Part shown: in pieces, positions 1 to 54,593 of the stretch
Position numbering within the stretch: the stretch's first letter is position 1
Layout of the letters: the number at the start of each line of letters is the position of its first letter
IMG/VR virus record: IMGVR_UViG_3300025769_000151
Coordinates: 1 to 54,593 of that record
Strand: one strand, 5' to 3'
DNA: 54,593 nucleotides
Origin: a virus
Translations under genes and position numbers: made by a program
Notes under the pieces: model-generated
What the model saw: only the letters and a program-made list of their open reading frames with translations
Databases searched by the model: none
What the model was told of the DNA's origin: nothing

Positions 1-648
1 AAGGTGCGCTCTCTCAAGCTGTCCCCCGAAACCAATGGCACCTACAACCTGCCCGATGACTTTGCAAGCATCGTAAGGGTTGGACTCGCAGGCTCTGACG
101 GGATGTTCTACCCGCTGGCCATGAACAATAACCTCAACATGTCTCAGGCCTACACAAATGTAGATGACCCTGAAGACAGTGATGGTGATGGTTTCTTTGA
201 CAGAGTAGATGACACAACAGGAAGTGGCGGCGGTATCCTTGGTGAGGAGGAGGCAATGCTCTTCAACAACTACGCCTACAACCAAGCTGTGGGGAGAACC
301 TACGGTCTCGGTGGCGGCATCTACGCAGGCGAGTACAGACTGAACAGAGACCAGAACAGGCTTGAGACAGACTCAGGTACGACTGGTGTAATCGTGGTAG
401 AGTACGTGGCAGATGAGGCTAGAGCCAAAGACCCTCAAGTTCCTGTGGAAGCAGAGGAGGCTCTTCGCGCATACATGTACTTCCGAATCATCGAGCGCAA
501 GAGAGGCGTCCCCAATGTGGAGAAGTCCCGCGCAAGACAGGAATACTACAACGAAAGACGCAAGGCTAACGCACGTATGAGAACCTTCAACAAGGATGAG
601 GCATTGCGCGTGATTCGTAAGAACTTCAAGCAAGCGCCTAAGTACTGA
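1..648 (+). CDS. Neck / head-tail adaptor-like protein (5' truncated)
   Basis: The reading frame is open to the window edge, so the true start lies upstream; the GTG at 4 is only the first in-frame start codon. At least 215 residues are visible. The beginning (LPDDFASIVRVGL, then YPLAMNNNLN) resembles the surface-exposed region of podovirus neck or tail-tube A-like proteins that follow capsid genes. Residues around 55-70 contain an acidic run, DSDGDGFFDRVDD, that looks like a calcium-binding loop. The C-terminal part is helical and very basic (residues 155-214). Its stop overlaps the start of the next gene by one base, indicating coupled translation. Assignment as a neck or adaptor protein is inferred from position between capsid and tail genes and from weak pattern similarity; no catalytic motif is visible. 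Confidence 0.55.
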   Translation, partial: KVRSLKLSPETNGTYNLPDDFASIVRVGLAGSDGMFYPLAMNNNLNMSQAYTNVDDPEDSDGDGFFDRVDDTTGSGGGILGEEEAMLFNNYAYNQAVGRTYGLGGGIYAGEYRLNRDQNRLETDSGTTGVIVVEYVADEARAKDPQVPVEAEEALRAYMYFRIIERKRGVPNVEKSRARQEYYNERRKANARMRTFNKDEALRVIRKNFKQAPKY

Positions 649-3600
649 TGGCTATTGATAAACTGACACCTCGTTATCTGAACTTGGATGACGACGAGCG
701 ATTGGTGCAAGCTGTCCAGATGACAGATGCCCTGAATGTCGACATCTCTGTGGACGACGAAGAGGATGCTGGTGTCATCAAGCAGGCTCAGGGAAACAGG
801 CAGGGACGTGCTAGGAACGTTTCTGACAACCTACCCTCAGGGGTTAACCATGTAATCTCCAGCATCAACTACGACGCAGGAGGGGTGGTATTCTACTACG
901 TCTGGAACAGCGATAACGACCACGGCGTCTACATGTACGACACAGCGCAGCACGACTTCGTGAAGTTGTACGAGAGCAGCGCACTTGCTTTTGAGAAGAA
1001 CTCTCACATCCAGAGCGAGGTTGTGAAGATGGGTAACGGGGACCTCCTGTTGTACTTCACAGATGGTAACACTGAGCCAAAAAAAATAAACGTCAGCAGG
1101 CTTCTATCGGCTTCCTACGACGCATCCATTGATACGTCTACCGTTGCGTTGAATGCAATTACTGTGTGCAAGAGGCCACCAATGAGGCCACCAACCTTTA
1201 CCTTTGTACAGGCTGGCGAGGCTGAGACCGTTGTGAATAGAATCGTCGACAACGTGTTTCAGTTCGCCGCCCAATACGTCTACGTGGACGGAGAGGTGTC
1301 TGCCATCGGGCCTTACTCGAAGCTTTCGTATTACGAAGACCACTTCAACCCAACAGGCACCATGACCGACCTGTACCTGACGCAGTTTGATGCGATTGAG
1401 GTCTCGGTTGAAAAGGCTGGGCTGAACGACGACACTGGCGCGAATGTAGACGGAGATGTAAAAGCTGTACGGTTCCTTGCGAGGAACGGAAACACTGGGG
1501 CTTGGCATGTCTTTGGTGAGAGGAACACCTCTTACAATAGCACCGTTGCACAAGACACCTTTACAAACTCCAAGGCCTATAGGATTATTGGTGACGCAGA
1601 AACAAACAAACTGTTTGACAACGTGCCCTACAAGGCTACGTCTCTTTGCGTTGCTGAGAACAGGCTGTTCTTCGGGAACTACGTGGATGGTTACGACGCC
1701 ACGACTTGGCCAAATGTAATTAAGAAGAATGCAGGCCTGAGCACCCACTCTTTCCCTGTGGAAACAGGCATTGAGGAACTCGCGGTCAACCTAGGTGGCG
1801 ACGACTTCCCCGCTAACTATCTAAACGAGATAGAACATGCCTACAGGTCTCTTGAGACGCACAGGCAGCAGTACGAACCATTTGTAGCGATGGAGCCTCG
1901 TTCTGAAAATAGTCTTGCACAAGACCCAAACCTCGGCACTGCAGATAGCTTGGGTGGGTACTTCGTGCAGGCGAAGGGCTCTAACTCCCCCGACGACTCG
2001 GGTGAGTTTTTTGGCGGAGATACAACCAAAGTGCCTTGGGCTATTTCAAGTTCGGGTGACACAGGCGAAGCCGGACCAATCGAACCCAACATGGCTTGGG
2101 GTATGGGCAACTCAAACCGAATCGAAGTCGTACTTGACATGGACCAAATCCCTGTTGATGGATATGGTGTTTCTGGTCAGGTAGGTCTTACTTGGGCTGT
2201 TGAAGGTTCAAGGGCTATGATTATCCCAAACTACCGAAACCAAACGGGAAAGATAGAGTACGATAGAAGGTTCAAACCATTCCCCGAGGGCACAGAAACT
2301 GGCTCAGACAACTCTGTACAGACGGAGAAGTTTAAGCTTTTTCACGGGGGTGACTCAATCGCCTCAGCCGATGACCTTAACCTAGACGAAAATGTTTATG
2401 GATACTTCAAGGTCTGTGGTATTGCAGGTATCAACTGGGGTTCCGGAACTGACCAGAGTGTAACGATTGACACTCAAGCCGCCATGACAAGGACCGAGAT
2501 TGCTCAGGCTCTCGCTGACAAAATTATGGAACAGCAGGTGGGCTTCGCTGTAGGCGGAAACGCTTTTGCTACAGCCCACGGAAACCACTACAGGAGAAAC
2601 GTCGCTTTGTTCGCTACGATTGACAGAAATGACCAGTCAAAGATGTGCAGGTACCTCCTGACGAACAATGGCAACAACAACGGTCAGGCGATGAACTTTA
2701 GAGCTACTACGGCTTTTGTAGTAGGCGCAGGTGGCACGAGTGTTCAACTGCACGTTCAGTATCAGCTCGACTCTCTGAACATGACATTCAACAGAGTTGC
2801 ACATGCAGGACCAGCAATTCGTGTCACAGGAGCGGGCGGTGTTGGTGGGCTTCAGCAGCAGTTGCAGCCTCAAGGGCTAGACACGACAACACCCCTTGAG
2901 GACGGTAACATCGTCTTGGAGATGACCAGAACTGGGAATGGCATTGACGGGGCTGAGGGCGGAGGAGGAGCAGAGGACCTGTACCATAGTGCAATTCTAG
3001 ACTGGAACTCTAGCGAAAAGGAGGGGAATATATCTTTCACCACTAGCGTATCTAGCGCTGGCGACATCGGAGTCAACAGGCTCACGTTTAGGTCAGGCGC
3101 CCACCACCCACTTGGCGTCGTCTTCTATGACCACAGAAACAGAAGCAGCAATGTAAACCTGCTTCCAGAATCTTACGTCCCGTTCTCAGGTTCAGCAGAC
3201 TCACCCGTAGGTAACGGCAGCGATGTCCTTGTACCTTACGACATCGACGTAAACTTCCGCAAAGAGTTCATTCCGGACTGGGCTGAGAGGTATCAAATCG
3301 TCTACGCAGGCAACTCACTCTTCTCGGACAGCTTGACTGTGACTGTTGGTGAGGCCTTGGTCGCGGATATGTCGAAGGTTGTCATTAGAGACCCGTCCTT
3401 CAGTGATGGGGATGACGTCGACGCAGACTCTCTCGAGGAGGGTGTAACTGACGAAACCAACTTTGGCAACTTCCCCAGCATGGCGGTCGCTGAGTCTGTG
3501 GGTATCATCAACAATGCCATCTACCTCCCGATGAGATTCTTCGAGGGTAAGGTTGACTCTTACAAGGAGTCCAAGAGCGCAAGACTTAACTACGAGTTTA

Positions 3601-6425
3601 GGCCGGGCGACAAGCTTAGGATTATTAGCTACGCTGCGGCTGGACAGGATGATGTCTTGTCTAACGCCTTCCCCAAGAACTACTTCTTTGACGTGCTTGG
3701 CTACAAGTACTTTGAGGCGAACTCCGACCAAAACGTATTGGTCCTCCCCAACCAAGAGGACGGAAACTTTACAGCAGAAGGTGAGTACCGCCGCTCTGGA
3801 TGGATGTTGATTCTTAGGGGTGACAACGTGCAGTACCCGGGCTTTAGACCTGATGATGTTAGAAACCAGAACTCTACTGTCAACCGATGGGGTCAAGACG
3901 TCCGCGTTGAAATCCTTAGGCCGCGTGTTGATGTTGTCGATGAGGACAGAGTCTACTACGAGATTGGGGAGTCATTCCCTGTAGGTAAGGATTCAAAGCA
4001 GCCAAATAGTTACAACAACGAGTTCCCAGTCGTCTTTTCTCCCGGTAGTGAATCCAACGGGACGTATAGGGTTAAAACAATTCAGCGCTTGTTTAGGGGC
4101 GATGAGTTCTATGCAATCAAGCTTGCCACCGAAGCCGACGTGGCGGCTGACAATGGGGATAACCCACTGAACTACTTCTTTGGATTTAACGACCCACCTA
4201 CAGGCTTGGGTGGCGACCCGCTCAATGCGAACGACGACGCCGAGTCAAACGTGTACACGGTAGGCAGGGTTCTAGGAAGATTTTACGACCAATCACTTGA
4301 CTACGAGTATTACGAGTACGAGGTTTTTGAAAGTAAGCCGTACACAGGTTCCGGTTCGCTAGGACCCAGCCCGGACCCGTTCCAAATCTTTACGGAGCCG
4401 TTTGCAGCAAACCCTGAGGGATTCCCAATCAGCTCCACGGCCGCCATGTGTGAGTTCGTGATGAACAACAGATTCGTCAATGTGCATCTTACCGACCAAG
4501 GTGACACGTACTTCAGGCAACGAGACATGCGTACCTCTGCTGTCATCGGAGGCTCCTATGACCCGGGCCAGCTGACCAATGCTACGGATGCGAACTTCAT
4601 TCGTAGAAACATCGAGGACCCCGGGTTCAACGACTTCTTGCCGTCTACGGTAACTAGGAACTATCACTTTGGAAGACCACACATCTTTAGCCCTGAAGAG
4701 CAGACCAGTGTGCGCTCATCTTCTGTAACGTACAGCGACCCCTACGCATCTGACGGGGAGGTATTGGCACTGTCCAGCTTCAACCCATCAATGTTCCCAT
4801 TCAAGGACTACAACCTCAGGTACGGCGGTATTCAGAGAATGTTTGACATGGGCGGCGGCATCGCCATGCTTCACGAGAGAAAGGTGTCATCGACTCCTGT
4901 AAGCAAGGACTACTTGTCTACAGCAGATGGCGGCATGATGATTGCTTCCAACAAAGTTCTTGGCACCGAGCGGTACTACGCAGGGGAGCACGGCATCGGC
5001 AAGTACAGCAAGGGGGCGGTTTCGCATGGCGGGGCCATCTTCTTTGTGGATGTCGAGATGGGTACTGTGTGTATGCTTGGTGGCAACGGCATTCAGGTCA
5101 TTAGCGACAGGAAGGTTGACTCTTACTTCAAGGATAGGCTTGAGAGAGTTCAAGGCGCGATGATGTACGCGGCCACGCTGATTGGTGTTCACCCCGACAA
5201 CAAGGAAATCATCGTAGCTGTCAACAGCAGAGCCAGAAGAGACATCCGTGTCGACGGCATAGCCTATGGTAGAAACCTTCCTGTGGATGGGGACGACAAC
5301 ACCAAGTTCGACCTGACGATGATGCAGAAAGTCTACAAGATTGCAGGCTCTCCTCTGGACATTGTTAACGAAAGACAAAACTGGGAAGACGTATTTATGG
5401 ATTGGGGCGAAGCAGGTAAGGGTGTAGTGCTTGTGGACCAGCCACGCGAGCTGGGCTACGTGGACGCAGGCCTTTCCGGCAAAGTGACCCACGACTTCCT
5501 TGTGACAGATAAGGACAGCAACTTTGCTGCTAAGATGACTCAGGGCATTCGCTCTCGGCTTGGAACACTCGACGAGACAGCGGGCGGGGCTAGGGATAGC
5601 GGGGGCTCAGGGCAGGCTTCAAAGGGCACCGTGGCAGGTGCCGAGCGAGGCTCCATCGGGTACAACTATGAGTCCAAGGTGTGGACGTCCAAGTACTCGT
5701 TTGAGCCAGAGGACATCGTCAGCATCTTCGAGGACTTCCTGACATTCAGCAGCGGTTCTCCGTGGAGGCATGATGACTTGGGTACGGTAAACAACTACTA
5801 TGGCGTGCAGTACACGTCTGTTGTGGAGGCCATCTCAAAGATGAATCCTTCTATGGTGAAGCTGTACAAGGCGCTGAGCCTTGAAGGTAACTCTGTATGG
5901 TCTGCCGAGCTGTCTAACTCTGACCAGTCATCAACCATTACGGTTGACATGTGGAAAGACCAAAACATTGACGGTACACTCAGGGCTGGCGATGGATTCA
6001 GAGAGGGTATGCTGTACTGCAACATGCCGGGTGACACCAGCACGTCAAGCCATCTCGATGAGATTACGATTGGTGAGGTGACCGACGTAACCACACCGGG
6101 AGAGATTAAATTCAAGGGCAGGGTCAACAACATCCCGTTCAACTCAGGGGACAGGCTGTTCCTTGCCGATGGTACAGACACCACCCGAACAATCACAAGT
6201 GTCAAAGACAGAAACACCCTCAACGTCAGTGCAAACACTGGCATCAATGTGGGTGACATCCTTGTCGCGCAGAGCAGGGCAGACGCATCGCACATTGCAG
6301 GTGACCGCCTGAGAGACTACTATCTAAAAATTAAACTGACAAACTCTTCTACCACGAAGGACGAGCTCTACGCCATCAACGCGATTTACGAGCGCTCACG
6401 CCTTCATAACGACAGAGTTAACTAA
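648..6425 (+). CDS. Giant tail stabilisation-like structural protein (1925 aa)
   Basis: A very long, beta-rich protein with few cysteines and no signal peptide or membrane segment. The N-terminal 200 residues contain the pattern FYYVWNSDNDHGVYMYD followed about 55 residues on by LLLYFTDGNTEPKKINVSRL. I recognise this type from the so-called stabilisation or tail-tube B-like proteins of crAss-like and Cellulophaga-type podoviruses. The rest is repetitive beta structure with many Gly, Asn and Asp residues, consistent with a tail hub or nozzle component. It begins at ATG 648, overlapping the TGA of the neck gene, and is followed by three candidate internal proteins. The length is large for this family, suggesting inserted beta domains. 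Role as a structural tail protein is likely; the exact part is an inference. Confidence 0.7.
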   Translation: MAIDKLTPRYLNLDDDERLVQAVQMTDALNVDISVDDEEDAGVIKQAQGNRQGRARNVSDNLPSGVNHVISSINYDAGGVVFYYVWNSDNDHGVYMYDTAQHDFVKLYESSALAFEKNSHIQSEVVKMGNGDLLLYFTDGNTEPKKINVSRLLSASYDASIDTSTVALNAITVCKRPPMRPPTFTFVQAGEAETVVNRIVDNVFQFAAQYVYVDGEVSAIGPYSKLSYYEDHFNPTGTMTDLYLTQFDAIEVSVEKAGLNDDTGANVDGDVKAVRFLARNGNTGAWHVFGERNTSYNSTVAQDTFTNSKAYRIIGDAETNKLFDNVPYKATSLCVAENRLFFGNYVDGYDATTWPNVIKKNAGLSTHSFPVETGIEELAVNLGGDDFPANYLNEIEHAYRSLETHRQQYEPFVAMEPRSENSLAQDPNLGTADSLGGYFVQAKGSNSPDDSGEFFGGDTTKVPWAISSSGDTGEAGPIEPNMAWGMGNSNRIEVVLDMDQIPVDGYGVSGQVGLTWAVEGSRAMIIPNYRNQTGKIEYDRRFKPFPEGTETGSDNSVQTEKFKLFHGGDSIASADDLNLDENVYGYFKVCGIAGINWGSGTDQSVTIDTQAAMTRTEIAQALADKIMEQQVGFAVGGNAFATAHGNHYRRNVALFATIDRNDQSKMCRYLLTNNGNNNGQAMNFRATTAFVVGAGGTSVQLHVQYQLDSLNMTFNRVAHAGPAIRVTGAGGVGGLQQQLQPQGLDTTTPLEDGNIVLEMTRTGNGIDGAEGGGGAEDLYHSAILDWNSSEKEGNISFTTSVSSAGDIGVNRLTFRSGAHHPLGVVFYDHRNRSSNVNLLPESYVPFSGSADSPVGNGSDVLVPYDIDVNFRKEFIPDWAERYQIVYAGNSLFSDSLTVTVGEALVADMSKVVIRDPSFSDGDDVDADSLEEGVTDETNFGNFPSMAVAESVGIINNAIYLPMRFFEGKVDSYKESKSARLNYEFRPGDKLRIISYAAAGQDDVLSNAFPKNYFFDVLGYKYFEANSDQNVLVLPNQEDGNFTAEGEYRRSGWMLILRGDNVQYPGFRPDDVRNQNSTVNRWGQDVRVEILRPRVDVVDEDRVYYEIGESFPVGKDSKQPNSYNNEFPVVFSPGSESNGTYRVKTIQRLFRGDEFYAIKLATEADVAADNGDNPLNYFFGFNDPPTGLGGDPLNANDDAESNVYTVGRVLGRFYDQSLDYEYYEYEVFESKPYTGSGSLGPSPDPFQIFTEPFAANPEGFPISSTAAMCEFVMNNRFVNVHLTDQGDTYFRQRDMRTSAVIGGSYDPGQLTNATDANFIRRNIEDPGFNDFLPSTVTRNYHFGRPHIFSPEEQTSVRSSSVTYSDPYASDGEVLALSSFNPSMFPFKDYNLRYGGIQRMFDMGGGIAMLHERKVSSTPVSKDYLSTADGGMMIASNKVLGTERYYAGEHGIGKYSKGAVSHGGAIFFVDVEMGTVCMLGGNGIQVISDRKVDSYFKDRLERVQGAMMYAATLIGVHPDNKEIIVAVNSRARRDIRVDGIAYGRNLPVDGDDNTKFDLTMMQKVYKIAGSPLDIVNERQNWEDVFMDWGEAGKGVVLVDQPRELGYVDAGLSGKVTHDFLVTDKDSNFAAKMTQGIRSRLGTLDETAGGARDSGGSGQASKGTVAGAERGSIGYNYESKVWTSKYSFEPEDIVSIFEDFLTFSSGSPWRHDDLGTVNNYYGVQYTSVVEAISKMNPSMVKLYKALSLEGNSVWSAELSNSDQSSTITVDMWKDQNIDGTLRAGDGFREGMLYCNMPGDTSTSSHLDEITIGEVTDVTTPGEIKFKGRVNNIPFNSGDRLFLADGTDTTRTITSVKDRNTLNVSANTGINVGDILVAQSRADASHIAGDRLRDYYLKIKLTNSSTTKDELYAINAIYERSRLHNDRVN

Positions 6426-6430
6426 CTTTG
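6423..6430 (+). promoter_or_regulatory. Bacteroidota-type -7 element TAACTTTG
   Basis: TAACTTTG fits the TAnnTTTG -7 consensus known from Bacteroides and Flavobacterium. It lies in the short gap between two late genes, with only four bases between it and ATG 6435. No TTG or TTTG box is seen about 20 bp upstream. If used, the transcript would begin at or next to the start codon, so it would be leaderless. It could be coincidental. Confidence 0.4.
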
Positions 6431-6434
6431 CAGT

Positions 6435-7778
6435 ATGGCCAACTTTAAGTACGGTAATCCATATACGCCCGGCACAGCGGAGTTCTATGCCTATCAAAAC
6501 GCCGATGTAGCCCCTGACCTTGGGTTCAGCATGGCTCCCAGAATTGCTGGCCCTAGGCCTGAGCTGGGCCTCGCTCCATACGGACCGGGCTATGCCTCAA
6601 CGTACCCTAACCCGGGCGGGGTTGACAGCGGTCAAGACTTGCCCATGATGTACGGGTATGAAAGCACCATCGGCGTACCGCAGGCTCAAGTTGACCCAAT
6701 GTCAATCAGCCCCGGAGGGACAAACGAAATCGTTGGCGCACCTCAGACAGACTACTCAGGTGGGTTTGATACAAGCGCAATGACTTACGCGGACCAAGGC
6801 ATGTTTGACGACCAAGGCGGATTCCTTGGGGTTGACTTCAACATGGATGGTCAGCGCTCTGAGATTGGCGCACCAGTCACAGAGACCCCACCCGAGCTTA
6901 GGTCGGGAGACGCCACAGGCACGGCAGCTACAGGGACAGCAGCGGCAGCCGCAAGTACTGAAAGCGAAAAAGGAGGAGACGGTTTGGCAAAGGCTGCAGG
7001 TGCAGCCAGTGGAGTTGGTCAGATTGTAGGTGGCGTTACCAACATTGTCATGGGGGCAAGAGCCCTCAAAGATGTAGACATCGCAGGGGCAGAGGCAGGC
7101 GTCAGAGACGCTTACGCCACCCGCCCCGGGCTCGGCACACCCGTCGAGTTCTACAACATGCAGAAGGAGGCCTACGACCAAAGGCTTATGGCCATGAGGT
7201 TGGAGGACATTAACCGTGGGCTGGCTACTAACGTAGCGGCAGCTCAGCAGTACGGAGCTCGTGGACTGGGCGCAACATTGGCCGCCACAGCCCAAGCACA
7301 ACGCGCTCAACAGCAAGAGGTTCTGCAGCAGCAGAGACTTCAGACCAGCGCACTTGGCACTTTGGCTCAGGCCAGAGAGCGTGAGATTCAGAGAAGAGAG
7401 CAGCGTGCTACCTTCGACATCGGTATGGCTTACGACAATCTCAAGGCAGAGCAGGCTAGAGAGCAGTACGCTAGACAGCAAATTGCTCAGGGTATCGTAG
7501 GTACAGCATCAGGCATCGCAAGAACCGCTGTCACGTTCGGCGCAGAACAAGGTGCAAAGGTTACACCGGGAGAGTTTTCTCACGACACCAACCCCATTGA
7601 CATCGTACAGGAGGGAGCTAAGATTGGAGAGATGACAGGTGGCGAGTACATCTTCAACCCACAGCAGGCTGGCCAGATGGCACGCGAAGCCAAGAAGGGC
7701 AACTCACCACTGCATAAGTTCGTTCGCAAGACCCTGAACAAGTTCCACAAAGACGCAGAGAAGTATGAAGGCAAGTAA
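6435..7778 (+). CDS. Internal virion protein, T7 gp14-like position (447 aa)
   Basis: The N-terminal 150 residues are Gly/Pro/Ala-rich and low in structure. About residues 183-208 form a small-residue, membrane-compatible segment (AAGAASGVGQIVGGVTNIVM) with GxxxG-type spacing. Residues 250-350 are a long Ala/Gln/Arg-rich coiled coil. The C-terminus carries GGEYIFNPQQAGQM, a pattern I associate with Bacteroidota phage virion proteins. Size, a single membrane-compatible segment and position ahead of a 600-residue and a 3708-residue protein match the order gp14, gp15, gp16 of T7 ejection proteins. That analogy is based on architecture and gene order, not on sequence identity. The 3' end overlaps the next gene by 14 nt. 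Confidence 0.55.
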   Translation: MANFKYGNPYTPGTAEFYAYQNADVAPDLGFSMAPRIAGPRPELGLAPYGPGYASTYPNPGGVDSGQDLPMMYGYESTIGVPQAQVDPMSISPGGTNEIVGAPQTDYSGGFDTSAMTYADQGMFDDQGGFLGVDFNMDGQRSEIGAPVTETPPELRSGDATGTAATGTAAAAASTESEKGGDGLAKAAGAASGVGQIVGGVTNIVMGARALKDVDIAGAEAGVRDAYATRPGLGTPVEFYNMQKEAYDQRLMAMRLEDINRGLATNVAAAQQYGARGLGATLAATAQAQRAQQQEVLQQQRLQTSALGTLAQAREREIQRREQRATFDIGMAYDNLKAEQAREQYARQQIAQGIVGTASGIARTAVTFGAEQGAKVTPGEFSHDTNPIDIVQEGAKIGEMTGGEYIFNPQQAGQMAREAKKGNSPLHKFVRKTLNKFHKDAEKYEGK

Positions 7779-9567
7779 GAGAAAATTCAATCAAGGCGGA
7801 TTCTACGAGAACAAAACAGACTTTGTTCTCAAGCCCACTGACTTCGCAGCTCTCGGGGCCAACTACGACCAGTTGACCCTGAAGTACATGGACGCCCAGA
7901 AGAAGGCAAAGCAGGAGCAGGACAAGAAGGCTAGAGAGGGCATCAGAGCATTCGAGAGCCGTACCAAGGTGATGGACCGCCACAACGGCGTGCTTCAGGC
8001 TTCGTACGACATCTTTGAGGAGGCTCGTATTGCGGCTATCAGCAACCCTACTGCGGCAAACAAGCAAGCAGCTGATGAGGCGTACAGCCAGTACTCCGTC
8101 ATCAAGGAGAACGCTGTGGCTATTACGGCTGACTACCAGAAGGAGGTCAACGATTTGAACAAGGGCTCTCTCGACTCAAACCTTCTCGGCACGAGAGCAC
8201 AGGCTGTGACTGAGGCCAAGTCCTTCAACCAAGAGATTCCCTTCCAAGTAGTGGGAGGTAGAATCATGGTTCCGGGAGCAGACGGTGAGCCTGTAGAGTA
8301 CCTGCAGTCTACGTTTGTGAACGAGGGTGTGTTCGGTCAGAACGGAAGAAACTTCATTGCCTCGCGTCGGGCGCCGGGTACGGACTTCATGTTCGCCCCG
8401 CTCAGCGACACCTACGCTAAGCAGCTCGAAGGGGATAGCGACATCTTCGCCATGGTCGGTGACAGAAAAAAGGGCATCAACCCTGAGTACGTCGGTAGCC
8501 GTGTTGCCCAAAGACTCCGCACTGACTTCATGGCCAACCCCGCTGCATTCGTGGACGCTGTGTCTACGCAGTACGGCGCGTTCTCTTACGGAGTGGAGAA
8601 CCTGAATGTCGACAACATGAACAAGGCTACTGCCGACTACGGTGGCATTGACCTGTACTCAGGCAATAAGCTCTTGACAGACTGGGAGCTTGTGTACACT
8701 GAGCCTACAGAAGAGAACCCAGAGGGCAAGTTCAACGTTGCGTTCCCTAACGTAGATGACGCTGTCAGAAGAGACGGCCTAAGCCCACAGACCGCAGCAG
8801 CCATCAAGAACAGGCAGGAGGCGCTGAGCTATCAGATTACCAATACCGCTGACCAGACGTTGTTCAAGCTGAAGAACCAGTTCCAGCCATCACCTCAGGG
8901 TGGAGGCCTTAGCTTCGGTGGAGGATTCAAGAGCCAGAACATCCCGTCGTTCAGAGACACTGACCTGTACACCACTGTTGGTGACAAGCAGCAAACGACA
9001 GGTCAGAAGGGTAGCATCCTTGACTTCCGCAACGCTCCACTCAACTTCCGGTACAAGGATACCAACTCGAAGATTACCAACATCCAGTTCGACGAAAACA
9101 AAAACATCGTTGCGTTTGACATCGAGTCAAAGCCAATGCGAGATGCTTTGGTCAAGGCCTATGGTGAGGAAATCGACAGCTTGGACAGACAGCTTGATAG
9201 AATTACGCTTGGACTGCAAGAGCCGGGAATGCTTTCAGAGGAGAAAGACAGGCTCAAACAAGAGCAGAGCGAGCTCAACCAACAGAGAGACACGTTTGAC
9301 AATGCCCGTAAGTCCATGAGAAGAAAGGATTCTAAGCTTGTCATCCCGAGAACAGGGCTTGGTGGGCAGGAGGGTTCTAACCTCTACATGGCTGGTAACG
9401 TCGCTGACATCCCAACCTTCGATGAGATTCTGAACTCACTGCTTGCTGGTGAAAGCCAGTTGATGGCGTTGATTGCGAAGGAGACGGGGGTAGACCCTGC
9501 AGTCTTCAATGAGGAATACTTCGAGCAAGCTCCGGGTGCAGGTGGGGTCGATGCCTCACAATACTGA
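7765..9567 (+). CDS. Internal virion protein, T7 gp15-like position (600 aa)
   Basis: A soluble, helix-rich protein with no cysteine-rich or catalytic motif. The N-terminus carries FNQGGFYENK, a version of the Tyr/Phe-x-x-Gly-Gly motif found in several small proteins of this genome. Residues 40-135 are strongly helical, and residues about 465-520 form another Glu/Arg/Gln-rich coiled coil. It starts at ATG 7765, 14 nt inside the preceding gene, so the two are probably translationally coupled. Position between a membrane-segment protein and a giant polyvalent protein suggests a component of an ejected internal complex. This is an inference from order; the protein itself is not recognised by family. 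Confidence 0.5.
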   Translation: MKASKRKFNQGGFYENKTDFVLKPTDFAALGANYDQLTLKYMDAQKKAKQEQDKKAREGIRAFESRTKVMDRHNGVLQASYDIFEEARIAAISNPTAANKQAADEAYSQYSVIKENAVAITADYQKEVNDLNKGSLDSNLLGTRAQAVTEAKSFNQEIPFQVVGGRIMVPGADGEPVEYLQSTFVNEGVFGQNGRNFIASRRAPGTDFMFAPLSDTYAKQLEGDSDIFAMVGDRKKGINPEYVGSRVAQRLRTDFMANPAAFVDAVSTQYGAFSYGVENLNVDNMNKATADYGGIDLYSGNKLLTDWELVYTEPTEENPEGKFNVAFPNVDDAVRRDGLSPQTAAAIKNRQEALSYQITNTADQTLFKLKNQFQPSPQGGGLSFGGGFKSQNIPSFRDTDLYTTVGDKQQTTGQKGSILDFRNAPLNFRYKDTNSKITNIQFDENKNIVAFDIESKPMRDALVKAYGEEIDSLDRQLDRITLGLQEPGMLSEEKDRLKQEQSELNQQRDTFDNARKSMRRKDSKLVIPRTGLGGQEGSNLYMAGNVADIPTFDEILNSLLAGESQLMALIAKETGVDPAVFNEEYFEQAPGAGGVDASQY

Positions 9568-9587
9568 TAATTTAGTATTTTAGCAGA

Positions 9588-12500
9588 ATGAACGAACAGG
9601 CACTACAGGACGCCTACACTCTGTTCCAAGGAGCAGGATACGGCAAGTCGTTTGACGAGTTTGTTAATTTGATTAACACCAACGACCAAGCCCTCGGGGA
9701 CGCCTACCAGTTGTTCCAAGACAGCGGCTATGGCAAAAGCCTCGATGAGTTCAGCACCTTGATGGGTGTAAAAAAAAAAGACGATACGTCGGTATCGGTT
9801 GCTCAGCCGGAAGAGGTTTCTACGGAATCTACCTCAGCTACGGCTCCTCCACCGGAACAAGAGTCTGGAGATTCGGATTCAGTTCTAGCCCAGCCTGAGC
9901 TAACACAGCCCGAGCTTACAGAGCAACAACTCGCTGACCTTCAGCGTGCGGCACAAGCCATCGACCCCAACGTCGAGACGCAGACGCCATACATGCAGGT
10001 CAACGACTTCAACGCATCGCTGCCAAGGTTTGGCACTACTGTTGAGGACGCGATTGCCGCTGTTGCTGACGCCCCTAATGAAGCGCGACGCCTAGGGTTC
10101 GAGACTCCGGAACAGCAAAACACTTTCTTTGAGGGTGAGCTTGCGGACGTTCTTCTCGACATGGATGGCATCGAGAAGGAGAAACTGTCTAGGGTTGCAG
10201 GTGGAGAGTCTTTCTTTATGCAGGAAGAGAAAGCCAATGCTGCACTGGCTGTAGATGAGGAGTTTCAGCGCCTTGCTGAAGAGTCCGCTAAGGGGCTTAT
10301 GCTCATTGAAGATGACATGACCAAAATCCTTACTGGTCAAGTTGTAATGGCAGGCGACCTCACTGTCGAAGACAGAGTCAAAGACTTGAAGGAGCAGTAC
10401 ACTCAGGAGCTTCCGCCCGAGTTCAGGGAGCGCGTAGAGCGCATGGACCTATCTGAGTTTGCCGACTACACCGTGAAGAACGCTATGGACAGGGACTTTG
10501 CTGCCGCACTGGTAGGCATGTCTAGTCTTGAAACGTACGACCTTGAGGCCAAGGTTGGCCGAATGTCGGGTGCATACATGGCTCTCGGGAACGCGGAAGA
10601 GCTTGAGGAAGGCAGCTACTACGGCAAGAGACTAGGTATTTCTTGGAAGGACTTTGGTATTGCAGACTACAAGGGCCTGATGTTTGGATTGGGCAAAGCC
10701 CGTGTCGAACAGGATGACTTAGCAATCGCCAAGATTGATTCTGTGATTGACAACTACGGAGCCGCTGGTATGACTGAAGAGCAGTACGAGGAGTTCGGCT
10801 CACTTGTTTACGACCCAATCGTCAGCAAAAAAATCACGGAGATGTCTGACGAGCCGCTCAGAGATTTGACGTTCTTCAATCCTGAGCAGGCACGTAACCA
10901 TCGTATTGAGCTTGGTAAAACCATGTTTCAGTCGATTGCTCCTGATAATTTGCGAGAGCTGAGAAAGAGTCTTGCTCGTCGTAAGGAGGACAACATTGAC
11001 TTCGCTGAGCTTTACGCAAGGGACTACAACTACAACGGAGGCTTGAAGGACACCATGTCTCAGCTTCTTGACGCTAGAGTTCTTACAGAAGAACAGGCCA
11101 AGAAGAGTGCTTGGGGCAACTTCCTTGATGGAGACTATGAGGCTTGGGCCGTTCAATCTTTTGGCTTTACTGCAGACCTCCTTCCAGACATGACTAAGGC
11201 TGTGGCCCTGAACTACATCGGTGGTCCCAACCTTATGGCCGCTGCCTTTGGACTTGACGCTGGGTCTTCTACCATTGGTGAGTACGCCTCTAGGCCAGAG
11301 GTAAGCGGGGTTGAGGCAATAGAGATAGGATTCCGTGCGGGTATGATTGAGGGTGGGGTTACCAGAATGTTCCCCGGCCTTCAAAACCTGCAGGCTGGAG
11401 CGGTCAAGAAGGGTATCGACCTGACTAAAGACATTGTTTCTGCATCTAGCAGAAAGGCTCAGAGAGAAGCCATCCGCAAGGGGGTAAAGAAAATCTTTGC
11501 CTCTGAACCCGGTAGAGCTATAAAAGACTGGGGCAAGGAGGGTCTTGAAGAAGGAACTATCGCATTCCTCGACCAATGGAACAGAGTTACTTCAGAGGTT
11601 GCGTCAGGCAGAATGAATCCGCAAGAGGCGTTTGATGAGTACTGGAACATGGGCGCTATCGGAGACGCGTTCTGGGCAGGATTCCTCGGCGGTGGTGTGG
11701 GTGCATCTCCCTTTGTCGCGGCTCGGGGTATGAGTTCCGTAGGTTCTAAGTTCACACTCTTTGATAGACTTGAGCTCAAGGATAGAAAAACGTACCTCCT
11801 TGAACAGCTCGAGAGAGGCGACCTTACTGACGACCAGAAAAAAGACTTCCGTGCTCAGCTTACCAAGGTTCACGAGGACGCCAACAGGCTGGCTCGAAAG
11901 GACGTAGAGTTCTATTCTCAGATGGAGAACGAAGACATGACGGAGATTATCCGGTTGAATCAGGAAATTTCCAAGAAGCGTCAAAGAGCAAGAAATCTTG
12001 CAAGAGCAGAGGGGCGGACGAATCAGACCCAACTGGATGCGCTGGCCAATGACGTGCGCAGTCTGATGACTCAGAAGCTAGAGATTGAGAACAAGTACGA
12101 GGCAGCTAACGCTGGATTCGACATGGACGTAGAGGCGCAAACTCGTAACAACAAGGAGGTCGAAAGACTTGTGGACGACATCATGAATGTGGACCGCAAG
12201 TGGGACGACGTAACAGAAGGGCAGGGCAATACAGGTGCGGGTAAGATTGTCTTAACTGACAACAACTCAGACACGATTCTATCTCGTCTTCTCGCTCAGG
12301 GCATCAAGGGTACTAGGTTCGCCACAGCAGAACAGATTCGTGACGGCATCGTGGGAGCGTTCAACATGGCCAAGGCAATCAAGGCAGACAACCCTGACGC
12401 CGAGGTTATCTTGGTCAACAGCAAGGAGGCGTTTAGGCGCGAGGTTGCTAAGGCAGGGAAGGTGTCGCCAAGCAAAGTGAAGCTTTCTCGAGGGATGCAC

Positions 12501-15500
12501 ATATCTAGGGACGGCGGTACTGTAGTTCTCTATGCCCCAGCTCTCAAGTCAAACACAGGATACCACGAGGGATTTCACCAATCGGTGTACCGTCAGATGC
12601 TCAAGGATGGTGTAAATCGTGGCGAAGCTATGATTCGTTTGGCATCTGCCTTGCGCAGAGGCATGACCAAAGCGCAACTTGCCAAGTACGGCAACTTCGT
12701 AAACCAATACGGTAACGTATCTGAGGCGCTCAAGGCTGAGGAGTTTTTGGCTGAGGTGTTTAGTGACATGGCCGATGGAGAAATCGACATTCAATTCCAC
12801 AAGGGAATCGTAAGCGGTTTTGCAAGTTTTGTGAAGCAAGCGCTTAGCGCAAAGGGGGTCAAGATGACCAACACACCTGTGCTCCAAGACGTAGCCAACG
12901 GTCTTCGTGACGCAGCAGAGTACTTCTCAGAGGGCGAAGGAGGCGCTCAGGGGGCCCTTGGTGCCGTTTTAGAAGCATCAGGTAGGCTCAGACCCGGATT
13001 GGGTATAGAAGGTGTCTTAAACAGGCGCGAATTGCGTCGTCACAGAAACGCTCAGACCAGAGCTCAGGCGCATCAGCAGTCAGATGACCTCGATTCTACC
13101 GTAAAGGCACAGGACAGACTCAACGAACCCAGTGTTCTGGGTGACTGGACCAAGGATGCACTGACGTTTGATGCCAATGGCAACGTCAAGCTGCTCCACG
13201 TGGGGCCACAGAACTTAGAGGGTGGGTTCATTGACCCGCGTAGATTCGGTCAGCAGCCATACACCACCGACCAGCGTGGTGACAAGGTTGCGATGTTCTA
13301 CGCCAAGCCTGAGGACCAAGAGAGCATGGTGAGAGGCCGGGCCTACGAGGCTACGGTGCCGCCGCAAATGCTGTACGACTTGTTCAAGGACCCACTCAAC
13401 TTTTACGACACAGCACTCAAGGCGTTTAGGGATGCAGGTAACGTCGTTGCTTTCGATGGCAACAGACAGGCAGAGTGGATTGGGTACGAGGCTCGCAAGC
13501 AGGGCTTCGATGGCATGGTTACCAAGTGGCGCAACACTGCGCGTGTGGACATGTGGGTTCCTGTACGTCCCGATGAGAACGGCGGGTACTCACCTGCTGG
13601 TACCAAGATGACAGAGGCCGACATCTCCCCTGCCAAGAACAACGAATACGCTGTGGCTGCTATCGCAAAGAATATGCGGGAGGCAATCGCGGCGCACAAG
13701 GAGAAAGGCACGGGGGTGGACGGTCAGACAACACCACTGAAAGAGGAGACCATCCAGCGCATGATGGACGAAGGCACTACGTTCTACGTCGGCAACAACA
13801 GACTCAGCTCGGGCGTCGTGTCCTACGTGGACAAGGACGGCTACATGGGTGGACTCACTAAGCATCCAGACGTACCACTTCGTGGGGTGCAGGCTGAGAT
13901 GCTGCGTAAGCGTATCGAGGATGGGGGTAACCACCTCGAGTGCTTCGACACCTACCTTGTAAAAAACAACATTGCTGCAGGCTTTGTCCCTGTGGCTAGA
14001 ATCCCATTCGATGTAGATAGGGCTCCCGAAGGATGGGACGCACCTAACTCAACCCTGCGTGACAAACCAGACCTAGTGTTCATGGCGTACGACCCTGCGG
14101 CTGCTGCTGATGCAAAGCCCGGGGACGGCGTCAGGGCCAAGTCCTACGACGAGGGTCTTGCCATGGCTCGCTCCAGAGGGGAGGGTAATCAAAGCACGGG
14201 CGACCTTCTTAAAAGTCAACTCACTTCGTTTGATGAAGGCGATGCTGCAGCTATCAAGGATAATGACGGCGAGGCCATTGGCACCTTTTATGAGCTTCTC
14301 AACTCTAAGGCCAGAAAGCTAGGAGGGGTTTCTTCCATCTACAGATACAGAGGACTGATGGCGGGATTCAGTCAGGGAAGAATGGTTTACGTTGACGAGC
14401 AAGTCACCAAGCGCCCCAACGGAGAACCAGACAGACACATTGAGTTCGTGTTCAGGCCTCTTGACACTGGCAGAATACTTGACGAGCAGCTTGCTGGAAG
14501 ACAGCCGGGCGAGGATGCAAGGCCAATCCCACAAAAAATGAGGGAGGGGCGCGTGATTAAGCTTGATGAGTGGTTTGTGACTAAGGCCTTAAACGAGGAC
14601 TTCAAGCCTATCAAGGGAGCTGACAACAGAGGAAGCGGTCTCGGCACTCGGTTCATGAATTTAGTTATGGAAACTGCAGATGAGCTTGACATTGACATCG
14701 AGCTCATGGCCTACCCTACAAAGAACTATCAAGGTACAGAGCAGCAAAATCGAAAGGCATCTGACAGGCTGAAGGCTTACTACCAAAAGTTTGGATTTGT
14801 TTCTAGCAGCAAGTACAGCGACACGATGGTTCGTGTGGCTCGCACAAACCTTGACCAGCTTAGCCCTGCAGAAGACCAAGCCACTCAAGAGCTTGCACTT
14901 GGCAAGGACGGAGTGCCGGACATCGAGTTGTTTACCTTCTTCTCTTCTGCTGTAGAAAGGCTGCAAGACTTCAGGGAGGAGCAATCCATGACTCGGGAGG
15001 AGATTGAGCAAGCAAGGGCAGAAGATAGGGAGTTTAACGCGCAGTTCCAGTTTAAGCCGGAGCCAGACGAGAAGTACCTCCAGACAAGAGACAAGGAGAT
15101 GAAGGCTGACGACTTGGCCGAGCTCGACGTACTGTTCCCGGGCATGACCCCTGAGCAGATTAGAGAGGAGTACATCGCTGCGTTTGGACCCACTACCAAA
15201 GCTCAGGCCATCGAGGCCACCATCCAGTTCGATACAGACACGGGTCGGAAGTGGACGGTGCGTAGAAAGTTTACGGACGAGAAGCACGTCAAGAACTTCA
15301 TCAACTACATTGAGAAGAAGAAGGGCTACACGTTCGACGAGAGATGGAATCACGACACGCCGCCTGATGTCGACCCACCTGAGGTTACTGGAGTCACCAA
15401 GGCACAGCAACTGGCGGTTGACGCCATCAACTCAGAGACACCGGGTGAACTGACGCAGAGCATTCAAGTAGCTCGCGCACTCAACAAGTTTGCAGGTGAG

Positions 15501-18500
15501 CCTGTGAAGAGTGAGGGCGAGATGATGACGCGCTTCCTCAACAACGTGTACGAGGAGGCCGGATTCTACCTGAACCAAAAGGATGCACGCACTGGCGGTA
15601 TCACGTGGTACACCGAGGACATTCAGGAGGCCAAGAAGAAGATGGGGATTATGTTCCCTGCTCTGCAAGGCGAAGCCATGGGTAGCATCGGCACAGCGTT
15701 GCTTGCTGTACTCTCTCCGGGCAACAGCCCTATCGGCAATATGACTACGCTGGCTGCCGTACTGCGCAACACGCCTGTTGACCAAATGCGCTCAGGCAAC
15801 TTCTCCCGCAACTGGGGAGGAGACAAGATGAGCTTCGTTGACAAGAAGGGCAAGTCAGTAGCGTCAGGCAGAGTTGTTAAGGAAACCAAAACGCACTTCA
15901 TCGTTCAGGGTGTAGATGCCTTGGGGCGAGACAGCAAGTACAGAAACGGACAGAACTTCCGCGTCAAGATTGCCAAGAAAGACATGAAGGCCGGATACCC
16001 CAAGCCTACTGGCTACACCACTAGGGGTAGGATTGTGGCCAAGCAGCTTGACAAGATTCAGTCTTTGTTCGAGAGATTTAAGACACCTGAGGCTGTGGTT
16101 AAGTTCCTTACGACAGACCAGCCAATCGGGGTGCTCAGGGAGTTCAGCAAGTCTGTGCCTGACAGCAAGGGCAAGGTGAACAAGAACCCTGCACCCGGTC
16201 GACGCAAGGGGGCGTACATCTTCGGAGAGAAGGTGGGTAGCTTCTTCCTGAACATGGAAGGCTTGGGTGAGTCGCTGACATCTGACCTGTGGTTCAACAG
16301 AACTTGGAATAGATACGCAGGCACTATGATTGACACGGTCAACGGCAAGGAGACCATCGTCGAGGTTCCTCGTAGCGAATCGGAGCGTAGGCTTCAGGCC
16401 GAAGCTGTAACTCAGGCAGCCAATGAGCTTGGACTGACTACTGCAGAACTGCAGGCAACCATGTGGTACTTCGAGCAAGAGCTGTGGAGGAGCATGGGGG
16501 CAAACACACGGAGTGAAAACTATGCGATGGCGATTGACAACGTCGCCTCGAGAATGGACCTAGACAATGATACAAGACAAAGACTTGCGGCAGCTGGAGT
16601 CAACCTTGACGCGGCTGAAGCAAAACGGGAAACTGCCGTCAGTAGAGCAGATTCTAAAGGCATTGAGAAATACCGCGCCCCGCAAGAGCCCGGCACAGAA
16701 ATAAAGGCCCAACCGATAACCTCAGTCACCGACCCAGATGGCCCGAGGTTTACGGACTTCAAGGGTGTGTGGGGAGCTATCGCTAACGCGGGCATCCTCA
16801 TGCACGGCACCCCAGCGAACTTTGCCAAGTTCGACAACGACCTTGCGTTTGGACCTACCATCCCCGGACTCTACGGCAACGGCACGTACCTGACTAGGAA
16901 TGTAGACAAGGCCGCCATGTATGGCAAGAACGTCATCTTCATTGACGGTCAGGGCCTGAACCTAGCCAACATGTACAGCTTTAGGCAAGGTGCTAGAGTT
17001 ACCACTGCACTCAATAGGCTGAACCAACTAGGACCACAGAGCTACGAAATACACAAGAAGATTGCCATGGATGCCCGTAGAGGCATGGCTCAAAGACCCA
17101 ACTCTCCACTGGGATTCAGGTCTGAGGTTGGCAAGAACCCTGAGATACTTGTAGAAAGGATTATTGCCGAGACGGTGAAGCAGATGCAGGATACAAACAA
17201 CCAGCTTGGCTCCGGCAGAACAACCATCGAGACCCTGCGTAACGTCATGTACGGCGACAACGGCAAGCCGGGTGTTGCTGTCAAGGCGATGATTGACTTC
17301 CAAAGAGAAGTTAACAGATTGAGATACGAGGGCATGGACCCTGTAGAGGCGCAGATGAAGGCACTGGGCGATGGCCTAGGAAACAAGGATGCCATTGACG
17401 ATGCCATGGCGATTGCGAGATACACGTTTGCAGAAATCGTACGTCAGGCAGGATTCGATGGCTACTACTTCTCCGCCGAGATGGACAGGGGTTATCAGGG
17501 TATTGAGCGCAGAGCCAAGGAGGGCAAGCTTGAGACAAGAGAGCAGCAGGAGATGAAGCTCGAGGCGCTGGAGATTGCAGGCACCGACGGAGGTTTCGCA
17601 CAAGAAGCTATCATCGTCAACACCGACAGGCTCAATGACTTGATTATCCCAGCAGAGAATGTAATCGCTGCTGCAGTCAGTAGGATTACCGCAGAGGAGA
17701 GCACGATTGACCAAGGCGGACAGATGGGCAACAACGGTGTCATCAACGATGGTATGCGTGACTCCCAGAATCTCCTCAAGGCCCAGCCATTGCAAGGATT
17801 CCTCGACGACTACGACGCCGACATGGACACCCTACGCGGTGAGAAGCCACCAGCCCGTATCGACAGAGAGGCAGAGATGGGTAAGGTGCAGCGTGCTATG
17901 CTCGGCATCATGGAGTTCGTGTACGACAAGTTCTACAGAGCCATCCGCTACCAGCGCGACATCGAGAAGGCTATCGGTGGCAGCGTGATGCAGGAGCAAG
18001 ACTACGCCATGGCGCTGTCACTGCTTGACGGTAAGGCTTCGCGTAGGTTGCAGAGTGTGGACATGTTCATGGAGGACTTGGCTGCAGTCATGAATAAGTT
18101 CGGCATCTCGCACAAGGAGCTGAGCGACTTCCTGTATGCTATGCACGCAGAGAATCGTAACGCTGTACTGCGCGAGCGATTCGGTAACAAGAAGAAGTCA
18201 ATCACTGACTCTATCGCACAGCAAGCAGCACTCATCAACGATGAGAACAGCTCGGATGCTGTCAAACGCAAAGCCTCCAAGAAGCTTGCTGACCTGCAGG
18301 AAGAGCTGGCTGACGTAGAGGCTAGACTTGAGAACGACAACTTCTCAGGTAAGACCGACGAGCAGGCACGTAGGGAGATTGAAGAGCTGGATGGTGAGGG
18401 TATGCGTCAGGCCTACGACATGGTGATGGAGTTCCAAGCAGAGACCCGCAAGCTGATTGTGGAGTACGGAATGGAGACGCAGGCTACTGTCGATAAGCTC

Positions 18501-20714
18501 GAGGCACTGTACCCAAGCTATGTCCCGCTCAGCGGATTCGCCATTGACGAGGACGGAGGTAGCGAGGCACGTGAGGCAGGCTACCTGCACATGCACCAAG
18601 CAAGGGTGTTCCGTGGAATCAGAAGAGCAGAGGGTCGTACCAGCTTGGCTGACAGCCCACTTGACTACATCTTCGAGAGACGGTACCAAACAGTCATGGC
18701 TGGCGAGAAGAACCTTGCCAACTCTAGACTTCTTAACCTATTGGCTGACAACCCGGACAAGGACCTGTACAAAGTTTACGGACCGAAGGATGCTACGCCA
18801 GTGCTGAGAGGCAAGCGTCGCGGCATGACCCGCGATGAGATGCGCAACAACGACAGGTTCGTCGAGGTTGTCGTCAACGGTGAGTCGTTCTTTATGGAGT
18901 TTGCCAACTCTGCCGTGGCTCGTGCAGTCAACAAGCACAACATCCTCAAGTCACCCGAGGGCGTCCCCGGCATGATATTCAATGCCATTCGTGGCCTTGG
19001 TAGATTCCTGTCAAGCACCTTTACAAGCTACTCCCCTGACTTTATTGTAGCCAACTTCACACGCGACTTGCAGTTTGGTTTGGGGTCACTACTTGCTGAG
19101 CAGGAGATTGAGGGCGGTCAAGCGTTCGGTCAGGACCTTGTTAAGTCCACACTCAAGAAGCACCTCCCATCTCTCGCGTTCCTGTACAAGAATCTGCAGG
19201 GTGTTGAGGATACAAGCCACCCAATGTACAAGGCATGGCAGGAGTTCCAAGACTCAGGTGCCATTACTGACTGGCCATACGCCAAGAACAGAGACAAGCT
19301 CCGCTCAGACCTCGAGACCCTGACTAGAATGCAGGAGGGTGGTGCCGGGGTTACTGCTGTCAAGGGGCTGAAGGCAGTTGCTGACTACGTGAACAACACC
19401 AACATGGCGGTTGAGAACGCAATCAGATTCGCTGTATTCCAGTCGGCCAGAGAGGCAGGCATGAATGCGGAGAAGGCAGCTTACTTGGCTAAGGAGCTCA
19501 CCATCAACTTCAACAGAAGCGGTAGTGGTGGTTCTGTTATTAACGCTTTGTACCTGTTCTTCAACGCAGGCGTTCAGGGTACAGCCAAGTTTGCACGCAC
19601 AATGCTGCAGCTCAAGAAGGTTCCTAACGGACGTGGCGGATACTACAGAACACTCAACAGCTCACAGAAGATTGCCATGGGTATGACGCTGTTTGCTGCC
19701 GCTCAGGCTGCGCTGAACCAAGCCATCTCTGATGAAGACGAGGACGGCAGAACTTTCTACGAGAAGATTCCTGACTACGTCAAGGAGCGCAACATGATTG
19801 TGATGATTGGCGGCAAGGACTACATCAAGATTCCTTTGCCTTACGGATACAACATCTTCCACAACATGGGCACCATGTCCTACGAAGCGGCCACTGGCAT
19901 CAGAACCGCAGGAGATGCTGGCGCGTTCATGGTCGGAGGTATGGTTAACTCCTTCATTCCAATCTCGTTTGGCGAATCTAGCACTGCACTTAGAAAGCTT
20001 GGTAAAGCAGGCACCCCTACGTTCCTGAGACCTTTCCTAGAAATCTACATGAATGAAAGTTACTTCGGGACTCAGGTGTACAAGGACAATGCGCCCGGGC
20101 AGAACATGCCTATGTCTTCGCTGGGCTCACGCTCACCTGAGTGGCTGCGCGATGTCACTATGTTCTTGAACGAGGTTACAGGCGGCAACGAGTACGAAGC
20201 GGGATACCTTGACATGTCTCCAGACAAAATCTGGCATGCCTTCGAGTACTACGGTGGTGGTGGATACAGATTCCTCAAGAACACCTACAAGGCTGTCGAG
20301 ACCCCAGTGCAACACCTGCAAGGATACTCTGACGACAAGGAAGAGGTGGCAGGAAAGGTGCTCTCTACGATGCCGATTGTGCGTGTGGGGTACGGGACGT
20401 ACAACTCTCGCGTAGACATGGCTGACTACTACAAGTTCAGAACCACTGTTAAGCAGGCGGTCGAGGCTAGGGAAAACCTGAACCTCGATGAACCAAGAAC
20501 GCGAGCAGCTGCTGCGCTGGAAGCCGAGGGTAGGAAGATTGATAAGGCCTTGCAGGCAATGCGCAAAGACATCCGGGCCATTAAAGACAGAGACATTGAC
20601 CCAGCTCTCAAAGCAAGAGAGGTCGACAAACTAGAACAGGAGATGCTCAGACTGGTGCTCTCATTTAACAAACAATACTTGGAACAGTATGAAGGAAGAA
20701 AGAAAAAAGATTAA
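9588..20714 (+). CDS. Giant polyvalent virion protein: zincin, ADP-ribosyltransferase-like and GNAT domains (3708 aa)
   Basis: Residues 1-60 hold two copies of a roughly 30-residue repeat (pattern AYxLFxxxGYGKSxDEF), then a Ser/Glu/Pro linker. Residues 535-711 are Gly-rich and hydrophobic. A zinc protease motif HEGFH lies at 993-997, with a downstream EEFLAE near 1050 as possible third ligand. An ADP-ribosyltransferase-like region (LLHVGPQNL) begins near 1188. A GNAT motif RGSGLG is at 1681-1686 with YYQKFGF at 1731-1737. A second ADP-ribosyltransferase-like domain has MHGTP at 2405-2409, GNGTYLT ending at 2436 and AQEAIIVN around E2673, giving a possible His-Tyr-Glu triad. Residues about 3138-3340 resemble the C-terminal region I recall as LPD38 of phage polyvalent proteins. 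Polyvalent proteins are known to be injected with DNA and to act on host targets. The gp16-like position supports ejection. A TAGTATTTTAG sequence precedes the ATG but is a poor promoter match. Confidence 0.8.
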   Translation: MNEQALQDAYTLFQGAGYGKSFDEFVNLINTNDQALGDAYQLFQDSGYGKSLDEFSTLMGVKKKDDTSVSVAQPEEVSTESTSATAPPPEQESGDSDSVLAQPELTQPELTEQQLADLQRAAQAIDPNVETQTPYMQVNDFNASLPRFGTTVEDAIAAVADAPNEARRLGFETPEQQNTFFEGELADVLLDMDGIEKEKLSRVAGGESFFMQEEKANAALAVDEEFQRLAEESAKGLMLIEDDMTKILTGQVVMAGDLTVEDRVKDLKEQYTQELPPEFRERVERMDLSEFADYTVKNAMDRDFAAALVGMSSLETYDLEAKVGRMSGAYMALGNAEELEEGSYYGKRLGISWKDFGIADYKGLMFGLGKARVEQDDLAIAKIDSVIDNYGAAGMTEEQYEEFGSLVYDPIVSKKITEMSDEPLRDLTFFNPEQARNHRIELGKTMFQSIAPDNLRELRKSLARRKEDNIDFAELYARDYNYNGGLKDTMSQLLDARVLTEEQAKKSAWGNFLDGDYEAWAVQSFGFTADLLPDMTKAVALNYIGGPNLMAAAFGLDAGSSTIGEYASRPEVSGVEAIEIGFRAGMIEGGVTRMFPGLQNLQAGAVKKGIDLTKDIVSASSRKAQREAIRKGVKKIFASEPGRAIKDWGKEGLEEGTIAFLDQWNRVTSEVASGRMNPQEAFDEYWNMGAIGDAFWAGFLGGGVGASPFVAARGMSSVGSKFTLFDRLELKDRKTYLLEQLERGDLTDDQKKDFRAQLTKVHEDANRLARKDVEFYSQMENEDMTEIIRLNQEISKKRQRARNLARAEGRTNQTQLDALANDVRSLMTQKLEIENKYEAANAGFDMDVEAQTRNNKEVERLVDDIMNVDRKWDDVTEGQGNTGAGKIVLTDNNSDTILSRLLAQGIKGTRFATAEQIRDGIVGAFNMAKAIKADNPDAEVILVNSKEAFRREVAKAGKVSPSKVKLSRGMHISRDGGTVVLYAPALKSNTGYHEGFHQSVYRQMLKDGVNRGEAMIRLASALRRGMTKAQLAKYGNFVNQYGNVSEALKAEEFLAEVFSDMADGEIDIQFHKGIVSGFASFVKQALSAKGVKMTNTPVLQDVANGLRDAAEYFSEGEGGAQGALGAVLEASGRLRPGLGIEGVLNRRELRRHRNAQTRAQAHQQSDDLDSTVKAQDRLNEPSVLGDWTKDALTFDANGNVKLLHVGPQNLEGGFIDPRRFGQQPYTTDQRGDKVAMFYAKPEDQESMVRGRAYEATVPPQMLYDLFKDPLNFYDTALKAFRDAGNVVAFDGNRQAEWIGYEARKQGFDGMVTKWRNTARVDMWVPVRPDENGGYSPAGTKMTEADISPAKNNEYAVAAIAKNMREAIAAHKEKGTGVDGQTTPLKEETIQRMMDEGTTFYVGNNRLSSGVVSYVDKDGYMGGLTKHPDVPLRGVQAEMLRKRIEDGGNHLECFDTYLVKNNIAAGFVPVARIPFDVDRAPEGWDAPNSTLRDKPDLVFMAYDPAAAADAKPGDGVRAKSYDEGLAMARSRGEGNQSTGDLLKSQLTSFDEGDAAAIKDNDGEAIGTFYELLNSKARKLGGVSSIYRYRGLMAGFSQGRMVYVDEQVTKRPNGEPDRHIEFVFRPLDTGRILDEQLAGRQPGEDARPIPQKMREGRVIKLDEWFVTKALNEDFKPIKGADNRGSGLGTRFMNLVMETADELDIDIELMAYPTKNYQGTEQQNRKASDRLKAYYQKFGFVSSSKYSDTMVRVARTNLDQLSPAEDQATQELALGKDGVPDIELFTFFSSAVERLQDFREEQSMTREEIEQARAEDREFNAQFQFKPEPDEKYLQTRDKEMKADDLAELDVLFPGMTPEQIREEYIAAFGPTTKAQAIEATIQFDTDTGRKWTVRRKFTDEKHVKNFINYIEKKKGYTFDERWNHDTPPDVDPPEVTGVTKAQQLAVDAINSETPGELTQSIQVARALNKFAGEPVKSEGEMMTRFLNNVYEEAGFYLNQKDARTGGITWYTEDIQEAKKKMGIMFPALQGEAMGSIGTALLAVLSPGNSPIGNMTTLAAVLRNTPVDQMRSGNFSRNWGGDKMSFVDKKGKSVASGRVVKETKTHFIVQGVDALGRDSKYRNGQNFRVKIAKKDMKAGYPKPTGYTTRGRIVAKQLDKIQSLFERFKTPEAVVKFLTTDQPIGVLREFSKSVPDSKGKVNKNPAPGRRKGAYIFGEKVGSFFLNMEGLGESLTSDLWFNRTWNRYAGTMIDTVNGKETIVEVPRSESERRLQAEAVTQAANELGLTTAELQATMWYFEQELWRSMGANTRSENYAMAIDNVASRMDLDNDTRQRLAAAGVNLDAAEAKRETAVSRADSKGIEKYRAPQEPGTEIKAQPITSVTDPDGPRFTDFKGVWGAIANAGILMHGTPANFAKFDNDLAFGPTIPGLYGNGTYLTRNVDKAAMYGKNVIFIDGQGLNLANMYSFRQGARVTTALNRLNQLGPQSYEIHKKIAMDARRGMAQRPNSPLGFRSEVGKNPEILVERIIAETVKQMQDTNNQLGSGRTTIETLRNVMYGDNGKPGVAVKAMIDFQREVNRLRYEGMDPVEAQMKALGDGLGNKDAIDDAMAIARYTFAEIVRQAGFDGYYFSAEMDRGYQGIERRAKEGKLETREQQEMKLEALEIAGTDGGFAQEAIIVNTDRLNDLIIPAENVIAAAVSRITAEESTIDQGGQMGNNGVINDGMRDSQNLLKAQPLQGFLDDYDADMDTLRGEKPPARIDREAEMGKVQRAMLGIMEFVYDKFYRAIRYQRDIEKAIGGSVMQEQDYAMALSLLDGKASRRLQSVDMFMEDLAAVMNKFGISHKELSDFLYAMHAENRNAVLRERFGNKKKSITDSIAQQAALINDENSSDAVKRKASKKLADLQEELADVEARLENDNFSGKTDEQARREIEELDGEGMRQAYDMVMEFQAETRKLIVEYGMETQATVDKLEALYPSYVPLSGFAIDEDGGSEAREAGYLHMHQARVFRGIRRAEGRTSLADSPLDYIFERRYQTVMAGEKNLANSRLLNLLADNPDKDLYKVYGPKDATPVLRGKRRGMTRDEMRNNDRFVEVVVNGESFFMEFANSAVARAVNKHNILKSPEGVPGMIFNAIRGLGRFLSSTFTSYSPDFIVANFTRDLQFGLGSLLAEQEIEGGQAFGQDLVKSTLKKHLPSLAFLYKNLQGVEDTSHPMYKAWQEFQDSGAITDWPYAKNRDKLRSDLETLTRMQEGGAGVTAVKGLKAVADYVNNTNMAVENAIRFAVFQSAREAGMNAEKAAYLAKELTINFNRSGSGGSVINALYLFFNAGVQGTAKFARTMLQLKKVPNGRGGYYRTLNSSQKIAMGMTLFAAAQAALNQAISDEDEDGRTFYEKIPDYVKERNMIVMIGGKDYIKIPLPYGYNIFHNMGTMSYEAATGIRTAGDAGAFMVGGMVNSFIPISFGESSTALRKLGKAGTPTFLRPFLEIYMNESYFGTQVYKDNAPGQNMPMSSLGSRSPEWLRDVTMFLNEVTGGNEYEAGYLDMSPDKIWHAFEYYGGGGYRFLKNTYKAVETPVQHLQGYSDDKEEVAGKVLSTMPIVRVGYGTYNSRVDMADYYKFRTTVKQAVEARENLNLDEPRTRAAAALEAEGRKIDKALQAMRKDIRAIKDRDIDPALKAREVDKLEQEMLRLVLSFNKQYLEQYEGRKKKD

Positions 20715-21129
20715 GGACACCAAGCTGGGTGCGTGGCTGAAGAAAGCCGCGCCCGGAGTCCTAGACAAAGTTGCTGACTTGCTCCCAGACCAAGGGGGCT
20801 TGGGCATCGTCAAGAACCTGCTGGACAACGACACCAATGTCGACCCCGAGGAGGCACGTGCCCGTATCGACGCAGAGATTCAGTTCCAGAACAACGTAAC
20901 AGAGAGGTGGAAGGCGGACATGGGCAGCGATGTCAAGCTCGCAAAGTACATCAGACCAGTTACTTTGATTGCTCTTATGTCCATGTTCATGCTAACCATG
21001 GTGCTGGATTCGCTTGACAATCTGCCATTTAACGTAAAAGATTCCTATGTATCTTTGCTAGAAATCCTCATGCTCACAGCATTTGGTGCGTACTTCGCAG
21101 GTAGAACTATTGAGAAATCTAAGAGATGA
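20689..21129 (+). CDS. Holin-like membrane protein (3TM-holin type)
   Basis: 146 residues. An amphipathic N-terminal half (GAWLKKAAPGVLDKVADLL near 14-32) is followed by two clear hydrophobic segments at about 89-108 (IRPVTLIALMSMFMLTMVL) and 119-137 (YVSLLEILMLTAFGAYFAG) and a basic tail. This layout, including the RPVT entry to the first helix and GAYFAGRTIEK exit of the second, matches the phage holin family described as Holin_3TMs. It would form pores in the inner membrane at lysis. The start overlaps the preceding giant gene by 26 nt and the stop overlaps the next small gene by ATGA. No endolysin gene lies immediately beside it. Confidence 0.75.
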   Translation: MKEERKKIKDTKLGAWLKKAAPGVLDKVADLLPDQGGLGIVKNLLDNDTNVDPEEARARIDAEIQFQNNVTERWKADMGSDVKLAKYIRPVTLIALMSMFMLTMVLDSLDNLPFNVKDSYVSLLEILMLTAFGAYFAGRTIEKSKR

Positions 21130-21260
21130 ACGAAGAAGACTTCGGCAGCTGCAGCTTCCTTGACCAAGACAAGCTCAAGAAGCAGGAAGAAAAGATTGAA
21201 TCAGGTGAGATTACCTGCAACATTGAGAACCCAGAAGACTGCGAGTCTTGTAGCGGATAA
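21126..21260 (+). CDS. Small cysteine-containing protein (44 aa) in lysis cassette
   Basis: A 44-residue frame begins MNEEDFGSCSFLDQDKLKKQ and contains four cysteines, at positions 9, 32, 40 and 43, ending in ESCSG. The ATG overlaps the holin stop codon as ATGA, a strong sign of translational coupling, and the stop is three bases before the next start. The protein is acidic and lacks a membrane segment. The cysteine spacing could bind a metal or form disulphides, but that is speculation. I do not recognise a family. Its place between holin and two membrane/coiled-coil proteins suggests a lysis role or co-regulation with lysis. Confidence 0.6.
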   Translation: MNEEDFGSCSFLDQDKLKKQEEKIESGEITCNIENPEDCESCSG

Positions 21261-21263
21261 GCC

Positions 21264-21473
21264 ATGTTAGAGAACCTATCACACTTTGAATTTCTTATGG
21301 TCGCAAGCGGCCTCGTGGCTGGCTGGGTTAAGTTTCAAAACGACTACGGAAAGCTTAGCGCGAGGGTTCATGCTTTGGAGGCAGACAATCAGGAGTTCAA
21401 AGATGACGTTAAGCAGCTGCTCAAGGACATCCAAGAGATAAAGCTACTTCTGGCTAAGAACCAAATGGCGTGA
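21264..21473 (+). CDS. Small membrane-anchored coiled-coil protein (69 aa)
   Basis: Residues about 9-24 (EFLMVASGLVAGWVKF) are a short hydrophobic segment. Residues 30-65 form a heptad-like coiled coil rich in Leu, Glu and Lys. Such one-helix plus coiled-coil proteins are common beside phage holins, as spanin components or holin regulators. The stop codon overlaps the GTG start of the next gene. No lipobox is present, so this is not an o-spanin. Role in lysis is inferred from position and topology only. Confidence 0.6.
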   Translation: MLENLSHFEFLMVASGLVAGWVKFQNDYGKLSARVHALEADNQEFKDDVKQLLKDIQEIKLLLAKNQMA

Positions 21474-21778
21474 AGCTCGACGACAACACGAACTTAGGAA
21501 TCAACATCAAGTGGTTGGTTCAAATTGTTGTCGGTGTCGGCGGAGCGGTCTGGGTTTACTTTACAATCATGTCGGCCCTGTCTCACTTAGAGATTGAGAC
21601 CATGCGTCACAACCAAGAGATTGAACTTAACTCAGAGTTCAGGGTCAAGTGGCCACGCGGAGAGATGGGTAGCTTACCCGATGACGCAGAACAAAACCTA
21701 AGGTTGAACCACGTTGAGCGCGACGTCGAACAGTTACAGATTCTGGTAGACGAACTGCGCCAAAAGGGTTGTGACTAA
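21470..21778 (+). CDS. Membrane-anchored coiled-coil protein, spanin-like (102 aa)
   Basis: The start is a GTG overlapping the TGA of the previous gene. A hydrophobic helix lies at about 13-36 (IKWLVQIVVGVGGAVWVYFT). The remainder is polar and helical with a C-terminal leucine-zipper-like stretch (NHVERDVEQLQILVDELRQ) ending in Cys-Asp. This N-in, C-out layout is what an inner-membrane spanin subunit looks like, and the terminal cysteine could crosslink. There is no sequence signature that proves it. It closes the lysis-type cluster; the next gene has its own -7 element. Confidence 0.55.
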   Translation: MKLDDNTNLGINIKWLVQIVVGVGGAVWVYFTIMSALSHLEIETMRHNQEIELNSEFRVKWPRGEMGSLPDDAEQNLRLNHVERDVEQLQILVDELRQKGCD

Positions 21779-21784
21779 ATAACT

Positions 21785-21792
21785 TATATTTG
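21785..21792 (+). promoter_or_regulatory. Bacteroidota-type -7 element TATATTTG
   Basis: TATATTTGCAAC sits just before ATG 21797, with four bases between the element and the start codon. It is nearly identical to the elements before the portal gene and before the head protein at 51436. No -33 box is present at a 17-23 bp spacing. Transcription would begin at or beside the ATG. Confidence 0.5.
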
Positions 21793-21796
21793 CAAC

Positions 21797-22540
21797 ATGG
21801 CAAACGAAAAATACATGCGCGAGCTGCGTAAAAAGAAGCAGAAGGACACTGGCGCACCGATGCCCGGTTCTACGCCTGTATCACAAGCTAACAAGCCGGG
21901 ACCTGCGTCTGTGCAAAGCATTCCCCTGAGCGAAGACGAGAAGTACTACATCGAAAAGGGACAAGGCCAGCCATTGAACCGATACGCAATGGGCGACCCT
22001 AACAAGATGCACGGCAACATGACTGCAGAGCAGGCGCAGTACTACGACCAAGGTAAGAGCGGCCCTAGGATGGGGCCAGACATCCCACCAAGCCAGAGAC
22101 CCGGAGGGTACAAGGCTTTTGATGCAGACAAGAAAAGACTCCGTGACACCCGAGAGGTTGGAGGAGAGAGCGGATTGCTTCGTCAGCTTGAAAGAGGTGA
22201 GACACCTACAAGCGACAAGAAGAAGAAGGAAGAGGATGCAGCGTTCTTCGAGAAGGGTGGCATGATGTACGAAGAAGGCGGTGAGGTGAAGTCCAAGGTC
22301 ATGAGCATGCTCGATGGCATGGAGGACATGCCTGCTGAAGCCGAGGTCGTCAAGATGATTGTCGAGAAGCACGGCGTCTCAGAGGACGAAGCCAAGGCCA
22401 TGATTGCTGAGTACAAGCAAAGCAAGATGGGCATGGGCGGCAAGATGGAGTACGAAGGAGGCGGAGCTATGAAGCTGATGCGTGACCCAAAGGACATGGT
22501 TGGTATGACCATGGCAGGGGGCGCAAAGATTGTCAGCTGA
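21797..22540 (+). CDS. Gly-Gly motif virion-type protein (247 aa)
   Basis: The first half is rich in Lys, Gln and Pro with no domain I recognise. The second half has the repeated motif seen in other small proteins here: FFEKGGMMYEEGGEV and MEYEGGGAMK. A helical segment between them (residues about 170-210) has VVKMIVEKHGVSEDEAKAMI. Such aromatic-x-x-Gly-Gly proteins recur in marine phage late regions, but I know of no proven function. It is the last gene of the rightward arm and ends 8 nt inside the final leftward gene. It is probably a minor virion or accessory late protein. Confidence 0.6.
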   Translation: MANEKYMRELRKKKQKDTGAPMPGSTPVSQANKPGPASVQSIPLSEDEKYYIEKGQGQPLNRYAMGDPNKMHGNMTAEQAQYYDQGKSGPRMGPDIPPSQRPGGYKAFDADKKRLRDTREVGGESGLLRQLERGETPTSDKKKKEEDAAFFEKGGMMYEEGGEVKSKVMSMLDGMEDMPAEAEVVKMIVEKHGVSEDEAKAMIAEYKQSKMGMGGKMEYEGGGAMKLMRDPKDMVGMTMAGGAKIVS

Positions 22541-22733
22541 TAGACTCGAAGAAGTCTTCGTCCAAGTCTTTGATGGGGAGGATGAACTGCTCGTAACAGT
22601 AGCGGTTCACCTCCTCTTTCTCTTCTGGGGTAGTTCCTGACCCAATGTTGTGCGCTTGATACGAGGCGTTAGACCTCAACAAGCTGTCGATTTTCTGTCT
22701 CAAGCAACGACAGTTGCGATAGTGTTGTTTCAT
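22533..22733 (-). CDS. Hypothetical protein, last gene of early arm (66 aa)
   Basis: A small, mixed-charge protein beginning MKQHYRNCRCLRQKIDSLL and ending in the acidic stretch DLDEDFFESIS. It starts 65 nt inside the preceding nuclease gene and its end overlaps the convergent late gene by 8 nt. Cysteines at 8, 10 and 46 are not in a recognisable metal site. No family recognised. The long overlap lowers confidence slightly, but the composition is protein-like. Confidence 0.5.
   Translation of the reverse strand: MKQHYRNCRCLRQKIDSLLRSNASYQAHNIGSGTTPEEKEEVNRYCYEQFILPIKDLDEDFFESIS
22547..22560. terminator. Hairpin at arm convergence
   Basis: CGAAGAAGTCTTCG is a perfect 14-bp inverted repeat located where the rightward and leftward arms meet. 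It lies a few bases after the rightward stop codon and inside the last leftward gene. A bidirectional terminator is plausible, but the stem is short and there is no T-run on either side. Confidence 0.25.
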
Positions 22734-23253
22734 TGCTGCTGTTTAGAAGGAACATTGGCAGGATGATGAGCTTGACAAACCCTGAATCCTTGTCGTCAAC
22801 GAGCTCATGGATGGGTGGTGTCCACCCCTTGACGTTGCCGATGCCGTTTATCACAGGCTTGCGGATTGCAAAGCGGTTCTCCTTGTGCGCCTTCCAAAGA
22901 TAAGCACGCAGCTTCTCCAAGTCAAACGTAAAAGCGATGTGGAGTTTCTCTGGATTGCGGACGATGTAAACCAAGTACTCTGCCTTTGTCTTCATAATCC
23001 CACAAGGTTGCTGGGTTTTAACTGACTCGTACTCCAAGAACAGATTGACTGGCTCCTTCCTGCGCTCTGCCCAGTAGTATGCCTTGACGTCTGTCTTGAC
23101 TTCGTAGTACACGCCAGTGTTGTTGTCGAAGACATCCCAGTCACACTTGCCTGTTGAGATTGTGCAGTCACCTCCCTTTGCGTTGAGCCACGCTGCCCAA
23201 AGCTGCTCACCTAGGTCACCAACCTGCATGTCTGCAAGGAAGTTCTTACTCAT
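22669..23253 (-). CDS. PD-(D/E)XK nuclease-like protein (194 aa)
   Basis: The N-terminal 60 residues contain VGDLGEQLWAAWLNAKG with E16, then CDWDV with D38 and D40, and YEVKTD with E51 and K53. This E...D...ExK series is the core of PD-(D/E)XK restriction-like endonucleases. Such proteins in phages act as Holliday-junction or flap nucleases, or degrade host DNA. The C-terminal third is less conserved in appearance and ends in a Ser/Leu-rich tail. It overlaps the preceding gene by 4 nt and belongs to the replication-recombination block. The fold assignment is fairly safe; the substrate is unknown. Confidence 0.65.
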   Translation of the reverse strand: MSKNFLADMQVGDLGEQLWAAWLNAKGGDCTISTGKCDWDVFDNNTGVYYEVKTDVKAYYWAERRKEPVNLFLEYESVKTQQPCGIMKTKAEYLVYIVRNPEKLHIAFTFDLEKLRAYLWKAHKENRFAIRKPVINGIGNVKGWTPPIHELVDDKDSGFVKLIILPMFLLNSSNETTLSQLSLLETENRQLVEV

Positions 23254-23462
23254 GAGTGGTTGTATTCAAGGCAGGCATCCTTGACAGTTGCTACCTCAAT
23301 GTTAACCCTCATACGGAAGTCCTTGACTAGTTCCGACACCTCCTCCGAAGAAGAGATAGGGTTGCCTGCATCGTCATGCAGCGACTCGTACAGCTCTGTT
23401 GTGAGCCTCTGAATCTCCTGCGTGGAGAACGAGTACAGTTCACTTAGCTTTCTTAATTTCAT
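23250..23462 (-). CDS. Hypothetical helical protein (70 aa)
   Basis: A small acidic, predominantly helical protein (MKLRKLSELYSFSTQEI start, then two predicted helices). It overlaps the upstream nuclease gene by 23 nt and the downstream nuclease gene by ATGA, so it is locked between two PD-(D/E)XK nucleases in one transcript. No motif recognised. It might be a partner of one of the nucleases, but that rests only on position. Confidence 0.6.
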   Translation of the reverse strand: MKLRKLSELYSFSTQEIQRLTTELYESLHDDAGNPISSSEEVSELVKDFRMRVNIEVATVKDACLEYNHS

Positions 23463-23877
23463 CCTTGATGATTTGAATGACCTTGTCTACTTGTTTGCTG
23501 TTCTTCGGCACGAACAACATGTAGTCGCCATTCCCGGTCTCCACCATCTGCTTCAAGAAGAGCTTCCACCTGAGTGGGAACCCGTGCTGGGTACGCTGGT
23601 ACCCCTTGGTTTCGATGATGAACTTGTGCTCGTGAGACACAAAGTCCGGTGTGTACTCCATCTTCCTGACCATCTTCCCTGAGTAATCCATCATGTCAGG
23701 TCGCCTGTTGGTCGACTTGAAATAGATTCCGGGGTAGATGAACTTGTCGACGAGAGTGAAGCTCTCAGGCTCGTACTCGAACTTGAGCTTGGCTTCTTTC
23801 AACTTGTCGTAACAGTAAACCTCAAGACCTGACTTGAGTTTCTTGCCACCACGGTTCATGCTTTTACGCCGTGCCAT
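23440..23877 (-). CDS. Endonuclease, PD-(D/E)XK type (T7 endonuclease I / DUF1064-like)
   Basis: 145 residues. The basic N-terminus is followed by SGLEVYCYDKLKEAKLKFEY with E19. YTPDFV then supplies D78, and FIIETKGY supplies E89 and K91. The order E-D-ExK and the phrase TPDF followed by ETKG are typical of small phage resolvases and DUF1064-like nucleases. It probably resolves branched DNA or trims recombination intermediates before packaging. It is the second nuclease after the primase-helicase. A TAACTTGCA sequence lies just upstream but lacks one T relative to the -7 consensus. Confidence 0.75.
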   Translation of the reverse strand: MARRKSMNRGGKKLKSGLEVYCYDKLKEAKLKFEYEPESFTLVDKFIYPGIYFKSTNRRPDMMDYSGKMVRKMEYTPDFVSHEHKFIIETKGYQRTQHGFPLRWKLFLKQMVETGNGDYMLFVPKNSKQVDKVIQIIKDEIKKAK

Positions 23878-23913
23878 GATGCAAGTTACTGGTAAATAGG
23901 TGTACTTACAACA

Positions 23914-25701
23914 TCAAAGCGTCATCTGTTTTCCCACAAGCAATTCACACAGTGGACGGAACAGGCGTGGCCCGGGGCTCACGAAGTTGAATCCTGACTG
24001 CTGCTTGCTGAACTCGAATCGTAGTGGATAGTCTAGTGCGGTGGGGTTGCCACCCGTCTCAGTCATGCGGACCTTGCGTACGTGCATCTCCACGGTACGC
24101 CTGTCACTCCAGTCCTCTGCTTGTGTCTTGCGGTGCAGCGTAATGAATCCGTCGGCACGGTTCACGAACTTACCACCGCCCTCTGTATCCTCAGCGTAGG
24201 GAGCAAGCGGCAACCCATCGGGACCTTTCCTGCGCTGTGCTTCAGTGAAGGCGTGGGCGTTGACCCACACTGCAACCTGATGCTTGTTGCTGAAGGTGAG
24301 GAACTCGCTGGCTGCCTCGTAGTGGTACTCGTGTGTGCTGAGTCCACGGTGTGAGCTCAGGTCAATACGCAGTGCGTTGTAGGGGTCAACCAAGATACCG
24401 TCGATGCCCTCGTAGTTCTTCATCTTCTCTGCGAAGACAAGGATGTCGTGAACACTGTAGTTCTTGTGGTTGTCAACAAACGTGAAGTGCTTGTTTACCC
24501 ACTCGTGTGCAGCCGTAAGTTCTTTGTGGTTCATGCGCTTGATAGGCATGTCCATGCAGAACTGCATCACCTTAATCTTGTTGGCCCATGTCGGGTTCTC
24601 TGCACTGTAGACAAGCCACTTCCACCCATGCAACATGGATGCAGCGACCATCAGCCACAGCGTGAAGGTGGTCTTACCCACGTTGCTGTGTCCGTTAATC
24701 ATGAGGAACTCACGCTTGAACCTGAAGTACTCGTCGAACTTCTCGTTCTCTGTGCCAAGGCCTAGTTCAATCTGTCCTGCGATGAACTTCTGAATCCACT
24801 CGTAGTCTCTGTCGTCCGACGTGATGAAGGACATGTCACCATCGTTCACCCGCATCTCGTGCCTGACCTTCTCAAGCTCACGGGTAATCTCACCAATCGG
24901 CGCGAGCTTGCCCTTCTCTATGCCATCGACGATTGTCTTTCGGGCTTGGTCAAGGTCGAGAGGATTCCGTGCTTCAATTTCACGAACAAGTACGCGAAAG
25001 GCTTCGTCCTCTTCGACCCGACCAGCAGCAATGAAGCCGCCCATCAGGTAGGAGGCACGCACTAACGCTGCATGCTTGCCCCCATCGGGGGCGTACCGAA
25101 TCATTTGAGCAGCTATCTGAAGCTTCTCGTAGTCAGTACGCCCCTTTACCTCGGTAGGGTCTGGCTCTGCATGCTGTTCCGATTTGAGTCCACCAAACCT
25201 AGTGGGCTCTGAGTTGATGCAGATGTTGTCGTCGTACGATTCAAAACACGCACGCGATTCGTTGATGCCCGATGGGTCAGCCTCGAGCTCATGCTTTCTT
25301 TGGAAGTAATCACAGAGAGAACGGAAGTGGTCCCTGTGTCTTTCCGGGTTGCTAATCTCTACGAGTGCCTTGACTCCGTCACCACTAGGTGAAGTCCAAC
25401 ACGCTACCACGTGCGGGTCGAAGGCAAGCCTAGCCTTAGCATCCTCTACGTCCCCGACATGGTCGAAGTCTAGAACAATGATGCCGCTGTGTTTCTGCAG
25501 CGACTCGTCATTGCGTTCATTAAACACACCGCTCCACAGCACGATGGGAAGAAGCTTCTTGGCTTCCTTGTCCCCGCCACGGACACGCTCAATCTTCTTC
25601 TTCTGCTTGCCAGATTGGATGCGTTGCAGTGCTGTTTCCACTGTGATGTACAGCGGTGTCTTGTTGTAAAGGTCCTCGAATATCGTTACCACCTGTTTCA
25701 T
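23914..25701 (-). CDS. Primase-helicase with BT4734/VirE-type N-terminus
   Basis: 595 residues. Residues 1-160 match the BT4734-like (VirE N-terminal) primase-type domain: IVLDFD at 75-80, SPSGDGVKALV at 104-114, and DPSGINESRACF at 142-153. A PriCT-like helical segment lies around residues 205-265. A RecA/DnaB-like ATPase follows, with Walker A GHSNVGKT at 337-344 and Walker B ILVDPYNA around D439. It should prime and unwind DNA at the phage fork. The N-terminal match begins right at residue 4, which supports ATG 25701 despite a 113-nt overlap with the upstream gene. It is the largest early protein and marks the phage as at least partly independent of host primase. Confidence 0.85.
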   Translation of the reverse strand: MKQVVTIFEDLYNKTPLYITVETALQRIQSGKQKKKIERVRGGDKEAKKLLPIVLWSGVFNERNDESLQKHSGIIVLDFDHVGDVEDAKARLAFDPHVVACWTSPSGDGVKALVEISNPERHRDHFRSLCDYFQRKHELEADPSGINESRACFESYDDNICINSEPTRFGGLKSEQHAEPDPTEVKGRTDYEKLQIAAQMIRYAPDGGKHAALVRASYLMGGFIAAGRVEEDEAFRVLVREIEARNPLDLDQARKTIVDGIEKGKLAPIGEITRELEKVRHEMRVNDGDMSFITSDDRDYEWIQKFIAGQIELGLGTENEKFDEYFRFKREFLMINGHSNVGKTTFTLWLMVAASMLHGWKWLVYSAENPTWANKIKVMQFCMDMPIKRMNHKELTAAHEWVNKHFTFVDNHKNYSVHDILVFAEKMKNYEGIDGILVDPYNALRIDLSSHRGLSTHEYHYEAASEFLTFSNKHQVAVWVNAHAFTEAQRRKGPDGLPLAPYAEDTEGGGKFVNRADGFITLHRKTQAEDWSDRRTVEMHVRKVRMTETGGNPTALDYPLRFEFSKQQSGFNFVSPGPRLFRPLCELLVGKQMTL

Positions 25702-25975
25702 GTTTCATGTTAATCCTTAGCAATACCAAGTAGCCCATCAGGTCTAGCAGTGTGTCCTCATCCACGTCGTCTGTCCCCCAGTTCTTGATGCGGTTCAGCT
25801 TGTCGTCGATGCGAACTAGCAGTTGCTCGTGTGAGGTAGCCTTGCTAAAGATACGCGCTGGGTTGAGCGCAGCGTTGCCATACCTCCTGTTCTTCTCCGT
25901 AAGTAGAGAAGTGAGCTCGCCTAACACGCCCTTGACGTCTCGCACAAAGTCACGATGATTCAAGTTCTGCGACAT
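25589..25975 (-). CDS. DUF1599-like protein (128 aa) overlapping primase
   Basis: The centre has EKNRRYGNAALNPARIFS (27-44), VRIDDKLNRIKNW (54-66) and EDTLLDLMGYLVLL (73-86). This pattern is what I know as DUF1599, a helical family related to MazG-like nucleotide or nucleotide-modification proteins. The last roughly 38 residues are encoded in a second frame over the primase-helicase start and are low in complexity (Thr/His/Gly). The overlap is 113 nt. Nucleotide-pool or base-modification roles are suggested for relatives; the substrate here is unknown. It overlaps the upstream DNA-binding gene by 26 nt. Confidence 0.7.
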   Translation of the reverse strand: MSQNLNHRDFVRDVKGVLGELTSLLTEKNRRYGNAALNPARIFSKATSHEQLLVRIDDKLNRIKNWGTDDVDEDTLLDLMGYLVLLRINMKHETGGNDIRGPLQQDTAVHHSGNSTATHPIWQAEEED

Positions 25976-26375
25976 ACTGCTTGATATTTTCTTTTAGTCT
26001 CATACCCAAGGCTGTACTCCCCACCTCCAAGTGGTAGATGCAGGTAGCTGCCTCCTTGAGAATCTTGTAGAAGTCGTAGTACCCATCGTACAGTGATGAG
26101 TTCTTCACGTAGTAACTCACGCTGCTGTGGTCTTTCTCAAGAGCCTTGGCGATTGACGTGATTGTGAAGTAGTGGAACATTGCCTCTGCAAACGCCACCC
26201 GGAAAATGACGTTGCGTTGCTCTCGGTTATGTGGGTCGAACGGGTAACCAATAGCTTGGTAGTACGAGTCCCTCACCTTGATGAGGTCGCCGACATCACG
26301 GCGCTTGACTTCGTACTTTGGAACCCACTCTCTTCTTGGAGAGTATCTCTTCAATTTTGATTTCGACTGTGCCAT
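25950..26375 (-). CDS. DnaA-C-like helix-turn-helix protein (141 aa)
   Basis: I start at ATG 26375 (MAQSKSKLKRY) because upstream in-frame residues are Thr/Arg-rich and overlap the preceding gene further. A helix-turn-helix is visible in TITSIAKALEKDHSSVSYYV, which resembles the DnaA C-terminal DNA-binding helix signature (DHSSV followed by a Tyr-rich helix). The N-terminus is very basic. It could bind an origin or regulate the replication block directly downstream. It contains no ATPase motif, so it is not a full DnaA. Confidence 0.65.
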   Translation of the reverse strand: MAQSKSKLKRYSPRREWVPKYEVKRRDVGDLIKVRDSYYQAIGYPFDPHNREQRNVIFRVAFAEAMFHYFTITSIAKALEKDHSSVSYYVKNSSLYDGYYDFYKILKEAATCIYHLEVGSTALGMRLKENIKQYVAELESS

Positions 26376-26547
26376 CGTATCTAGGTCCGTAGTAGTTGCG
26401 GTACATCCTGTCCCATGTGTGTCCCTTGAGGATGTCCTCTTTGGTCTCTGCACTGGTGACAGCGTAGTCCTCCGCGCCGTACTCTCTGATTACCTTCTTG
26501 CCTTTCTTGTACCGGAGCTTTAGTTCGTAGTAGTAGATGTCTCTCAT
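26296..26547 (-). CDS. Small basic protein (83 aa)
   Basis: Starts MRDIYYYELKLRYKKGKK and has a compact mixed alpha/beta look with many Tyr, Lys and Arg. The C-terminal end runs 80 nt into the following helix-turn-helix gene. No family recognised. It sits directly after a hairpin-bearing gap and before the DNA-binding protein, so it may be the first gene of that sub-operon. Confidence 0.5.
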   Translation of the reverse strand: MRDIYYYELKLRYKKGKKVIREYGAEDYAVTSAETKEDILKGHTWDRMYRNYYGPRYDGTVEIKIEEILSKKRVGSKVRSQAP

Positions 26548-26557
26548 GAGATGAAGC

Positions 26558-26587
26558 GGGGGCAGCCCTTAACCCAAGGCCACCCCC
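26558..26587 (-). other. GC-rich hairpin between early genes
   Basis: GGGGG at 26558-26562 can pair with CCCCC at 26583-26587, with GCC/GGC pairing inside. It lies in the only sizable gap of this block, between the SSB-tail protein and the downstream genes. It could attenuate transcription or protect the upstream mRNA end. No T-run is present. Confidence 0.3.
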
Positions 26588-26611
26588 TAACATCATGAAA
26601 CAGTTTACCCC

Positions 26612-26869
26612 TTAGAACGGTACGTCGTTCGACTTGGTTTGCTGAGCGCCTTCGGCACGTGGGTCGTAGACGGATGCCCAAGCGTTCGACTTTGAGAAGC
26701 GCTCCTTGTCAGGAGTCAACACGACTGAGACATAGACAGCGCCTTTATCTGTTGCGTACTTCTTCATCTCTTCCAACTCAGCAAGGGTGAACTTGACACG
26801 AGCAGAAGACTTGACCTGCGTTACATCGCCGATGAAAACGCGGTCTGCTGGTTTGTTGTTTGTATCCAT
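26612..26869 (-). CDS. Small protein with SSB-like C-terminal tip (85 aa)
   Basis: An 85-residue protein with a short beta-rich core (VYVSVVLTPDKERF, NAWASVYDP) and an unstructured C-terminus that ends KSNDVPF. A terminal acidic-hydrophobic DxPF is the hallmark by which bacterial SSB proteins recruit partner enzymes. It lies immediately downstream of the exonuclease and ERF genes, the classic neighbourhood of a phage SSB. The core is short for a full OB fold, so it may be a reduced SSB or a decoy that binds SSB partners. The tail is seen directly; the role is inferred. Confidence 0.5.
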   Translation of the reverse strand: MDTNNKPADRVFIGDVTQVKSSARVKFTLAELEEMKKYATDKGAVYVSVVLTPDKERFSKSNAWASVYDPRAEGAQQTKSNDVPF

Positions 26870-26886
26870 GTGAATAGAATGTTGAA

Positions 26887-27669
26887 TTAAATTTCTTCGT
26901 AAATGTAGTCATTGACTACGGGTTTGTCAAGGAAAAGCCAATCTTTTATTTTGGCGACGGCATGCTCGAACTTGAACTGCCCTCTCAGAATCGTCTCTTC
27001 CTTCGCCTTATACACAGCCACCGGGTACGGGTACGTCTTTTCCTGAGCAACCCAAAAAAAGTCATCAAGACCCGCGACCTGCGTGTAGATATACGCTTGA
27101 ATGTCATAGGAGAATTTGTTTACATCGTACTTGAATCCCGGTATCGACCGCGTGCTCTTGCTGTCGGACACGTACTCCGCGCCCTTGCAGTCAAAGAAGC
27201 CACGCACTGGGATGTCGTCAATGAACTCGTTGAACTCAACCTGATAGTCGCCCATCATGTATCCGTCCTTGATGCCGGAGTCAATCAACCGCTTCACCAT
27301 GAAGTGAGCTGTCTTCCACTCTGACTCCTCAACGAGATGCTTGTCCTCCTCGACAGCCTCAGTCTTTATCTGTTGCACTGCCGCCTTGTACTCTGATGAG
27401 CTCTTGGGATTCTTCAGGGCCTTGACTCGGTCGCTCATCTTCTCCATGATTTGGTCATGGTCGATGACTTGATAGGTAGCCTTGGCCTTGTCAGGCTCGA
27501 ACAACATCATGTCGTACATCGAGCCGAAGGTGAGAGCCGGAGACTCCTTCTTCAGCTTGCCCGCCATATACAACTCGAAGGCACGCATGTCAGTGAGCGC
27601 ATGCTTGATTGAGCTGTAGGACAGATAACTCTTGCCCGTCTTCTCCTGTAGCTTGAGAGAGAACTCCAT
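26887..27669 (-). CDS. Recombination exonuclease, PD-(D/E)XK (RecE/DUF3799-like)
   Basis: 260 residues. The N-terminal SYLSYSSIKHAL and TFGSMYDMMLFEP segments, then VRGFFDCKG (D160), YVSDSKST (D169, K171) and DIQAYIY (Q191) follow the motif order of RecE/RecB-like exonucleases. These are often paired with single-strand annealing proteins. It would resect double-stranded ends to give single strands for the ERF recombinase encoded just upstream, with which it shares one base. A missing or diverged residue is not apparent. It is the third PD-(D/E)XK protein in the arm. Confidence 0.75.
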   Translation of the reverse strand: MEFSLKLQEKTGKSYLSYSSIKHALTDMRAFELYMAGKLKKESPALTFGSMYDMMLFEPDKAKATYQVIDHDQIMEKMSDRVKALKNPKSSSEYKAAVQQIKTEAVEEDKHLVEESEWKTAHFMVKRLIDSGIKDGYMMGDYQVEFNEFIDDIPVRGFFDCKGAEYVSDSKSTRSIPGFKYDVNKFSYDIQAYIYTQVAGLDDFFWVAQEKTYPYPVAVYKAKEETILRGQFKFEHAVAKIKDWLFLDKPVVNDYIYEEI

Positions 27670-28301
27670 TATTTCCTCTTGCTCTTCGCGCCTTTAGCTG
27701 CGACGGTCTTATTGACTGTCTCGAGCAATTCGGAATCCTGTTCGGGAGTAAAGGTGTACTTGTCCACGGACATGGCGTAAGCTTGCTGTGGATTCTTTGA
27801 GTTCTGAATGAAAGCGATAGCTTTCTCCATAGTCTCGTCGTCTACCTGTGGCTTAATCTTGCCATTCTCAACAGGAGGTGCGGTGATTCTTTCTGGCTTG
27901 GTGTAGCTGCCATGCGTGTTGGTGGCATCGCTGTCCTTGCCATCATCAATACAGAACAGTCCGTTGAGCGCGTACTTTCTCGCGTACGAAGAGGCAGCAC
28001 CTGTGACTTGCGAGCCATCCATACCTTTCTTGTTCTCTTCTTCTCGAGCGAATCCTGAAGCAGATACTTCTGCCTCGCCATCAGATACTGTCACTGTAGC
28101 CTGCACATACACTCGACCACCTGTCTCTACGATGGTGTCACTCATCACGAGAGCGAGACCATGTTCTGTTAGAAGGGGCTTTACAGATTCTACAATGTCC
28201 TCGCACGAGCGGTACTTGTATTTGCCAAAGGAATTGAATTGTCCCTTGGGTGCTTTCAGTCGTGCCTGCACGTCAGAGAGCTTGTGAATGATTGTTTTCA
28301 T
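27669..28301 (-). CDS. erf: ERF-family single-strand annealing recombinase
   Basis: 210 residues. FGKYKYRSCEDIVESVKPLL (25-44) and GSQVTGAASSYARKYAL (96-112), followed by GLFCIDDGKDSDA, are the hallmark segments of the ERF superfamily of annealing proteins. The C-terminal 80 residues are Pro/Lys-rich and end in a basic cluster, as is usual. It forms a two-gene recombination module with the exonuclease downstream. A degenerate promoter and a perfect inverted repeat lie 20-70 bp upstream of its start, so the recombination and replication genes may have their own regulated promoter. Confidence 0.85.
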   Translation of the reverse strand: MKTIIHKLSDVQARLKAPKGQFNSFGKYKYRSCEDIVESVKPLLTEHGLALVMSDTIVETGGRVYVQATVTVSDGEAEVSASGFAREEENKKGMDGSQVTGAASSYARKYALNGLFCIDDGKDSDATNTHGSYTKPERITAPPVENGKIKPQVDDETMEKAIAFIQNSKNPQQAYAMSVDKYTFTPEQDSELLETVNKTVAAKGAKSKRK

Positions 28302-28322
28302 GTGGAATTGAATTGTGTTGTT

Positions 28323-28336
28323 CCCGATTTATCGGG
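28323..28336. promoter_or_regulatory. Perfect inverted repeat, possible operator
   Basis: CCCGATTTATCGGG reads as a 5-bp stem plus 4-base loop, or as a palindromic operator. It is 22 bp upstream of the ERF start and directly downstream of a candidate leftward promoter, where a repressor would block transcription. Confidence 0.4.
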
Positions 28337-28337
28337 G

Positions 28338-28368
28338 TAAAGTTCGGAACTATTTCTGACAAAATCAA
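28338..28368 (-). promoter_or_regulatory. Degenerate leftward promoter upstream of ERF
   Basis: On the minus strand a TTG (28366-28368) is followed after 20 bp by GAACTTTA (28338-28345). Compared with TTG-N20-TAnnTTTG, as seen at the arm-dividing promoters, two of the six fixed -7 bases differ. The equal spacing and position before the recombination genes are the reasons to list it. Confidence 0.35.
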
Positions 28369-28388
28369 GGGTTTGATAGCAGGATGTA

Positions 28389-28403
28389 GGAAAAAAGTTT
28401 TCC
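28389..28403 (-). other. Small hairpin after a microprotein gene
   Basis: GGAAAAAAGTTTTCC forms a 6-bp AT-rich stem just after the stop codon of the 33-residue membrane microprotein. It may stabilise the transcript end or act as a weak terminator ahead of the ERF promoter. Confidence 0.25.
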
Positions 28404-28408
28404 ACACA

Positions 28409-28510
28409 TCACTGCCATCGCCACCATAACATCTTGATAATGAACGAGATGTATAGCGTTAGTGCAACCCTTAGTACAAGCAGATGCCTGCGCCATTGTC
28501 TCTCTGTCAT
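28409..28510 (-). CDS. Single-helix membrane microprotein (33 aa)
   Basis: A short frame starting MTERQWRRHLLVLRVALTL has one hydrophobic segment (HLLVLRVALTLYISFIIKML) between two Arg/Trp-rich ends. Its ATG overlaps the stop codon of the upstream gene as ATGA, the same coupling used throughout this arm. No family recognised. Such phage microproteins often modulate host membrane enzymes or exclude other phages, but nothing specific supports this here. Confidence 0.5.
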   Translation of the reverse strand: MTERQWRRHLLVLRVALTLYISFIIKMLWWRWQ

Positions 28511-28830
28511 CGAACTGTCACCGAGTTCTCATGGATGATACGCATAAGCTTGAAGTACAGCTCACCGTCAACCTCATCATGGAACAGCATCTTGGACATG
28601 ACAAGCACAGCTGCGTTGCGCTCCTTGGCGTTGAGCGTGATGCACTTGCGGTCCTCGATGCGGAGCTGAGTCATCTTGGCACACACCGACTCGGGTGAGC
28701 GACCGATAATCTTAGCCACCTTGTTGATGGTTGGGTTGTTGAATGTGAGGGGCACGTCGTTTGTGATGTGCTCCGTAGCAGTGGCCACCTCTTGTTGTGA
28801 CCAACGTCTCTTGAAATTAGACATGTTCAT
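28507..28830 (-). CDS. SANT/Myb-like DNA-binding protein (107 aa)
   Basis: I choose ATG 28830 (MNMSNFKRRWSQQEVATA), five bases after the upstream stop; an ATG two codons later is equally possible. The segment FKRRWSQQEV followed by PTINKVAKIIGRSPESVCAKM resembles a Myb/SANT-type helix-turn-helix in which the last helix reads DNA. This may be a regulator of early transcription. It is translationally coupled to the downstream microprotein. A diverged HTH family other than Myb is possible. Confidence 0.55.
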   Translation of the reverse strand: MNMSNFKRRWSQQEVATATEHITNDVPLTFNNPTINKVAKIIGRSPESVCAKMTQLRIEDRKCITLNAKERNAAVLVMSKMLFHDEVDGELYFKLMRIIHENSVTVR

Positions 28831-28835
28831 TTGAA

Positions 28836-29282
28836 TTAGGGATAGATTTCTACGTTGTTCTTGAGGTCCCACACACACTTCTCTCCGAGGAGTTTGCACC
28901 TGTCTAGTGCTTCCTCCTTGTCATCGAACAGCTGTGAGATGTCGACCTCGGTGTCACCTTCCTTGTTGTCCCATGTACCTACATACATCTTGGACTTAAG
29001 GCTGTGTTGCTTGAGCTTGGTGATGGCGTCCATCTGCATCGTCCATGCAATCGCTAGGTTGGACACGTATGATTGACGTGGCACTTGGATTGCGGGAAGG
29101 TCAAGCGCAGCCATGTCAGGATTGTAGACTGACTGCACTAGGATGGTTTCGGATAGGTCACTACGCCCAAGCATGTATCCTTCTGTCGGCACGTGGCTGT
29201 TCCATGGGGACACGGTCGAGCCTCCGTACATGAAGTGCATGTAGCACGCCTTGTACATTGCAAGCTTACTCTGCGATTCCAT
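28836..29282 (-). CDS. Hypothetical protein (148 aa)
   Basis: Start placed at ATG 29282 (MESQSKLAMYKACYMHF); an ATG seven codons upstream is possible. The protein is mixed alpha/beta with an acidic C-terminal domain (TEVDISQLFDDKEEALDRC) resembling a small modifier domain. Four or five cysteines are scattered without metal-site spacing. No family recognised. It overlaps the preceding gene by 17 nt in the packed accessory block. Confidence 0.55.
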   Translation of the reverse strand: MESQSKLAMYKACYMHFMYGGSTVSPWNSHVPTEGYMLGRSDLSETILVQSVYNPDMAALDLPAIQVPRQSYVSNLAIAWTMQMDAITKLKQHSLKSKMYVGTWDNKEGDTEVDISQLFDDKEEALDRCKLLGEKCVWDLKNNVEIYP

Positions 29283-29679
29283 ATAGGTTCCGATTGTGTA
29301 CAAGCATCAAGGGAACCACAGCGTTGTCCTCGTTGTCGGACACACCGCTTACCCAGTGTGGGTGCTTGCGTGGATTGTACATGTACCTCTTGTCGGTCTG
29401 CTCCATCAGTATTCGGGGCAGATGCTCGCCACCTACCAAGTGGTAGTCGTCGAACTCGACCCAAGCACAGACCGTCTTGTTCATGCCGTCGTGGATACGC
29501 TTGGCTACTGAGCCGTGGTTGCGTAGCCTACAGTTGTGCAACAGCGCAACGAATCCGTCAGGCCTGTGGTATTCTGTCGCCATAGCGAACTTGCCCACCG
29601 GAGACATCTTCTTGAGCTGCCACTTCTTGTAGTTTCTGCCACGACCCAAGTGGTACCGAAGTGTGTAGTGCCCGCTCAT
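29266..29679 (-). CDS. Basic hypothetical protein (137 aa)
   Basis: Starts MSGHYTLRYHLGRGRNYKKW and is rich in His, Arg and Tyr. A compact core contains FVALLHNCRLRNHGSVAKRI and WVEFDDYHLVGG. It resembles an RNA- or nucleic-acid-binding protein in charge, but no motif is diagnostic. It overlaps the upstream gene by ATGA. No family recognised. Confidence 0.55.
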   Translation of the reverse strand: MSGHYTLRYHLGRGRNYKKWQLKKMSPVGKFAMATEYHRPDGFVALLHNCRLRNHGSVAKRIHDGMNKTVCAWVEFDDYHLVGGEHLPRILMEQTDKRYMYNPRKHPHWVSGVSDNEDNAVVPLMLVHNRNLYGIAE

Positions 29680-29873
29680 ACCTCGTATGCTTTTGCGTTA
29701 CCTATCACACCGCCATTAGGTGCGACTACGAACAAGTCTGACGTACCATCGAGAGTGTTGATGCTGTAGCCCTTGTGCTCCATGGGAACTTGGCACAGCC
29801 AGACCATGGTTGCGTACTCCTTGCCGTCGTCAGACCAACCGACAAGGAATCTGCGTTCTTCAAAATCTGCCAT
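29676..29873 (-). CDS. Small hypothetical protein (65 aa)
   Basis: A beta-rich mini-protein (MADFEERRFLVGWSDDGKEY start; TSDLFVVAPNGGVIGNAKAY near the end). It shares one base with the preceding gene's stop and overlaps the next by ATGA. No family recognised. Confidence 0.55.
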   Translation of the reverse strand: MADFEERRFLVGWSDDGKEYATMVWLCQVPMEHKGYSINTLDGTSDLFVVAPNGGVIGNAKAYEV

Positions 29874-30166
29874 TACTTAAATGAATTTAGGTGTTCTAGT
29901 ATCTGCTCCTCAAGAGCAGCGAAGTCCATGAGGGTGGCGAGGTGGAAGTCCGTGATGTCGATGGGTTCCTCGGGTACCACGTTGGGCTCGACAACAGGGC
30001 GTGTGCTCTTGATGTACACACGGTCGACCTCCACGTACTCAGGGTTGCCGGGGTCGACGTCACTGTCAGGGCGGTACGGATGGTAGTCGTATGTGACGAA
30101 CACAACGTACTGATTGTCAGTGTCTTCCTGTAAAATGTATTCTTCCATGTTGATAAAGTTACTCAT
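29873..30166 (-). CDS. Acidic hypothetical protein (97 aa)
   Basis: I choose ATG 30166 (MSNFINMEEYILQEDTDNQY), which overlaps the preceding gene by 8 nt; further-upstream starts would extend well into it. The protein is strongly acidic, with beta strands first (YVVFVTYDYHPYRPD) and a helical C-terminus (LMDFAALEEQILEHLNSF). Its charge would suit a DNA mimic or a decoy protein, but that is conjecture. Confidence 0.55.
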   Translation of the reverse strand: MSNFINMEEYILQEDTDNQYVVFVTYDYHPYRPDSDVDPGNPEYVEVDRVYIKSTRPVVEPNVVPEEPIDITDFHLATLMDFAALEEQILEHLNSFK

Positions 30167-30497
30167 TGGAATCCATAATAGCAAGGGGTTCCTTGCCTTT
30201 CTTTGCTCGGTGCTCGTTGACAAGTGCAGTTGACAGGTAACGAAGCGTGTTGATTTGCTTGTTGATTTTGCTGTTGAACTTGAACTGATTCACAGGGTCG
30301 GCCTCGTGCTTGGAAAGCTGTGCCGCCCTGCCGATGTGCAGGCAGTTGGACAGGGAGATGAAGTCCTTGTTGCCCACCTCAATGCGGATGCGCATACCCT
30401 CTTCTCCTCTTGCGTTGGGGATTCGCTTGATGACCATGCCGCCCGCTCGGTAGTCGAACTCCTCACGGGACTTGCGTTTGAATAGATTGAAAATCAT
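30159..30497 (-). CDS. Basic helical protein (112 aa)
   Basis: Begins MIFNLFKRKSREEFDYRAGG. A central part (IRIEVGNKDFISLSNCLHIG) is followed by a C-terminal basic helix pair (INKQINTLRYLSTALVNEHR). No family recognised. The start overlaps the stop of the 39-residue gene as ATGA. Confidence 0.55.
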   Translation of the reverse strand: MIFNLFKRKSREEFDYRAGGMVIKRIPNARGEEGMRIRIEVGNKDFISLSNCLHIGRAAQLSKHEADPVNQFKFNSKINKQINTLRYLSTALVNEHRAKKGKEPLAIMDSNE

Positions 30498-30613
30498 TTG
30501 CTTGTAAGTTTTTTAAGTTCGTCAATGATGTAGTCCAGAACTTCGCCATCACTTAGGCTCTCGTTCTTTGGAGAATGTATGAACTCAATGAGTTCTTTCA
30601 GCTTTTCATTCAT
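30494..30613 (-). CDS. Helical microprotein (39 aa)
   Basis: A 39-codon frame, MNEKLKELIEFIHSPKNESL onward, ending DELKKLTSK. It forms two amphipathic helices and is coupled at both ends: its ATG lies within the stop overlap of the upstream gene, and its stop overlaps the next ATG. No family recognised, but the length, coupling and charge pattern support a real gene. Confidence 0.5.
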   Translation of the reverse strand: MNEKLKELIEFIHSPKNESLSDGEVLDYIIDELKKLTSK

Positions 30614-30845
30614 CGTCGTCGAAATTTGGTGAGTATTCCTTGATGTACTTGGCTACCATCTGTTCGATGTCACCGACAACCTCGTCCACGTCGTTGTGTG
30701 TGAGGTCGTACTCTTCGAGCATGAGCTTGGAGAGTCTCATGTACGCGCTGTCGTCAAGCGTGTGGCCGTCTGATATGCAGTAGCCCCTGTGGTTGAAGCA
30801 GTTGCTAACGTAGAGGCGGAGGTCTGATAATGTTTCGTTACTCAT
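30606..30845 (-). CDS. Acidic hypothetical protein (79 aa)
   Basis: Start at ATG 30845 (MSNETLSDLRLYVSNCF), which overlaps the upstream stop by 8 nt. The C-terminus is very acidic (YIKEYSPNFDDDE). The helical middle contains LSKLMLEEYDLTHNDVDEVV. No family recognised. Confidence 0.55.
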   Translation of the reverse strand: MSNETLSDLRLYVSNCFNHRGYCISDGHTLDDSAYMRLSKLMLEEYDLTHNDVDEVVGDIEQMVAKYIKEYSPNFDDDE

Positions 30846-31029
30846 TGTGTTTTGCTTTTTCGTAAAGTTGTACCAACTCGTCGTACAGGTCATAGAGTGC
30901 AGTGCGCGGGTCGAAGTTGGGGTCATCTTCCTGACGTACTAGGTAGTCCCCTACGATGTTCACGAACTCCACGCCTATCATGGTGGCGGATTGAAAGAAA
31001 ACAACCTCGTCTTTTTTGTCTTTACTCAT
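30838..31029 (-). CDS. Acidic helical protein (63 aa)
   Basis: Begins MSKDKKDEVVFFQSATMIGV and ends in a Leu/Tyr helix (LYDLYDELVQLYEKAK). It overlaps both neighbours by 8 nt. No family recognised. Confidence 0.5.
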   Translation of the reverse strand: MSKDKKDEVVFFQSATMIGVEFVNIVGDYLVRQEDDPNFDPRTALYDLYDELVQLYEKAKHNE

Positions 31030-31390
31030 TGTCCATTCCGTATAGTTTGTCTAACACTTGTTGCAGGTCGTACTTGATGTCCGCCACCTTGTGACAGAGG
31101 TCTTCGATTACTTCCTTGTCGACTGCTCTTTCCTCTTCACCAAGGAACTCTGCTGAGTCAGCGAAGCCATCGTGGAAGTGGTCGGGGAAGTCGCACGGCT
31201 CGGAGCGATAGTCGCAGAAGGGGCACTCAATCTCCTCGTGTTGTGTGCGATGGATGAACGTAGAGCCACAGCTACCGCAGTCTACGAGGTTGAGGTTCGC
31301 ACCCTGCATCTCCTGTGTGTAATCTTCTTGGCACTTTCTCTTGTTCCTGCGGGTCATGCCCTTTGGGAACTGATTCATTGGTGTATTCAT
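31022..31390 (-). CDS. Zinc-ribbon protein (122 aa)
   Basis: The start at ATG 31390 overlaps the upstream stop as ATGA. A zinc ribbon is evident: CGSCGSTF, then about 10 residues on ECPFC, followed by a further Cys. The remaining C-terminal half is acidic and helical. Zinc ribbons in phage early proteins often bind host RNA polymerase or DNA, but no specific partner is indicated. Confidence 0.6.
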   Translation of the reverse strand: MNTPMNQFPKGMTRRNKRKCQEDYTQEMQGANLNLVDCGSCGSTFIHRTQHEEIECPFCDYRSEPCDFPDHFHDGFADSAEFLGEEERAVDKEVIEDLCHKVADIKYDLQQVLDKLYGMDNE

Positions 31391-31635
31391 TTGTGATTTG
31401 TGTAAATGGTTGCACATCTTTCTTCGTCTTGGTAGTACATGGCACCGCCATTGTTACCCTCGTCGTCGCTTTGCGGGATGAGGATTGACCCGTCGGTGAA
31501 GATGATTCGGACGGGTCGCTTGTACCACCCTGTCACCTCCATGTCGGGGTCGGATAGCCAATGCACGGACTTGATGGTCTTGCCTTCGAGTAGCTTGAAT
31601 GACTCGGGCACTTGGTATAATTCAGCTTGCTTCAT
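31387..31635 (-). CDS. Beta-rich hypothetical protein (82 aa)
   Basis: Starts MKQAELYQVPESFKLLEG and shows alternating strands (IKSVHWLSDP, VRIIFTDGSILIP). It ends ATIYTNHK and overlaps the next gene's start by 4 nt. No family recognised. Confidence 0.5.
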   Translation of the reverse strand: MKQAELYQVPESFKLLEGKTIKSVHWLSDPDMEVTGWYKRPVRIIFTDGSILIPQSDDEGNNGGAMYYQDEERCATIYTNHK

Positions 31636-31829
31636 TGTTCTTGTTTGTTGATTATGATGCTCTCTTGTCCACTAAATTGTAGTTCGTACCACTCCTCCCA
31701 ACTACACCCACAATCATTGCAGGTTGCCGGATAGTAGACAGCGGTAGGCTCGAACTCACACAAGTCGTAGTCGATGTACTCGCTCTTGCAGTTAGGGCAA
31801 ACGCCCTCTTTTACTAGGTCTTGATTCAT
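31632..31829 (-). CDS. Small zinc-ribbon protein (65 aa)
   Basis: Start at ATG 31829 (MNQDLVKEGVCPNCKSEY), overlapping the upstream stop. Two Cys pairs, CPNC and CNDC followed by GC, are about 25 residues apart, giving a compact zinc ribbon. A second ribbon protein is encoded two genes downstream. Partner unknown. Confidence 0.55.
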   Translation of the reverse strand: MNQDLVKEGVCPNCKSEYIDYDLCEFEPTAVYYPATCNDCGCSWEEWYELQFSGQESIIINKQEQ

Positions 31830-32266
31830 GCCTTGGTGATTAGTTCTTCTTCGAGCATCTGCTCGATGATGTGGTTGATGATGCGGTCGATAACGTCGTC
31901 GCCGTTGGCACCCCACGAGATGCTCCCGTAGTTGACGGTGGGTAGCCACTCTTTGAACTCGATGTACAGCTTACGTGGTACGTGCCACTCAAGGTAGTCT
32001 ACCAAGTCCTCGTAGTATGAGTCCATCTCACGAACGATGGTGTCCTCACCCCAATCGTCGACGTCCTCCCACTCACGCCACAGGTTGCAGAACCCGTTGT
32101 TGTAGTAGTCGTAGCCGACCCGAGAGATTGCACGTAGTGCTTCGGGTAGTCCGTCCTCTGCTTCACCTGATGCAGGGATAAGTGCTTTCCATGCGGCATC
32201 GTACTGCTTTTGGTACTTGCCTTCTTGGTCCCAGTAGGAACCGCAGTCTTTGTTAATCTTAGACAT
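31826..32266 (-). CDS. Hypothetical acidic protein (146 aa)
   Basis: Start at ATG 32266 (MSKINKDCGSYWDQEGKY); longer in-frame starts run into the preceding gene. The protein is rich in Trp, Tyr and Asp/Glu (WREWEDVDDWGEDTIVREMD), helical, and ends IEQMLEEELITKA. It is one of the larger accessory proteins of the block. No family recognised. Confidence 0.55.
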   Translation of the reverse strand: MSKINKDCGSYWDQEGKYQKQYDAAWKALIPASGEAEDGLPEALRAISRVGYDYYNNGFCNLWREWEDVDDWGEDTIVREMDSYYEDLVDYLEWHVPRKLYIEFKEWLPTVNYGSISWGANGDDVIDRIINHIIEQMLEEELITKA

Positions 32267-32271
32267 AGTTA

Positions 32272-32469
32272 TTAGGATTGATGGGTTGATGTTTCGTTGT
32301 CGATGAGTTGACGGATTGCTCGGTAGCTGTAAGTCTCGTCGCGGTAAGCCCACTCGGTTGCGAGTTCCTTGCCGTTGACTTCTGCGATACCTCGGGAGAG
32401 GCCGTAGCCTCCGTTCTCGATGTTGAAGGTGATGCCGTTGTGCTCACCTGTGCCATGGTAGTTAGGCAT
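32272..32469 (-). CDS. Small hypothetical protein (65 aa)
   Basis: Begins MPNYHGTGEHNGITFNIENG. The middle (EVNGKELATEWAYRDETYSY) looks like a compact beta protein. It overlaps the upstream gene by 8 nt. No family recognised. Confidence 0.45.
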   Translation of the reverse strand: MPNYHGTGEHNGITFNIENGGYGLSRGIAEVNGKELATEWAYRDETYSYRAIRQLIDNETSTHQS

Positions 32470-32728
32470 TTTGATGGGTGTTTAAGTATTCTACTTGTGT
32501 GTCGTACGCTCCTGCGAATGCGTCAACGTCGGACTGATGCAACCTGATGTACAGCGATTGGTACACAGGCGGGTCGCCGTCGATGAGTATTTGCTTGGAG
32601 TGCAAGGTCACTGTGAAACCATCTTCAACAGGGTCGTCACCCGTGCTAACGATGTCGGCCTCGGTGTGTCCGAGTGCCTGAATGTACAGCAGTGCTTTCT
32701 GCACCTTAGATAAGTTTACTTGCTTCAT
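32462..32728 (-). CDS. Small hypothetical protein (88 aa)
   Basis: Starts MKQVNLSKVQKALLYIQALG. A helix is followed by beta-rich sequence (FTVTLHSKQILIDGDPPVYQ). No family recognised. Ten bases separate it from the upstream membrane microprotein gene. Confidence 0.5.
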   Translation of the reverse strand: MKQVNLSKVQKALLYIQALGHTEADIVSTGDDPVEDGFTVTLHSKQILIDGDPPVYQSLYIRLHQSDVDAFAGAYDTQVEYLNTHQNA

Positions 32729-32738
32729 TCTCAGTGGG

Positions 32739-32831
32739 TTAGAGGATTGTCAGGAGTGAGCCGAGGAACGCCAACCATGCAAGGAAGGCGAACCACAGCC
32801 ACACATCAGGAGTCAGCCTGTTGCGCTTCAT
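32739..32831 (-). CDS. Single-helix membrane microprotein (30 aa)
   Basis: A 30-codon frame, MKRNRLTPDVWLWFAFLAWL followed by AFLGSLLTIL. The hydrophobic segment occupies residues 9-30 behind a positively charged N-terminus, which predicts an inner-membrane helix with the N-terminus inside. It starts 26 nt within the preceding gene and ends shortly before the next. No family recognised; expression would need to be tested. Confidence 0.45.
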   Translation of the reverse strand: MKRNRLTPDVWLWFAFLAWLAFLGSLLTIL

Positions 32832-33321
32832 TGTCTGTTGATTTGTCAAGGTTGAACGTGGGTTTGGTCAGGTTGTGTGACCCAATCGTTGTGTCGATGG
32901 CGTCGTCATTCATGTCGAGAAATGCTCGGATGTCATCGTAGTCAGCGAGGTTGATTTGGCGGAAGCGCAGGTGGTCTGTCAAGTCCATCGCGTCAATGGT
33001 GTACGTGCCGTTGATGTCGAAGTACATCCCGTTGTCGCAGACGGATGTGTAGACGTCGGCTTCGTAGTCACGCGTCTCGTCTTGGACGTGCGACGCTTGG
33101 AAGTTTGCGCCATACCCTGCACCAAGCAGGAATACCTTGCGCAGTACAGGCCAATCGACAGCGAGGCCGTCGTTGTTGCGTAGCTTCTCTTCAAGCTCGG
33201 CAATCTTGTCTGCCTGCTCTTTGATGACGCGTTGAACTTCCGTGCAGAACTCGGCACGCTGAGTGTGAAGTTCGCTCTTGACTTGTGCCTGAGCCAAGAG
33301 GTCTTTGATTGATTGTTCCAT
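32806..33321 (-). CDS. Hypothetical coiled-coil protein (171 aa)
   Basis: Start at ATG 33321 (MEQSIKDLLAQAQVKSEL). The first 55 residues are a coiled coil (VQRVIKEQADKIAELEEKLR). A mixed region with FLLGAGYGANFQAS and DNGMYFDINGTYTID follows. The acidic C-terminus ends EAQQADS. No family recognised. Confidence 0.55.
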   Translation of the reverse strand: MEQSIKDLLAQAQVKSELHTQRAEFCTEVQRVIKEQADKIAELEEKLRNNDGLAVDWPVLRKVFLLGAGYGANFQASHVQDETRDYEADVYTSVCDNGMYFDINGTYTIDAMDLTDHLRFRQINLADYDDIRAFLDMNDDAIDTTIGSHNLTKPTFNLDKSTDNEAQQADS

Positions 33322-33344
33322 GATGTATGGGATTGAAATGAAAA

Positions 33345-33575
33345 TTAGTTTAGTGGTAGTGTGTCTACCTTGATTCCGAAATTGCCGTCCGCCTCGAGCC
33401 ACCCATCGTTGATGAGTGCTTGCGCCGTGCGTCCGTAGTGTCCTTGGAGTGTCCAAGCCATGCCTGTCTTGACGAGTTCAGAGAACAGGCGAAGCGTGCC
33501 CATGTCGTCGAGGTGTCCCATCTCGTAGTCGATGATGCGGTTGGTGACGTCGTACTTGTGTGAGTAAGTTCCCAT
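33345..33575 (-). CDS. Small hypothetical protein (76 aa)
   Basis: I place the start at ATG 33575 (MGTYSHKYDVTNRIIDYEMG) because it lies just past the lipoprotein stop. The helical middle (LRLFSELVKTGMAWTLQG) and the phrase TAQALINDGWLEADG suggest a small helix-turn-helix-like fold, without strong support. Confidence 0.5.
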   Translation of the reverse strand: MGTYSHKYDVTNRIIDYEMGHLDDMGTLRLFSELVKTGMAWTLQGHYGRTAQALINDGWLEADGNFGIKVDTLPLN

Positions 33576-33577
33576 GA

Positions 33578-33727
33578 TTAGTTGTATGCGGAACAGCGAG
33601 TGTTCCAATTAGCATTGAATTGATTTGACTGAACGTGCTTGGTGGTTGTACCACACGATGAGAGCACGAGTGCAACGAATGCACAGATAGATACTACGAC
33701 TGCGTAGCGCACAAGAATCTGTTTCAT
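33578..33727 (-). CDS. Putative small lipoprotein (49 aa)
   Basis: The frame starts MKQILVRYAVVVSICAFVAL and continues VLSSCGTTT. It is a classic short lipoprotein signal: two positive charges, a hydrophobic core and the lipobox LSSC with Cys at position 25. The mature part is only about 25 polar residues with one further Cys. Lipoproteins in phage early regions can block receptors (as with T5 Llp) or act as exclusion factors; o-spanins are the other option but belong to lysis genes. The gene is in the early arm, which favours an exclusion role by inference. Confidence 0.6.
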   Translation of the reverse strand: MKQILVRYAVVVSICAFVALVLSSCGTTTKHVQSNQFNANWNTRCSAYN

Positions 33728-33953
33728 CTTGATTGAATTAAGGGTTTGAGAAAAGCGAGGTTGGGTGGGGCCTGAACGTCTAGGTGTCACCCGTTCAGTG
33801 GCATTGCTCCCCTTGCCCATCCTCTACCCTGATTGTTATTCTGCCCACAGGGTGTCGGGTGGCATGGCATATATCTCGGCTCCGTCTTCGCCATGCGTTG
33901 CAGGGTCAGAGCCACGGTTTAGGTTGCGTTTAACGTCCGCCGACTATCGTTGA
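33728..33953 (-). other. Non-coding gap with hairpin
   Basis: No convincing coding frame fills these 226 bases. CTGAACG at 33772-33778 pairs perfectly with CGTTCAG at 33792-33798, enclosing a loop that can itself form a short GGT/ACC stem. The element may be a processing or attenuation structure in the early transcript, upstream of the lipoprotein gene. No promoter consensus is seen. Confidence 0.4.
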
Positions 33954-34352
33954 TTATCCGTACACCACTTCGCCGAGCAGTACGCATTGAAGCCACACGT
34001 CTGCCGTGATGGCGTCGTCGTTCTCGGTGATGATGTTCATGAAGTGCCAATCGTAGTCCTTGGCCATCTTGGCCGTGCCGTCAGCGACACGATGCCATGA
34101 CAGCTCGCAGAACTGCTCCTGATACTCGTCGTAGAAGGCGATGGACTTGCCCGCCTCGATGTACGCCCACATCTTGCGTTCGATGTATGGCGTTGGGTGC
34201 GCCTCCCGAACGTCTTTGTTCAGGGGGCTATTCCAATGCTCTTCTATCTTGTCCCACTCCTCCTTCACAACGAGGAGGTCACGGGATGAATACATGGCGT
34301 TGCAGAAGACGTCGTGCAAACGCTCGTCGGGGATGTTGAGTTCTACTTTCAT
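33954..34352 (-). CDS. Hypothetical protein (132 aa)
   Basis: Start at ATG 34352 (MKVELNIPDERLHDVFCNAM), which overlaps the upstream microprotein stop as ATGA. The protein is acidic, with Trp- and Tyr-rich helices (KMWAYIEAGKSIAFYDEYQE). The end (ITADVWLQCVLLGEVVYG) looks like a folded beta/alpha unit. No family recognised. Confidence 0.55.
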   Translation of the reverse strand: MKVELNIPDERLHDVFCNAMYSSRDLLVVKEEWDKIEEHWNSPLNKDVREAHPTPYIERKMWAYIEAGKSIAFYDEYQEQFCELSWHRVADGTAKMAKDYDWHFMNIITENDDAITADVWLQCVLLGEVVYG

Positions 34353-34453
34353 GAGTTCTGAATGTATGATGCAAGGAGTGCAAAAATGATGAGGAGGGCT
34401 ACGCACAGGATGCAGTAGCCGATGGAGTAGTCGGTGGCTTCAAGCTGAATCAT
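34349..34453 (-). CDS. Single-helix membrane microprotein (34 aa)
   Basis: A 34-codon frame, MIQLEATDYSIGYCILCVAL followed by a hydrophobic run to ASYIQNS. The transmembrane helix spans about residues 11-30 with two cysteines. It is coupled by ATGA at both ends, to the preceding and the following genes, a strong sign that it is translated. No family recognised. Confidence 0.5.
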   Translation of the reverse strand: MIQLEATDYSIGYCILCVALLIIFALLASYIQNS

Positions 34454-34728
34454 GCCTCGATGGTTTCGGGTTGTGCTTCCATCTCTTCCACGTAGTCGCG
34501 CCATTGTTGTGCGAAGCGGTCGATTTGCCATTGCTCGCTGATGGACACGGCTATCGCGTCGAGGAACTTGTGGTCGTCCGTGAACGTCCGAACGTGGATG
34601 GTGATGACGGGCTTGTCAGCGTTCCAATGCTCCCAACGCATCGAGGGCGAGTGCCCCTTCATGGTGAGCCAATTCAAAGCGTCTGCGAGAGTTTGAGCCG
34701 TCTCGGGGCTGTACTTTAGATGTTCCAT
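34450..34728 (-). CDS. Hypothetical protein (92 aa)
   Basis: Starts MEHLKYSPETAQTLADALNW. An alpha/beta mix with VITIHVRTFTDDHKFLDAIA and a C-terminal helix (WQIDRFAQQWRDYVEEME). It is the first gene after the left-hand tRNA-like element, 23 nt from it. No family recognised. Confidence 0.55.
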   Translation of the reverse strand: MEHLKYSPETAQTLADALNWLTMKGHSPSMRWEHWNADKPVITIHVRTFTDDHKFLDAIAVSISEQWQIDRFAQQWRDYVEEMEAQPETIEA

Positions 34729-34751
34729 CTTGTATGGGTTTAAGTGTTTGT

Positions 34752-34817
34752 GGTGCAGGGGGAGTCGAACCCCCGACGCCCAAGGATAACCCTCGTATAG
34801 CGTCCTCCAAGTACACC
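34752..34817 (-). ncRNA. tRNA-like structure 1 (no standard anticodon arm)
   Basis: On the minus strand GGTGTA (34817-34812) pairs with TGCACC (34757-34752) as a 6-bp acceptor-like stem. A textbook T arm precedes the 3' strand: GGGGG, loop TTCGACT, CCCCC. Directly before it, GACGC (34804-34800) pairs with GCGTC (34779-34775), and inside that CGAGG pairs with CCTTG. There is no normal D arm, and the inner loop can be drawn as GGTTATC, lacking U33 and purine 37, so decoding is unlikely. The T arm and acceptor could still be seen by RNase P or RNase Z. It sits 27 nt after the end of the 149-residue gene. Confidence 0.5.
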
Positions 34818-34844
34818 TGTGGTCTACATCCTAACTTAGTCCAC

Positions 34845-35294
34845 TTATGCGGTCAACTCAGCGACCATATCCTCTGCGATTTGCTCCTCCAAGGAGGCGA
34901 GCAACTCGGTGGCAGTCATCTGCACAGGGGCTTCGAGCAGGAACTCAACGACGGCCACAACGCGTTGGGCAAAGCGTCGCTTGGCCTTGGGTGTGTGCCC
35001 GACCTTGAAGGTGGCTTGCAATCGCTCCTCGATGTCGCGGAGGTCGATGGTTGACTTGCCGACCTTGAACTGAATGAGCACAGGGTGCGACAGGTTGGTG
35101 AAGCGTGCGCCTGTCTGCTTCTGCAAGGACAGGTAGCGGAACAAGCGGTTGAGCATCGTGCCTACGACGAGGTCGCGGGCTTGCTTGTTGTTGGTGTCGA
35201 GGTCGTAGCTGAACTCGAAGCAGTTAGACAAGGCGACTTCGTGGTTGTCGCGGGTCGTGGTGTATGCCTGAAAGGCGGTTGCAGTAAACAACAT
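34845..35294 (-). CDS. Hypothetical protein bracketed by tRNA-like elements (149 aa)
   Basis: Start at ATG 35294 (MLFTATAFQAYTTTRDNHEV), 35 nt after the right tRNA-like element; the stop is 27 nt before the left one. The middle has LVVGTMLNRLFRYLSLQKQT and FTNLSHPVLIQFKVGKSTID. The C-terminal half is helical and Ala/Glu-rich (TATELLASLEEQIAED). No family recognised. It is the first protein gene of the early arm and the only one separated on both sides by tRNA-like structures, so it may be expressed differently from the rest. Confidence 0.6.
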   Translation of the reverse strand: MLFTATAFQAYTTTRDNHEVALSNCFEFSYDLDTNNKQARDLVVGTMLNRLFRYLSLQKQTGARFTNLSHPVLIQFKVGKSTIDLRDIEERLQATFKVGHTPKAKRRFAQRVVAVVEFLLEAPVQMTATELLASLEEQIAEDMVAELTA

Positions 35295-35329
35295 GAAATT
35301 GAAGTTTGTGTGCCGAAGCACGGGTTAGA

Positions 35330-35388
35330 ACAACGGGAGGGAGTCGAACCCTCACCACCCTACCGAGGTGGCACGCCTGTGCCGTTGC
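35330..35388 (-). ncRNA. tRNA-like structure 2, minimal cloverleaf
   Basis: On the minus strand GCAACGG (35388-35382) pairs with CCGTTGT (35336-35330), seven pairs with a G-U at the end. It is followed by a 3-bp mini D arm CAC-AGGC-GTG, and then an anticodon-like arm CCACC, loop TCGGTAG, GGTGG. After one base comes a perfect T arm GAGGG, TTCGACT, CCCTC. All four arms are present in only 59 nt. Positions 8-9 are missing, the variable loop is one base, and base 33 is C instead of U. The nominal anticodon would be GGT (Thr). This is smaller than bacterial tRNAs; a processing signal or tRNA mimic is more likely than a decoder. Confidence 0.55.
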
Positions 35389-35657
35389 TGACGCCATGGC
35401 GGGTGGATAGCCCCGCAGTCCCAAGCTGGCTTGTATCATGGCGGTGTAGTCAATAGTGTTTGCGTTACTTCTTCCTCCATCCACGCCCTGCGGTGTCGGC
35501 TCGGGGTGTAGGTAGTTTCATCATGTCAAAGAACTGCGCTCTTCGGTGAGTGGTGTGTGCCCACCATGCTTTCTGCATACATGGTGCGAGGTGCGCTCCG
35601 TGGAGCGGGTCGTTTAGTCAGCGACAGGCAGTACGTCAATAGTCCGAGGGCGGTTGC

Positions 35658-35666
35658 CGTTGCAAC
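35658..35666. repeat. CGTTGCAAC repeat, copy 1
   Basis: CGTTGCAAC recurs at 35829-35837, where it is extended to the perfect palindrome CGTTGCAACG. The two copies are 171 bp apart in the non-coding early leader, as expected for a protein-binding site used twice. Confidence 0.4.
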
Positions 35667-35828
35667 ACGAGAGCCATAGTAGTATAGGGGGGTTGAGCCA
35701 CCAAATTGTCAAGCAACTTTTAGACAGAGAGCATGATTCAATCGACGAACAGCCAAATAGCTTCGACGAGAAAATCAGAATTTTAACATTTGTGTGTTTG
35801 CACAGGTCAGAAAAATGTTGTAGACGCG

Positions 35829-35838
35829 CGTTGCAACG
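35829..35838. repeat. CGTTGCAACG palindrome, copy 2
   Basis: A 10-bp perfect palindrome, sharing nine bases with copy 1 at 35658. It is next to the AT-rich segment and to a GC-rich hairpin, a layout seen at some phage origins or operators. Confidence 0.4.
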
Positions 35839-36204
35839 TCCGTGCCAACCCCGTTGGTGGGGTCAGTTTGGGATGGTTGGACCTAGGGGATGGGGTTGTT
35901 CGGCCACCCTGCATAGGTAGTCCAACTTGCTATTGACAATTCACCGAATCGTGTTGACAAAAACGCTAGAAGTTTCTGCAATACAAACGGGTAAACCCTA
36001 CCCCCCCACTAGGAATAATCGACTTCCGTATGACGTGACGCACGTGTACACATAGACATAATCCCCACCCCACAAATATCTCAGGACTTTTTCAGGGAGA
36101 GGGTCAGGACAAGGATTGACAAATCACATGATACTATCAGGCAATGGGCTGACATGTATGTGTTTCCTTTTTGAGCTGTACAGAATCGACTTTTAGCCCA
36201 CAAG

Positions 36205-36278
36205 TACTCCCGGCAGGACTCGAACCTGCAACCTGCACATTAGAAGTGTGCTGCTCTTTCCAGTTGAGCTACGGGAGC
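36205..36278 (-). tRNA. tRNA-Arg (anticodon UCU)
   Basis: A canonical 74-nt cloverleaf on the minus strand. It has acceptor GCTCCCG with CGGGAGT, D arm GCTC/GAGC, and anticodon arm GCACA/TGTGC around CTTCTAA, giving anticodon TCT. The variable loop is five bases and the T arm is GCAGG-TTCGAGT-CCTGC. No CCA is encoded. It would read AGA (and perhaps AGG) codons, which are visibly frequent in the late structural genes. The start lies 13 nt after the leftward promoter element, so it is the first product of the early transcript. Confidence 0.95.
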
Positions 36279-36291
36279 ATATCGTTTGACA

Positions 36292-36323
36292 CAAAGGTAC
36301 TTACAAGTTCTCGAGTAAACAAA
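36292..36323 (-). promoter_or_regulatory. Leftward early promoter
   Basis: On the minus strand TTTG (36323-36320) and TACCTTTG (36299-36292) are separated by 20 bp, a full match to the Bacteroidota consensus TTTG-N17-23-TAnnTTTG. It reads into tRNA-Arg and the whole early arm. It is paired back to back with a rightward promoter that has the same spacing. Confidence 0.75.
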
Positions 36324-36334
36324 CACTTTGGGAC

Positions 36335-36365
36335 TTGACTTTTTGATTTTTTTCCCGTAACTTTG
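36335..36365 (+). promoter_or_regulatory. Rightward promoter at arm divergence
   Basis: TTG (36335-36337), 20 bp, then TAACTTTG (36358-36365) match the Bacteroidota promoter consensus. It reads toward the late genes through a 170-nt structured leader. Its -33 box lies 12 bp from that of the leftward promoter, so a single protein could control both. Confidence 0.7.
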
Positions 36366-36537
36366 CTAAGACGAGTGGCACTCTCGACAACGAGAACACG
36401 CCCTTCGCCCCTGTGGGGAGGGTCTCGGTCGCTTCTCCTTCAGAACTGTTGCCGCGTGAGACTACACTAGCGGAATCGTAATCGCCAAGTGCCGTATCGA
36501 GGATAGCTGTACCCATTCTTGTAGTATATTTACAGCC
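36366..36537 (+). other. Structured 5' leader of late transcript
   Basis: Between the rightward promoter and the first late gene. It contains the perfect hairpin TCTCG-ACAA-CGAGA (36382-36395) and a GC-rich stem CCCC-TGT-GGGG (36408-36418) extended by CCCT/AGGG. TATATTTA at 36525-36532 resembles the late -7 element but ends in A. The hairpins could be terminator or antiterminator structures, or an antitermination recognition site. No gene is convincing here. Confidence 0.4.
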
Positions 36538-36708
36538 ATGTACATCCCTCAGTTAGACCCTGAGTTTCTGGAGGTGCTCCTGAAAGCATCTAAGAAACAA
36601 AAGAACAATGGTTCTGCTCGTGCGCGGAGACGTGCAATGGAGAGAACCCTCAACAAATTCTACGGCAATGCAACCAGTAAAGAAGGACAAGAAGACGGGG
36701 CTTCCTAA
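36538..36708 (+). CDS. Small basic protein (56 aa)
   Basis: The frame starts MYIPQLDPEFLEVLLKASKK and then becomes very basic (SARARRRAMERTLNKFYGNA). ATG 36538 follows the TATATTTA element. The 3' end overlaps the next gene by 41 nt in another frame. No family recognised. A small nucleic-acid-binding or virion-packaged protein would fit the charge. Confidence 0.55.
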   Translation: MYIPQLDPEFLEVLLKASKKQKNNGSARARRRAMERTLNKFYGNATSKEGQEDGAS

Positions 36709-37219
36709 GAAGTATCTCGACGGTTCACCAAATCCGGCGGCAAGAGCCGAAACCATCAAGGAGGGCAAGAAGGCCTACGAAGAAGGACGCAAGCTCCCCG
36801 ACAGCTACTTTGATGAACGACAGAAGTATGGTGTTGGTGGCGCAGTAGTTAGCGGCGCCTTGTTGGAGGGCATTGGTCAGGGCGCTGGTCAGGCTCTTGG
36901 AGCGGCTGGCGTGGGTGCCGTCTCAGAGTTATTGAAGAAGAGAAAGAAGAAAGAGTACAAGAAGGGTGGTAAGGTGAAGAAAGGCAAGGGGGCCAAGGAG
37001 GGTCGCAAGCCTTTGAACGCGTCCACCATCGCTTCGCTCAAGAAGAAGGCCAAGTCATCCGGCAAGTCTCTTGCCACACTCAAGAAGGTTTACCGTAGAG
37101 GTCAGGGTGCGTATCTGTCCAGTGGTTCAAGACCCAAGACAAGTATGGCAGCATGGGCCATGGGAAGGGTCAACAGCTTCATCAAGGGCTCGAAGAAGCA
37201 CGACACGGACTTACGATAA
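36668..37219 (+). CDS. Basic Gly-Gly motif protein with DUF5824-like C-terminus (183 aa)
   Basis: I start at ATG 36668 (MQPVKKDKKTGLPKKYLDGS) because the 20 residues before it are unlike the rest and read through the preceding gene. A small-residue segment (VVSGALLEGIGQGAGQALGA) could enter membranes. KEYKKGGKVKKGK carries the shared Gly-Gly motif. The C-terminal 55 residues (LKKVYRRGQGAYLSSGSRP, then AAWAMGRVNSFI) match a pattern known from phage and large-virus proteins, which I think is DUF5824. Probably a minor virion protein; function unknown. Confidence 0.65.
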   Translation: MQPVKKDKKTGLPKKYLDGSPNPAARAETIKEGKKAYEEGRKLPDSYFDERQKYGVGGAVVSGALLEGIGQGAGQALGAAGVGAVSELLKKRKKKEYKKGGKVKKGKGAKEGRKPLNASTIASLKKKAKSSGKSLATLKKVYRRGQGAYLSSGSRPKTSMAAWAMGRVNSFIKGSKKHDTDLR

Positions 37220-37227
37220 TTTTATTA

Positions 37228-37235
37228 GATTTGTA
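37228..37235 (+). promoter_or_regulatory. Late -7 element TAGATTTG
   Basis: TAGATTTGTAAC lies 17 nt before ATG 37253. It matches TAnnTTTG but has no TTG or TTTG at 17-23 bp upstream, as for the other late elements. Confidence 0.45.
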
Positions 37236-37252
37236 ACCTCAACAAGAACGAG

Positions 37253-37570
37253 ATGCCACAAGCAAAAAAGAAAGCCAAAACCTACAAAACCTACGCCGCT
37301 GGCGGTACGGTTAATGAGATGACCTTCGACCAAGTCAGAGAAGGCATGGCCAACGGAAGTATCAAGCTCGCCAAGAAGTCTTTTGCCTACGGAGGTAAGA
37401 TGTACAAGCAGGGCGGTAAGCCCGACTACCTCGACCTCGACAAGGACGGCAACAAGAAGGAGCTCATGAAGGACGCAGCCAGTGACGCACCTTCAGGTAA
37501 GAAGGGCATGGCAGTCCCCAAGGCTAAGAAGGGGATGCAAGTAAAGCTGAAGAAGAACAAGAAGAAGTAA
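37253..37570 (+). CDS. Lys/Gly-rich Gly-Gly motif protein (105 aa)
   Basis: Starts MPQAKKKAKTYKTYAAGGTV and includes FAYGGKMYKQGGKPDYLDLD, the densest occurrence of the shared aromatic/Gly-Gly motif. LDLDKDGNKKE looks like a calcium loop. The C-terminus is a Lys-rich tail. It shares one base with the next gene. Such proteins are probably packaged with DNA or attached to the head, by inference from charge and neighbourhood. Confidence 0.6.
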   Translation: MPQAKKKAKTYKTYAAGGTVNEMTFDQVREGMANGSIKLAKKSFAYGGKMYKQGGKPDYLDLDKDGNKKELMKDAASDAPSGKKGMAVPKAKKGMQVKLKKNKKK

Positions 37571-38064
37571 TGCACCTTCAGGTACTCAGGTTCTCAGACA
37601 GTGGGGACTCGACTAACGGCATGTTGGTTGAGCTGCTCCCTGATGGGCGTGAGTTCCTGTGCTACACTTTGGAGGACGAAGAGCGTAAGAGGAAGAAGCG
37701 AGGCGAGACCCGAATCCCTGAGGGGACATACGACATCACGCTTCGGACCGAGGGCGGGTTTCACGCCAAGTATTCCGAGCGCTTTCCCGACATCCATGAG
37801 GGCATGCTCTGGGTGCGAGACGTTCCTAACTTTGAGTACATCCTCATCCACTGTGGCAACACCGACGAGCACACAGCAGGATGTCTTCTACTTGGTGACA
37901 GCCAAGAGAACAATCAGCTCGTGGATGATGGATTCATCGGCAAATCAACACAGGCGTACAAGAGAGTGTACCCAAAAATTCTAAAGGCACTTAACGACGG
38001 AGAGGATGTGCGCATCGAGTACATCGACCTCAATGATGTTATCATCGCAAAACTGAACTTATGA
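37570..38064 (+). CDS. DUF5675-like protein with possible cell-wall active site (164 aa)
   Basis: Recognisable segments in order: CYTLEDEERKRKKRGETRIP (31-50), GTYDITLR (52-59), HEGMLWVRDVPNFEYILIH (76-94), then GNTDEHTAGCLLLG (96-109). This series is typical of DUF5675. The arrangement H94-x-x-N97 followed by G104-C105 recalls L,D-transpeptidase (YkuD) active sites, where His and Cys handle peptidoglycan. A cell-wall role would be welcome because no other endolysin is visible in the window. DUF5675 itself has no proven activity that I can cite. It overlaps the next gene by 4 nt. Confidence 0.65.
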   Translation: MHLQVLRFSDSGDSTNGMLVELLPDGREFLCYTLEDEERKRKKRGETRIPEGTYDITLRTEGGFHAKYSERFPDIHEGMLWVRDVPNFEYILIHCGNTDEHTAGCLLLGDSQENNQLVDDGFIGKSTQAYKRVYPKILKALNDGEDVRIEYIDLNDVIIAKLNL

Positions 38065-38564
38065 AAACTAAGAAGATGCAACAGGGCGGCATGCCCGCAA
38101 TGAACAAGATGGCTCAGCGCAAGGCGATGACCCAGAAAGCAGCAGCAGGTAGAAGCGGCACCTTCCGCGACCCCGAGCACGGCTCACCAGCTATGCCGTT
38201 GGCAGCAGACGTAGAGCGCAACTTCACTGGCACCACAGCAATGGGTGACCCATACACTGCTGACCAAGCAACAATTACTCCCGGACAGATTACAGGATAC
38301 AACGTAATCACTAACGAAGAGACTGGTGAGGTGTTCCAAGAAGCTGTGTACAGCGACCCCACCATTGACCCCGGTACTCCCGGCGCCACTATCTCTGGCT
38401 CTGGTACTGGAGGCTTTCAGACAGGTGAGGAAGGCATGATGCTCCAGAAGAGAGACATGAAGGCTGAGAAGGGCATGATGATGAAGCAGTTCAAAGAAGG
38501 CGGATTCTCCGTGATGGACCCCGCTGACTTTGTCTCAATGTTGCGGGACAACAGAAAGAAGTAA
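38061..38564 (+). CDS. Gly-Gly motif virion-type protein (167 aa)
   Basis: Begins MKTKKMQQGGMPAMNKMAQR. The middle is Thr/Gly-rich and beta-like (ITPGQITGYNVITNEETGEV). The end carries GMMMKQFKEGGFSVMDPADF. The last segment closely recalls the C-terminal region of the protein at 21797. It directly precedes the 1451-residue calcium-loop protein with three bases between them. Probably a minor virion protein. Confidence 0.55.
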   Translation: MKTKKMQQGGMPAMNKMAQRKAMTQKAAAGRSGTFRDPEHGSPAMPLAADVERNFTGTTAMGDPYTADQATITPGQITGYNVITNEETGEVFQEAVYSDPTIDPGTPGATISGSGTGGFQTGEEGMMLQKRDMKAEKGMMMKQFKEGGFSVMDPADFVSMLRDNRKK

Positions 38565-38567
38565 GCC

Positions 38568-41500
38568 ATGAAGCTGAAGAAGCTATCGGCGACCTTCGAT
38601 GACCGGGAGCACGGCGAGAAGGCTCGCCCGCTAGGCCCTGAAGTAAAGAAGCGTGACGTTACGGCAGCTCGTGACGATTACTCTTCCTATCTGCTGTCGA
38701 ACCAACAGGCGAACCAGCAGCAGGACGATGATGATGTAATCCCACCACCAATCCCTGACCCACAGGAGCAAGAGCCTCCTCAGCTTCCGGAATCGTACAG
38801 GCAGGCTATCGACGCGTTTGAAAACGCCATTGCCCTTCAGGGAGGCAACATGGATACGTCTGGCGACGGAACGCTAGACATTCTTGACGTCGCAGGTATC
38901 ATCGACTTCTTCATGACAGTCGTTGGTCAGGGTGTGTTTGAGGGAGGGTCTAACCCGATTGGTGGACTTCAGGGCTTGTTTTGGAACTCCGACGCTTATC
39001 AGAACGCGTTTGACCTCGGCACGGGCCTCTTCTACAATCCCGGAGTAAACTATGGCGATGGAGCCACTTACTACAGCGAAACAGAAGACGGCATTGCAGA
39101 GTCACTACTGACTTGGGCAGATTACATGGCCGCTCAAGACGACGCAGACGCAAACGTCAGTGGTTTTCTTCCCATCCCGATTAACTGGGTTAACTGGATA
39201 GATACGTCTTCGTATTCTTCTGCCTTGGATGCTGTTTTTGATGCGTACCAAGGAGATGTACCCGAAGACTTCTTCGACACCCTGCTTATGAACCCACAGC
39301 CTACCGAGGCCGACCTCGAGGACTTGGGGGCGTGGTTTGATGCAAACATGTTGCCAATCATGAACATCTACGCGGATGTTTATATGCTGAACGCCACGGG
39401 AGACTCTCTTGGTTACAGTGATGGCAACTTCCAAGACATGATGGACTTCATTGAGACTCAGGGCTCTGGCCTCGGATTCTTTGATGTATCTGTCAACGAC
39501 ACGGACTACAACCCGTTCTCTGGAAACATCTTCGACGTAAACAACGACGGCACCTTCAATGGTGCTGACATCGCGGCATGGGCAGACTTTACTGAGATGG
39601 TATCTGCTGTCTCTGGCGGTGGCACTATCTCTGAAACGAACAACCTGTTCTCTCAGGCTGACATCGACCAAATCATCGAGTACTACACCTACTACGGTGC
39701 GGAGATGGCTGGGGGTAACATGTACTTCAGCGCCAACGGTGAGTGGGACAACACGCAGAACCTGTTCAACATCAACAATGTTGCAGAGAACCCACCACTC
39801 ATCTTCAACCTTTTGGACTCAGGAGATGTGGATGCGTATATTGATGAGCAAGACCAAGACGAGATTCTTGCGCTTATCCAACTGAGCTGGGCCGACCAAA
39901 GACCCGTTTGGGGCGAGGCTTACGGACTATCCGCTGGCCTTCAGTCATTGACTCCTGAGTGGTACACCGCCTTCGCAAACTCTATTCAACCTTGGATTAA
40001 CAACGGGTACGACCCCGACTACAGTCAGCAGGGCGGAGCAAGCTGGGCCACATGGGCCGCCTCAAGCGACTTCGTGTATCAAGCGACATCGTTTACTCAG
40101 CAGGTTGCAAGTTGGGTTGGTCAAAACTTATTTGACCCCGATGGCGATGGACAGTACGACCCTTCTGAACTAGACCAGTCTGTCGTAGACTACTTGATTA
40201 TGTTCCACTCTGGTGTAAACAGCGTGGCTGATATTACCCCAGAGCTCTTCAATGTCTTTACCGTAGGAGACCCACAGTCTTTCGGCGACAACTTCAGCGC
40301 GGGGGGAACTGACGCGTTAAATCTTCAAATCATGGGCGTCTACCTGCTACAGCAGCTCCCTGACTGGGTAAGCAGCGTGGGAGGCATTCCTGATTTCGCA
40401 AACATTCTCGGACAAGAACCCGGGGAGACGTACAATTACAATGCCCAAACGGCGGCGTTCGCGCTTCTGGCTCAGGTGTTTGGACACCAAAGCCAGTCCA
40501 ATACCGGATTTACGGCAACCTTTGGCACCAACTCGTCCTATCTCTCACAAGATTTCTCAGAGCTTTTCCAGTACCTAGGTTTTAGCTCCTCTGAAGCCGG
40601 AGAGCTCGAGAACTACATGCTCGATGCAGATAACGGTTTCCTAAATGATAACCAGCTGTTTGCCAACTGGCTGTATGCTGGCTTCCAAGGATTCATTGGG
40701 TTCACTGACCCGAATACAGGTCAACAACAAATCATACCTCAGGGTGAGGGTGTAATCTGGGCACCAGCAGGCTGGGAGCCGGGAGATGATTACTTCGATT
40801 ACGCGTACTATCAGAGCGAAGGTCCCTACGGCTTTGACGTACAGTTCTACAACTTCGATGTACACCTGACGTCTAGCGACTTCCTGTACTCGTACAACAA
40901 CTTTGGAGACTCTACGCTCTTCTTTGTACCACCTCCCCCACCTAACTTCATTCAAGACCCATCAGAAGGTGTCGAGGGAATCTACGGTTCAGGTGCTACA
41001 CCGGGTGCTCAAGAGGCGGGTGAATACATCGACCTACCTGATTTCTTGAACAGAACAGGGGGCATGATTGACTTCGACGGCGACGGAGATGTGGGGCTGA
41101 GCGACTTCTTTGCTCTGCACGGATGGCTTATGACTGGAGGCTACAACAACTATCAAGTAGTTGGGGAAGGCTCTGGTTGGAACAATTCTACAGTCTTTTT
41201 GGATTTTGGTATTGGGTGGTCAGCCTTTTACGGCCTACAAACTGACTCAGTCAATCAGGGCATGTACAATATCAGCTCTGCTGATTTGTGGTACGGAGGA
41301 CTCTTGACTCCTTCAAATCAAGTTGTCGGCGTACAAGGTCAACTCAGCAACCCGATTTACAGTTACAGCGGAGAAAACCCATTCATGTACCAAGGCGCTG
41401 CCTTTGGAGAGTCGGGTCAATACACTGGCTATGACCCTGCCTACGCCTTAGCTCACTTCTTGGTTTTTCAGTACGCTAACGATTACGTCAGCTCTGGAGG

Positions 41501-42923
41501 CCAAACGCCTGAGTGGTTTACGACCCTTATGGGGTCGGACCCCAATACGTTTATGGCTGCGGCTGATTGGTTTAATATGATTGACCCCGACTGGGTTAAC
41601 GCAAGCGACGCGATTGGCGCTGGCACTTTCGCTGGCGATGATGCCACTATTCAGGGCGGTCTGATGGGGAGTATCATCGTTCCGCTCCTTCAGGCAATCC
41701 TCCCTGATGAGCTGGCAATGAACTCTTACTCGGAGTTCTACTTGCAGAACGGCATCGACCCTAATCAGTTCTTTGCTCCAGCAGGACCGTACACAGGCCC
41801 TGATTCGCTCGTGCCGATTGTTACGGGAATGGGCTCTTTAGGTAGCGGGCTTGAAGAGGCCCTCGGTACCGCGTCTAGCGCCAACTTCATTTCGGAGTAC
41901 GCAATGTCTAATCCTGCTGCGATTGCGTCAATCGACTTCAATGGAGACGGTCAAATCGACGAGGCAGAAATCAACCTTTACGGTCAGCTGTATAACTTGA
42001 TTGATGAAGCGGGTATTGGCTTTGGCCCAACCGGACCCGGCAGTGATGCTATCAACTTGGGCAGCATGGCGATGGAGCTAATGGGTGCAGGTGCGGCAGC
42101 CTTTAACCTAGTCAACCAATACATTGTTGGTCAGATAATGACCAATCCTGATGTCAACACAGAGCAGGGAGCTCTGTACACTTTGTTTGAACCATTTATT
42201 CAGCTTGGTCTTTTCGGGCTTGATACGGAGGTTGACGCTGGGGGTAATGTGCAGTACTATATCACTGTACCTGTAAGCAACTTCACCAACATCTCGTCTG
42301 TTGAATACGTTGCTCAAGTCTTTGGCAACCCTAACCAATTTATCACAGAAGGTCTGATTGGAGTCATTGCAGACTCTCTGATTGATGGAGCCTACTACCT
42401 CGGTCCAGACGGAAACTACATTCAGGTAAACAACGTTTACGCTGGACTTGCGGCTCAGAACTTCTACACCAACCTCAACCAATACAACAGCACTGGCACG
42501 TACAGCGACTTTGAAAACATTGAGTTTACTGTGCTGCTCAACTACCCTGAACTCATTGAGTTTGCTGAGCAGTACGGCGGACCAGACCTCAATGGCGACG
42601 GCTTCTACACGCAAGCAGACATAGAAATGTTCTTCGACATAGTGGGCTCACAAAACGTTGCGCCGGGAACCGCTGAGTTCAATGCCTTGGACCTCAACAA
42701 CGACGGCCTTTTGACCATTGCAGACTACGCTCAGTTCAACGCGTTCTTTGGAAGCTTTGAAGGCGGAGCGGCAGGCTTGAACATTGGTGCTTACGGATAC
42801 TTTAACGATGGCATTTGGGTTGACTTTGATTACGATGACCTTGGCCCAGAAGACTACTTCGGGTCGGGATGGACGCCACAGGGATACAACACAGGAAATA
42901 CACCACCACCACCGACAACATGA
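38568..42923 (+). CDS. Giant dockerin/EF-hand-loop protein, probable adhesin or fibre (1451 aa)
   Basis: At least seven calcium loops are visible, starting at D96 (DTSGDGTLD), D323 (DVNNDGTFN), D523 (DPDGDGQYD), D835 (DFDGDGDVG), D1123 (DFNGDGQID), D1340 (DLNGDGFYT) and D1375 (DLNNDGLLT). Several continue as dockerin repeats with a helix beginning xxAD or xxLD. The pair at 1340 and 1375 is spaced like a dockerin module near the C-terminus. The rest is very rich in Asn, Gly, Phe, Tyr and Trp, very acidic, and has no signal peptide or protease motif. The C-terminal tail is poly-Pro/Thr. A calcium-stabilised fibre or adhesin is the best guess. It overlaps the next gene by ATGA. Confidence 0.6.
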   Translation: MKLKKLSATFDDREHGEKARPLGPEVKKRDVTAARDDYSSYLLSNQQANQQQDDDDVIPPPIPDPQEQEPPQLPESYRQAIDAFENAIALQGGNMDTSGDGTLDILDVAGIIDFFMTVVGQGVFEGGSNPIGGLQGLFWNSDAYQNAFDLGTGLFYNPGVNYGDGATYYSETEDGIAESLLTWADYMAAQDDADANVSGFLPIPINWVNWIDTSSYSSALDAVFDAYQGDVPEDFFDTLLMNPQPTEADLEDLGAWFDANMLPIMNIYADVYMLNATGDSLGYSDGNFQDMMDFIETQGSGLGFFDVSVNDTDYNPFSGNIFDVNNDGTFNGADIAAWADFTEMVSAVSGGGTISETNNLFSQADIDQIIEYYTYYGAEMAGGNMYFSANGEWDNTQNLFNINNVAENPPLIFNLLDSGDVDAYIDEQDQDEILALIQLSWADQRPVWGEAYGLSAGLQSLTPEWYTAFANSIQPWINNGYDPDYSQQGGASWATWAASSDFVYQATSFTQQVASWVGQNLFDPDGDGQYDPSELDQSVVDYLIMFHSGVNSVADITPELFNVFTVGDPQSFGDNFSAGGTDALNLQIMGVYLLQQLPDWVSSVGGIPDFANILGQEPGETYNYNAQTAAFALLAQVFGHQSQSNTGFTATFGTNSSYLSQDFSELFQYLGFSSSEAGELENYMLDADNGFLNDNQLFANWLYAGFQGFIGFTDPNTGQQQIIPQGEGVIWAPAGWEPGDDYFDYAYYQSEGPYGFDVQFYNFDVHLTSSDFLYSYNNFGDSTLFFVPPPPPNFIQDPSEGVEGIYGSGATPGAQEAGEYIDLPDFLNRTGGMIDFDGDGDVGLSDFFALHGWLMTGGYNNYQVVGEGSGWNNSTVFLDFGIGWSAFYGLQTDSVNQGMYNISSADLWYGGLLTPSNQVVGVQGQLSNPIYSYSGENPFMYQGAAFGESGQYTGYDPAYALAHFLVFQYANDYVSSGGQTPEWFTTLMGSDPNTFMAAADWFNMIDPDWVNASDAIGAGTFAGDDATIQGGLMGSIIVPLLQAILPDELAMNSYSEFYLQNGIDPNQFFAPAGPYTGPDSLVPIVTGMGSLGSGLEEALGTASSANFISEYAMSNPAAIASIDFNGDGQIDEAEINLYGQLYNLIDEAGIGFGPTGPGSDAINLGSMAMELMGAGAAAFNLVNQYIVGQIMTNPDVNTEQGALYTLFEPFIQLGLFGLDTEVDAGGNVQYYITVPVSNFTNISSVEYVAQVFGNPNQFITEGLIGVIADSLIDGAYYLGPDGNYIQVNNVYAGLAAQNFYTNLNQYNSTGTYSDFENIEFTVLLNYPELIEFAEQYGGPDLNGDGFYTQADIEMFFDIVGSQNVAPGTAEFNALDLNNDGLLTIADYAQFNAFFGSFEGGAAGLNIGAYGYFNDGIWVDFDYDDLGPEDYFGSGWTPQGYNTGNTPPPPTT

Positions 42924-43384
42924 GAAGACTAGGAACATCCACCGTCACCAAGCGTCGTAGCAAAAAGATTAGAAGGTCCGTAGCTCGCATTCAGTCGTAC
43001 ACGGTAACTACGTTCGGTGCGATTACTAGTCCTGACTTTACTCTTCAGTCTCCGCTAAACGGTATTATCTTTTACTTTTGGGTTGACCTTGCCAACGACT
43101 GGACAGGAGATTCAACCGACTACACCATCTCCGACCTTGTAATCACCAACACGACTACAGGAGGTGTCGACAATGTGGGTGCCGTTACCGGAAGCGGCGG
43201 AGGTGAAATCGCTACGTTGCGATATATCGGGCTGGGTACTTACAACATGACTGGGGCGGGTGGCTCTCCCGCTGGTCACAACGCGGGAGGCAACAACACG
43301 TTTAGGTTTACAGGAACTGTTCAGCAAGCTGGTTACGAGGCCGTAGCCTTTGATGAGTCAGTCACCATCTTCTCCAACAAGTAA
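42920..43384 (+). CDS. Hypothetical beta-rich virion protein (154 aa)
   Basis: ATG 42920 overlaps the upstream stop; longer in-frame starts run into that gene. The N-terminus is basic (VTKRRSKKIRRSVARI). The rest is a Thr/Gly/Asn-rich beta domain (GAITSPDFTLQSPLNG; GGNNTFRFTGTVQQAG). It looks like a fibre-associated or decoration protein. No family recognised. Confidence 0.6.
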   Translation: MRRLGTSTVTKRRSKKIRRSVARIQSYTVTTFGAITSPDFTLQSPLNGIIFYFWVDLANDWTGDSTDYTISDLVITNTTTGGVDNVGAVTGSGGGEIATLRYIGLGTYNMTGAGGSPAGHNAGGNNTFRFTGTVQQAGYEAVAFDESVTIFSNK

Positions 43385-43527
43385 TGATAACAGTCACAGT
43401 AGATTCCAACATGACCACCTCCGCTCAGAAGGTTAGCTGGGCCGAAGGCATGCAAACAATTTTTCCTCAGTCAGACGGAACAGGTGTTTACGATGCCCTC
43501 CAAGACATCATTGACGAGAACTCATGA
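43384..43527 (+). CDS. Small hypothetical protein (47 aa)
   Basis: A 47-residue frame starting MITVTVDSNMTTSAQKVSWA and ending YDALQDIIDENS. It shares one base with the upstream stop and overlaps the next start by ATGA, so translation is coupled. No family recognised. Confidence 0.5.
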   Translation: MITVTVDSNMTTSAQKVSWAEGMQTIFPQSDGTGVYDALQDIIDENS

Positions 43528-43715
43528 ACACTGTAAAAAAATACAAGAAGGGCGGTCTTCAGGTTCAGAGCAAGAAGGTGAAAGTAGACCCTCCCAAGGG
43601 CTACCACTGGATGGAAGAGCAGGGCAGGTACTTTCTGATGAAGGGAGACTACAAGCCTCACCCGGGAGCTGTGGAGAAGGCGTCATTTAAGACCGTCACT
43701 CACGGGAAATCTTAA
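43524..43715 (+). CDS. Small Gly-Gly motif protein (63 aa)
   Basis: Begins MNTVKKYKKGGLQVQSKKVK, with the shared KYKKGG motif. GYHWMEEQGRYFLMKGDY and a basic C-terminus follow. It is the last rightward gene before the leftward regulator, overlapping its end by 20 nt. Probably another minor virion or accessory protein. Confidence 0.55.
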   Translation: MNTVKKYKKGGLQVQSKKVKVDPPKGYHWMEEQGRYFLMKGDYKPHPGAVEKASFKTVTHGKS

Positions 43716-44142
43716 TCGCCTCCTCACCATCCAGCTTGCGGTAGAACCTCTGAACGAGGTGCCTAGCTTTAGGTGTTAGCCCGTACCTGTGCTTGTAGTT
43801 CGTCTTGGCCTCCTCCGTGAAGTACATGTCGGCCTCGCTTCCTGTGTCCACGTTGAACCTACGGTGGACCACGTGTATCAGTCCCTTCTTCATCATGGGT
43901 TGTAGCGTGCGCTCCCTGAACTTCTTGGGAGATGCGAACAACGACTCTGCGATGTGCGTTGCAGTAAAGAACTCGTAGTCGTAGCCAAACAACATCACCT
44001 GCATCTCTACTGGCCTAACGTCGTAATGCTGCAGCATGTCTGTCTCTGCGAGCCTTAGATACTTGAGGTAGTTCTTGTTCACGTACTTCTCGTGGAGGTA
44101 GGAGAACTCCCGCATTTTTCGCTCAGGTCTGTGTCTCTTCAT
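43696..44142 (-). CDS. MarR-like winged-helix regulator on the opposite strand (148 aa)
   Basis: The only leftward gene in the right late arm. The first 40 residues are basic. The central part has VEMQVMLFGYDYEFFTATHI, then KKFRERTLQPMMKKGLIHVV, and the end has YGLTPKARHLVQRFYRKL. This order of helix, helix-turn-helix, wing and C-terminal dimer helix is like MarR-type regulators. Its start is 10 bp from a perfect 14-bp palindrome that also overlaps the divergent promoter for the fibre gene. It is therefore a good candidate for a self-limiting repressor of the downstream late genes. Ligand unknown. Confidence 0.65.
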   Translation of the reverse strand: MKRHRPERKMREFSYLHEKYVNKNYLKYLRLAETDMLQHYDVRPVEMQVMLFGYDYEFFTATHIAESLFASPKKFRERTLQPMMKKGLIHVVHRRFNVDTGSEADMYFTEEAKTNYKHRYGLTPKARHLVQRFYRKLDGEEAIKISRE

Positions 44143-44148
44143 TTTGAG

Positions 44149-44156
44149 TATATTTG
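44149..44156 (+). promoter_or_regulatory. Late -7 element TATATTTG with operator overlap
   Basis: TATATTTG precedes ATG 44176 by 19 nt. No -33 box. It is the only late element overlapped by a perfect palindrome. Confidence 0.5.
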
Positions 44157-44166
44157 TCTAGACAAA
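44153..44166. promoter_or_regulatory. Palindromic operator TTTGTCTAGACAAA
   Basis: A perfect 14-bp palindrome. Its left half covers the TTTG of the -7 element and its right half the probable transcription start. It lies between the winged-helix gene and the fibre-like gene, which diverge from it. Binding by the winged-helix protein would block the rightward promoter. Confidence 0.6.
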
Positions 44167-44175
44167 AAGAACACG

Positions 44176-45057
44176 ATGGGAACATCACTATCAGGCACTC
44201 AAATTAAGAACTCGTATGTTGGAATCCTCAAGGCTTCTGACAATACTGCTATCAGTAGTTCCCTGAAAACCATCACCGATGGGCAGGGTAACGACACCGC
44301 GCTGTCTGTGTCTACAGCTCAGGTAAAGGTAACGAATCTTCTGATTGATTCACCCGCAACCTCTACAAGCGACCAAATCCTAGTACGGGATTCCTCGACT
44401 GGATTGATTAGCACGCGCACCCTCCCCAACCTGAAGACTGTTCAGATTAGCACCAGCTCAGGTACTACCACTAATGGAAGTGGGAGCGCCATCGGCGTCA
44501 CAGTCACAGACTCTGGAGGTCACGCATCTACGGCCAACTTCCAGACAGGTGCGAACATGACCATCCGCTCTAGCGGAGCTCAGATGTCTTTCAAGTACGA
44601 CAACAGAACGACTGTAAACGTAACGGCTGCTAAGACCATCAACGCCTCCACAGAGGGAGGTGGTACAGTGTTCTTGGACTGCGCTAGTCTTAGCGGGGGT
44701 GCCCTTACGCTACCTGCGGCATCAACAGGCAGGTTCTTGCGTATCCTCGTCGATGTAGGCTCCAACACCGCATGCAACATCAACGCAGCGTCAGGTGACT
44801 ACTTCTACGGCGCAGTCACGCACGTCTCTACTACTGGAAACAAGACTGGTGTTCAGACTGTAACCCGTGCTACTGCATCGGCTTCTGTCTCTACATTCAA
44901 CCAGCTCACGCTGGACCAAGACAGTGATAACCTCGGAGGAGCAGTAGGGAGCTTCCTTGAGCTTACATGCTATGACGACGCCGGATGGCACGTCAGCGGA
45001 AAGCTCATTGGAAACTCTACCAACCCAACAGGCATCCTCGTAATCAACGGACAATAA
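44176..45057 (+). CDS. Fibre-like structural protein (293 aa)
   Basis: The start is ATG 44176 (MGTSLSGTQIKNSYVGILKA), set by the promoter at 44149 and by the typical fibre N-terminus. The first 60 residues resemble the N-terminal region of marine phage fibre and structural proteins (IKxxYxGxLKxxDN, then TDGxGNDTxLSxS). The rest is a Ser/Thr/Gly-rich beta structure with a C-terminal domain (ASVSTFNQLTLDQDSDNLGG). It shares one base with the next gene. Probably binds the host surface or decorates the virion. Confidence 0.65.
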   Translation: MGTSLSGTQIKNSYVGILKASDNTAISSSLKTITDGQGNDTALSVSTAQVKVTNLLIDSPATSTSDQILVRDSSTGLISTRTLPNLKTVQISTSSGTTTNGSGSAIGVTVTDSGGHASTANFQTGANMTIRSSGAQMSFKYDNRTTVNVTAAKTINASTEGGGTVFLDCASLSGGALTLPAASTGRFLRILVDVGSNTACNINAASGDYFYGAVTHVSTTGNKTGVQTVTRATASASVSTFNQLTLDQDSDNLGGAVGSFLELTCYDDAGWHVSGKLIGNSTNPTGILVINGQ

Positions 45058-45374
45058 TGACAACCATGGACCCCACCCTCAAAGAGCTCTTCATCACGGA
45101 AGTGGCTGAAGTTTTGGCGCAGCTTGAAGACGTCATCGAGAAGTATCAGGTAAACGAAAGGGTGGCATACATCTTTGGGCTCGGCATCGTCGACGACATC
45201 CCAGAGATTGGTCCCGCTTGGCAGGTAGCCAGCAAGTGGCACGTAGACAGCCCGGAAGAACTTGCCGAGTTGTTCTCAGCCATCATGGCCTCTTACGAAA
45301 AGATTACCGAAGAAGATGATGACATCGACTTAGATGACATCGACCTAGGAGACCTAGGCTTCAACCTCAACTAA
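45057..45374 (+). CDS. Acidic hypothetical protein (105 aa)
   Basis: ATG 45057 overlaps the previous stop. The N-terminus is helical (TLKELFITEVAEVLAQLEDV). The C-terminus is extremely acidic (EEDDDIDLDDIDLGDLG), like a DNA or protein-binding decoy tail. No family recognised. Confidence 0.6.
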   Translation: MTTMDPTLKELFITEVAEVLAQLEDVIEKYQVNERVAYIFGLGIVDDIPEIGPAWQVASKWHVDSPEELAELFSAIMASYEKITEEDDDIDLDDIDLGDLGFNLN

Positions 45375-45378
45375 TACA

Positions 45379-45618
45379 ATGGAAAATTTAATCAGGAAAA
45401 TCGTCATCGGTCCTAACCCGAAGGATGCGATGGCGTACTACGTCGGCATGAAAGCTGGCGCAGGAAAGGTTGTTCTCATCGAGGAGGATGACCGCGCTAT
45501 GTTCAAGTACAACATTCGTAGGTACAACATCTACACTCAGGACAGTGAATCGTCCTACCTGTGGAAGACTGTGGAGAACACCCCAGTCATTGTTGAATAC
45601 GATTGTAACTTTGAATGA
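45379..45618 (+). CDS. Small hypothetical protein (79 aa)
   Basis: A mixed alpha/beta protein starting MENLIRKIVIGPNPKDAMAY, with KVVLIEEDDRAMFKYNIRRY in the middle. It overlaps the GroES-like gene by ATGA, so the two are translationally coupled. No family recognised. Confidence 0.6.
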   Translation: MENLIRKIVIGPNPKDAMAYYVGMKAGAGKVVLIEEDDRAMFKYNIRRYNIYTQDSESSYLWKTVENTPVIVEYDCNFE

Positions 45619-46205
45619 AGGCGCTGTATCACTTCGTGGTGAAGCTTGAGAAGACTCATCACGACACCATCGAGCTGGACAACGGCACGGAGCTCTACGT
45701 AGACCCTAAGTGGAAGGAGTTCGAGCGACGCGTCATGTACGGTGAGGTGACGTCAACCCCAGTCAAGTACGACGTGGATGTCAAGCCGGGAGACACTCTG
45801 TTCTTCCACCACCACGTAGTCATGTCTGATGCCCTGAAGATTCAGGTGGACGACGAGGACAGGTTCATTGTAGGATACGACCCAGACAACACCCTTGGCT
45901 GCCATGCGATTGCTTACCGCAGCAAGGAGACTGGTGAGCTGCACATGCTCGCGGACTGGGTGTTCCTGCAGCCACTCGAGGAGGACGAGCCAGATGAGAA
46001 CGAGATTATCGTGGTAGACCTCAAGCCCAAGACACACCTCAAAGCAAAGGTATTCTGCTGCCCCAAGGACATGATTACTCAGGGTGTAAAAGCAGGAGAC
46101 ATCGTTGGGTTCAAGAAGAACCGAGACTACGAGATGCGTTTGGAGGATGACACCACCGTGTTCCGTATGCGCTCAGAAGAAATGATGTATGTCGAGGAAG
46201 CCTAA
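45615..46205 (+). CDS. GroES-like co-chaperonin (196 aa)
   Basis: The N-terminal half includes VVKLEKTHHDTIELDNGTEL and VKPGDTLFFHHHVVMSD. The C-terminal quarter includes GVKAGDIVGFKKNRDYEMRL and ends FRMRSEEMMYVEE. The last segment has the layout of the GroES C-terminal strand pair, and the first resembles its N-terminal strand. Phage co-chaperonins such as T4 gp31 replace host GroES so that capsid protein can fold in GroEL. Position just upstream of terminase and within the head module fits. At 196 residues it is about twice the size of GroES, so an insertion or tandem half may be present. Moderate to good certainty. Confidence 0.7.
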   Translation: MKALYHFVVKLEKTHHDTIELDNGTELYVDPKWKEFERRVMYGEVTSTPVKYDVDVKPGDTLFFHHHVVMSDALKIQVDDEDRFIVGYDPDNTLGCHAIAYRSKETGELHMLADWVFLQPLEEDEPDENEIIVVDLKPKTHLKAKVFCCPKDMITQGVKAGDIVGFKKNRDYEMRLEDDTTVFRMRSEEMMYVEEA

Positions 46206-46482
46206 GTTCGAGACAATCGAGGCTTCTCGCAGGCTGATGGATAGCATGGCTGTCGCAATCAACAACATGATTGAGGAGGTCAAGCGACCCGTCGACCCAG
46301 AGGCGGGCGGCGCTGCTCGTAAGGCTGAGCTCCAGTCTATCAAGCAGACCGCTACCGATTGCAAAGAACTGCTAATCGAAAGGCAACGTCTGGAGCAGAT
46401 GGTCAAGGACCTGAACGAGAACGGAGCCATCGACGACGCAAAGGATTACTCAGGCGGATTCGCAGAAAGGTTTAGCAAGTGA
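46189..46482 (+). CDS. Candidate small terminase subunit (97 aa)
   Basis: Starts MSRKPKFETIEASRRLMDSM, 17 nt within the GroES-like gene, and ends 4 nt into the large terminase gene. It is a helical coiled-coil protein (ATDCKELLIERQRLEQMVKD) with a charged N-terminus. Small terminases are short, helical, and lie directly upstream of the large subunit, so position and shape suggest this role. No HTH signature is clear. A head accessory protein is the alternative. Confidence 0.5.
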   Translation: MSRKPKFETIEASRRLMDSMAVAINNMIEEVKRPVDPEAGGAARKAELQSIKQTATDCKELLIERQRLEQMVKDLNENGAIDDAKDYSGGFAERFSK

Positions 46483-48620
46483 CGGGGCTGGTAGACATAG
46501 AGAAGTACGACGAGCCAGTCGTATCCATTTGCCCACGCGGCACAATCGGGGAAGTCATTGACATCTCCGGGCTTCCTATCTGTCTGCCCAAGAAGCCACC
46601 GAAGAAAGAGATTGCAGGCCACGACCTGCCAGACCACTTGCAGATGTGGAACAGGAGCGAGATAGCACCAGAGCTTGCTCGCATCAAGTCCATGGACGAG
46701 TGGTATGAAATGCCCAAGGAGTTTCGCCAGAGGTTCTCTCCCTTCATTGAGGAGGAGTTCCGCAGAAGGCGCGAGGGCTACTGGTTCTACAACAACGGAG
46801 AACCTACATACATCACTGGGCGTCACTACATGATGCTTCAGTGGAGCAAGATAGACATTGGCTATCCTAGTTTCCTAGACTTCCAACGGAGGCTCTTCAT
46901 CCATCAGGCCGCGTGTGAGGCTGACCCCAGATGCCTTGGTCAACTATATACCAAGTGTCGTCGCTCAGGGTACACGAACATGTCCGCCTGCGTTCTAGTT
47001 GATGAAGCCACACAGGTCAAGGACAAACTTTTGGGTATCCAGTCGAAGACGGGTAAGGACGCGCAGGAGAACGTCTTCATGAAGAAGGTCGTAGCTATCT
47101 TCAAGTCCTACCCGTTCTTCTTTAAGCCTATCCAAGACGGTACCACCAACCCGCGTATGGAGTTGGCGTTCAGAGAACCGTCGAAAAGGATTACCAAGAA
47201 CAACAAGACCTCTGTCAAAGGGGATGCCCTGAACACAATCATCAACTGGAAGAATACCACCAACAATGCCTACGATGGTGAGAAGTTACATATCTTGTAT
47301 CTAGATGAGGCAGGCAAGTGGGAGAAACCAACAGACATCAGAGAAGCATGGAGGATACAACGGACTTGCTTGATTGTGGGACGCCGTGTTATCGGGAAGG
47401 CGCTTGTGGGCAGCACCGTCAACCCGATGGACAAAGGTGGTCAAGAATACAAAGAGCTTTGGAAAGATTCAGACCCACAAGAACGCAACAAAAACGGAAG
47501 GACAACCTCAGGATTGTACAAAATCTTCATTCCGGCTTACGAAGCCTTAGAGGGATTCTTCGACAAGTACGGGAAGCCAATCATCGAGACTCCGGAGCAG
47601 GAGGTGGAGACACTGGACGGGGAGACCGTAGAGATAGGCGCAAGGGAGTTTCTAAAAAACGAAAGGGACGCTCTCAGGCATGACGCCCGGGAGATGAACG
47701 AGATTGTTCGTCAGTTCCCCTTCACTACAGACGAGGCGTTCCGAGATAGCGTCGAAGGCTCTCTGTTCAACATCGGAAAGATTTATGAGCAGATTGACCA
47801 CAACGAGAACATGTACCCAGACCCCGTGGTGCGTGGCAACTTTACATGGAAAGGAGGCGTAAGGGACGGAGAGGTTGTATTCGTTCCAAGCTCTGAGGGG
47901 AGGTGGTTCGTATCATGGATGCCACCTGCAGACCTCAGGAACCTCAAGGTTTCCGAACGGGGCAAACGCATTGCGCCAAACAAACTCATTGGCTGTGGTG
48001 GTGTTGACTCTTATGACATCGACGCCACTACGGACGGGAGGGGTTCTAAGGGAGCATGTCACATCTACAACAAGTTCAACATGCGGGCCCCCTCTAACAT
48101 GTTTGTTGCAGAGTACTGCTCCCGCCCTCCTATGGCGAAAATCTTCTACGAGGACATCCTGATGGCGGCTGTGTTCTACGGCTACCCGCTCCTCGTGGAG
48201 AACAATAAGTACGGCATCGTAAGATACTTTGAATCAAGGGGTTACGACGGTTACTTGTTGGACAGACCGCAACACCTGACTACCACAGGTTCCGTTGTGA
48301 CTAAAACTAAAGGCATCCCGTCCAACTCACAGGATGTCATCCACACTCATGCACAAGCGATTGAAGACTACATACACAACCATGTGGGAATCAATGAGAG
48401 AGGAGAGATTGGTAGGATGTATTTTAACCGTACACTTGAGGACTGGATTGGTTACCGTATCGACAACCGGACTAAGTTTGACTTGACCATTAGTGCAGGT
48501 CTTGCTCTGCTCGCAGCGCAGACTGTTGTGCAAAAGAAAAAGCCAGCTGATTTTACAGGTAAAAAGTTTTTCCGCAAGTACACCTACACACCCGGCGGGG
48601 TCTCCAAGCCCGCTAAGTGA
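46479..48620 (+). CDS. Terminase large subunit
   Basis: 713 residues from a GTG at 46479 overlapping the previous stop. The ATPase has a Walker A-like K159CRRSGYT166, Walker B ILYLDEAGKW (D276, E277) and motif III GST at 311-313. The nuclease half has GGVDSYDID (D510, D513, D515) and VENNKYG (E574). This is the packaging motor and DNA-cutting enzyme, acting on concatemers at the portal. The DEAGKW form of Walker B is what I recall from crAss-like and Bacteroidota podoviruses. All core motifs are intact. The portal gene follows after 40 nt with its own promoter-like element. Confidence 0.92.
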   Translation: MTGLVDIEKYDEPVVSICPRGTIGEVIDISGLPICLPKKPPKKEIAGHDLPDHLQMWNRSEIAPELARIKSMDEWYEMPKEFRQRFSPFIEEEFRRRREGYWFYNNGEPTYITGRHYMMLQWSKIDIGYPSFLDFQRRLFIHQAACEADPRCLGQLYTKCRRSGYTNMSACVLVDEATQVKDKLLGIQSKTGKDAQENVFMKKVVAIFKSYPFFFKPIQDGTTNPRMELAFREPSKRITKNNKTSVKGDALNTIINWKNTTNNAYDGEKLHILYLDEAGKWEKPTDIREAWRIQRTCLIVGRRVIGKALVGSTVNPMDKGGQEYKELWKDSDPQERNKNGRTTSGLYKIFIPAYEALEGFFDKYGKPIIETPEQEVETLDGETVEIGAREFLKNERDALRHDAREMNEIVRQFPFTTDEAFRDSVEGSLFNIGKIYEQIDHNENMYPDPVVRGNFTWKGGVRDGEVVFVPSSEGRWFVSWMPPADLRNLKVSERGKRIAPNKLIGCGGVDSYDIDATTDGRGSKGACHIYNKFNMRAPSNMFVAEYCSRPPMAKIFYEDILMAAVFYGYPLLVENNKYGIVRYFESRGYDGYLLDRPQHLTTTGSVVTKTKGIPSNSQDVIHTHAQAIEDYIHNHVGINERGEIGRMYFNRTLEDWIGYRIDNRTKFDLTISAGLALLAAQTVVQKKKPADFTGKKFFRKYTYTPGGVSKPAK

Positions 48621-48627
48621 TTTTGTT

Positions 48628-48635
48628 TATATTTG
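48628..48635 (+). promoter_or_regulatory. Late -7 element TATATTTG before portal
   Basis: The segment TTTATATTTGCAC is 25 nt before ATG 48661. It is one of the closest copies of the late consensus. No -33 box at the usual spacing. Confidence 0.55.
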
Positions 48636-48660
48636 CACATTGCCTGTAATACAGTAAGTA

Positions 48661-51102
48661 ATGAAGGGTCACCACAAGCCAAAGTCGTATGCACAGTTCC
48701 CGGACCCAATGGCTCCGGCTTCCGTCAAGGCAAGCGAAGACTATGGTATTTCCTATGCTAAATCTATCGAGGCACAGTGGGGTGGTCTGGACGACTTTTC
48801 TACAGGCTTCGGCAAGCGATTGGTAGAGTTCCAGCGCAACCGAGACTATGCCAACGGTACGCAGGATACCGCAGTCTACAAGCAGATTCTCAACAGCATG
48901 GACACCCAAGGGGGTGACGGAACGCTGCTGAATCTCGACTGGTCGCCTGTACCAATCATTCCTAAGTTCGTTAGGATTGTAGTCAACAAGATTCTCTCTC
49001 GCAAGTTCCGACCAAACGTAGAGGCCATCGACCCAATGTCGAAGGATGAGAAAGAGAAGAAGAAGGTTCTGGCCAAGTTTGCTATTGAAGAAAGAGAGGT
49101 CATCGAAGAAGCGAAGGCACTCGGACTCAAGACGGCAAGCGTGCCAGAGGGGTTGCCGAACAACTCTGAGGAGGCTGAGATTTACTTGGCTGATAGTATT
49201 AAGACTAGTGCTGAGGTGGCAGCTCAACTTGCCACTAAGCTCACTCTCGACTGGAATGACTTTGATGACAACGTATTCCGCCGTGCTGTGGAAGACCTTG
49301 TGGTCAACGGTATGGCTGTGGTTAAGAGAAGCAATGACCCGAGCTACGGAATCAAGACGGAGTATGTAGACCCGGCGCAGTTCATTCACTCTAGCACGGA
49401 AGACCCGAACTTCTCTGACATTGTCTACGCAGGCCACGTCAAGCGCGTGTCGATTCAGGACCTGAAGCGCATGGCGGGGACAGACATCCCCGAGGAGGAG
49501 TATCAGAAGATTGCGAAGTCTGTGATGAACCGAAGCTACAACAACGCCTCCCAGTTCAATCAGACGGTGTATGACAGAAGCCGTGGCGCTCATGTCTACG
49601 GCTACGATGAATACTTGGTTGACGTCTTGGACTTCGAGTTCCTCGGCGTCGACGATATGATTTACGAGGAGAAGACCTCGCAGTTTGGAAACATCGGTTT
49701 CTACTACAAGGGCGAGAGCTACAAGCTCCCTAGCGACTCAGTGTACGACAGACAGATTCACACCATGCCCAACATGTGTGTGTACGGCGGCTCGTACGTT
49801 ATCGGTAGCGGACTTCTCTTCAACTACGGCATGAAGCGGGACATCCCGAAGAACATGCACGACCTCACACGCGCTCGTCTTTCGTACAGCGTTGTGGCAA
49901 CGAACTTCCGTCGTCAGATGCCCAAGTCTATGGTGTCGTCTGTCATCGGCTTTGCTGACCAGCTTCAGCTTACTCACCTCAAGATTCAACAAGCCATTGC
50001 CAAGGCTAAGCCTGATGGTTTGATTGTAGACATCGAGGGCCTCGAGAATGTGTCTCTGGGTAACGGTGGAGAGCTTCAGCCTCTCGACATTCAGGACATC
50101 TACGAGCAGACAGGTGTCTTCTACTACAGAAGTAAGAACCCAGAGGGTGGCTTCCAGAACCCGCCTGTGCGTCCGCTGGACAACACCATTCGGAACATCA
50201 ACGAGCTGATTGGTTTGTACAACCACTACCTCCGTATGATTCGTGACGTCACGGGTGTCAACGAGGTTCTCGATGGTAGCTCACCAAAGGCCGATGCTCT
50301 TGTGGGTGTGCGTCAGCAGCAGCTTGCTGCAGGCAACAATGCCATCAACGACATCACCAACGGTGCGTCTGTTCTGTACAAGAGAGTGTGCGAGGACGTG
50401 GTCAAGTGCCTTCAGGTCTTGCCACCAGAGTCCATCATCTACGGGGCATACGAGAGAGCCATCGGAAGCACAAGCATGGAGATTCTTTCTTCGTTTGCTT
50501 CTCTGCCACTTCACAACTACGGTGTGATTGTTGAGCGAGAGATGTCAGACGAAGCCAAGTTGTTACTCGAACAAAACATCCAACAGTCACTTGCACAGAG
50601 AGAGATTGACCTTGAGGATGCTATGGCAATCCGTCGTCTCAAGGATTTGGACCAAGCAGAAAGACTCCTCATCATCCGCCGTAAGCGCCGCATCACCGCG
50701 TTGCAACAACAACAGCAGCAACAAATGCAAATGCAAGCACAGGTGAACATGCAGGCCCAGCAGGCCGCAGCACAGATGCGTATGCAGGAGGTGCAGATGA
50801 AGGCGCAGGCTGACCTGCAGAAGATTCAGGCTCAAGGTCAGGTTGACATGCAGCTGATGCAGATGCGTCAGCAGGTAGAGAGTCAGCTCCAGATGGCTAA
50901 GTTGCAGATGAGCTCACAGTCTCAGGCAGCGGACAAGCAGTTCCGCATGAACCTAGAGAAGAGCAAAGATGACAGAAAAGACTCCCGCGTTGAGAAGCAA
51001 GCTGTGGCTCAGTCCAAGCTTATCTCTCAGCGCAAGGGTACACGTCCTGAACTTGAAAACCAAGACAGCAGGGACATCATCCAAGAACTGATGAGGCGAT
51101 GA
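48661..51102 (+). CDS. Portal protein with Gln-rich tail (813 aa)
   Basis: A long protein right after large terminase. The N-terminal half has SPVPIIPKFVRIVVNKILS and a helical core including DDMIYEEKT. The middle has INELIGLYNHYLRMIRDVTG, NEVLDGSSPKADALVGVRQQ and QLAAGNNAINDITNGASVLY. These fit portal proteins of Bacteroidota podoviruses. Residues about 680-780 are an unusual Gln/Met/Ala-rich coiled coil, with a run of eight glutamines apart from one break, which probably forms the barrel or reaches into the capsid. The portal is the dodecameric DNA gate. Position is decisive. It overlaps the next gene by ATGA. Confidence 0.85.
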   Translation: MKGHHKPKSYAQFPDPMAPASVKASEDYGISYAKSIEAQWGGLDDFSTGFGKRLVEFQRNRDYANGTQDTAVYKQILNSMDTQGGDGTLLNLDWSPVPIIPKFVRIVVNKILSRKFRPNVEAIDPMSKDEKEKKKVLAKFAIEEREVIEEAKALGLKTASVPEGLPNNSEEAEIYLADSIKTSAEVAAQLATKLTLDWNDFDDNVFRRAVEDLVVNGMAVVKRSNDPSYGIKTEYVDPAQFIHSSTEDPNFSDIVYAGHVKRVSIQDLKRMAGTDIPEEEYQKIAKSVMNRSYNNASQFNQTVYDRSRGAHVYGYDEYLVDVLDFEFLGVDDMIYEEKTSQFGNIGFYYKGESYKLPSDSVYDRQIHTMPNMCVYGGSYVIGSGLLFNYGMKRDIPKNMHDLTRARLSYSVVATNFRRQMPKSMVSSVIGFADQLQLTHLKIQQAIAKAKPDGLIVDIEGLENVSLGNGGELQPLDIQDIYEQTGVFYYRSKNPEGGFQNPPVRPLDNTIRNINELIGLYNHYLRMIRDVTGVNEVLDGSSPKADALVGVRQQQLAAGNNAINDITNGASVLYKRVCEDVVKCLQVLPPESIIYGAYERAIGSTSMEILSSFASLPLHNYGVIVEREMSDEAKLLLEQNIQQSLAQREIDLEDAMAIRRLKDLDQAERLLIIRRKRRITALQQQQQQQMQMQAQVNMQAQQAAAQMRMQEVQMKAQADLQKIQAQGQVDMQLMQMRQQVESQLQMAKLQMSSQSQAADKQFRMNLEKSKDDRKDSRVEKQAVAQSKLISQRKGTRPELENQDSRDIIQELMRR

Positions 51103-51404
51103 GTAAAGAGGCGATGAGAGAGCGCGTCAAGCGCATGCTCAAGAAGCACGGACTCAAAGGCGTCAACAAACCAAAGGCTACACCAAGCCACCCCAAGAAG
51201 TCACACATGGTGTTGGCAAAAGAGGGTGACAGAGTTAAGCTCATCCGCTTCGGCGAGAAGGGCGCGAAGACCGCAGGCAAGCCTAAGGCCGGAGAGTCTG
51301 ACAAGATGAAAAAGAAGCGTGCAAGCTTCAAGGCTAGACACGCCAAGAACATTAAGAAAGGCAAGATGAGCGCTGCCTACTGGGCTGACAAAGTCAAGTG
51401 GTAA
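51099..51404 (+). CDS. Small basic head-region protein (101 aa)
   Basis: ATG 51099 overlaps the portal stop. It is a very basic protein beginning MSKEAMRERVKRMLKKHGLK. A conserved-looking C-terminus (VKLIRFGEKGAKTAGK; RASFKARHAKNIKKGKMSAA; YWADKVKW) recurs in many phage genomes next to portal genes, though I do not recall its domain name. A DNA-binding virion protein is likely. Confidence 0.65.
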   Translation: MSKEAMRERVKRMLKKHGLKGVNKPKATPSHPKKSHMVLAKEGDRVKLIRFGEKGAKTAGKPKAGESDKMKKKRASFKARHAKNIKKGKMSAAYWADKVKW

Positions 51405-51411
51405 TGTTTCA

Positions 51412-51419
51412 TATATTTG
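51412..51419 (+). promoter_or_regulatory. Late -7 element TATATTTG
   Basis: CATATATTTGCATC lies 16 nt before ATG 51436. No -33 box. It heads the decoration, scaffold and capsid genes. Confidence 0.55.
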
Positions 51420-51435
51420 CATCAAAGAATAACTA

Positions 51436-51828
51436 ATGGCAACAGTAACCGCACAACTATCCCTGACGAGCACAGACTTGCTGTCTGAGTCGCTGGGAAT
51501 CAGTGTGTCTATGGAAACCACTGCAGCTAACACTACAGGCTTGGCACGTAGACCCGTGACGGCTACCGCTGTTGGTGCAGGTGCAACTACATTGTACACG
51601 GCATCTGATTTCTCAGCCCCTGCGTACTTGTACGTCAAGAACACAGACAGTACGGCTTCCGACTACATCTACGTGTACGACGGGACCACGGCAGGCAACC
51701 CTGTCATTTTGAAGCTGGCTGGCGGCGACTTCGCTATCATGCCGCTCAATGCAGGCATTGACATTAAAGCGTACGCGACTACCAACCCTACGTTGGTTGA
51801 GTTCATGGTTTACGGAACTGACGCCTAA
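51436..51828 (+). CDS. Small head or decoration-like protein (130 aa)
   Basis: A Thr/Ala/Ser-rich beta protein starting MATVTAQLSLTSTDLLSESL. The strand pattern APAYLYVKNTDSTASDYIYV and GGDFAIMPLNAGIDIKAYAT is like small jelly-roll decoration or head-fibre proteins. Position between portal and scaffold, with its own promoter-like element, suggests abundant expression. Not recognised by family. Confidence 0.6.
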   Translation: MATVTAQLSLTSTDLLSESLGISVSMETTAANTTGLARRPVTATAVGAGATTLYTASDFSAPAYLYVKNTDSTASDYIYVYDGTTAGNPVILKLAGGDFAIMPLNAGIDIKAYATTNPTLVEFMVYGTDA

Positions 51829-51838
51829 CATCTAAGAC

Positions 51839-52660
51839 ATGGGATTTCAAAGACACGATGTAAAGAACGGTAGCAGATTCCTCGGCAGAGACGAGGCTAC
51901 CAACCGGATGCTCACGGGCGGAACTCAAACAATCATCTTGCGTGGTAACACCAGCGGAGAAAAAGATTTCGAGGCTGGCAAAGTCTTGAAGGACGAGACT
52001 GTGCCTGTTGACATGGACGGCACCAACGGATGGGTGTATGACTCTTCCAACGATTACTACAAAGTAAAGATTGGTACGACATCGACCGTCAAGACGGTGA
52101 ACATGTACGGGGAGGAGGCAACCTTCGCCGCTCACTGTTTCCTCAAGGGCGCCAAGGTTGTGGTAAACTCCAACACCTTCCCTGAGTACTCAGGCACCTA
52201 CTCGTTGGTCGAAGCCGCCGTTGTCTCAACCAACTGCTTTTTGTACCTCGCACCAGATTCACCGCGCCACGTCTTCGGCGATGCGGACTTGGGTGTTGAG
52301 CTTCCAGACATTACTGCTACAGCAAACGACAACAAAATCAACGTGACCGTTTTGCCATTCTCTCCTGCTTTCTGCGTGGAGATGCTTGGTGTTGACGGTG
52401 TTGATGCAGGTACAGATGATGCTCGCACTACTCCAGCTACGTTTAGAATGAACAACATAGCGGGTACTAGAGAGGTGTCAATCGACTACCCAGACGGTCA
52501 GGTGGTGTACGGTGAGATTACTCACTTCACGCCTCAGGCCGTCAACACGCACTACGCCATCCTTTACTGTCAGGCCACTCCATCCTTGGAGTTCTCTCCT
52601 TACAACAAGCAAGGAAAGATTTTGGCCGCAGGAGCTAAGGGGGCGCCTAAAGCACGATAA
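51839..52660 (+). CDS. Head-region structural protein (273 aa)
   Basis: Starts MGFQRHDVKNGSRFLGRDEA. The protein is beta-rich with many Asp/Gly/Thr, including FSPAFCVEMLGVDGVDAGTD. It ends in a basic Ala/Gly-rich tail (GKILAAGAKGAPKAR). No catalytic motif. It lies 24 nt before the scaffold-like gene. A head completion or decoration role is inferred from position. Confidence 0.55.
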   Translation: MGFQRHDVKNGSRFLGRDEATNRMLTGGTQTIILRGNTSGEKDFEAGKVLKDETVPVDMDGTNGWVYDSSNDYYKVKIGTTSTVKTVNMYGEEATFAAHCFLKGAKVVVNSNTFPEYSGTYSLVEAAVVSTNCFLYLAPDSPRHVFGDADLGVELPDITATANDNKINVTVLPFSPAFCVEMLGVDGVDAGTDDARTTPATFRMNNIAGTREVSIDYPDGQVVYGEITHFTPQAVNTHYAILYCQATPSLEFSPYNKQGKILAAGAKGAPKAR

Positions 52661-52684
52661 GTAACACACCCAAAATTTAATTAA

Positions 52685-53839
52685 ATGGCTAAGCACGAAT
52701 TAGAAGTAGCAGCTGAAGCTCAGGGTATCAAAATCAGTGACTCCCCTAACTTCTTGAACGAACCTCAGGACGCTCCAGCACCCTCGCCGGAGCCACAACC
52801 CTCGGAACCACAAGCACAACCTGTAGCGGAAGAAGCTCCCGAGCCTGTGCAGGAAGCTCCTGAGCCTGCTCCCCAACCGGAGCCGGAACCTCAAGAAGTA
52901 GTCTTCAGACAAGAATACACGGAGCCACAAGCTCCACCCCAACCTGTGCAGCAGCAGGCAATCGACGAAGATGCCATTGCACTTCAGAAGCTCAGCGAAA
53001 GGCTGAACATGAAGTTCGATGACTTCGACGCCGTGACCCAGCAGTTTAACAGGAAGCCCGACATCGACCCAGCTGTCGCAGCTATCAACGAGTTCGTCAC
53101 GGAGACGGGTCGTTCTATTGACGACTGGTACAAGTATCAGTCCTTGGACACTTCCGAAATGGATGATGCTAAGGCTGTTCGTATGCAGTTGCAGATGGAC
53201 CACCCAAAGCTTTCCGCGCAAGAGATTGACACGCTTATGAACAATAAGTACAAGCTCGACGTGGACAGGTACACCGATGAGGAAATCGCAACATCAGCTG
53301 TGGAGTTGAAGGTGGCGGCGGATAAGGCTCGTCAGCACATCGAGGAAGTTCGTGAAGCGTTCGCAGCGCCGGACCCGAATCGCACTGCCGAAGATGAGTT
53401 TATGAGTCCTATCGACGACCAGTGGGTCGCAAACATGTCCAGAGAGGTTGACAACTTGGACGGCATTTCATTTGATTTGCCTACGGGTAAGACATTTACC
53501 TACGGCCTAGCCGACCAGTACAAGTCAACTTTGAAGGAGAAGAATGCGAACCTCGAGTCATTTTTTGATTCCTACGTCTCTGATGACGGCAAGTGGGACT
53601 ACGACCTCTTGAACTCTCACAGAGCTGTGATGGACAACATCGACGGCATTGTCAACGCTGTGTACCGACAAGGTATGAGCGACGGGCAGCGTCGTGTGGT
53701 TCACCAAGCGTCTAACGTTGCACCTGTTACTCCACAACAGCAGCAGGTTGACACAAGCGCAGAAGCTCAGAGAAACAAGATTATCGACCAGCTCGCTGCA
53801 GCCATCGGAGGAGACAAGGGGATGACATTCAAGTTTTAA
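52685..53839 (+). CDS. Scaffold-like protein (384 aa)
   Basis: The first 100 residues are a Pro/Glu/Gln-rich acidic segment (PEPQPSEPQAQPVAEEAPEP), and the next 250 are acidic helices. The C-terminus (KIIDQLAAAIGGDKGMTFKF) is short and basic-hydrophobic, as in scaffold proteins that dock to the capsid shell. It directly precedes the major capsid gene, the usual place of a scaffold. No protease motif is visible, so it is not a fused maturation protease. Confidence 0.75.
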   Translation: MAKHELEVAAEAQGIKISDSPNFLNEPQDAPAPSPEPQPSEPQAQPVAEEAPEPVQEAPEPAPQPEPEPQEVVFRQEYTEPQAPPQPVQQQAIDEDAIALQKLSERLNMKFDDFDAVTQQFNRKPDIDPAVAAINEFVTETGRSIDDWYKYQSLDTSEMDDAKAVRMQLQMDHPKLSAQEIDTLMNNKYKLDVDRYTDEEIATSAVELKVAADKARQHIEEVREAFAAPDPNRTAEDEFMSPIDDQWVANMSREVDNLDGISFDLPTGKTFTYGLADQYKSTLKEKNANLESFFDSYVSDDGKWDYDLLNSHRAVMDNIDGIVNAVYRQGMSDGQRRVVHQASNVAPVTPQQQQVDTSAEAQRNKIIDQLAAAIGGDKGMTFKF

Positions 53840-53860
53840 CGCTTTCTAAAAAGAACAATT

Positions 53861-54593
53861 ATGAGCAACATCGTTTCTCCTAATGTTCATGGTTCACTCG
53901 GCGGTTCTGTCGGAGGTGCCTATTCACAGGTTGGATTGGCAACGCCTGAGAAGTACGCTTCTCTGGGTGATTTCATGAGCACTATTAACGCCCTTGACGT
54001 TCGTCCAGAACTCATCAAAACTTACGGTAATCAGGGCATTACCGGATTCTTGCGTATGACCGGAGCCGTCAAGGCTGCTGGCTCTGCCGAAAAAATCACT
54101 TACTACGAGGAGGCTCGTCTGCACCAGAAGGTCCGCGCTGCGGTTACTACTGGCTACGATTCAGGCGACTCTAACGTGTCAGAGATGACGTTCACTGCTG
54201 AGTCATTGGCTGACGCCATTGCTGATGGTGTGGACATCAAGCCAAACACCCCAATGAAGGGTGACATCCTCTTGATTAACGGTGTCGACCGTGCGGTCGT
54301 GACCGAAGAGGGTGCTGCAAACTCTACTGACACCTTCAAGGCTAAGTTGATGCGCGACGCAGCTTCTACTTTGGCTGACGGTGATACCGTTGAGATGCCA
54401 GTGATTGGTAACATCTTTGCTGAAGGCTCAGAGCAGCCCGGCAGATTTGTTGAGTCTAACGTGGTTCGCTACCAGAAGCCATACGCTATCATCAAGGGTA
54501 ACTACGAGGTGACTGGTTCACAGGCCACCAACATTGGTTACATTGACGTAGGCGGCGGCGACTACCGCTGGTACATCAAGGGCGAAATGGATG
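53861..54593 (+). CDS. Major capsid protein, HK97-like (3' truncated by window)
   Basis: ATG 53861 begins MSNIVSPNVHGSLGGSVGGA. The following 224 residues run to the window edge without a stop. QGITGFLRMTGAVKAAGSAE and ITYYEEARLHQKVRAAV are the type of N-arm and E-loop sequence I associate with Bacteroidota phage capsids. NVVRYQKPYAIIKGNYEVTG follows. Capsid proteins of this type are usually 450-500 residues, so roughly half is missing. Position after scaffold supports the call. Confidence 0.85.
   Translation, partial: MSNIVSPNVHGSLGGSVGGAYSQVGLATPEKYASLGDFMSTINALDVRPELIKTYGNQGITGFLRMTGAVKAAGSAEKITYYEEARLHQKVRAAVTTGYDSGDSNVSEMTFTAESLADAIADGVDIKPNTPMKGDILLINGVDRAVVTEEGAANSTDTFKAKLMRDAASTLADGDTVEMPVIGNIFAEGSEQPGRFVESNVVRYQKPYAIIKGNYEVTGSQATNIGYIDVGGGDYRWYIKGEMD

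Follow-up and report, generated by a model that had tools for sequence, protein, structure and literature searches.

Layout of the early module

The sequence analysed was positions 1 to 54,593 of the IMG/VR record IMGVR_UViG_3300025769_000151 (the window), and the module described here is located on its minus strand at approximately 34.7-36.3 kb. An original prediction made for this region had proposed the order promoter, tRNA-Arg, leader, tRNA-like element (TL2), 149-residue gene, second tRNA-like element (TL1) and packed genes, and each of these parts was located. In the direction of transcription the features are:

36292-36323, minus strand: candidate promoter of the Bacteroidota type, TTTG-N20-TACCTTTG, for the leftward early transcript; conserved in aligned relatives
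36204-36278, minus strand: canonical tRNA-Arg (anticodon TCT), identified by ARAGORN and Rfam (70.2 bits)
35390-36086, minus strand: structured non-coding RNA of ~0.7 kb with approximate borders, delineated by conservation and covariation
35392-35443, minus strand: CGCCATG...CATGGCG, the last helix of the structured RNA, enclosing two hairpins and showing compensatory changes; abuts TL2
35329-35389, minus strand: TL2, a tRNA mimic with acceptor, short D-hairpin, a UCGGUA-loop hairpin replacing the anticodon arm, and T-arm
35310-35321, minus strand: small hairpin GUGC-UUCG-GCAC in the spacer from TL2 to the ATG, with compensatory changes
34845-35294, minus strand: 149-aa ORF, under coding constraint
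34752-34818, minus strand: TL1, a tRNA mimic with acceptor, a D-loop with GG and no D-stem, a hairpin of very variable length, and T-arm
34450-34728, minus strand: next early gene, 92 aa, with its start codon 23 nt past TL1

TL2 is separated from the ATG of the 149-aa ORF by 35 nt, the stop codon from TL1 by 26 nt and TL1 from the next ATG by 23 nt; the predicted spacing of 35 nt before the gene is therefore correct, whereas that after it had been given as 27 nt. A promoter scan of the window identified 36292-36323 as the only two-box TTTG/TACCTTTG site on the minus strand outside coding DNA, the sole further two-box match (at 22902) lying inside coding DNA, and no second two-box promoter was found between the pieces of the module.

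From the promoter type and the relatives, whose contigs are metagenomic, we infer a Bacteroidota-type bacterium as the host. The phage terminase shares 40-47% identity with its counterparts in Flavobacterium elemo phages and in an uncultured podovirus from Manatee Spring. Changes in the 149-aa ORF among relatives fall mostly at third codon positions, indicating coding constraint. The protein gave no Pfam match over the cut-off and no relatives in PHROGs, NCBIfam or the PDB, and its AlphaFold model was poor (pLDDT 54.5).

Folds of TL2 and TL1

The TL2 acceptor comprises 7 bp (GCAACGG/CCGUUGU; 8 bp counting A-U) and is followed by a D-hairpin of 3 bp (CAC-AGGC-GUG), a middle hairpin with the loop UCGGUA(G) and the T-arm GAGGG-UUCGACU-CCCUC. 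In TL1, the acceptor AGGUGUA/UGCACCA is paired at 6 of 7 positions and is combined with the middle hairpin GACGC..GCGUC and the T-arm GGGGG-UUCGACU-CCCCC. Both elements are thus tRNA-like when this is defined by an acceptor stacked on a T-arm (7+5 bp) and a T-loop UUCRANN. Neither is a tRNA by the gathering score of RF00005 or by an ARAGORN call with a 7-nt anticodon loop, and no anticodon loop is conserved. The sub-threshold Rfam matches of the two were to tRNA-Sec (22.7 bits), mascRNA-menRNA (19.7 bits, TL2) and tmRNA (18.1 bits).

The features retained are the acceptor/T-arm stack (12 bp), the T-loop UUCGANU (except in the TL2 counterpart of L101, described below) and GG in the D-loop. The anticodon arm is lost and replaced by arbitrary hairpins, the TL1 insert ranging from 3 to ~40 nt among close relatives; therefore, TL2 and TL1 cannot decode. 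The acceptor/T-arm stack and the elbow formed by D-loop and T-loop are the features by which RNase P, RNase Z and other proteins that bind the elbow recognise an RNA.

Exactly three copies of the T-arm core GGTTCRANTCC are present in the 54.6 kb (0.26 expected), each of them at a tRNA or tRNA-like element of the module. A stringent search that required a 7-bp acceptor closing directly on a T-arm of 5 bp, which TL2 passes and the TL1 of the window fails, was run over 516 kb from the window phage and related phages. It returned ten modules not called by ARAGORN, TL2 included, as against none in six shuffles of the 516 kb; some of these ten are situated within tRNA clusters and probably represent tRNAs missed by ARAGORN. 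Single-sequence folding energies were only weakly unusual (z of -0.8 to -2.0), and the case for the folds therefore rests on comparison between relatives. When intrinsic terminators were sought as G+C hairpins with a T-run behind them, the T-arm of TL2 was flagged with the tail CCGTTGTTCT, which is the acceptor strand; such flags were about as frequent in the region as chance predicts (4 against 2.2), and TL1 has no T-run.

Conservation and covariation

Ten contigs were found by the 149-aa gene they carry; the gene next to it led to another (L083), and a leader motif to one more (L101). A profile search yielded no additional relatives. Contig L103 was judged a chance match. TL2 is present in 12 of 12 and TL1 in 11 of 11 contigs that reach the respective site, down to 59% protein identity, counts that are not independent as several contigs are near-identical. 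According to the original prediction, loss of the elements from close relatives that keep the gene would have counted against it; no such loss was seen, both elements being present in every relative covering the site. The predicted tRNA-like folds flanking the gene are real and have been selectively maintained across relatives.

Stems change in a compensatory manner in both elements. The TL2 T-arm appears as GAGGG/CCCTC, GGGGG/CCCCC or GTGGG/CCCAC, and its D-hairpin as CAC/GTG, AAC/GTT or, in L083, CCC/GGG. The TL1 acceptor alternates between AGGTGTA/TGCACC and AGGTGTG/CACACC, with an A-A mismatch at position 1-72 in most relatives, and its hairpin is found as GACGC/GCGTC, GATGC/GCATC, GACGT/ACGTC or GGGGT/GCCCC. 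Over the alignments, 98.4% of cells are paired for TL2 (94.7% in shuffles; at most 58% with partners slid) and 94.9% for TL1 (89.3% in shuffles; at most 60% with partners slid), values reached by 0 of 500 shuffles in either case.

The most distant relative, L101 (59% amino acid identity), has both folds on the same plan and with different sequence: the acceptor is GGGAAGC/GCTTCTC at the TL2 site and AAGGGGG/CCCCCTT, accompanied by a 4-bp D-stem, at the TL1 site. Its TL2 counterpart keeps the three-way fold and has the T-loop UUCGCGC in place of UUCRANN, a departure that speaks against interpreting the elements strictly as RNase P substrates.

When viral contigs were scanned for exact TL1 and TL2 sequence motifs, true matches came solely from this phage group. 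The other TL1 motif matches were without a T-arm, and the other TL2-type matches were mostly real tRNAs. On L011 (~200-490), 3' of the 149-aa gene, a second, clearly different TL1-type element follows the first by ~160 nt, such that two mimics stand in tandem.

A structured RNA upstream of TL2

The 0.8 kb between the tRNA-Arg and TL2, originally described as an untranslated leader, proved to contain a conserved structured RNA: the consensus fold of its 3' half has 84 pairs, 28 of them compensated, and a second alignment gave 9 of 38. From approximately 36086 to TL2, conserved blocks follow each other in the same order even in L101, and stems co-vary around invariant loops. One such stem is GTCG/CGAC, GCGG/CCGC or GGCC/GGCC around the invariant loop CTGACTAAA, and another is CACCATG/CATGGTG in some relatives and CCCCGTG/CACGGGG in others. 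The leader differs between relatives by indels of 11, 21 and 38 nt and has no conserved frames, both of which speak against a coding role.

Rfam families, GOLLD, ROOL and OLE included, gave no match to the leader at the gathering score or at E <= 5, and blastn against named phages returned matches solely to the T-arm, in mycobacteriophage tRNA-Leu. The distribution of the structured RNA seems limited to one phage group. A scan of genome contigs with the leader motif gave 11 matches that were judged chance, none of them with the other motifs of the leader and most coding-looking. A pairing suggested by RNAalifold between GCAACGG in the leader and the 3' acceptor strand of TL2 was rejected, as these leader letters already belong to a local hairpin and the acceptor of TL2 has its partner close by.

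The tRNA-Arg had been predicted as part of the module. In the window it is indeed the first element of the transcript, and it lies beside the structured RNA in most relatives. However, in L101 the structured RNA stands together with TL2, the gene and TL1 as a cassette that has no adjacent tRNA-Arg, the tRNA-Arg of that contig being elsewhere, and the tRNA is therefore not an obligate part of the module. On L083 (~3320-3470, plus strand), a small opposite-strand ORF encoding a very basic peptide (MAKVQVSTYKKVRVKRKG...) is inserted between the tRNA-Arg and the structured RNA, which suggests that the RNA may use its own promoter; the ORF is absent in the window. The leaders of L009 and L101, two otherwise distant phages, share a hairpin extension of ~38 nt (..CTGACGTGC..CGCRTAAGACACTATCGC) that is missing in closer relatives and would lie near 35600 in the window; it may represent a peripheral domain that the structured RNA can exchange.

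Similar elements in other Bacteroidota phages

Intercistronic tRNA-like elements not called by ARAGORN were also found in the scanned relatives, in a survey that was small and covered Bacteroidota phages only. The one in Maribacter phage Panino (4941-5031) lies within a gap of 122 nt and is separated by 22 nt from the gene that follows; its counterpart in Cellulophaga phage phi14:2 is 84.5% identical. The Cellulophaga phages phi38:1 (L149, 20679-20817, minus strand) and Calle_1 (L150, 49296-49434, plus strand) share a conserved tRNA-like RNA of 139 nt, placed 28 nt before the gene for RtcB (tRNA ligase), in which a large insert replaces the anticodon arm and which is possibly an intron-bearing or regulatory tRNA. 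Calle_1 further has a TL1-type element (hit R2, 37286-37372) 24 nt before a small ORF, and the L101 contig another such element 18 nt before a gene. No such element was found in elemoA, a relative by its terminase. In MW202828 (L100), the gap that follows the first rightward early gene contains the best match for a site of this type (44480-44562, E 0.005), a multi-branched fold with a TL2-like tail and without a T-loop. The same genome has two odd tRNA-like elements (523-629 and 637-696; 47 and 37 bits with the tRNA model) that end an operon just before a terminator-like hairpin.

In the early operon of phi38:1 and Calle_1, two real tRNA-Glu genes and a tmRNA gene stand 19, 19 and 22 nt before start codons, and across several Bacteroidota phages mimics and real tRNA-Glu or tmRNA genes alike precede start codons by 10-35 nt, the distance being 10-28 nt in phages other than that of the window. 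As tRNAs and tmRNA must be cut out, this shared placement is the best independent hint that the mimics serve as punctuation.

Proposed processing and alternative explanations

The observed folds, their conservation and covariation, the loss of the decoding part, the position of the elements, the structured RNA and the similar arrangements in other phages suggest a model in which expression, cleavage, the enzymes involved and any benefit to the phage are putative. A long early transcript would start just upstream of the tRNA-Arg and run leftward. Host RNase P, acting on the 5' side, and RNase Z or an enzyme equivalent to it, acting on the 3' side, are the roles presumed for this host; both would recognise TL2 and TL1 by their acceptor/T-arm stack and elbow and cleave there. 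The products would be the tRNA-Arg, the ~0.7-kb structured RNA with its 3' end set by TL2 as mascRNA ends MALAT1, a monocistronic message that encodes the 149-aa protein and has a 5' UTR of ~35 nt, and the remaining early operon mRNA with a 5' UTR of ~23 nt, with two small tRNA-like RNAs as by-products. Retention of acceptor, T-arm and elbow with loss of the anticodon fits the constraint expected from tRNA-end processing, and on balance we lean towards TL2 and TL1 being selected processing signals at which the host tRNA-end enzymes cut. Points that weigh against the model are the T-loop of the L101 TL2 counterpart, the A-A mismatch in the TL1 acceptor of most relatives, the modest folding z-scores, the best match in MW202828 with its missing T-loop, and elemoA, which lacks such elements.

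Conserved structure by itself cannot tell cleavage from protein binding, and the mimics may instead stay uncut in the mRNA as 5'-UTR elements controlling translation or stability of the gene 23-35 nt downstream. In variants of this explanation they would be a binding site for the gene's own product or for an aminoacyl-tRNA synthetase, as at the thrS operator, or a nuclease shield. The location of both TL2 and TL1 right before start codons would suit such a role, as would the small conserved hairpin between TL2 and the ATG, the plain G+C hairpin that takes the place of a mimic, with the same CAAA...CCCATACAACATG leader, before the next gene of L083, and the TL2 counterpart of L101, whose three-way fold is kept without the T-loop consensus. 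We nevertheless regard uncut elements as unlikely, if worth serious attention, because they leave unexplained why the real tRNA-Glu and tmRNA genes of phi38:1 and Calle_1, which need excision, share such sites, and why the acceptor/T-arm half is the part retained. Rather unlikely, too, is that the mimics matter as products, namely as stable, trans-acting tRNA-like small RNAs of ~60 nt, for example decoys for host tRNA-targeting nucleases or modification enzymes. The conserved elbow features and the second TL1-type copy of L011 speak for this; however, RNAs that keep no anticodon would escape anticodon nucleases, TL1 varies freely in its middle hairpin, and a position 23-35 nt before a gene would not be needed.

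The whole leader with TL2 could also serve the ~14-kb early operon in antitermination or in the loading of polymerase, much as the put RNA of phage HK022 does, its likeness to tRNA then being incidental. A large structured RNA directly after the sole two-box leftward promoter found would agree with this, but neither TL1 on the 3' side of the gene nor the isolated mimics before single genes in other phages are explained, and we hold it to be improbable. Functionless debris, either decaying tRNA genes or remnants of an attachment site, might be suspected from the real tRNA gene nearby and from the rejection of TL2 and TL1 by ARAGORN. The attachment-site and pseudogene readings were rejected on account of the compensatory changes; presence in all site-covering relatives and full refolding on new sequence in L101 also tell against them, making decay very improbable.

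If cleavage by host enzymes at TL2 and TL1 does take place, phages would hand mRNA processing to the tRNA enzymes of the host by means of non-decoding tRNA mimics, and the mascRNA design would have two origins, one among the long non-coding RNAs of vertebrates and one among phages. The presence of isolated tRNA and tmRNA genes within phage operons would then have an explanation open to testing. The upstream structured RNA is a candidate for a new class alongside GOLLD and ROOL, the function of which is, to our knowledge, still unknown. We further propose, tentatively and with somewhat more doubt than confidence, that Bacteroidota phages generally punctuate early operons with tRNA-shaped RNA, real tRNAs, tmRNA and decoding-dead mimics being interchangeable as host-processed borders 10-35 nt before a gene, and that in this group one mimic also terminates a ~0.7-kb structured phage RNA of a new class, which would parallel MALAT1/mascRNA in a bacterial virus.

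Comparison with known systems

TL2 was compared with mascRNA and menRNA, which form the 3' ends of MALAT1 and MEN-beta (RF01684). Like TL2, these are mimics of ~58-61 nt with a 7-bp acceptor, a very short D-arm, a longer hairpin as anticodon arm and a canonical T-arm, located directly after a long structured non-coding RNA. The segment lengths and order of TL2 match human menRNA almost exactly, the arms of the latter being the acceptor at 1-7, D at 8-17 and AC at 18-34 (PMC11693755). However, TL2 belongs to a phage with a bacterial host and has a coding gene 35 nt downstream, and with 19.7 bits against a gathering score of 42.5 it is not a member of RF01684; the likeness is convergence in design and not homology or membership. 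TL1 resembles the tRNA-like domain of tmRNA in its acceptor, GG D-loop without D-stem, T-arm and non-anticodon middle helix, and its T-arm matches the tmRNA model. In contrast to tmRNA, it is without a tag frame or long permuted body and totals roughly 50-100 nt.

As in the present proposal, the M3, C4 and his RNAs bring bacterial RNase P to tRNA-like folds in phage or polycistronic RNA. The M3, C4 and polycistronic mRNA substrates are single, mostly simpler folds, whereas the phage described here has an elaborate pair of mimics flanking one gene behind a structured RNA. RNase P cleaves M3 RNA, C4 antisense RNA, and his and other polycistronic mRNAs (PMC11143913). The original prediction knew of no described phage system that isolates one early mRNA in this way; phage substrates of RNase P as such were already known (M3, C4; PMC11143913). 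The open-access literature yielded no account of a phage gene flanked by two tRNA mimics, nor of a structured phage RNA with a mimic at its end. Mitochondrial tRNA punctuation (PMC3471875) is a further point of comparison. There, tRNA folds between genes release individual mRNAs; the phage elements differ in being non-decoding mimics and only few per operon.

Giant phage RNAs include GOLLD and ROOL (PMC12286853), and a further phage ncRNA is that of ICP1 (PMC7567579). Like GOLLD and ROOL, the structured RNA described here is ~0.7-0.8 kb long, highly structured, non-coding, phage-borne and beside a tRNA gene, and its multi-helix fold is supported by covariation. It differs from them in having no Rfam match to either and in ending in a tRNA mimic.

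Other features of the window

On the plus strand, TATATTTG sites are present at 21785, 44149, 48628 and 51412, at or near gene starts and with no upstream TTTG box near the -33 spacing, and are candidates for a second (late) promoter class. A protein of 203 aa is encoded at 36608-37216 (plus strand); its last ~43 residues are 70-82% identical to Pelagibacter phage proteins and 58% identical to cyanophage ones, and this C-terminal module appears to be common to phages that seem otherwise unrelated.

Follow-up and report, generated by a model that had tools for sequence, protein, structure and literature searches.

The window analysed here, 54,593 bases long, is one entire IMG/VR virus record. 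Its terminase and portal place it in a podovirus group with cultured relatives on Flavobacterium and Cellulophaga, so that the host is probably a Bacteroidota bacterium. Genes run leftward from ~36.3 kb and rightward from ~36.5 kb. Promoters of Bacteroidota follow the consensus TTTG...TAnnTTTG; from 37000 to 34600 the minus strand has a single match to it, which ends 13 nt before a tRNA-Arg (UCU), the first gene of the leftward transcript, which is present in every relative whose locus reaches that far. A back-to-back match on the plus strand (TTGACTTTTTGATTTTTTTCCCGTAACTTTG, 36335-36365) faces rightward. The tRNA-Arg is followed by a long non-coding region, a tRNA-like structure (TLS1), a gene for 148 aa, a second tRNA-like element (TLS2) and a gene for 92 aa (Table 1); the 148-aa protein reaches an AlphaFold2 pLDDT of only 51.6. 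Within the same early operon, ahead of a short lipoprotein-like gene, a 225-nt non-coding spacer (33953-33728) lacks the T-arm motif and may hold a further structured RNA.

Table 1. Features of the early leftward region, in order along the minus strand.
Feature	Position	Strand	Basis or remark
Bacteroidota-type promoter, TTTG-N-TAnnTTTG	36292-36323	minus	motif match; conserved in all relatives
tRNA-Arg (UCU), canonical	36204-36278	minus	ARAGORN; Rfam 70.2 bits
Conserved non-coding structured leader RNA, ~700 nt, covarying helices	35389-36085	minus	alignment, RNAalifold
Near-invariant segment GUUGC-AACG-GCAAC with a duplicate of the TLS1 acceptor 5' strand	35653-35666	minus	alignment, folding
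Three-way-junction domain, strong covariation	35392-35443	minus	ends 3 nt upstream of TLS1
TLS1, 59-nt four-arm tRNA-like structure	35330-35388	minus	sequence, fold, homologue alignment
TLS1 acceptor	35388-35382/35336-35330	minus	
TLS1 D arm	35381-35372	minus	
TLS1 anticodon-like arm	35371-35355	minus	
TLS1 T arm	35353-35337	minus	
Hairpin GUGC-UUCG-GCAC	35310-35321	minus	8 nt past TLS1
First early gene after TLS1, 148 aa	34845-35291	minus	no family match
TLS2, second tRNA-like element	34751-34818	minus	TLS1 covariance model match, alignment, folds
Second early gene, 92 aa	34450-34728	minus	starts 22 nt past TLS2

The ~800 nt between the tRNA-Arg and TLS1 contain no conserved reading frame and are conserved from about 36085 downward; a coding leader was ruled out, as the longest open runs differ and indels disrupt the frames. 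For the last 370 nt of the leader, RNAalifold predicts 96 pairs, 21 of them showing two-sided changes; GUCG-CUGACUAAA-CGAC, for example, is replaced by GCGG..CCGC and GGCC..GGCC, and four variants of the hairpin AAGCCAGCUU near 35430 exist among the relatives. In the three-way-junction domain, one helix occurs as CAAG/CUUG, CCGG/CCGG, CGAG/CUCG or CUAG/CUAG, and another as GCGGG/CCCGC, GGGAG/CUCCC or GUGGG/CCCAC. The leader matches no family of Rfam 15 and no cultured phage or plasmid, it has no relative in bacterial genome contigs, and a search with one of its motifs gave matches confined to contigs of this phage group and one fragment. TLS1 is the last domain of this conserved non-coding leader RNA.

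A sequence-only reading of this DNA had described TLS1 as a minus-strand cloverleaf with four arms in only 59 nt, and both sequence and coordinates proved to be as described, with an MFE fold that reproduces the arms. Taken alone, TLS1 folds at -25.3 kcal/mol into a 7-bp acceptor that includes G1-U72, a 3-bp D stem with an AGGC loop, a CCACC/GGTGG arm, a one-base variable region and the T arm GAGGG-TTCGACT-CCCTC. This energy is by itself unremarkable (z = -1.4; 18 of 200 shuffles were equally stable), and, not being significant alone, it was dropped as proof of the structure. TLS1 is not a chance structure. Three sites in the window, namely the tRNA-Arg, TLS1 and TLS2, fit a descriptor that combines a YUCRANY T loop with a 5-bp T stem and a 7-bp acceptor, whereas dinucleotide shuffles average only 0.03-0.09 such sites each; in ~960 kb of related contigs nearly all matches to the descriptor are tRNAs and these elements, with a few in coding sequence. 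Wider scans for TLS1-like patterns beyond the phage group, which returned mostly ordinary tRNAs or chance coding matches, were set aside.

Canonical bacterial tRNAs have 72-95 nt, linkers at 8-9 and a 7-nt loop with U33, whereas TLS1 has 59 nt, no bases 8-9, C33 and a loop of 6-7 nt. The tRNA-Arg is the only call of ARAGORN in normal mode and of Rfam at the gathering threshold; TLS1 is called by neither (RF00005 in the case of Rfam), nor by the mitochondrial mode of ARAGORN at its normal threshold. At relaxed E-values it aligns over its full length to tRNA-Sec (22.7 bits vs a cut-off of 47) and to the mascRNA-menRNA family RF01684 (19.7 bits vs a gathering threshold of 42.5), and it scores 16.4 bits vs a threshold of 40 with the tymovirus TLS model. 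The tag frame in a closed RNA and the score above cut-off that would mark a tmRNA were not found. By model score, TLS1 is not a tRNA, tmRNA, mascRNA, GOLLD or ROOL. In sequence and secondary structure it carries the components of a tRNA elbow, that is, a stacked acceptor and T arm, a UUCRANY T loop and a GG in the D loop, and these motifs are invariant in all 11 TLS1 sequences and retained in TLS2. Its T arm and acceptor resemble tRNA 3' ends by blastn, with no parent tRNA emerging. An intrinsic terminator was considered and rejected: the T arm is flagged as terminator-like, but the entire cloverleaf is conserved, a gene comes directly after it and the T-rich tail is weaker in one relative (L010). 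The hairpin just past TLS1 varies among relatives, with a UACG loop in L002, GUGCC-ACA-GGCAC in L010 and GCGC-AACGU-GCGC in L013.

Relatives fetched through the 148-aa gene comprised nine loci at 78-97% identity, one end fragment and one more locus at 74%. TLS1 is found in all ten related loci that reach the site, at the same place, ~38 nt ahead of the AUG of the 148-aa gene, and occurs in five distinct versions. Its pairing is kept in 98 of the 98 cells scorable on both sides, compared with 49-66% when the 3' partners are shifted by 1-3 columns as a control. The compensatory changes that the sequence-only reading had called for in homologues occur in the D and T stems, few in number and drawn from five distinct sequences: A-U, G-C and U-A alternate at T-stem pair 2, C-G and A-U at D-stem pair 1, and in L013 the D arm changes from CAC-AGGC-GUG to CCC-GGU-GGG, whereby the middle pair goes from A-U to C-G and the GG is retained. 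One-sided changes in the acceptor also keep the pairing (1:72 as G-U or G-C; 7:66 as G-C or G-U), and L010 gains an additional U-A pair in the anticodon-like arm. Constant in all versions are the GG of the D loop, UCGGUA in the central loop and UUCGACU in the T loop. The 7-base anticodon-like loop noted earlier is thus correct for the window and is not conserved, as L007 and L010 have only the 6 nt UCGGUA, so that the constant part is this hexamer rather than a 7-nt anticodon loop. The acceptor 5' strand and the UCGGUA loop are invariant beyond the needs of a simple cutting signal. Among relatives collected by terminase, many showed no TLS1, their contigs being mostly fragments.

TLS2 was found downstream of the 148-aa gene with a covariance model built on TLS1. 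It has a 6-7-bp acceptor (GGUGUA/UGCACC; GGUGUG/CACACC in L013), a stemless GG loop, a hypervariable central arm and the T arm GGGGG-UUCGACU-CCCCC. The central loop ranges from 3 to ~38 nt across relatives: in L002 the arm is ACGC-UAU-GCGU, with a 3-nt loop and a whole element of 51 nt, whereas L005 carries an insert of ~38 nt with AUGC/GCAU at its base, and in L013 the base is GGGG/CCCC. Unconstrained folding gives one plan for six of six versions tested, and four pairs show two-sided changes, the observed covariation score being reached by none of 500 shuffles in an alignment from which the hypervariable loop had been excised by hand beforehand. A central arm this variable cannot decode, and its variability points to the top half, which processing enzymes read, as the selected part. 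What stays fixed across versions is the acceptor, T arm and GG loop, which RNase P and RNase Z recognize (PMC11693755). TLS2 thus bears on two views of TLS1 in the sequence-only reading: the idea of a processing signal or tRNA mimic gains from it, as from the compensatory changes, the single promoter match and the retention of the D-loop GG and T loop required for the elbow that RNase P and Z see, while the view of TLS1 as a lone oddity does not survive a second element. In L010, positions 3480-3511 within TLS2 give a weak tmRNA match (RF00023, 22.7 bits vs a 47-bit cut-off).

More distant members of the family, at about 73-75% terminase identity, do not carry the 148-aa gene; they do possess the tRNA-Arg(UCU). 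In three of them (G018, G032 and G037) this tRNA lies 15-16 nt ahead of the first early AUG, and in two others (G036 and G015) it is followed by two other tRNA-like elements, with the AUG ~20 nt later. The family thus repeatedly places a tRNA or tRNA-like structure shortly ahead of an early AUG; an exception is G013, where ~200 nt separate the tRNA-Arg from the AUG. The two elements of G036 and G015 (L150, 15617-15542 minus and the next 66 nt; L165, 1375-1450 and following) consist of a 76-nt element with a perfect acceptor (TCGGAAG/CTTCCGA) and T arm, and another with the acceptor GGGCG/CGCCC and a central arm that differs by ~15 nt between both phages. About 200 nt past the tRNA-Arg, G013 (L144) and G015 (L165) share a conserved non-coding leader of another kind (ACCTTGTCGGGTGAGGTGGG...GACTGAC...), which has a seemingly covarying helix and is apparently a second type of leader RNA in the family.

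The sequence, fold, conservation, covariation and position of TLS1, together with the promoter match, make it fairly probable that TLS1 serves as a processing element, conserved and tRNA-like but without a decoding role, and that in this Bacteroidota phage the early leftward transcript is cleaved there by the host's RNase P and RNase Z. A single promoter would yield a transcript with the tRNA-Arg, the ~700-nt non-coding RNA, TLS1, the 148-aa gene, TLS2 and the 92-aa gene, and onward; RNase P would cut 5' of each element and RNase Z 3' of its acceptor, both recognizing the acceptor/T-arm top half and the elbow with the D-loop GG. Cuts at the tRNA-Arg, TLS1 and TLS2 would free the tRNA and set both ends of the structured RNA, each early mRNA would be left with a short leader, 22-38 nt up to the AUG, and the 5' end of the first mRNA after the RNase Z cut would lie near the conserved hairpin at 35321-35310. 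Any benefit to expression would follow from these predicted cuts. Phage P4 CI RNA is reportedly a precedent for RNase P cutting of a phage RNA, and is not relied on here.

By its anatomy, TLS1 would work like a plant t-element or a mascRNA. The mascRNA and menRNA (RF01684) found at the 3' ends of MALAT1 and MEN-beta are likewise ~60 nt long, with an intact acceptor and T arm, a GG in a reduced D arm, no linkers and a non-standard anticodon arm, and lie directly 3' of a long non-coding RNA; mascRNA, whose reduced D arm has two conserved Gs, is cut by RNase P and Z and remains uncharged (PMC11693755). These RNAs are, however, mammalian and nuclear, TLS1 scores only 19.7 vs 42.5 bits with their model, and the likeness carries no claim of common ancestry; unlike them, TLS1 also stands ahead of an mRNA and is followed downstream by a second such element. 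The t-elements of plant mitochondria are tRNA-like, lie at mRNA ends, are cut by RNase P and RNase Z and are uncharged (PMC11658184). In position the phage elements agree with them, TLS1 and TLS2 standing 38 and 22 nt before AUGs on what would be a shared transcript from a single upstream promoter match, but plant t-elements derive from known tRNA genes and have ordinary folds, whereas no parent tRNA is evident for the phage elements and their cleavage is predicted. As in mitochondrial tRNA punctuation, tRNA shapes would separate genes of one transcript, although the phage uses non-functional mimics and confines them to the operon's first part. GOLLD and ROOL are also large structured phage RNAs beside tRNA genes (PMC12286853), but the leader matches neither in Rfam, differs in sequence and has a terminal tRNA-like domain. 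TLS2 further resembles the tRNA-like domain of tmRNA in its stemless GG D loop, acceptor, T arm and replacement central helix; unlike a tmRNA, neither normal ARAGORN nor Rfam calls one in the window.

The acceptor 5' strand of TLS1, GCAACGG, is duplicated exactly 275 nt upstream at 35663-35657, and the segment 35653-35666 can form either a hairpin or an alternative partner for the TLS1 3' acceptor strand. In full-leader MFE folds this strand takes the upstream copy in 6 of 9 sequences, gaining 3-9 kcal/mol over the local cloverleaf, and the T arm persists in local and remote folds. In addition, the conserved segment 35554-35544 (ACCACUCACCG) can pair over ~11 bp with the TLS1 central arm CGGUAGGGUGGU (35366-35355) and is a possible switch partner of that arm. 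The upstream copy, the ACCACUCACCG pairing and the invariance of UCGGUA suggest a role for TLS1 beyond that of TLS2, perhaps as one half of a switch, and for the same reasons, remote pairing included, confidence in the punctuation of the operon is held at moderate. It is unlikely, if worth serious attention, that TLS1 is the 3' end of a large leader RNA whose T arm and 3' acceptor strand close it on the upstream copy (35663-35657), as the tmRNA acceptor closes a long RNA, perhaps in alternation with the local cloverleaf. The copy is exact and near-invariant in all relatives, the remote pairing is also chosen by RNAalifold with nine sequences, and the invariant 3' flank CUAACCCG is complementary to the upstream flank CGUGUU; but the copy is self-contained as a hairpin whose sole variation (AACG to AAUG, L007) falls in the loop, the local D-stem changes (C-G to A-U, A-U to C-G) favour the local cloverleaf, no comparable upstream copy was noted for TLS2, and energies of long-range pairing are unreliable. 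Somewhat more doubtful is the combined proposal that the leader represents a large phage RNA of a new class, whose 3' acceptor strand picks one of two identical 5' strands and so gates the release of mRNA by RNase P and Z; the choice would then close a large RNA or free a mini-tRNA, and tRNA mimicry would act as a switch of early expression.

A cis-regulatory mimic bound by a host aminoacyl-tRNA synthetase (e.g. ThrRS through the GGU-like loop) or by a phage protein, controlling translation downstream or titrating the protein, is improbable. TLS1 lies directly ahead of an AUG, its invariant UCGGUA contains GGU and low-threshold ARAGORN reads it as tRNA-Thr(ggt), but at this setting the program reports 408 'genes' in the window, the loop has 6 nt in two relatives, base 33 is C, and the hypervariable central arm of TLS2 prevents a joint explanation from resting on an anticodon. 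The synthetase or RNase decoys raised by the sequence-only reading found no evidence. That the elements are decaying remnants of phage tRNA genes nearing loss would fit the genuine tRNA-Arg in the same family and the better preservation of T arm and acceptor; compensatory changes, full pairing in all versions, invariant loops and a fixed distance to the AUG indicate selection and make decay very improbable. The usual core of a tRNA-derived attachment site (attP) is the T arm plus the acceptor 3' strand, and the 3' part of TLS1 does match tRNA 3' ends, but such an origin is scarcely credible given that no integrase was found among the proteins scanned, that selection acts on the whole cloverleaf rather than on a 3' identity block, and that the TLS1 5' portion and relatives of the 148-aa gene are both absent from the bacterial genome contigs searched.

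The clearest known non-decoding tRNA mimics that serve as RNA cutting signals are those of mammalian nuclei and plant mitochondria, and among the open-licence papers searched none was found to describe a phage operon punctuated by tRNA-like structures. A phage operon of this design would mean that a bacterial virus had invented the device independently, would provide a minimal set of natural substrates for bacterial RNase P and RNase Z (e.g. the 51-nt TLS2 of L002), and would offer a reason for phages to keep tRNA genes at operon starts; the leader is in itself a large conserved phage RNA absent from Rfam.

Further tRNA-like elements were seen elsewhere. A 51-nt element in L033 (6063-6013 minus; same record as L192) has a 7-bp acceptor (CCAACGA/TCGTTGG), a perfect T arm and just 20 nt between them, and lies beside a cluster of Cys, Gly, Phe and His tRNAs. 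Another short element occurs in a virus contig, L036, near 4521-4590, and an intergenic gap of L196 (MW202828.1, 523-629) contains an uncalled tRNA-like structure of 107 nt, in which the D region looks normal, the central arm is very long, and both acceptor and T arm are perfect.
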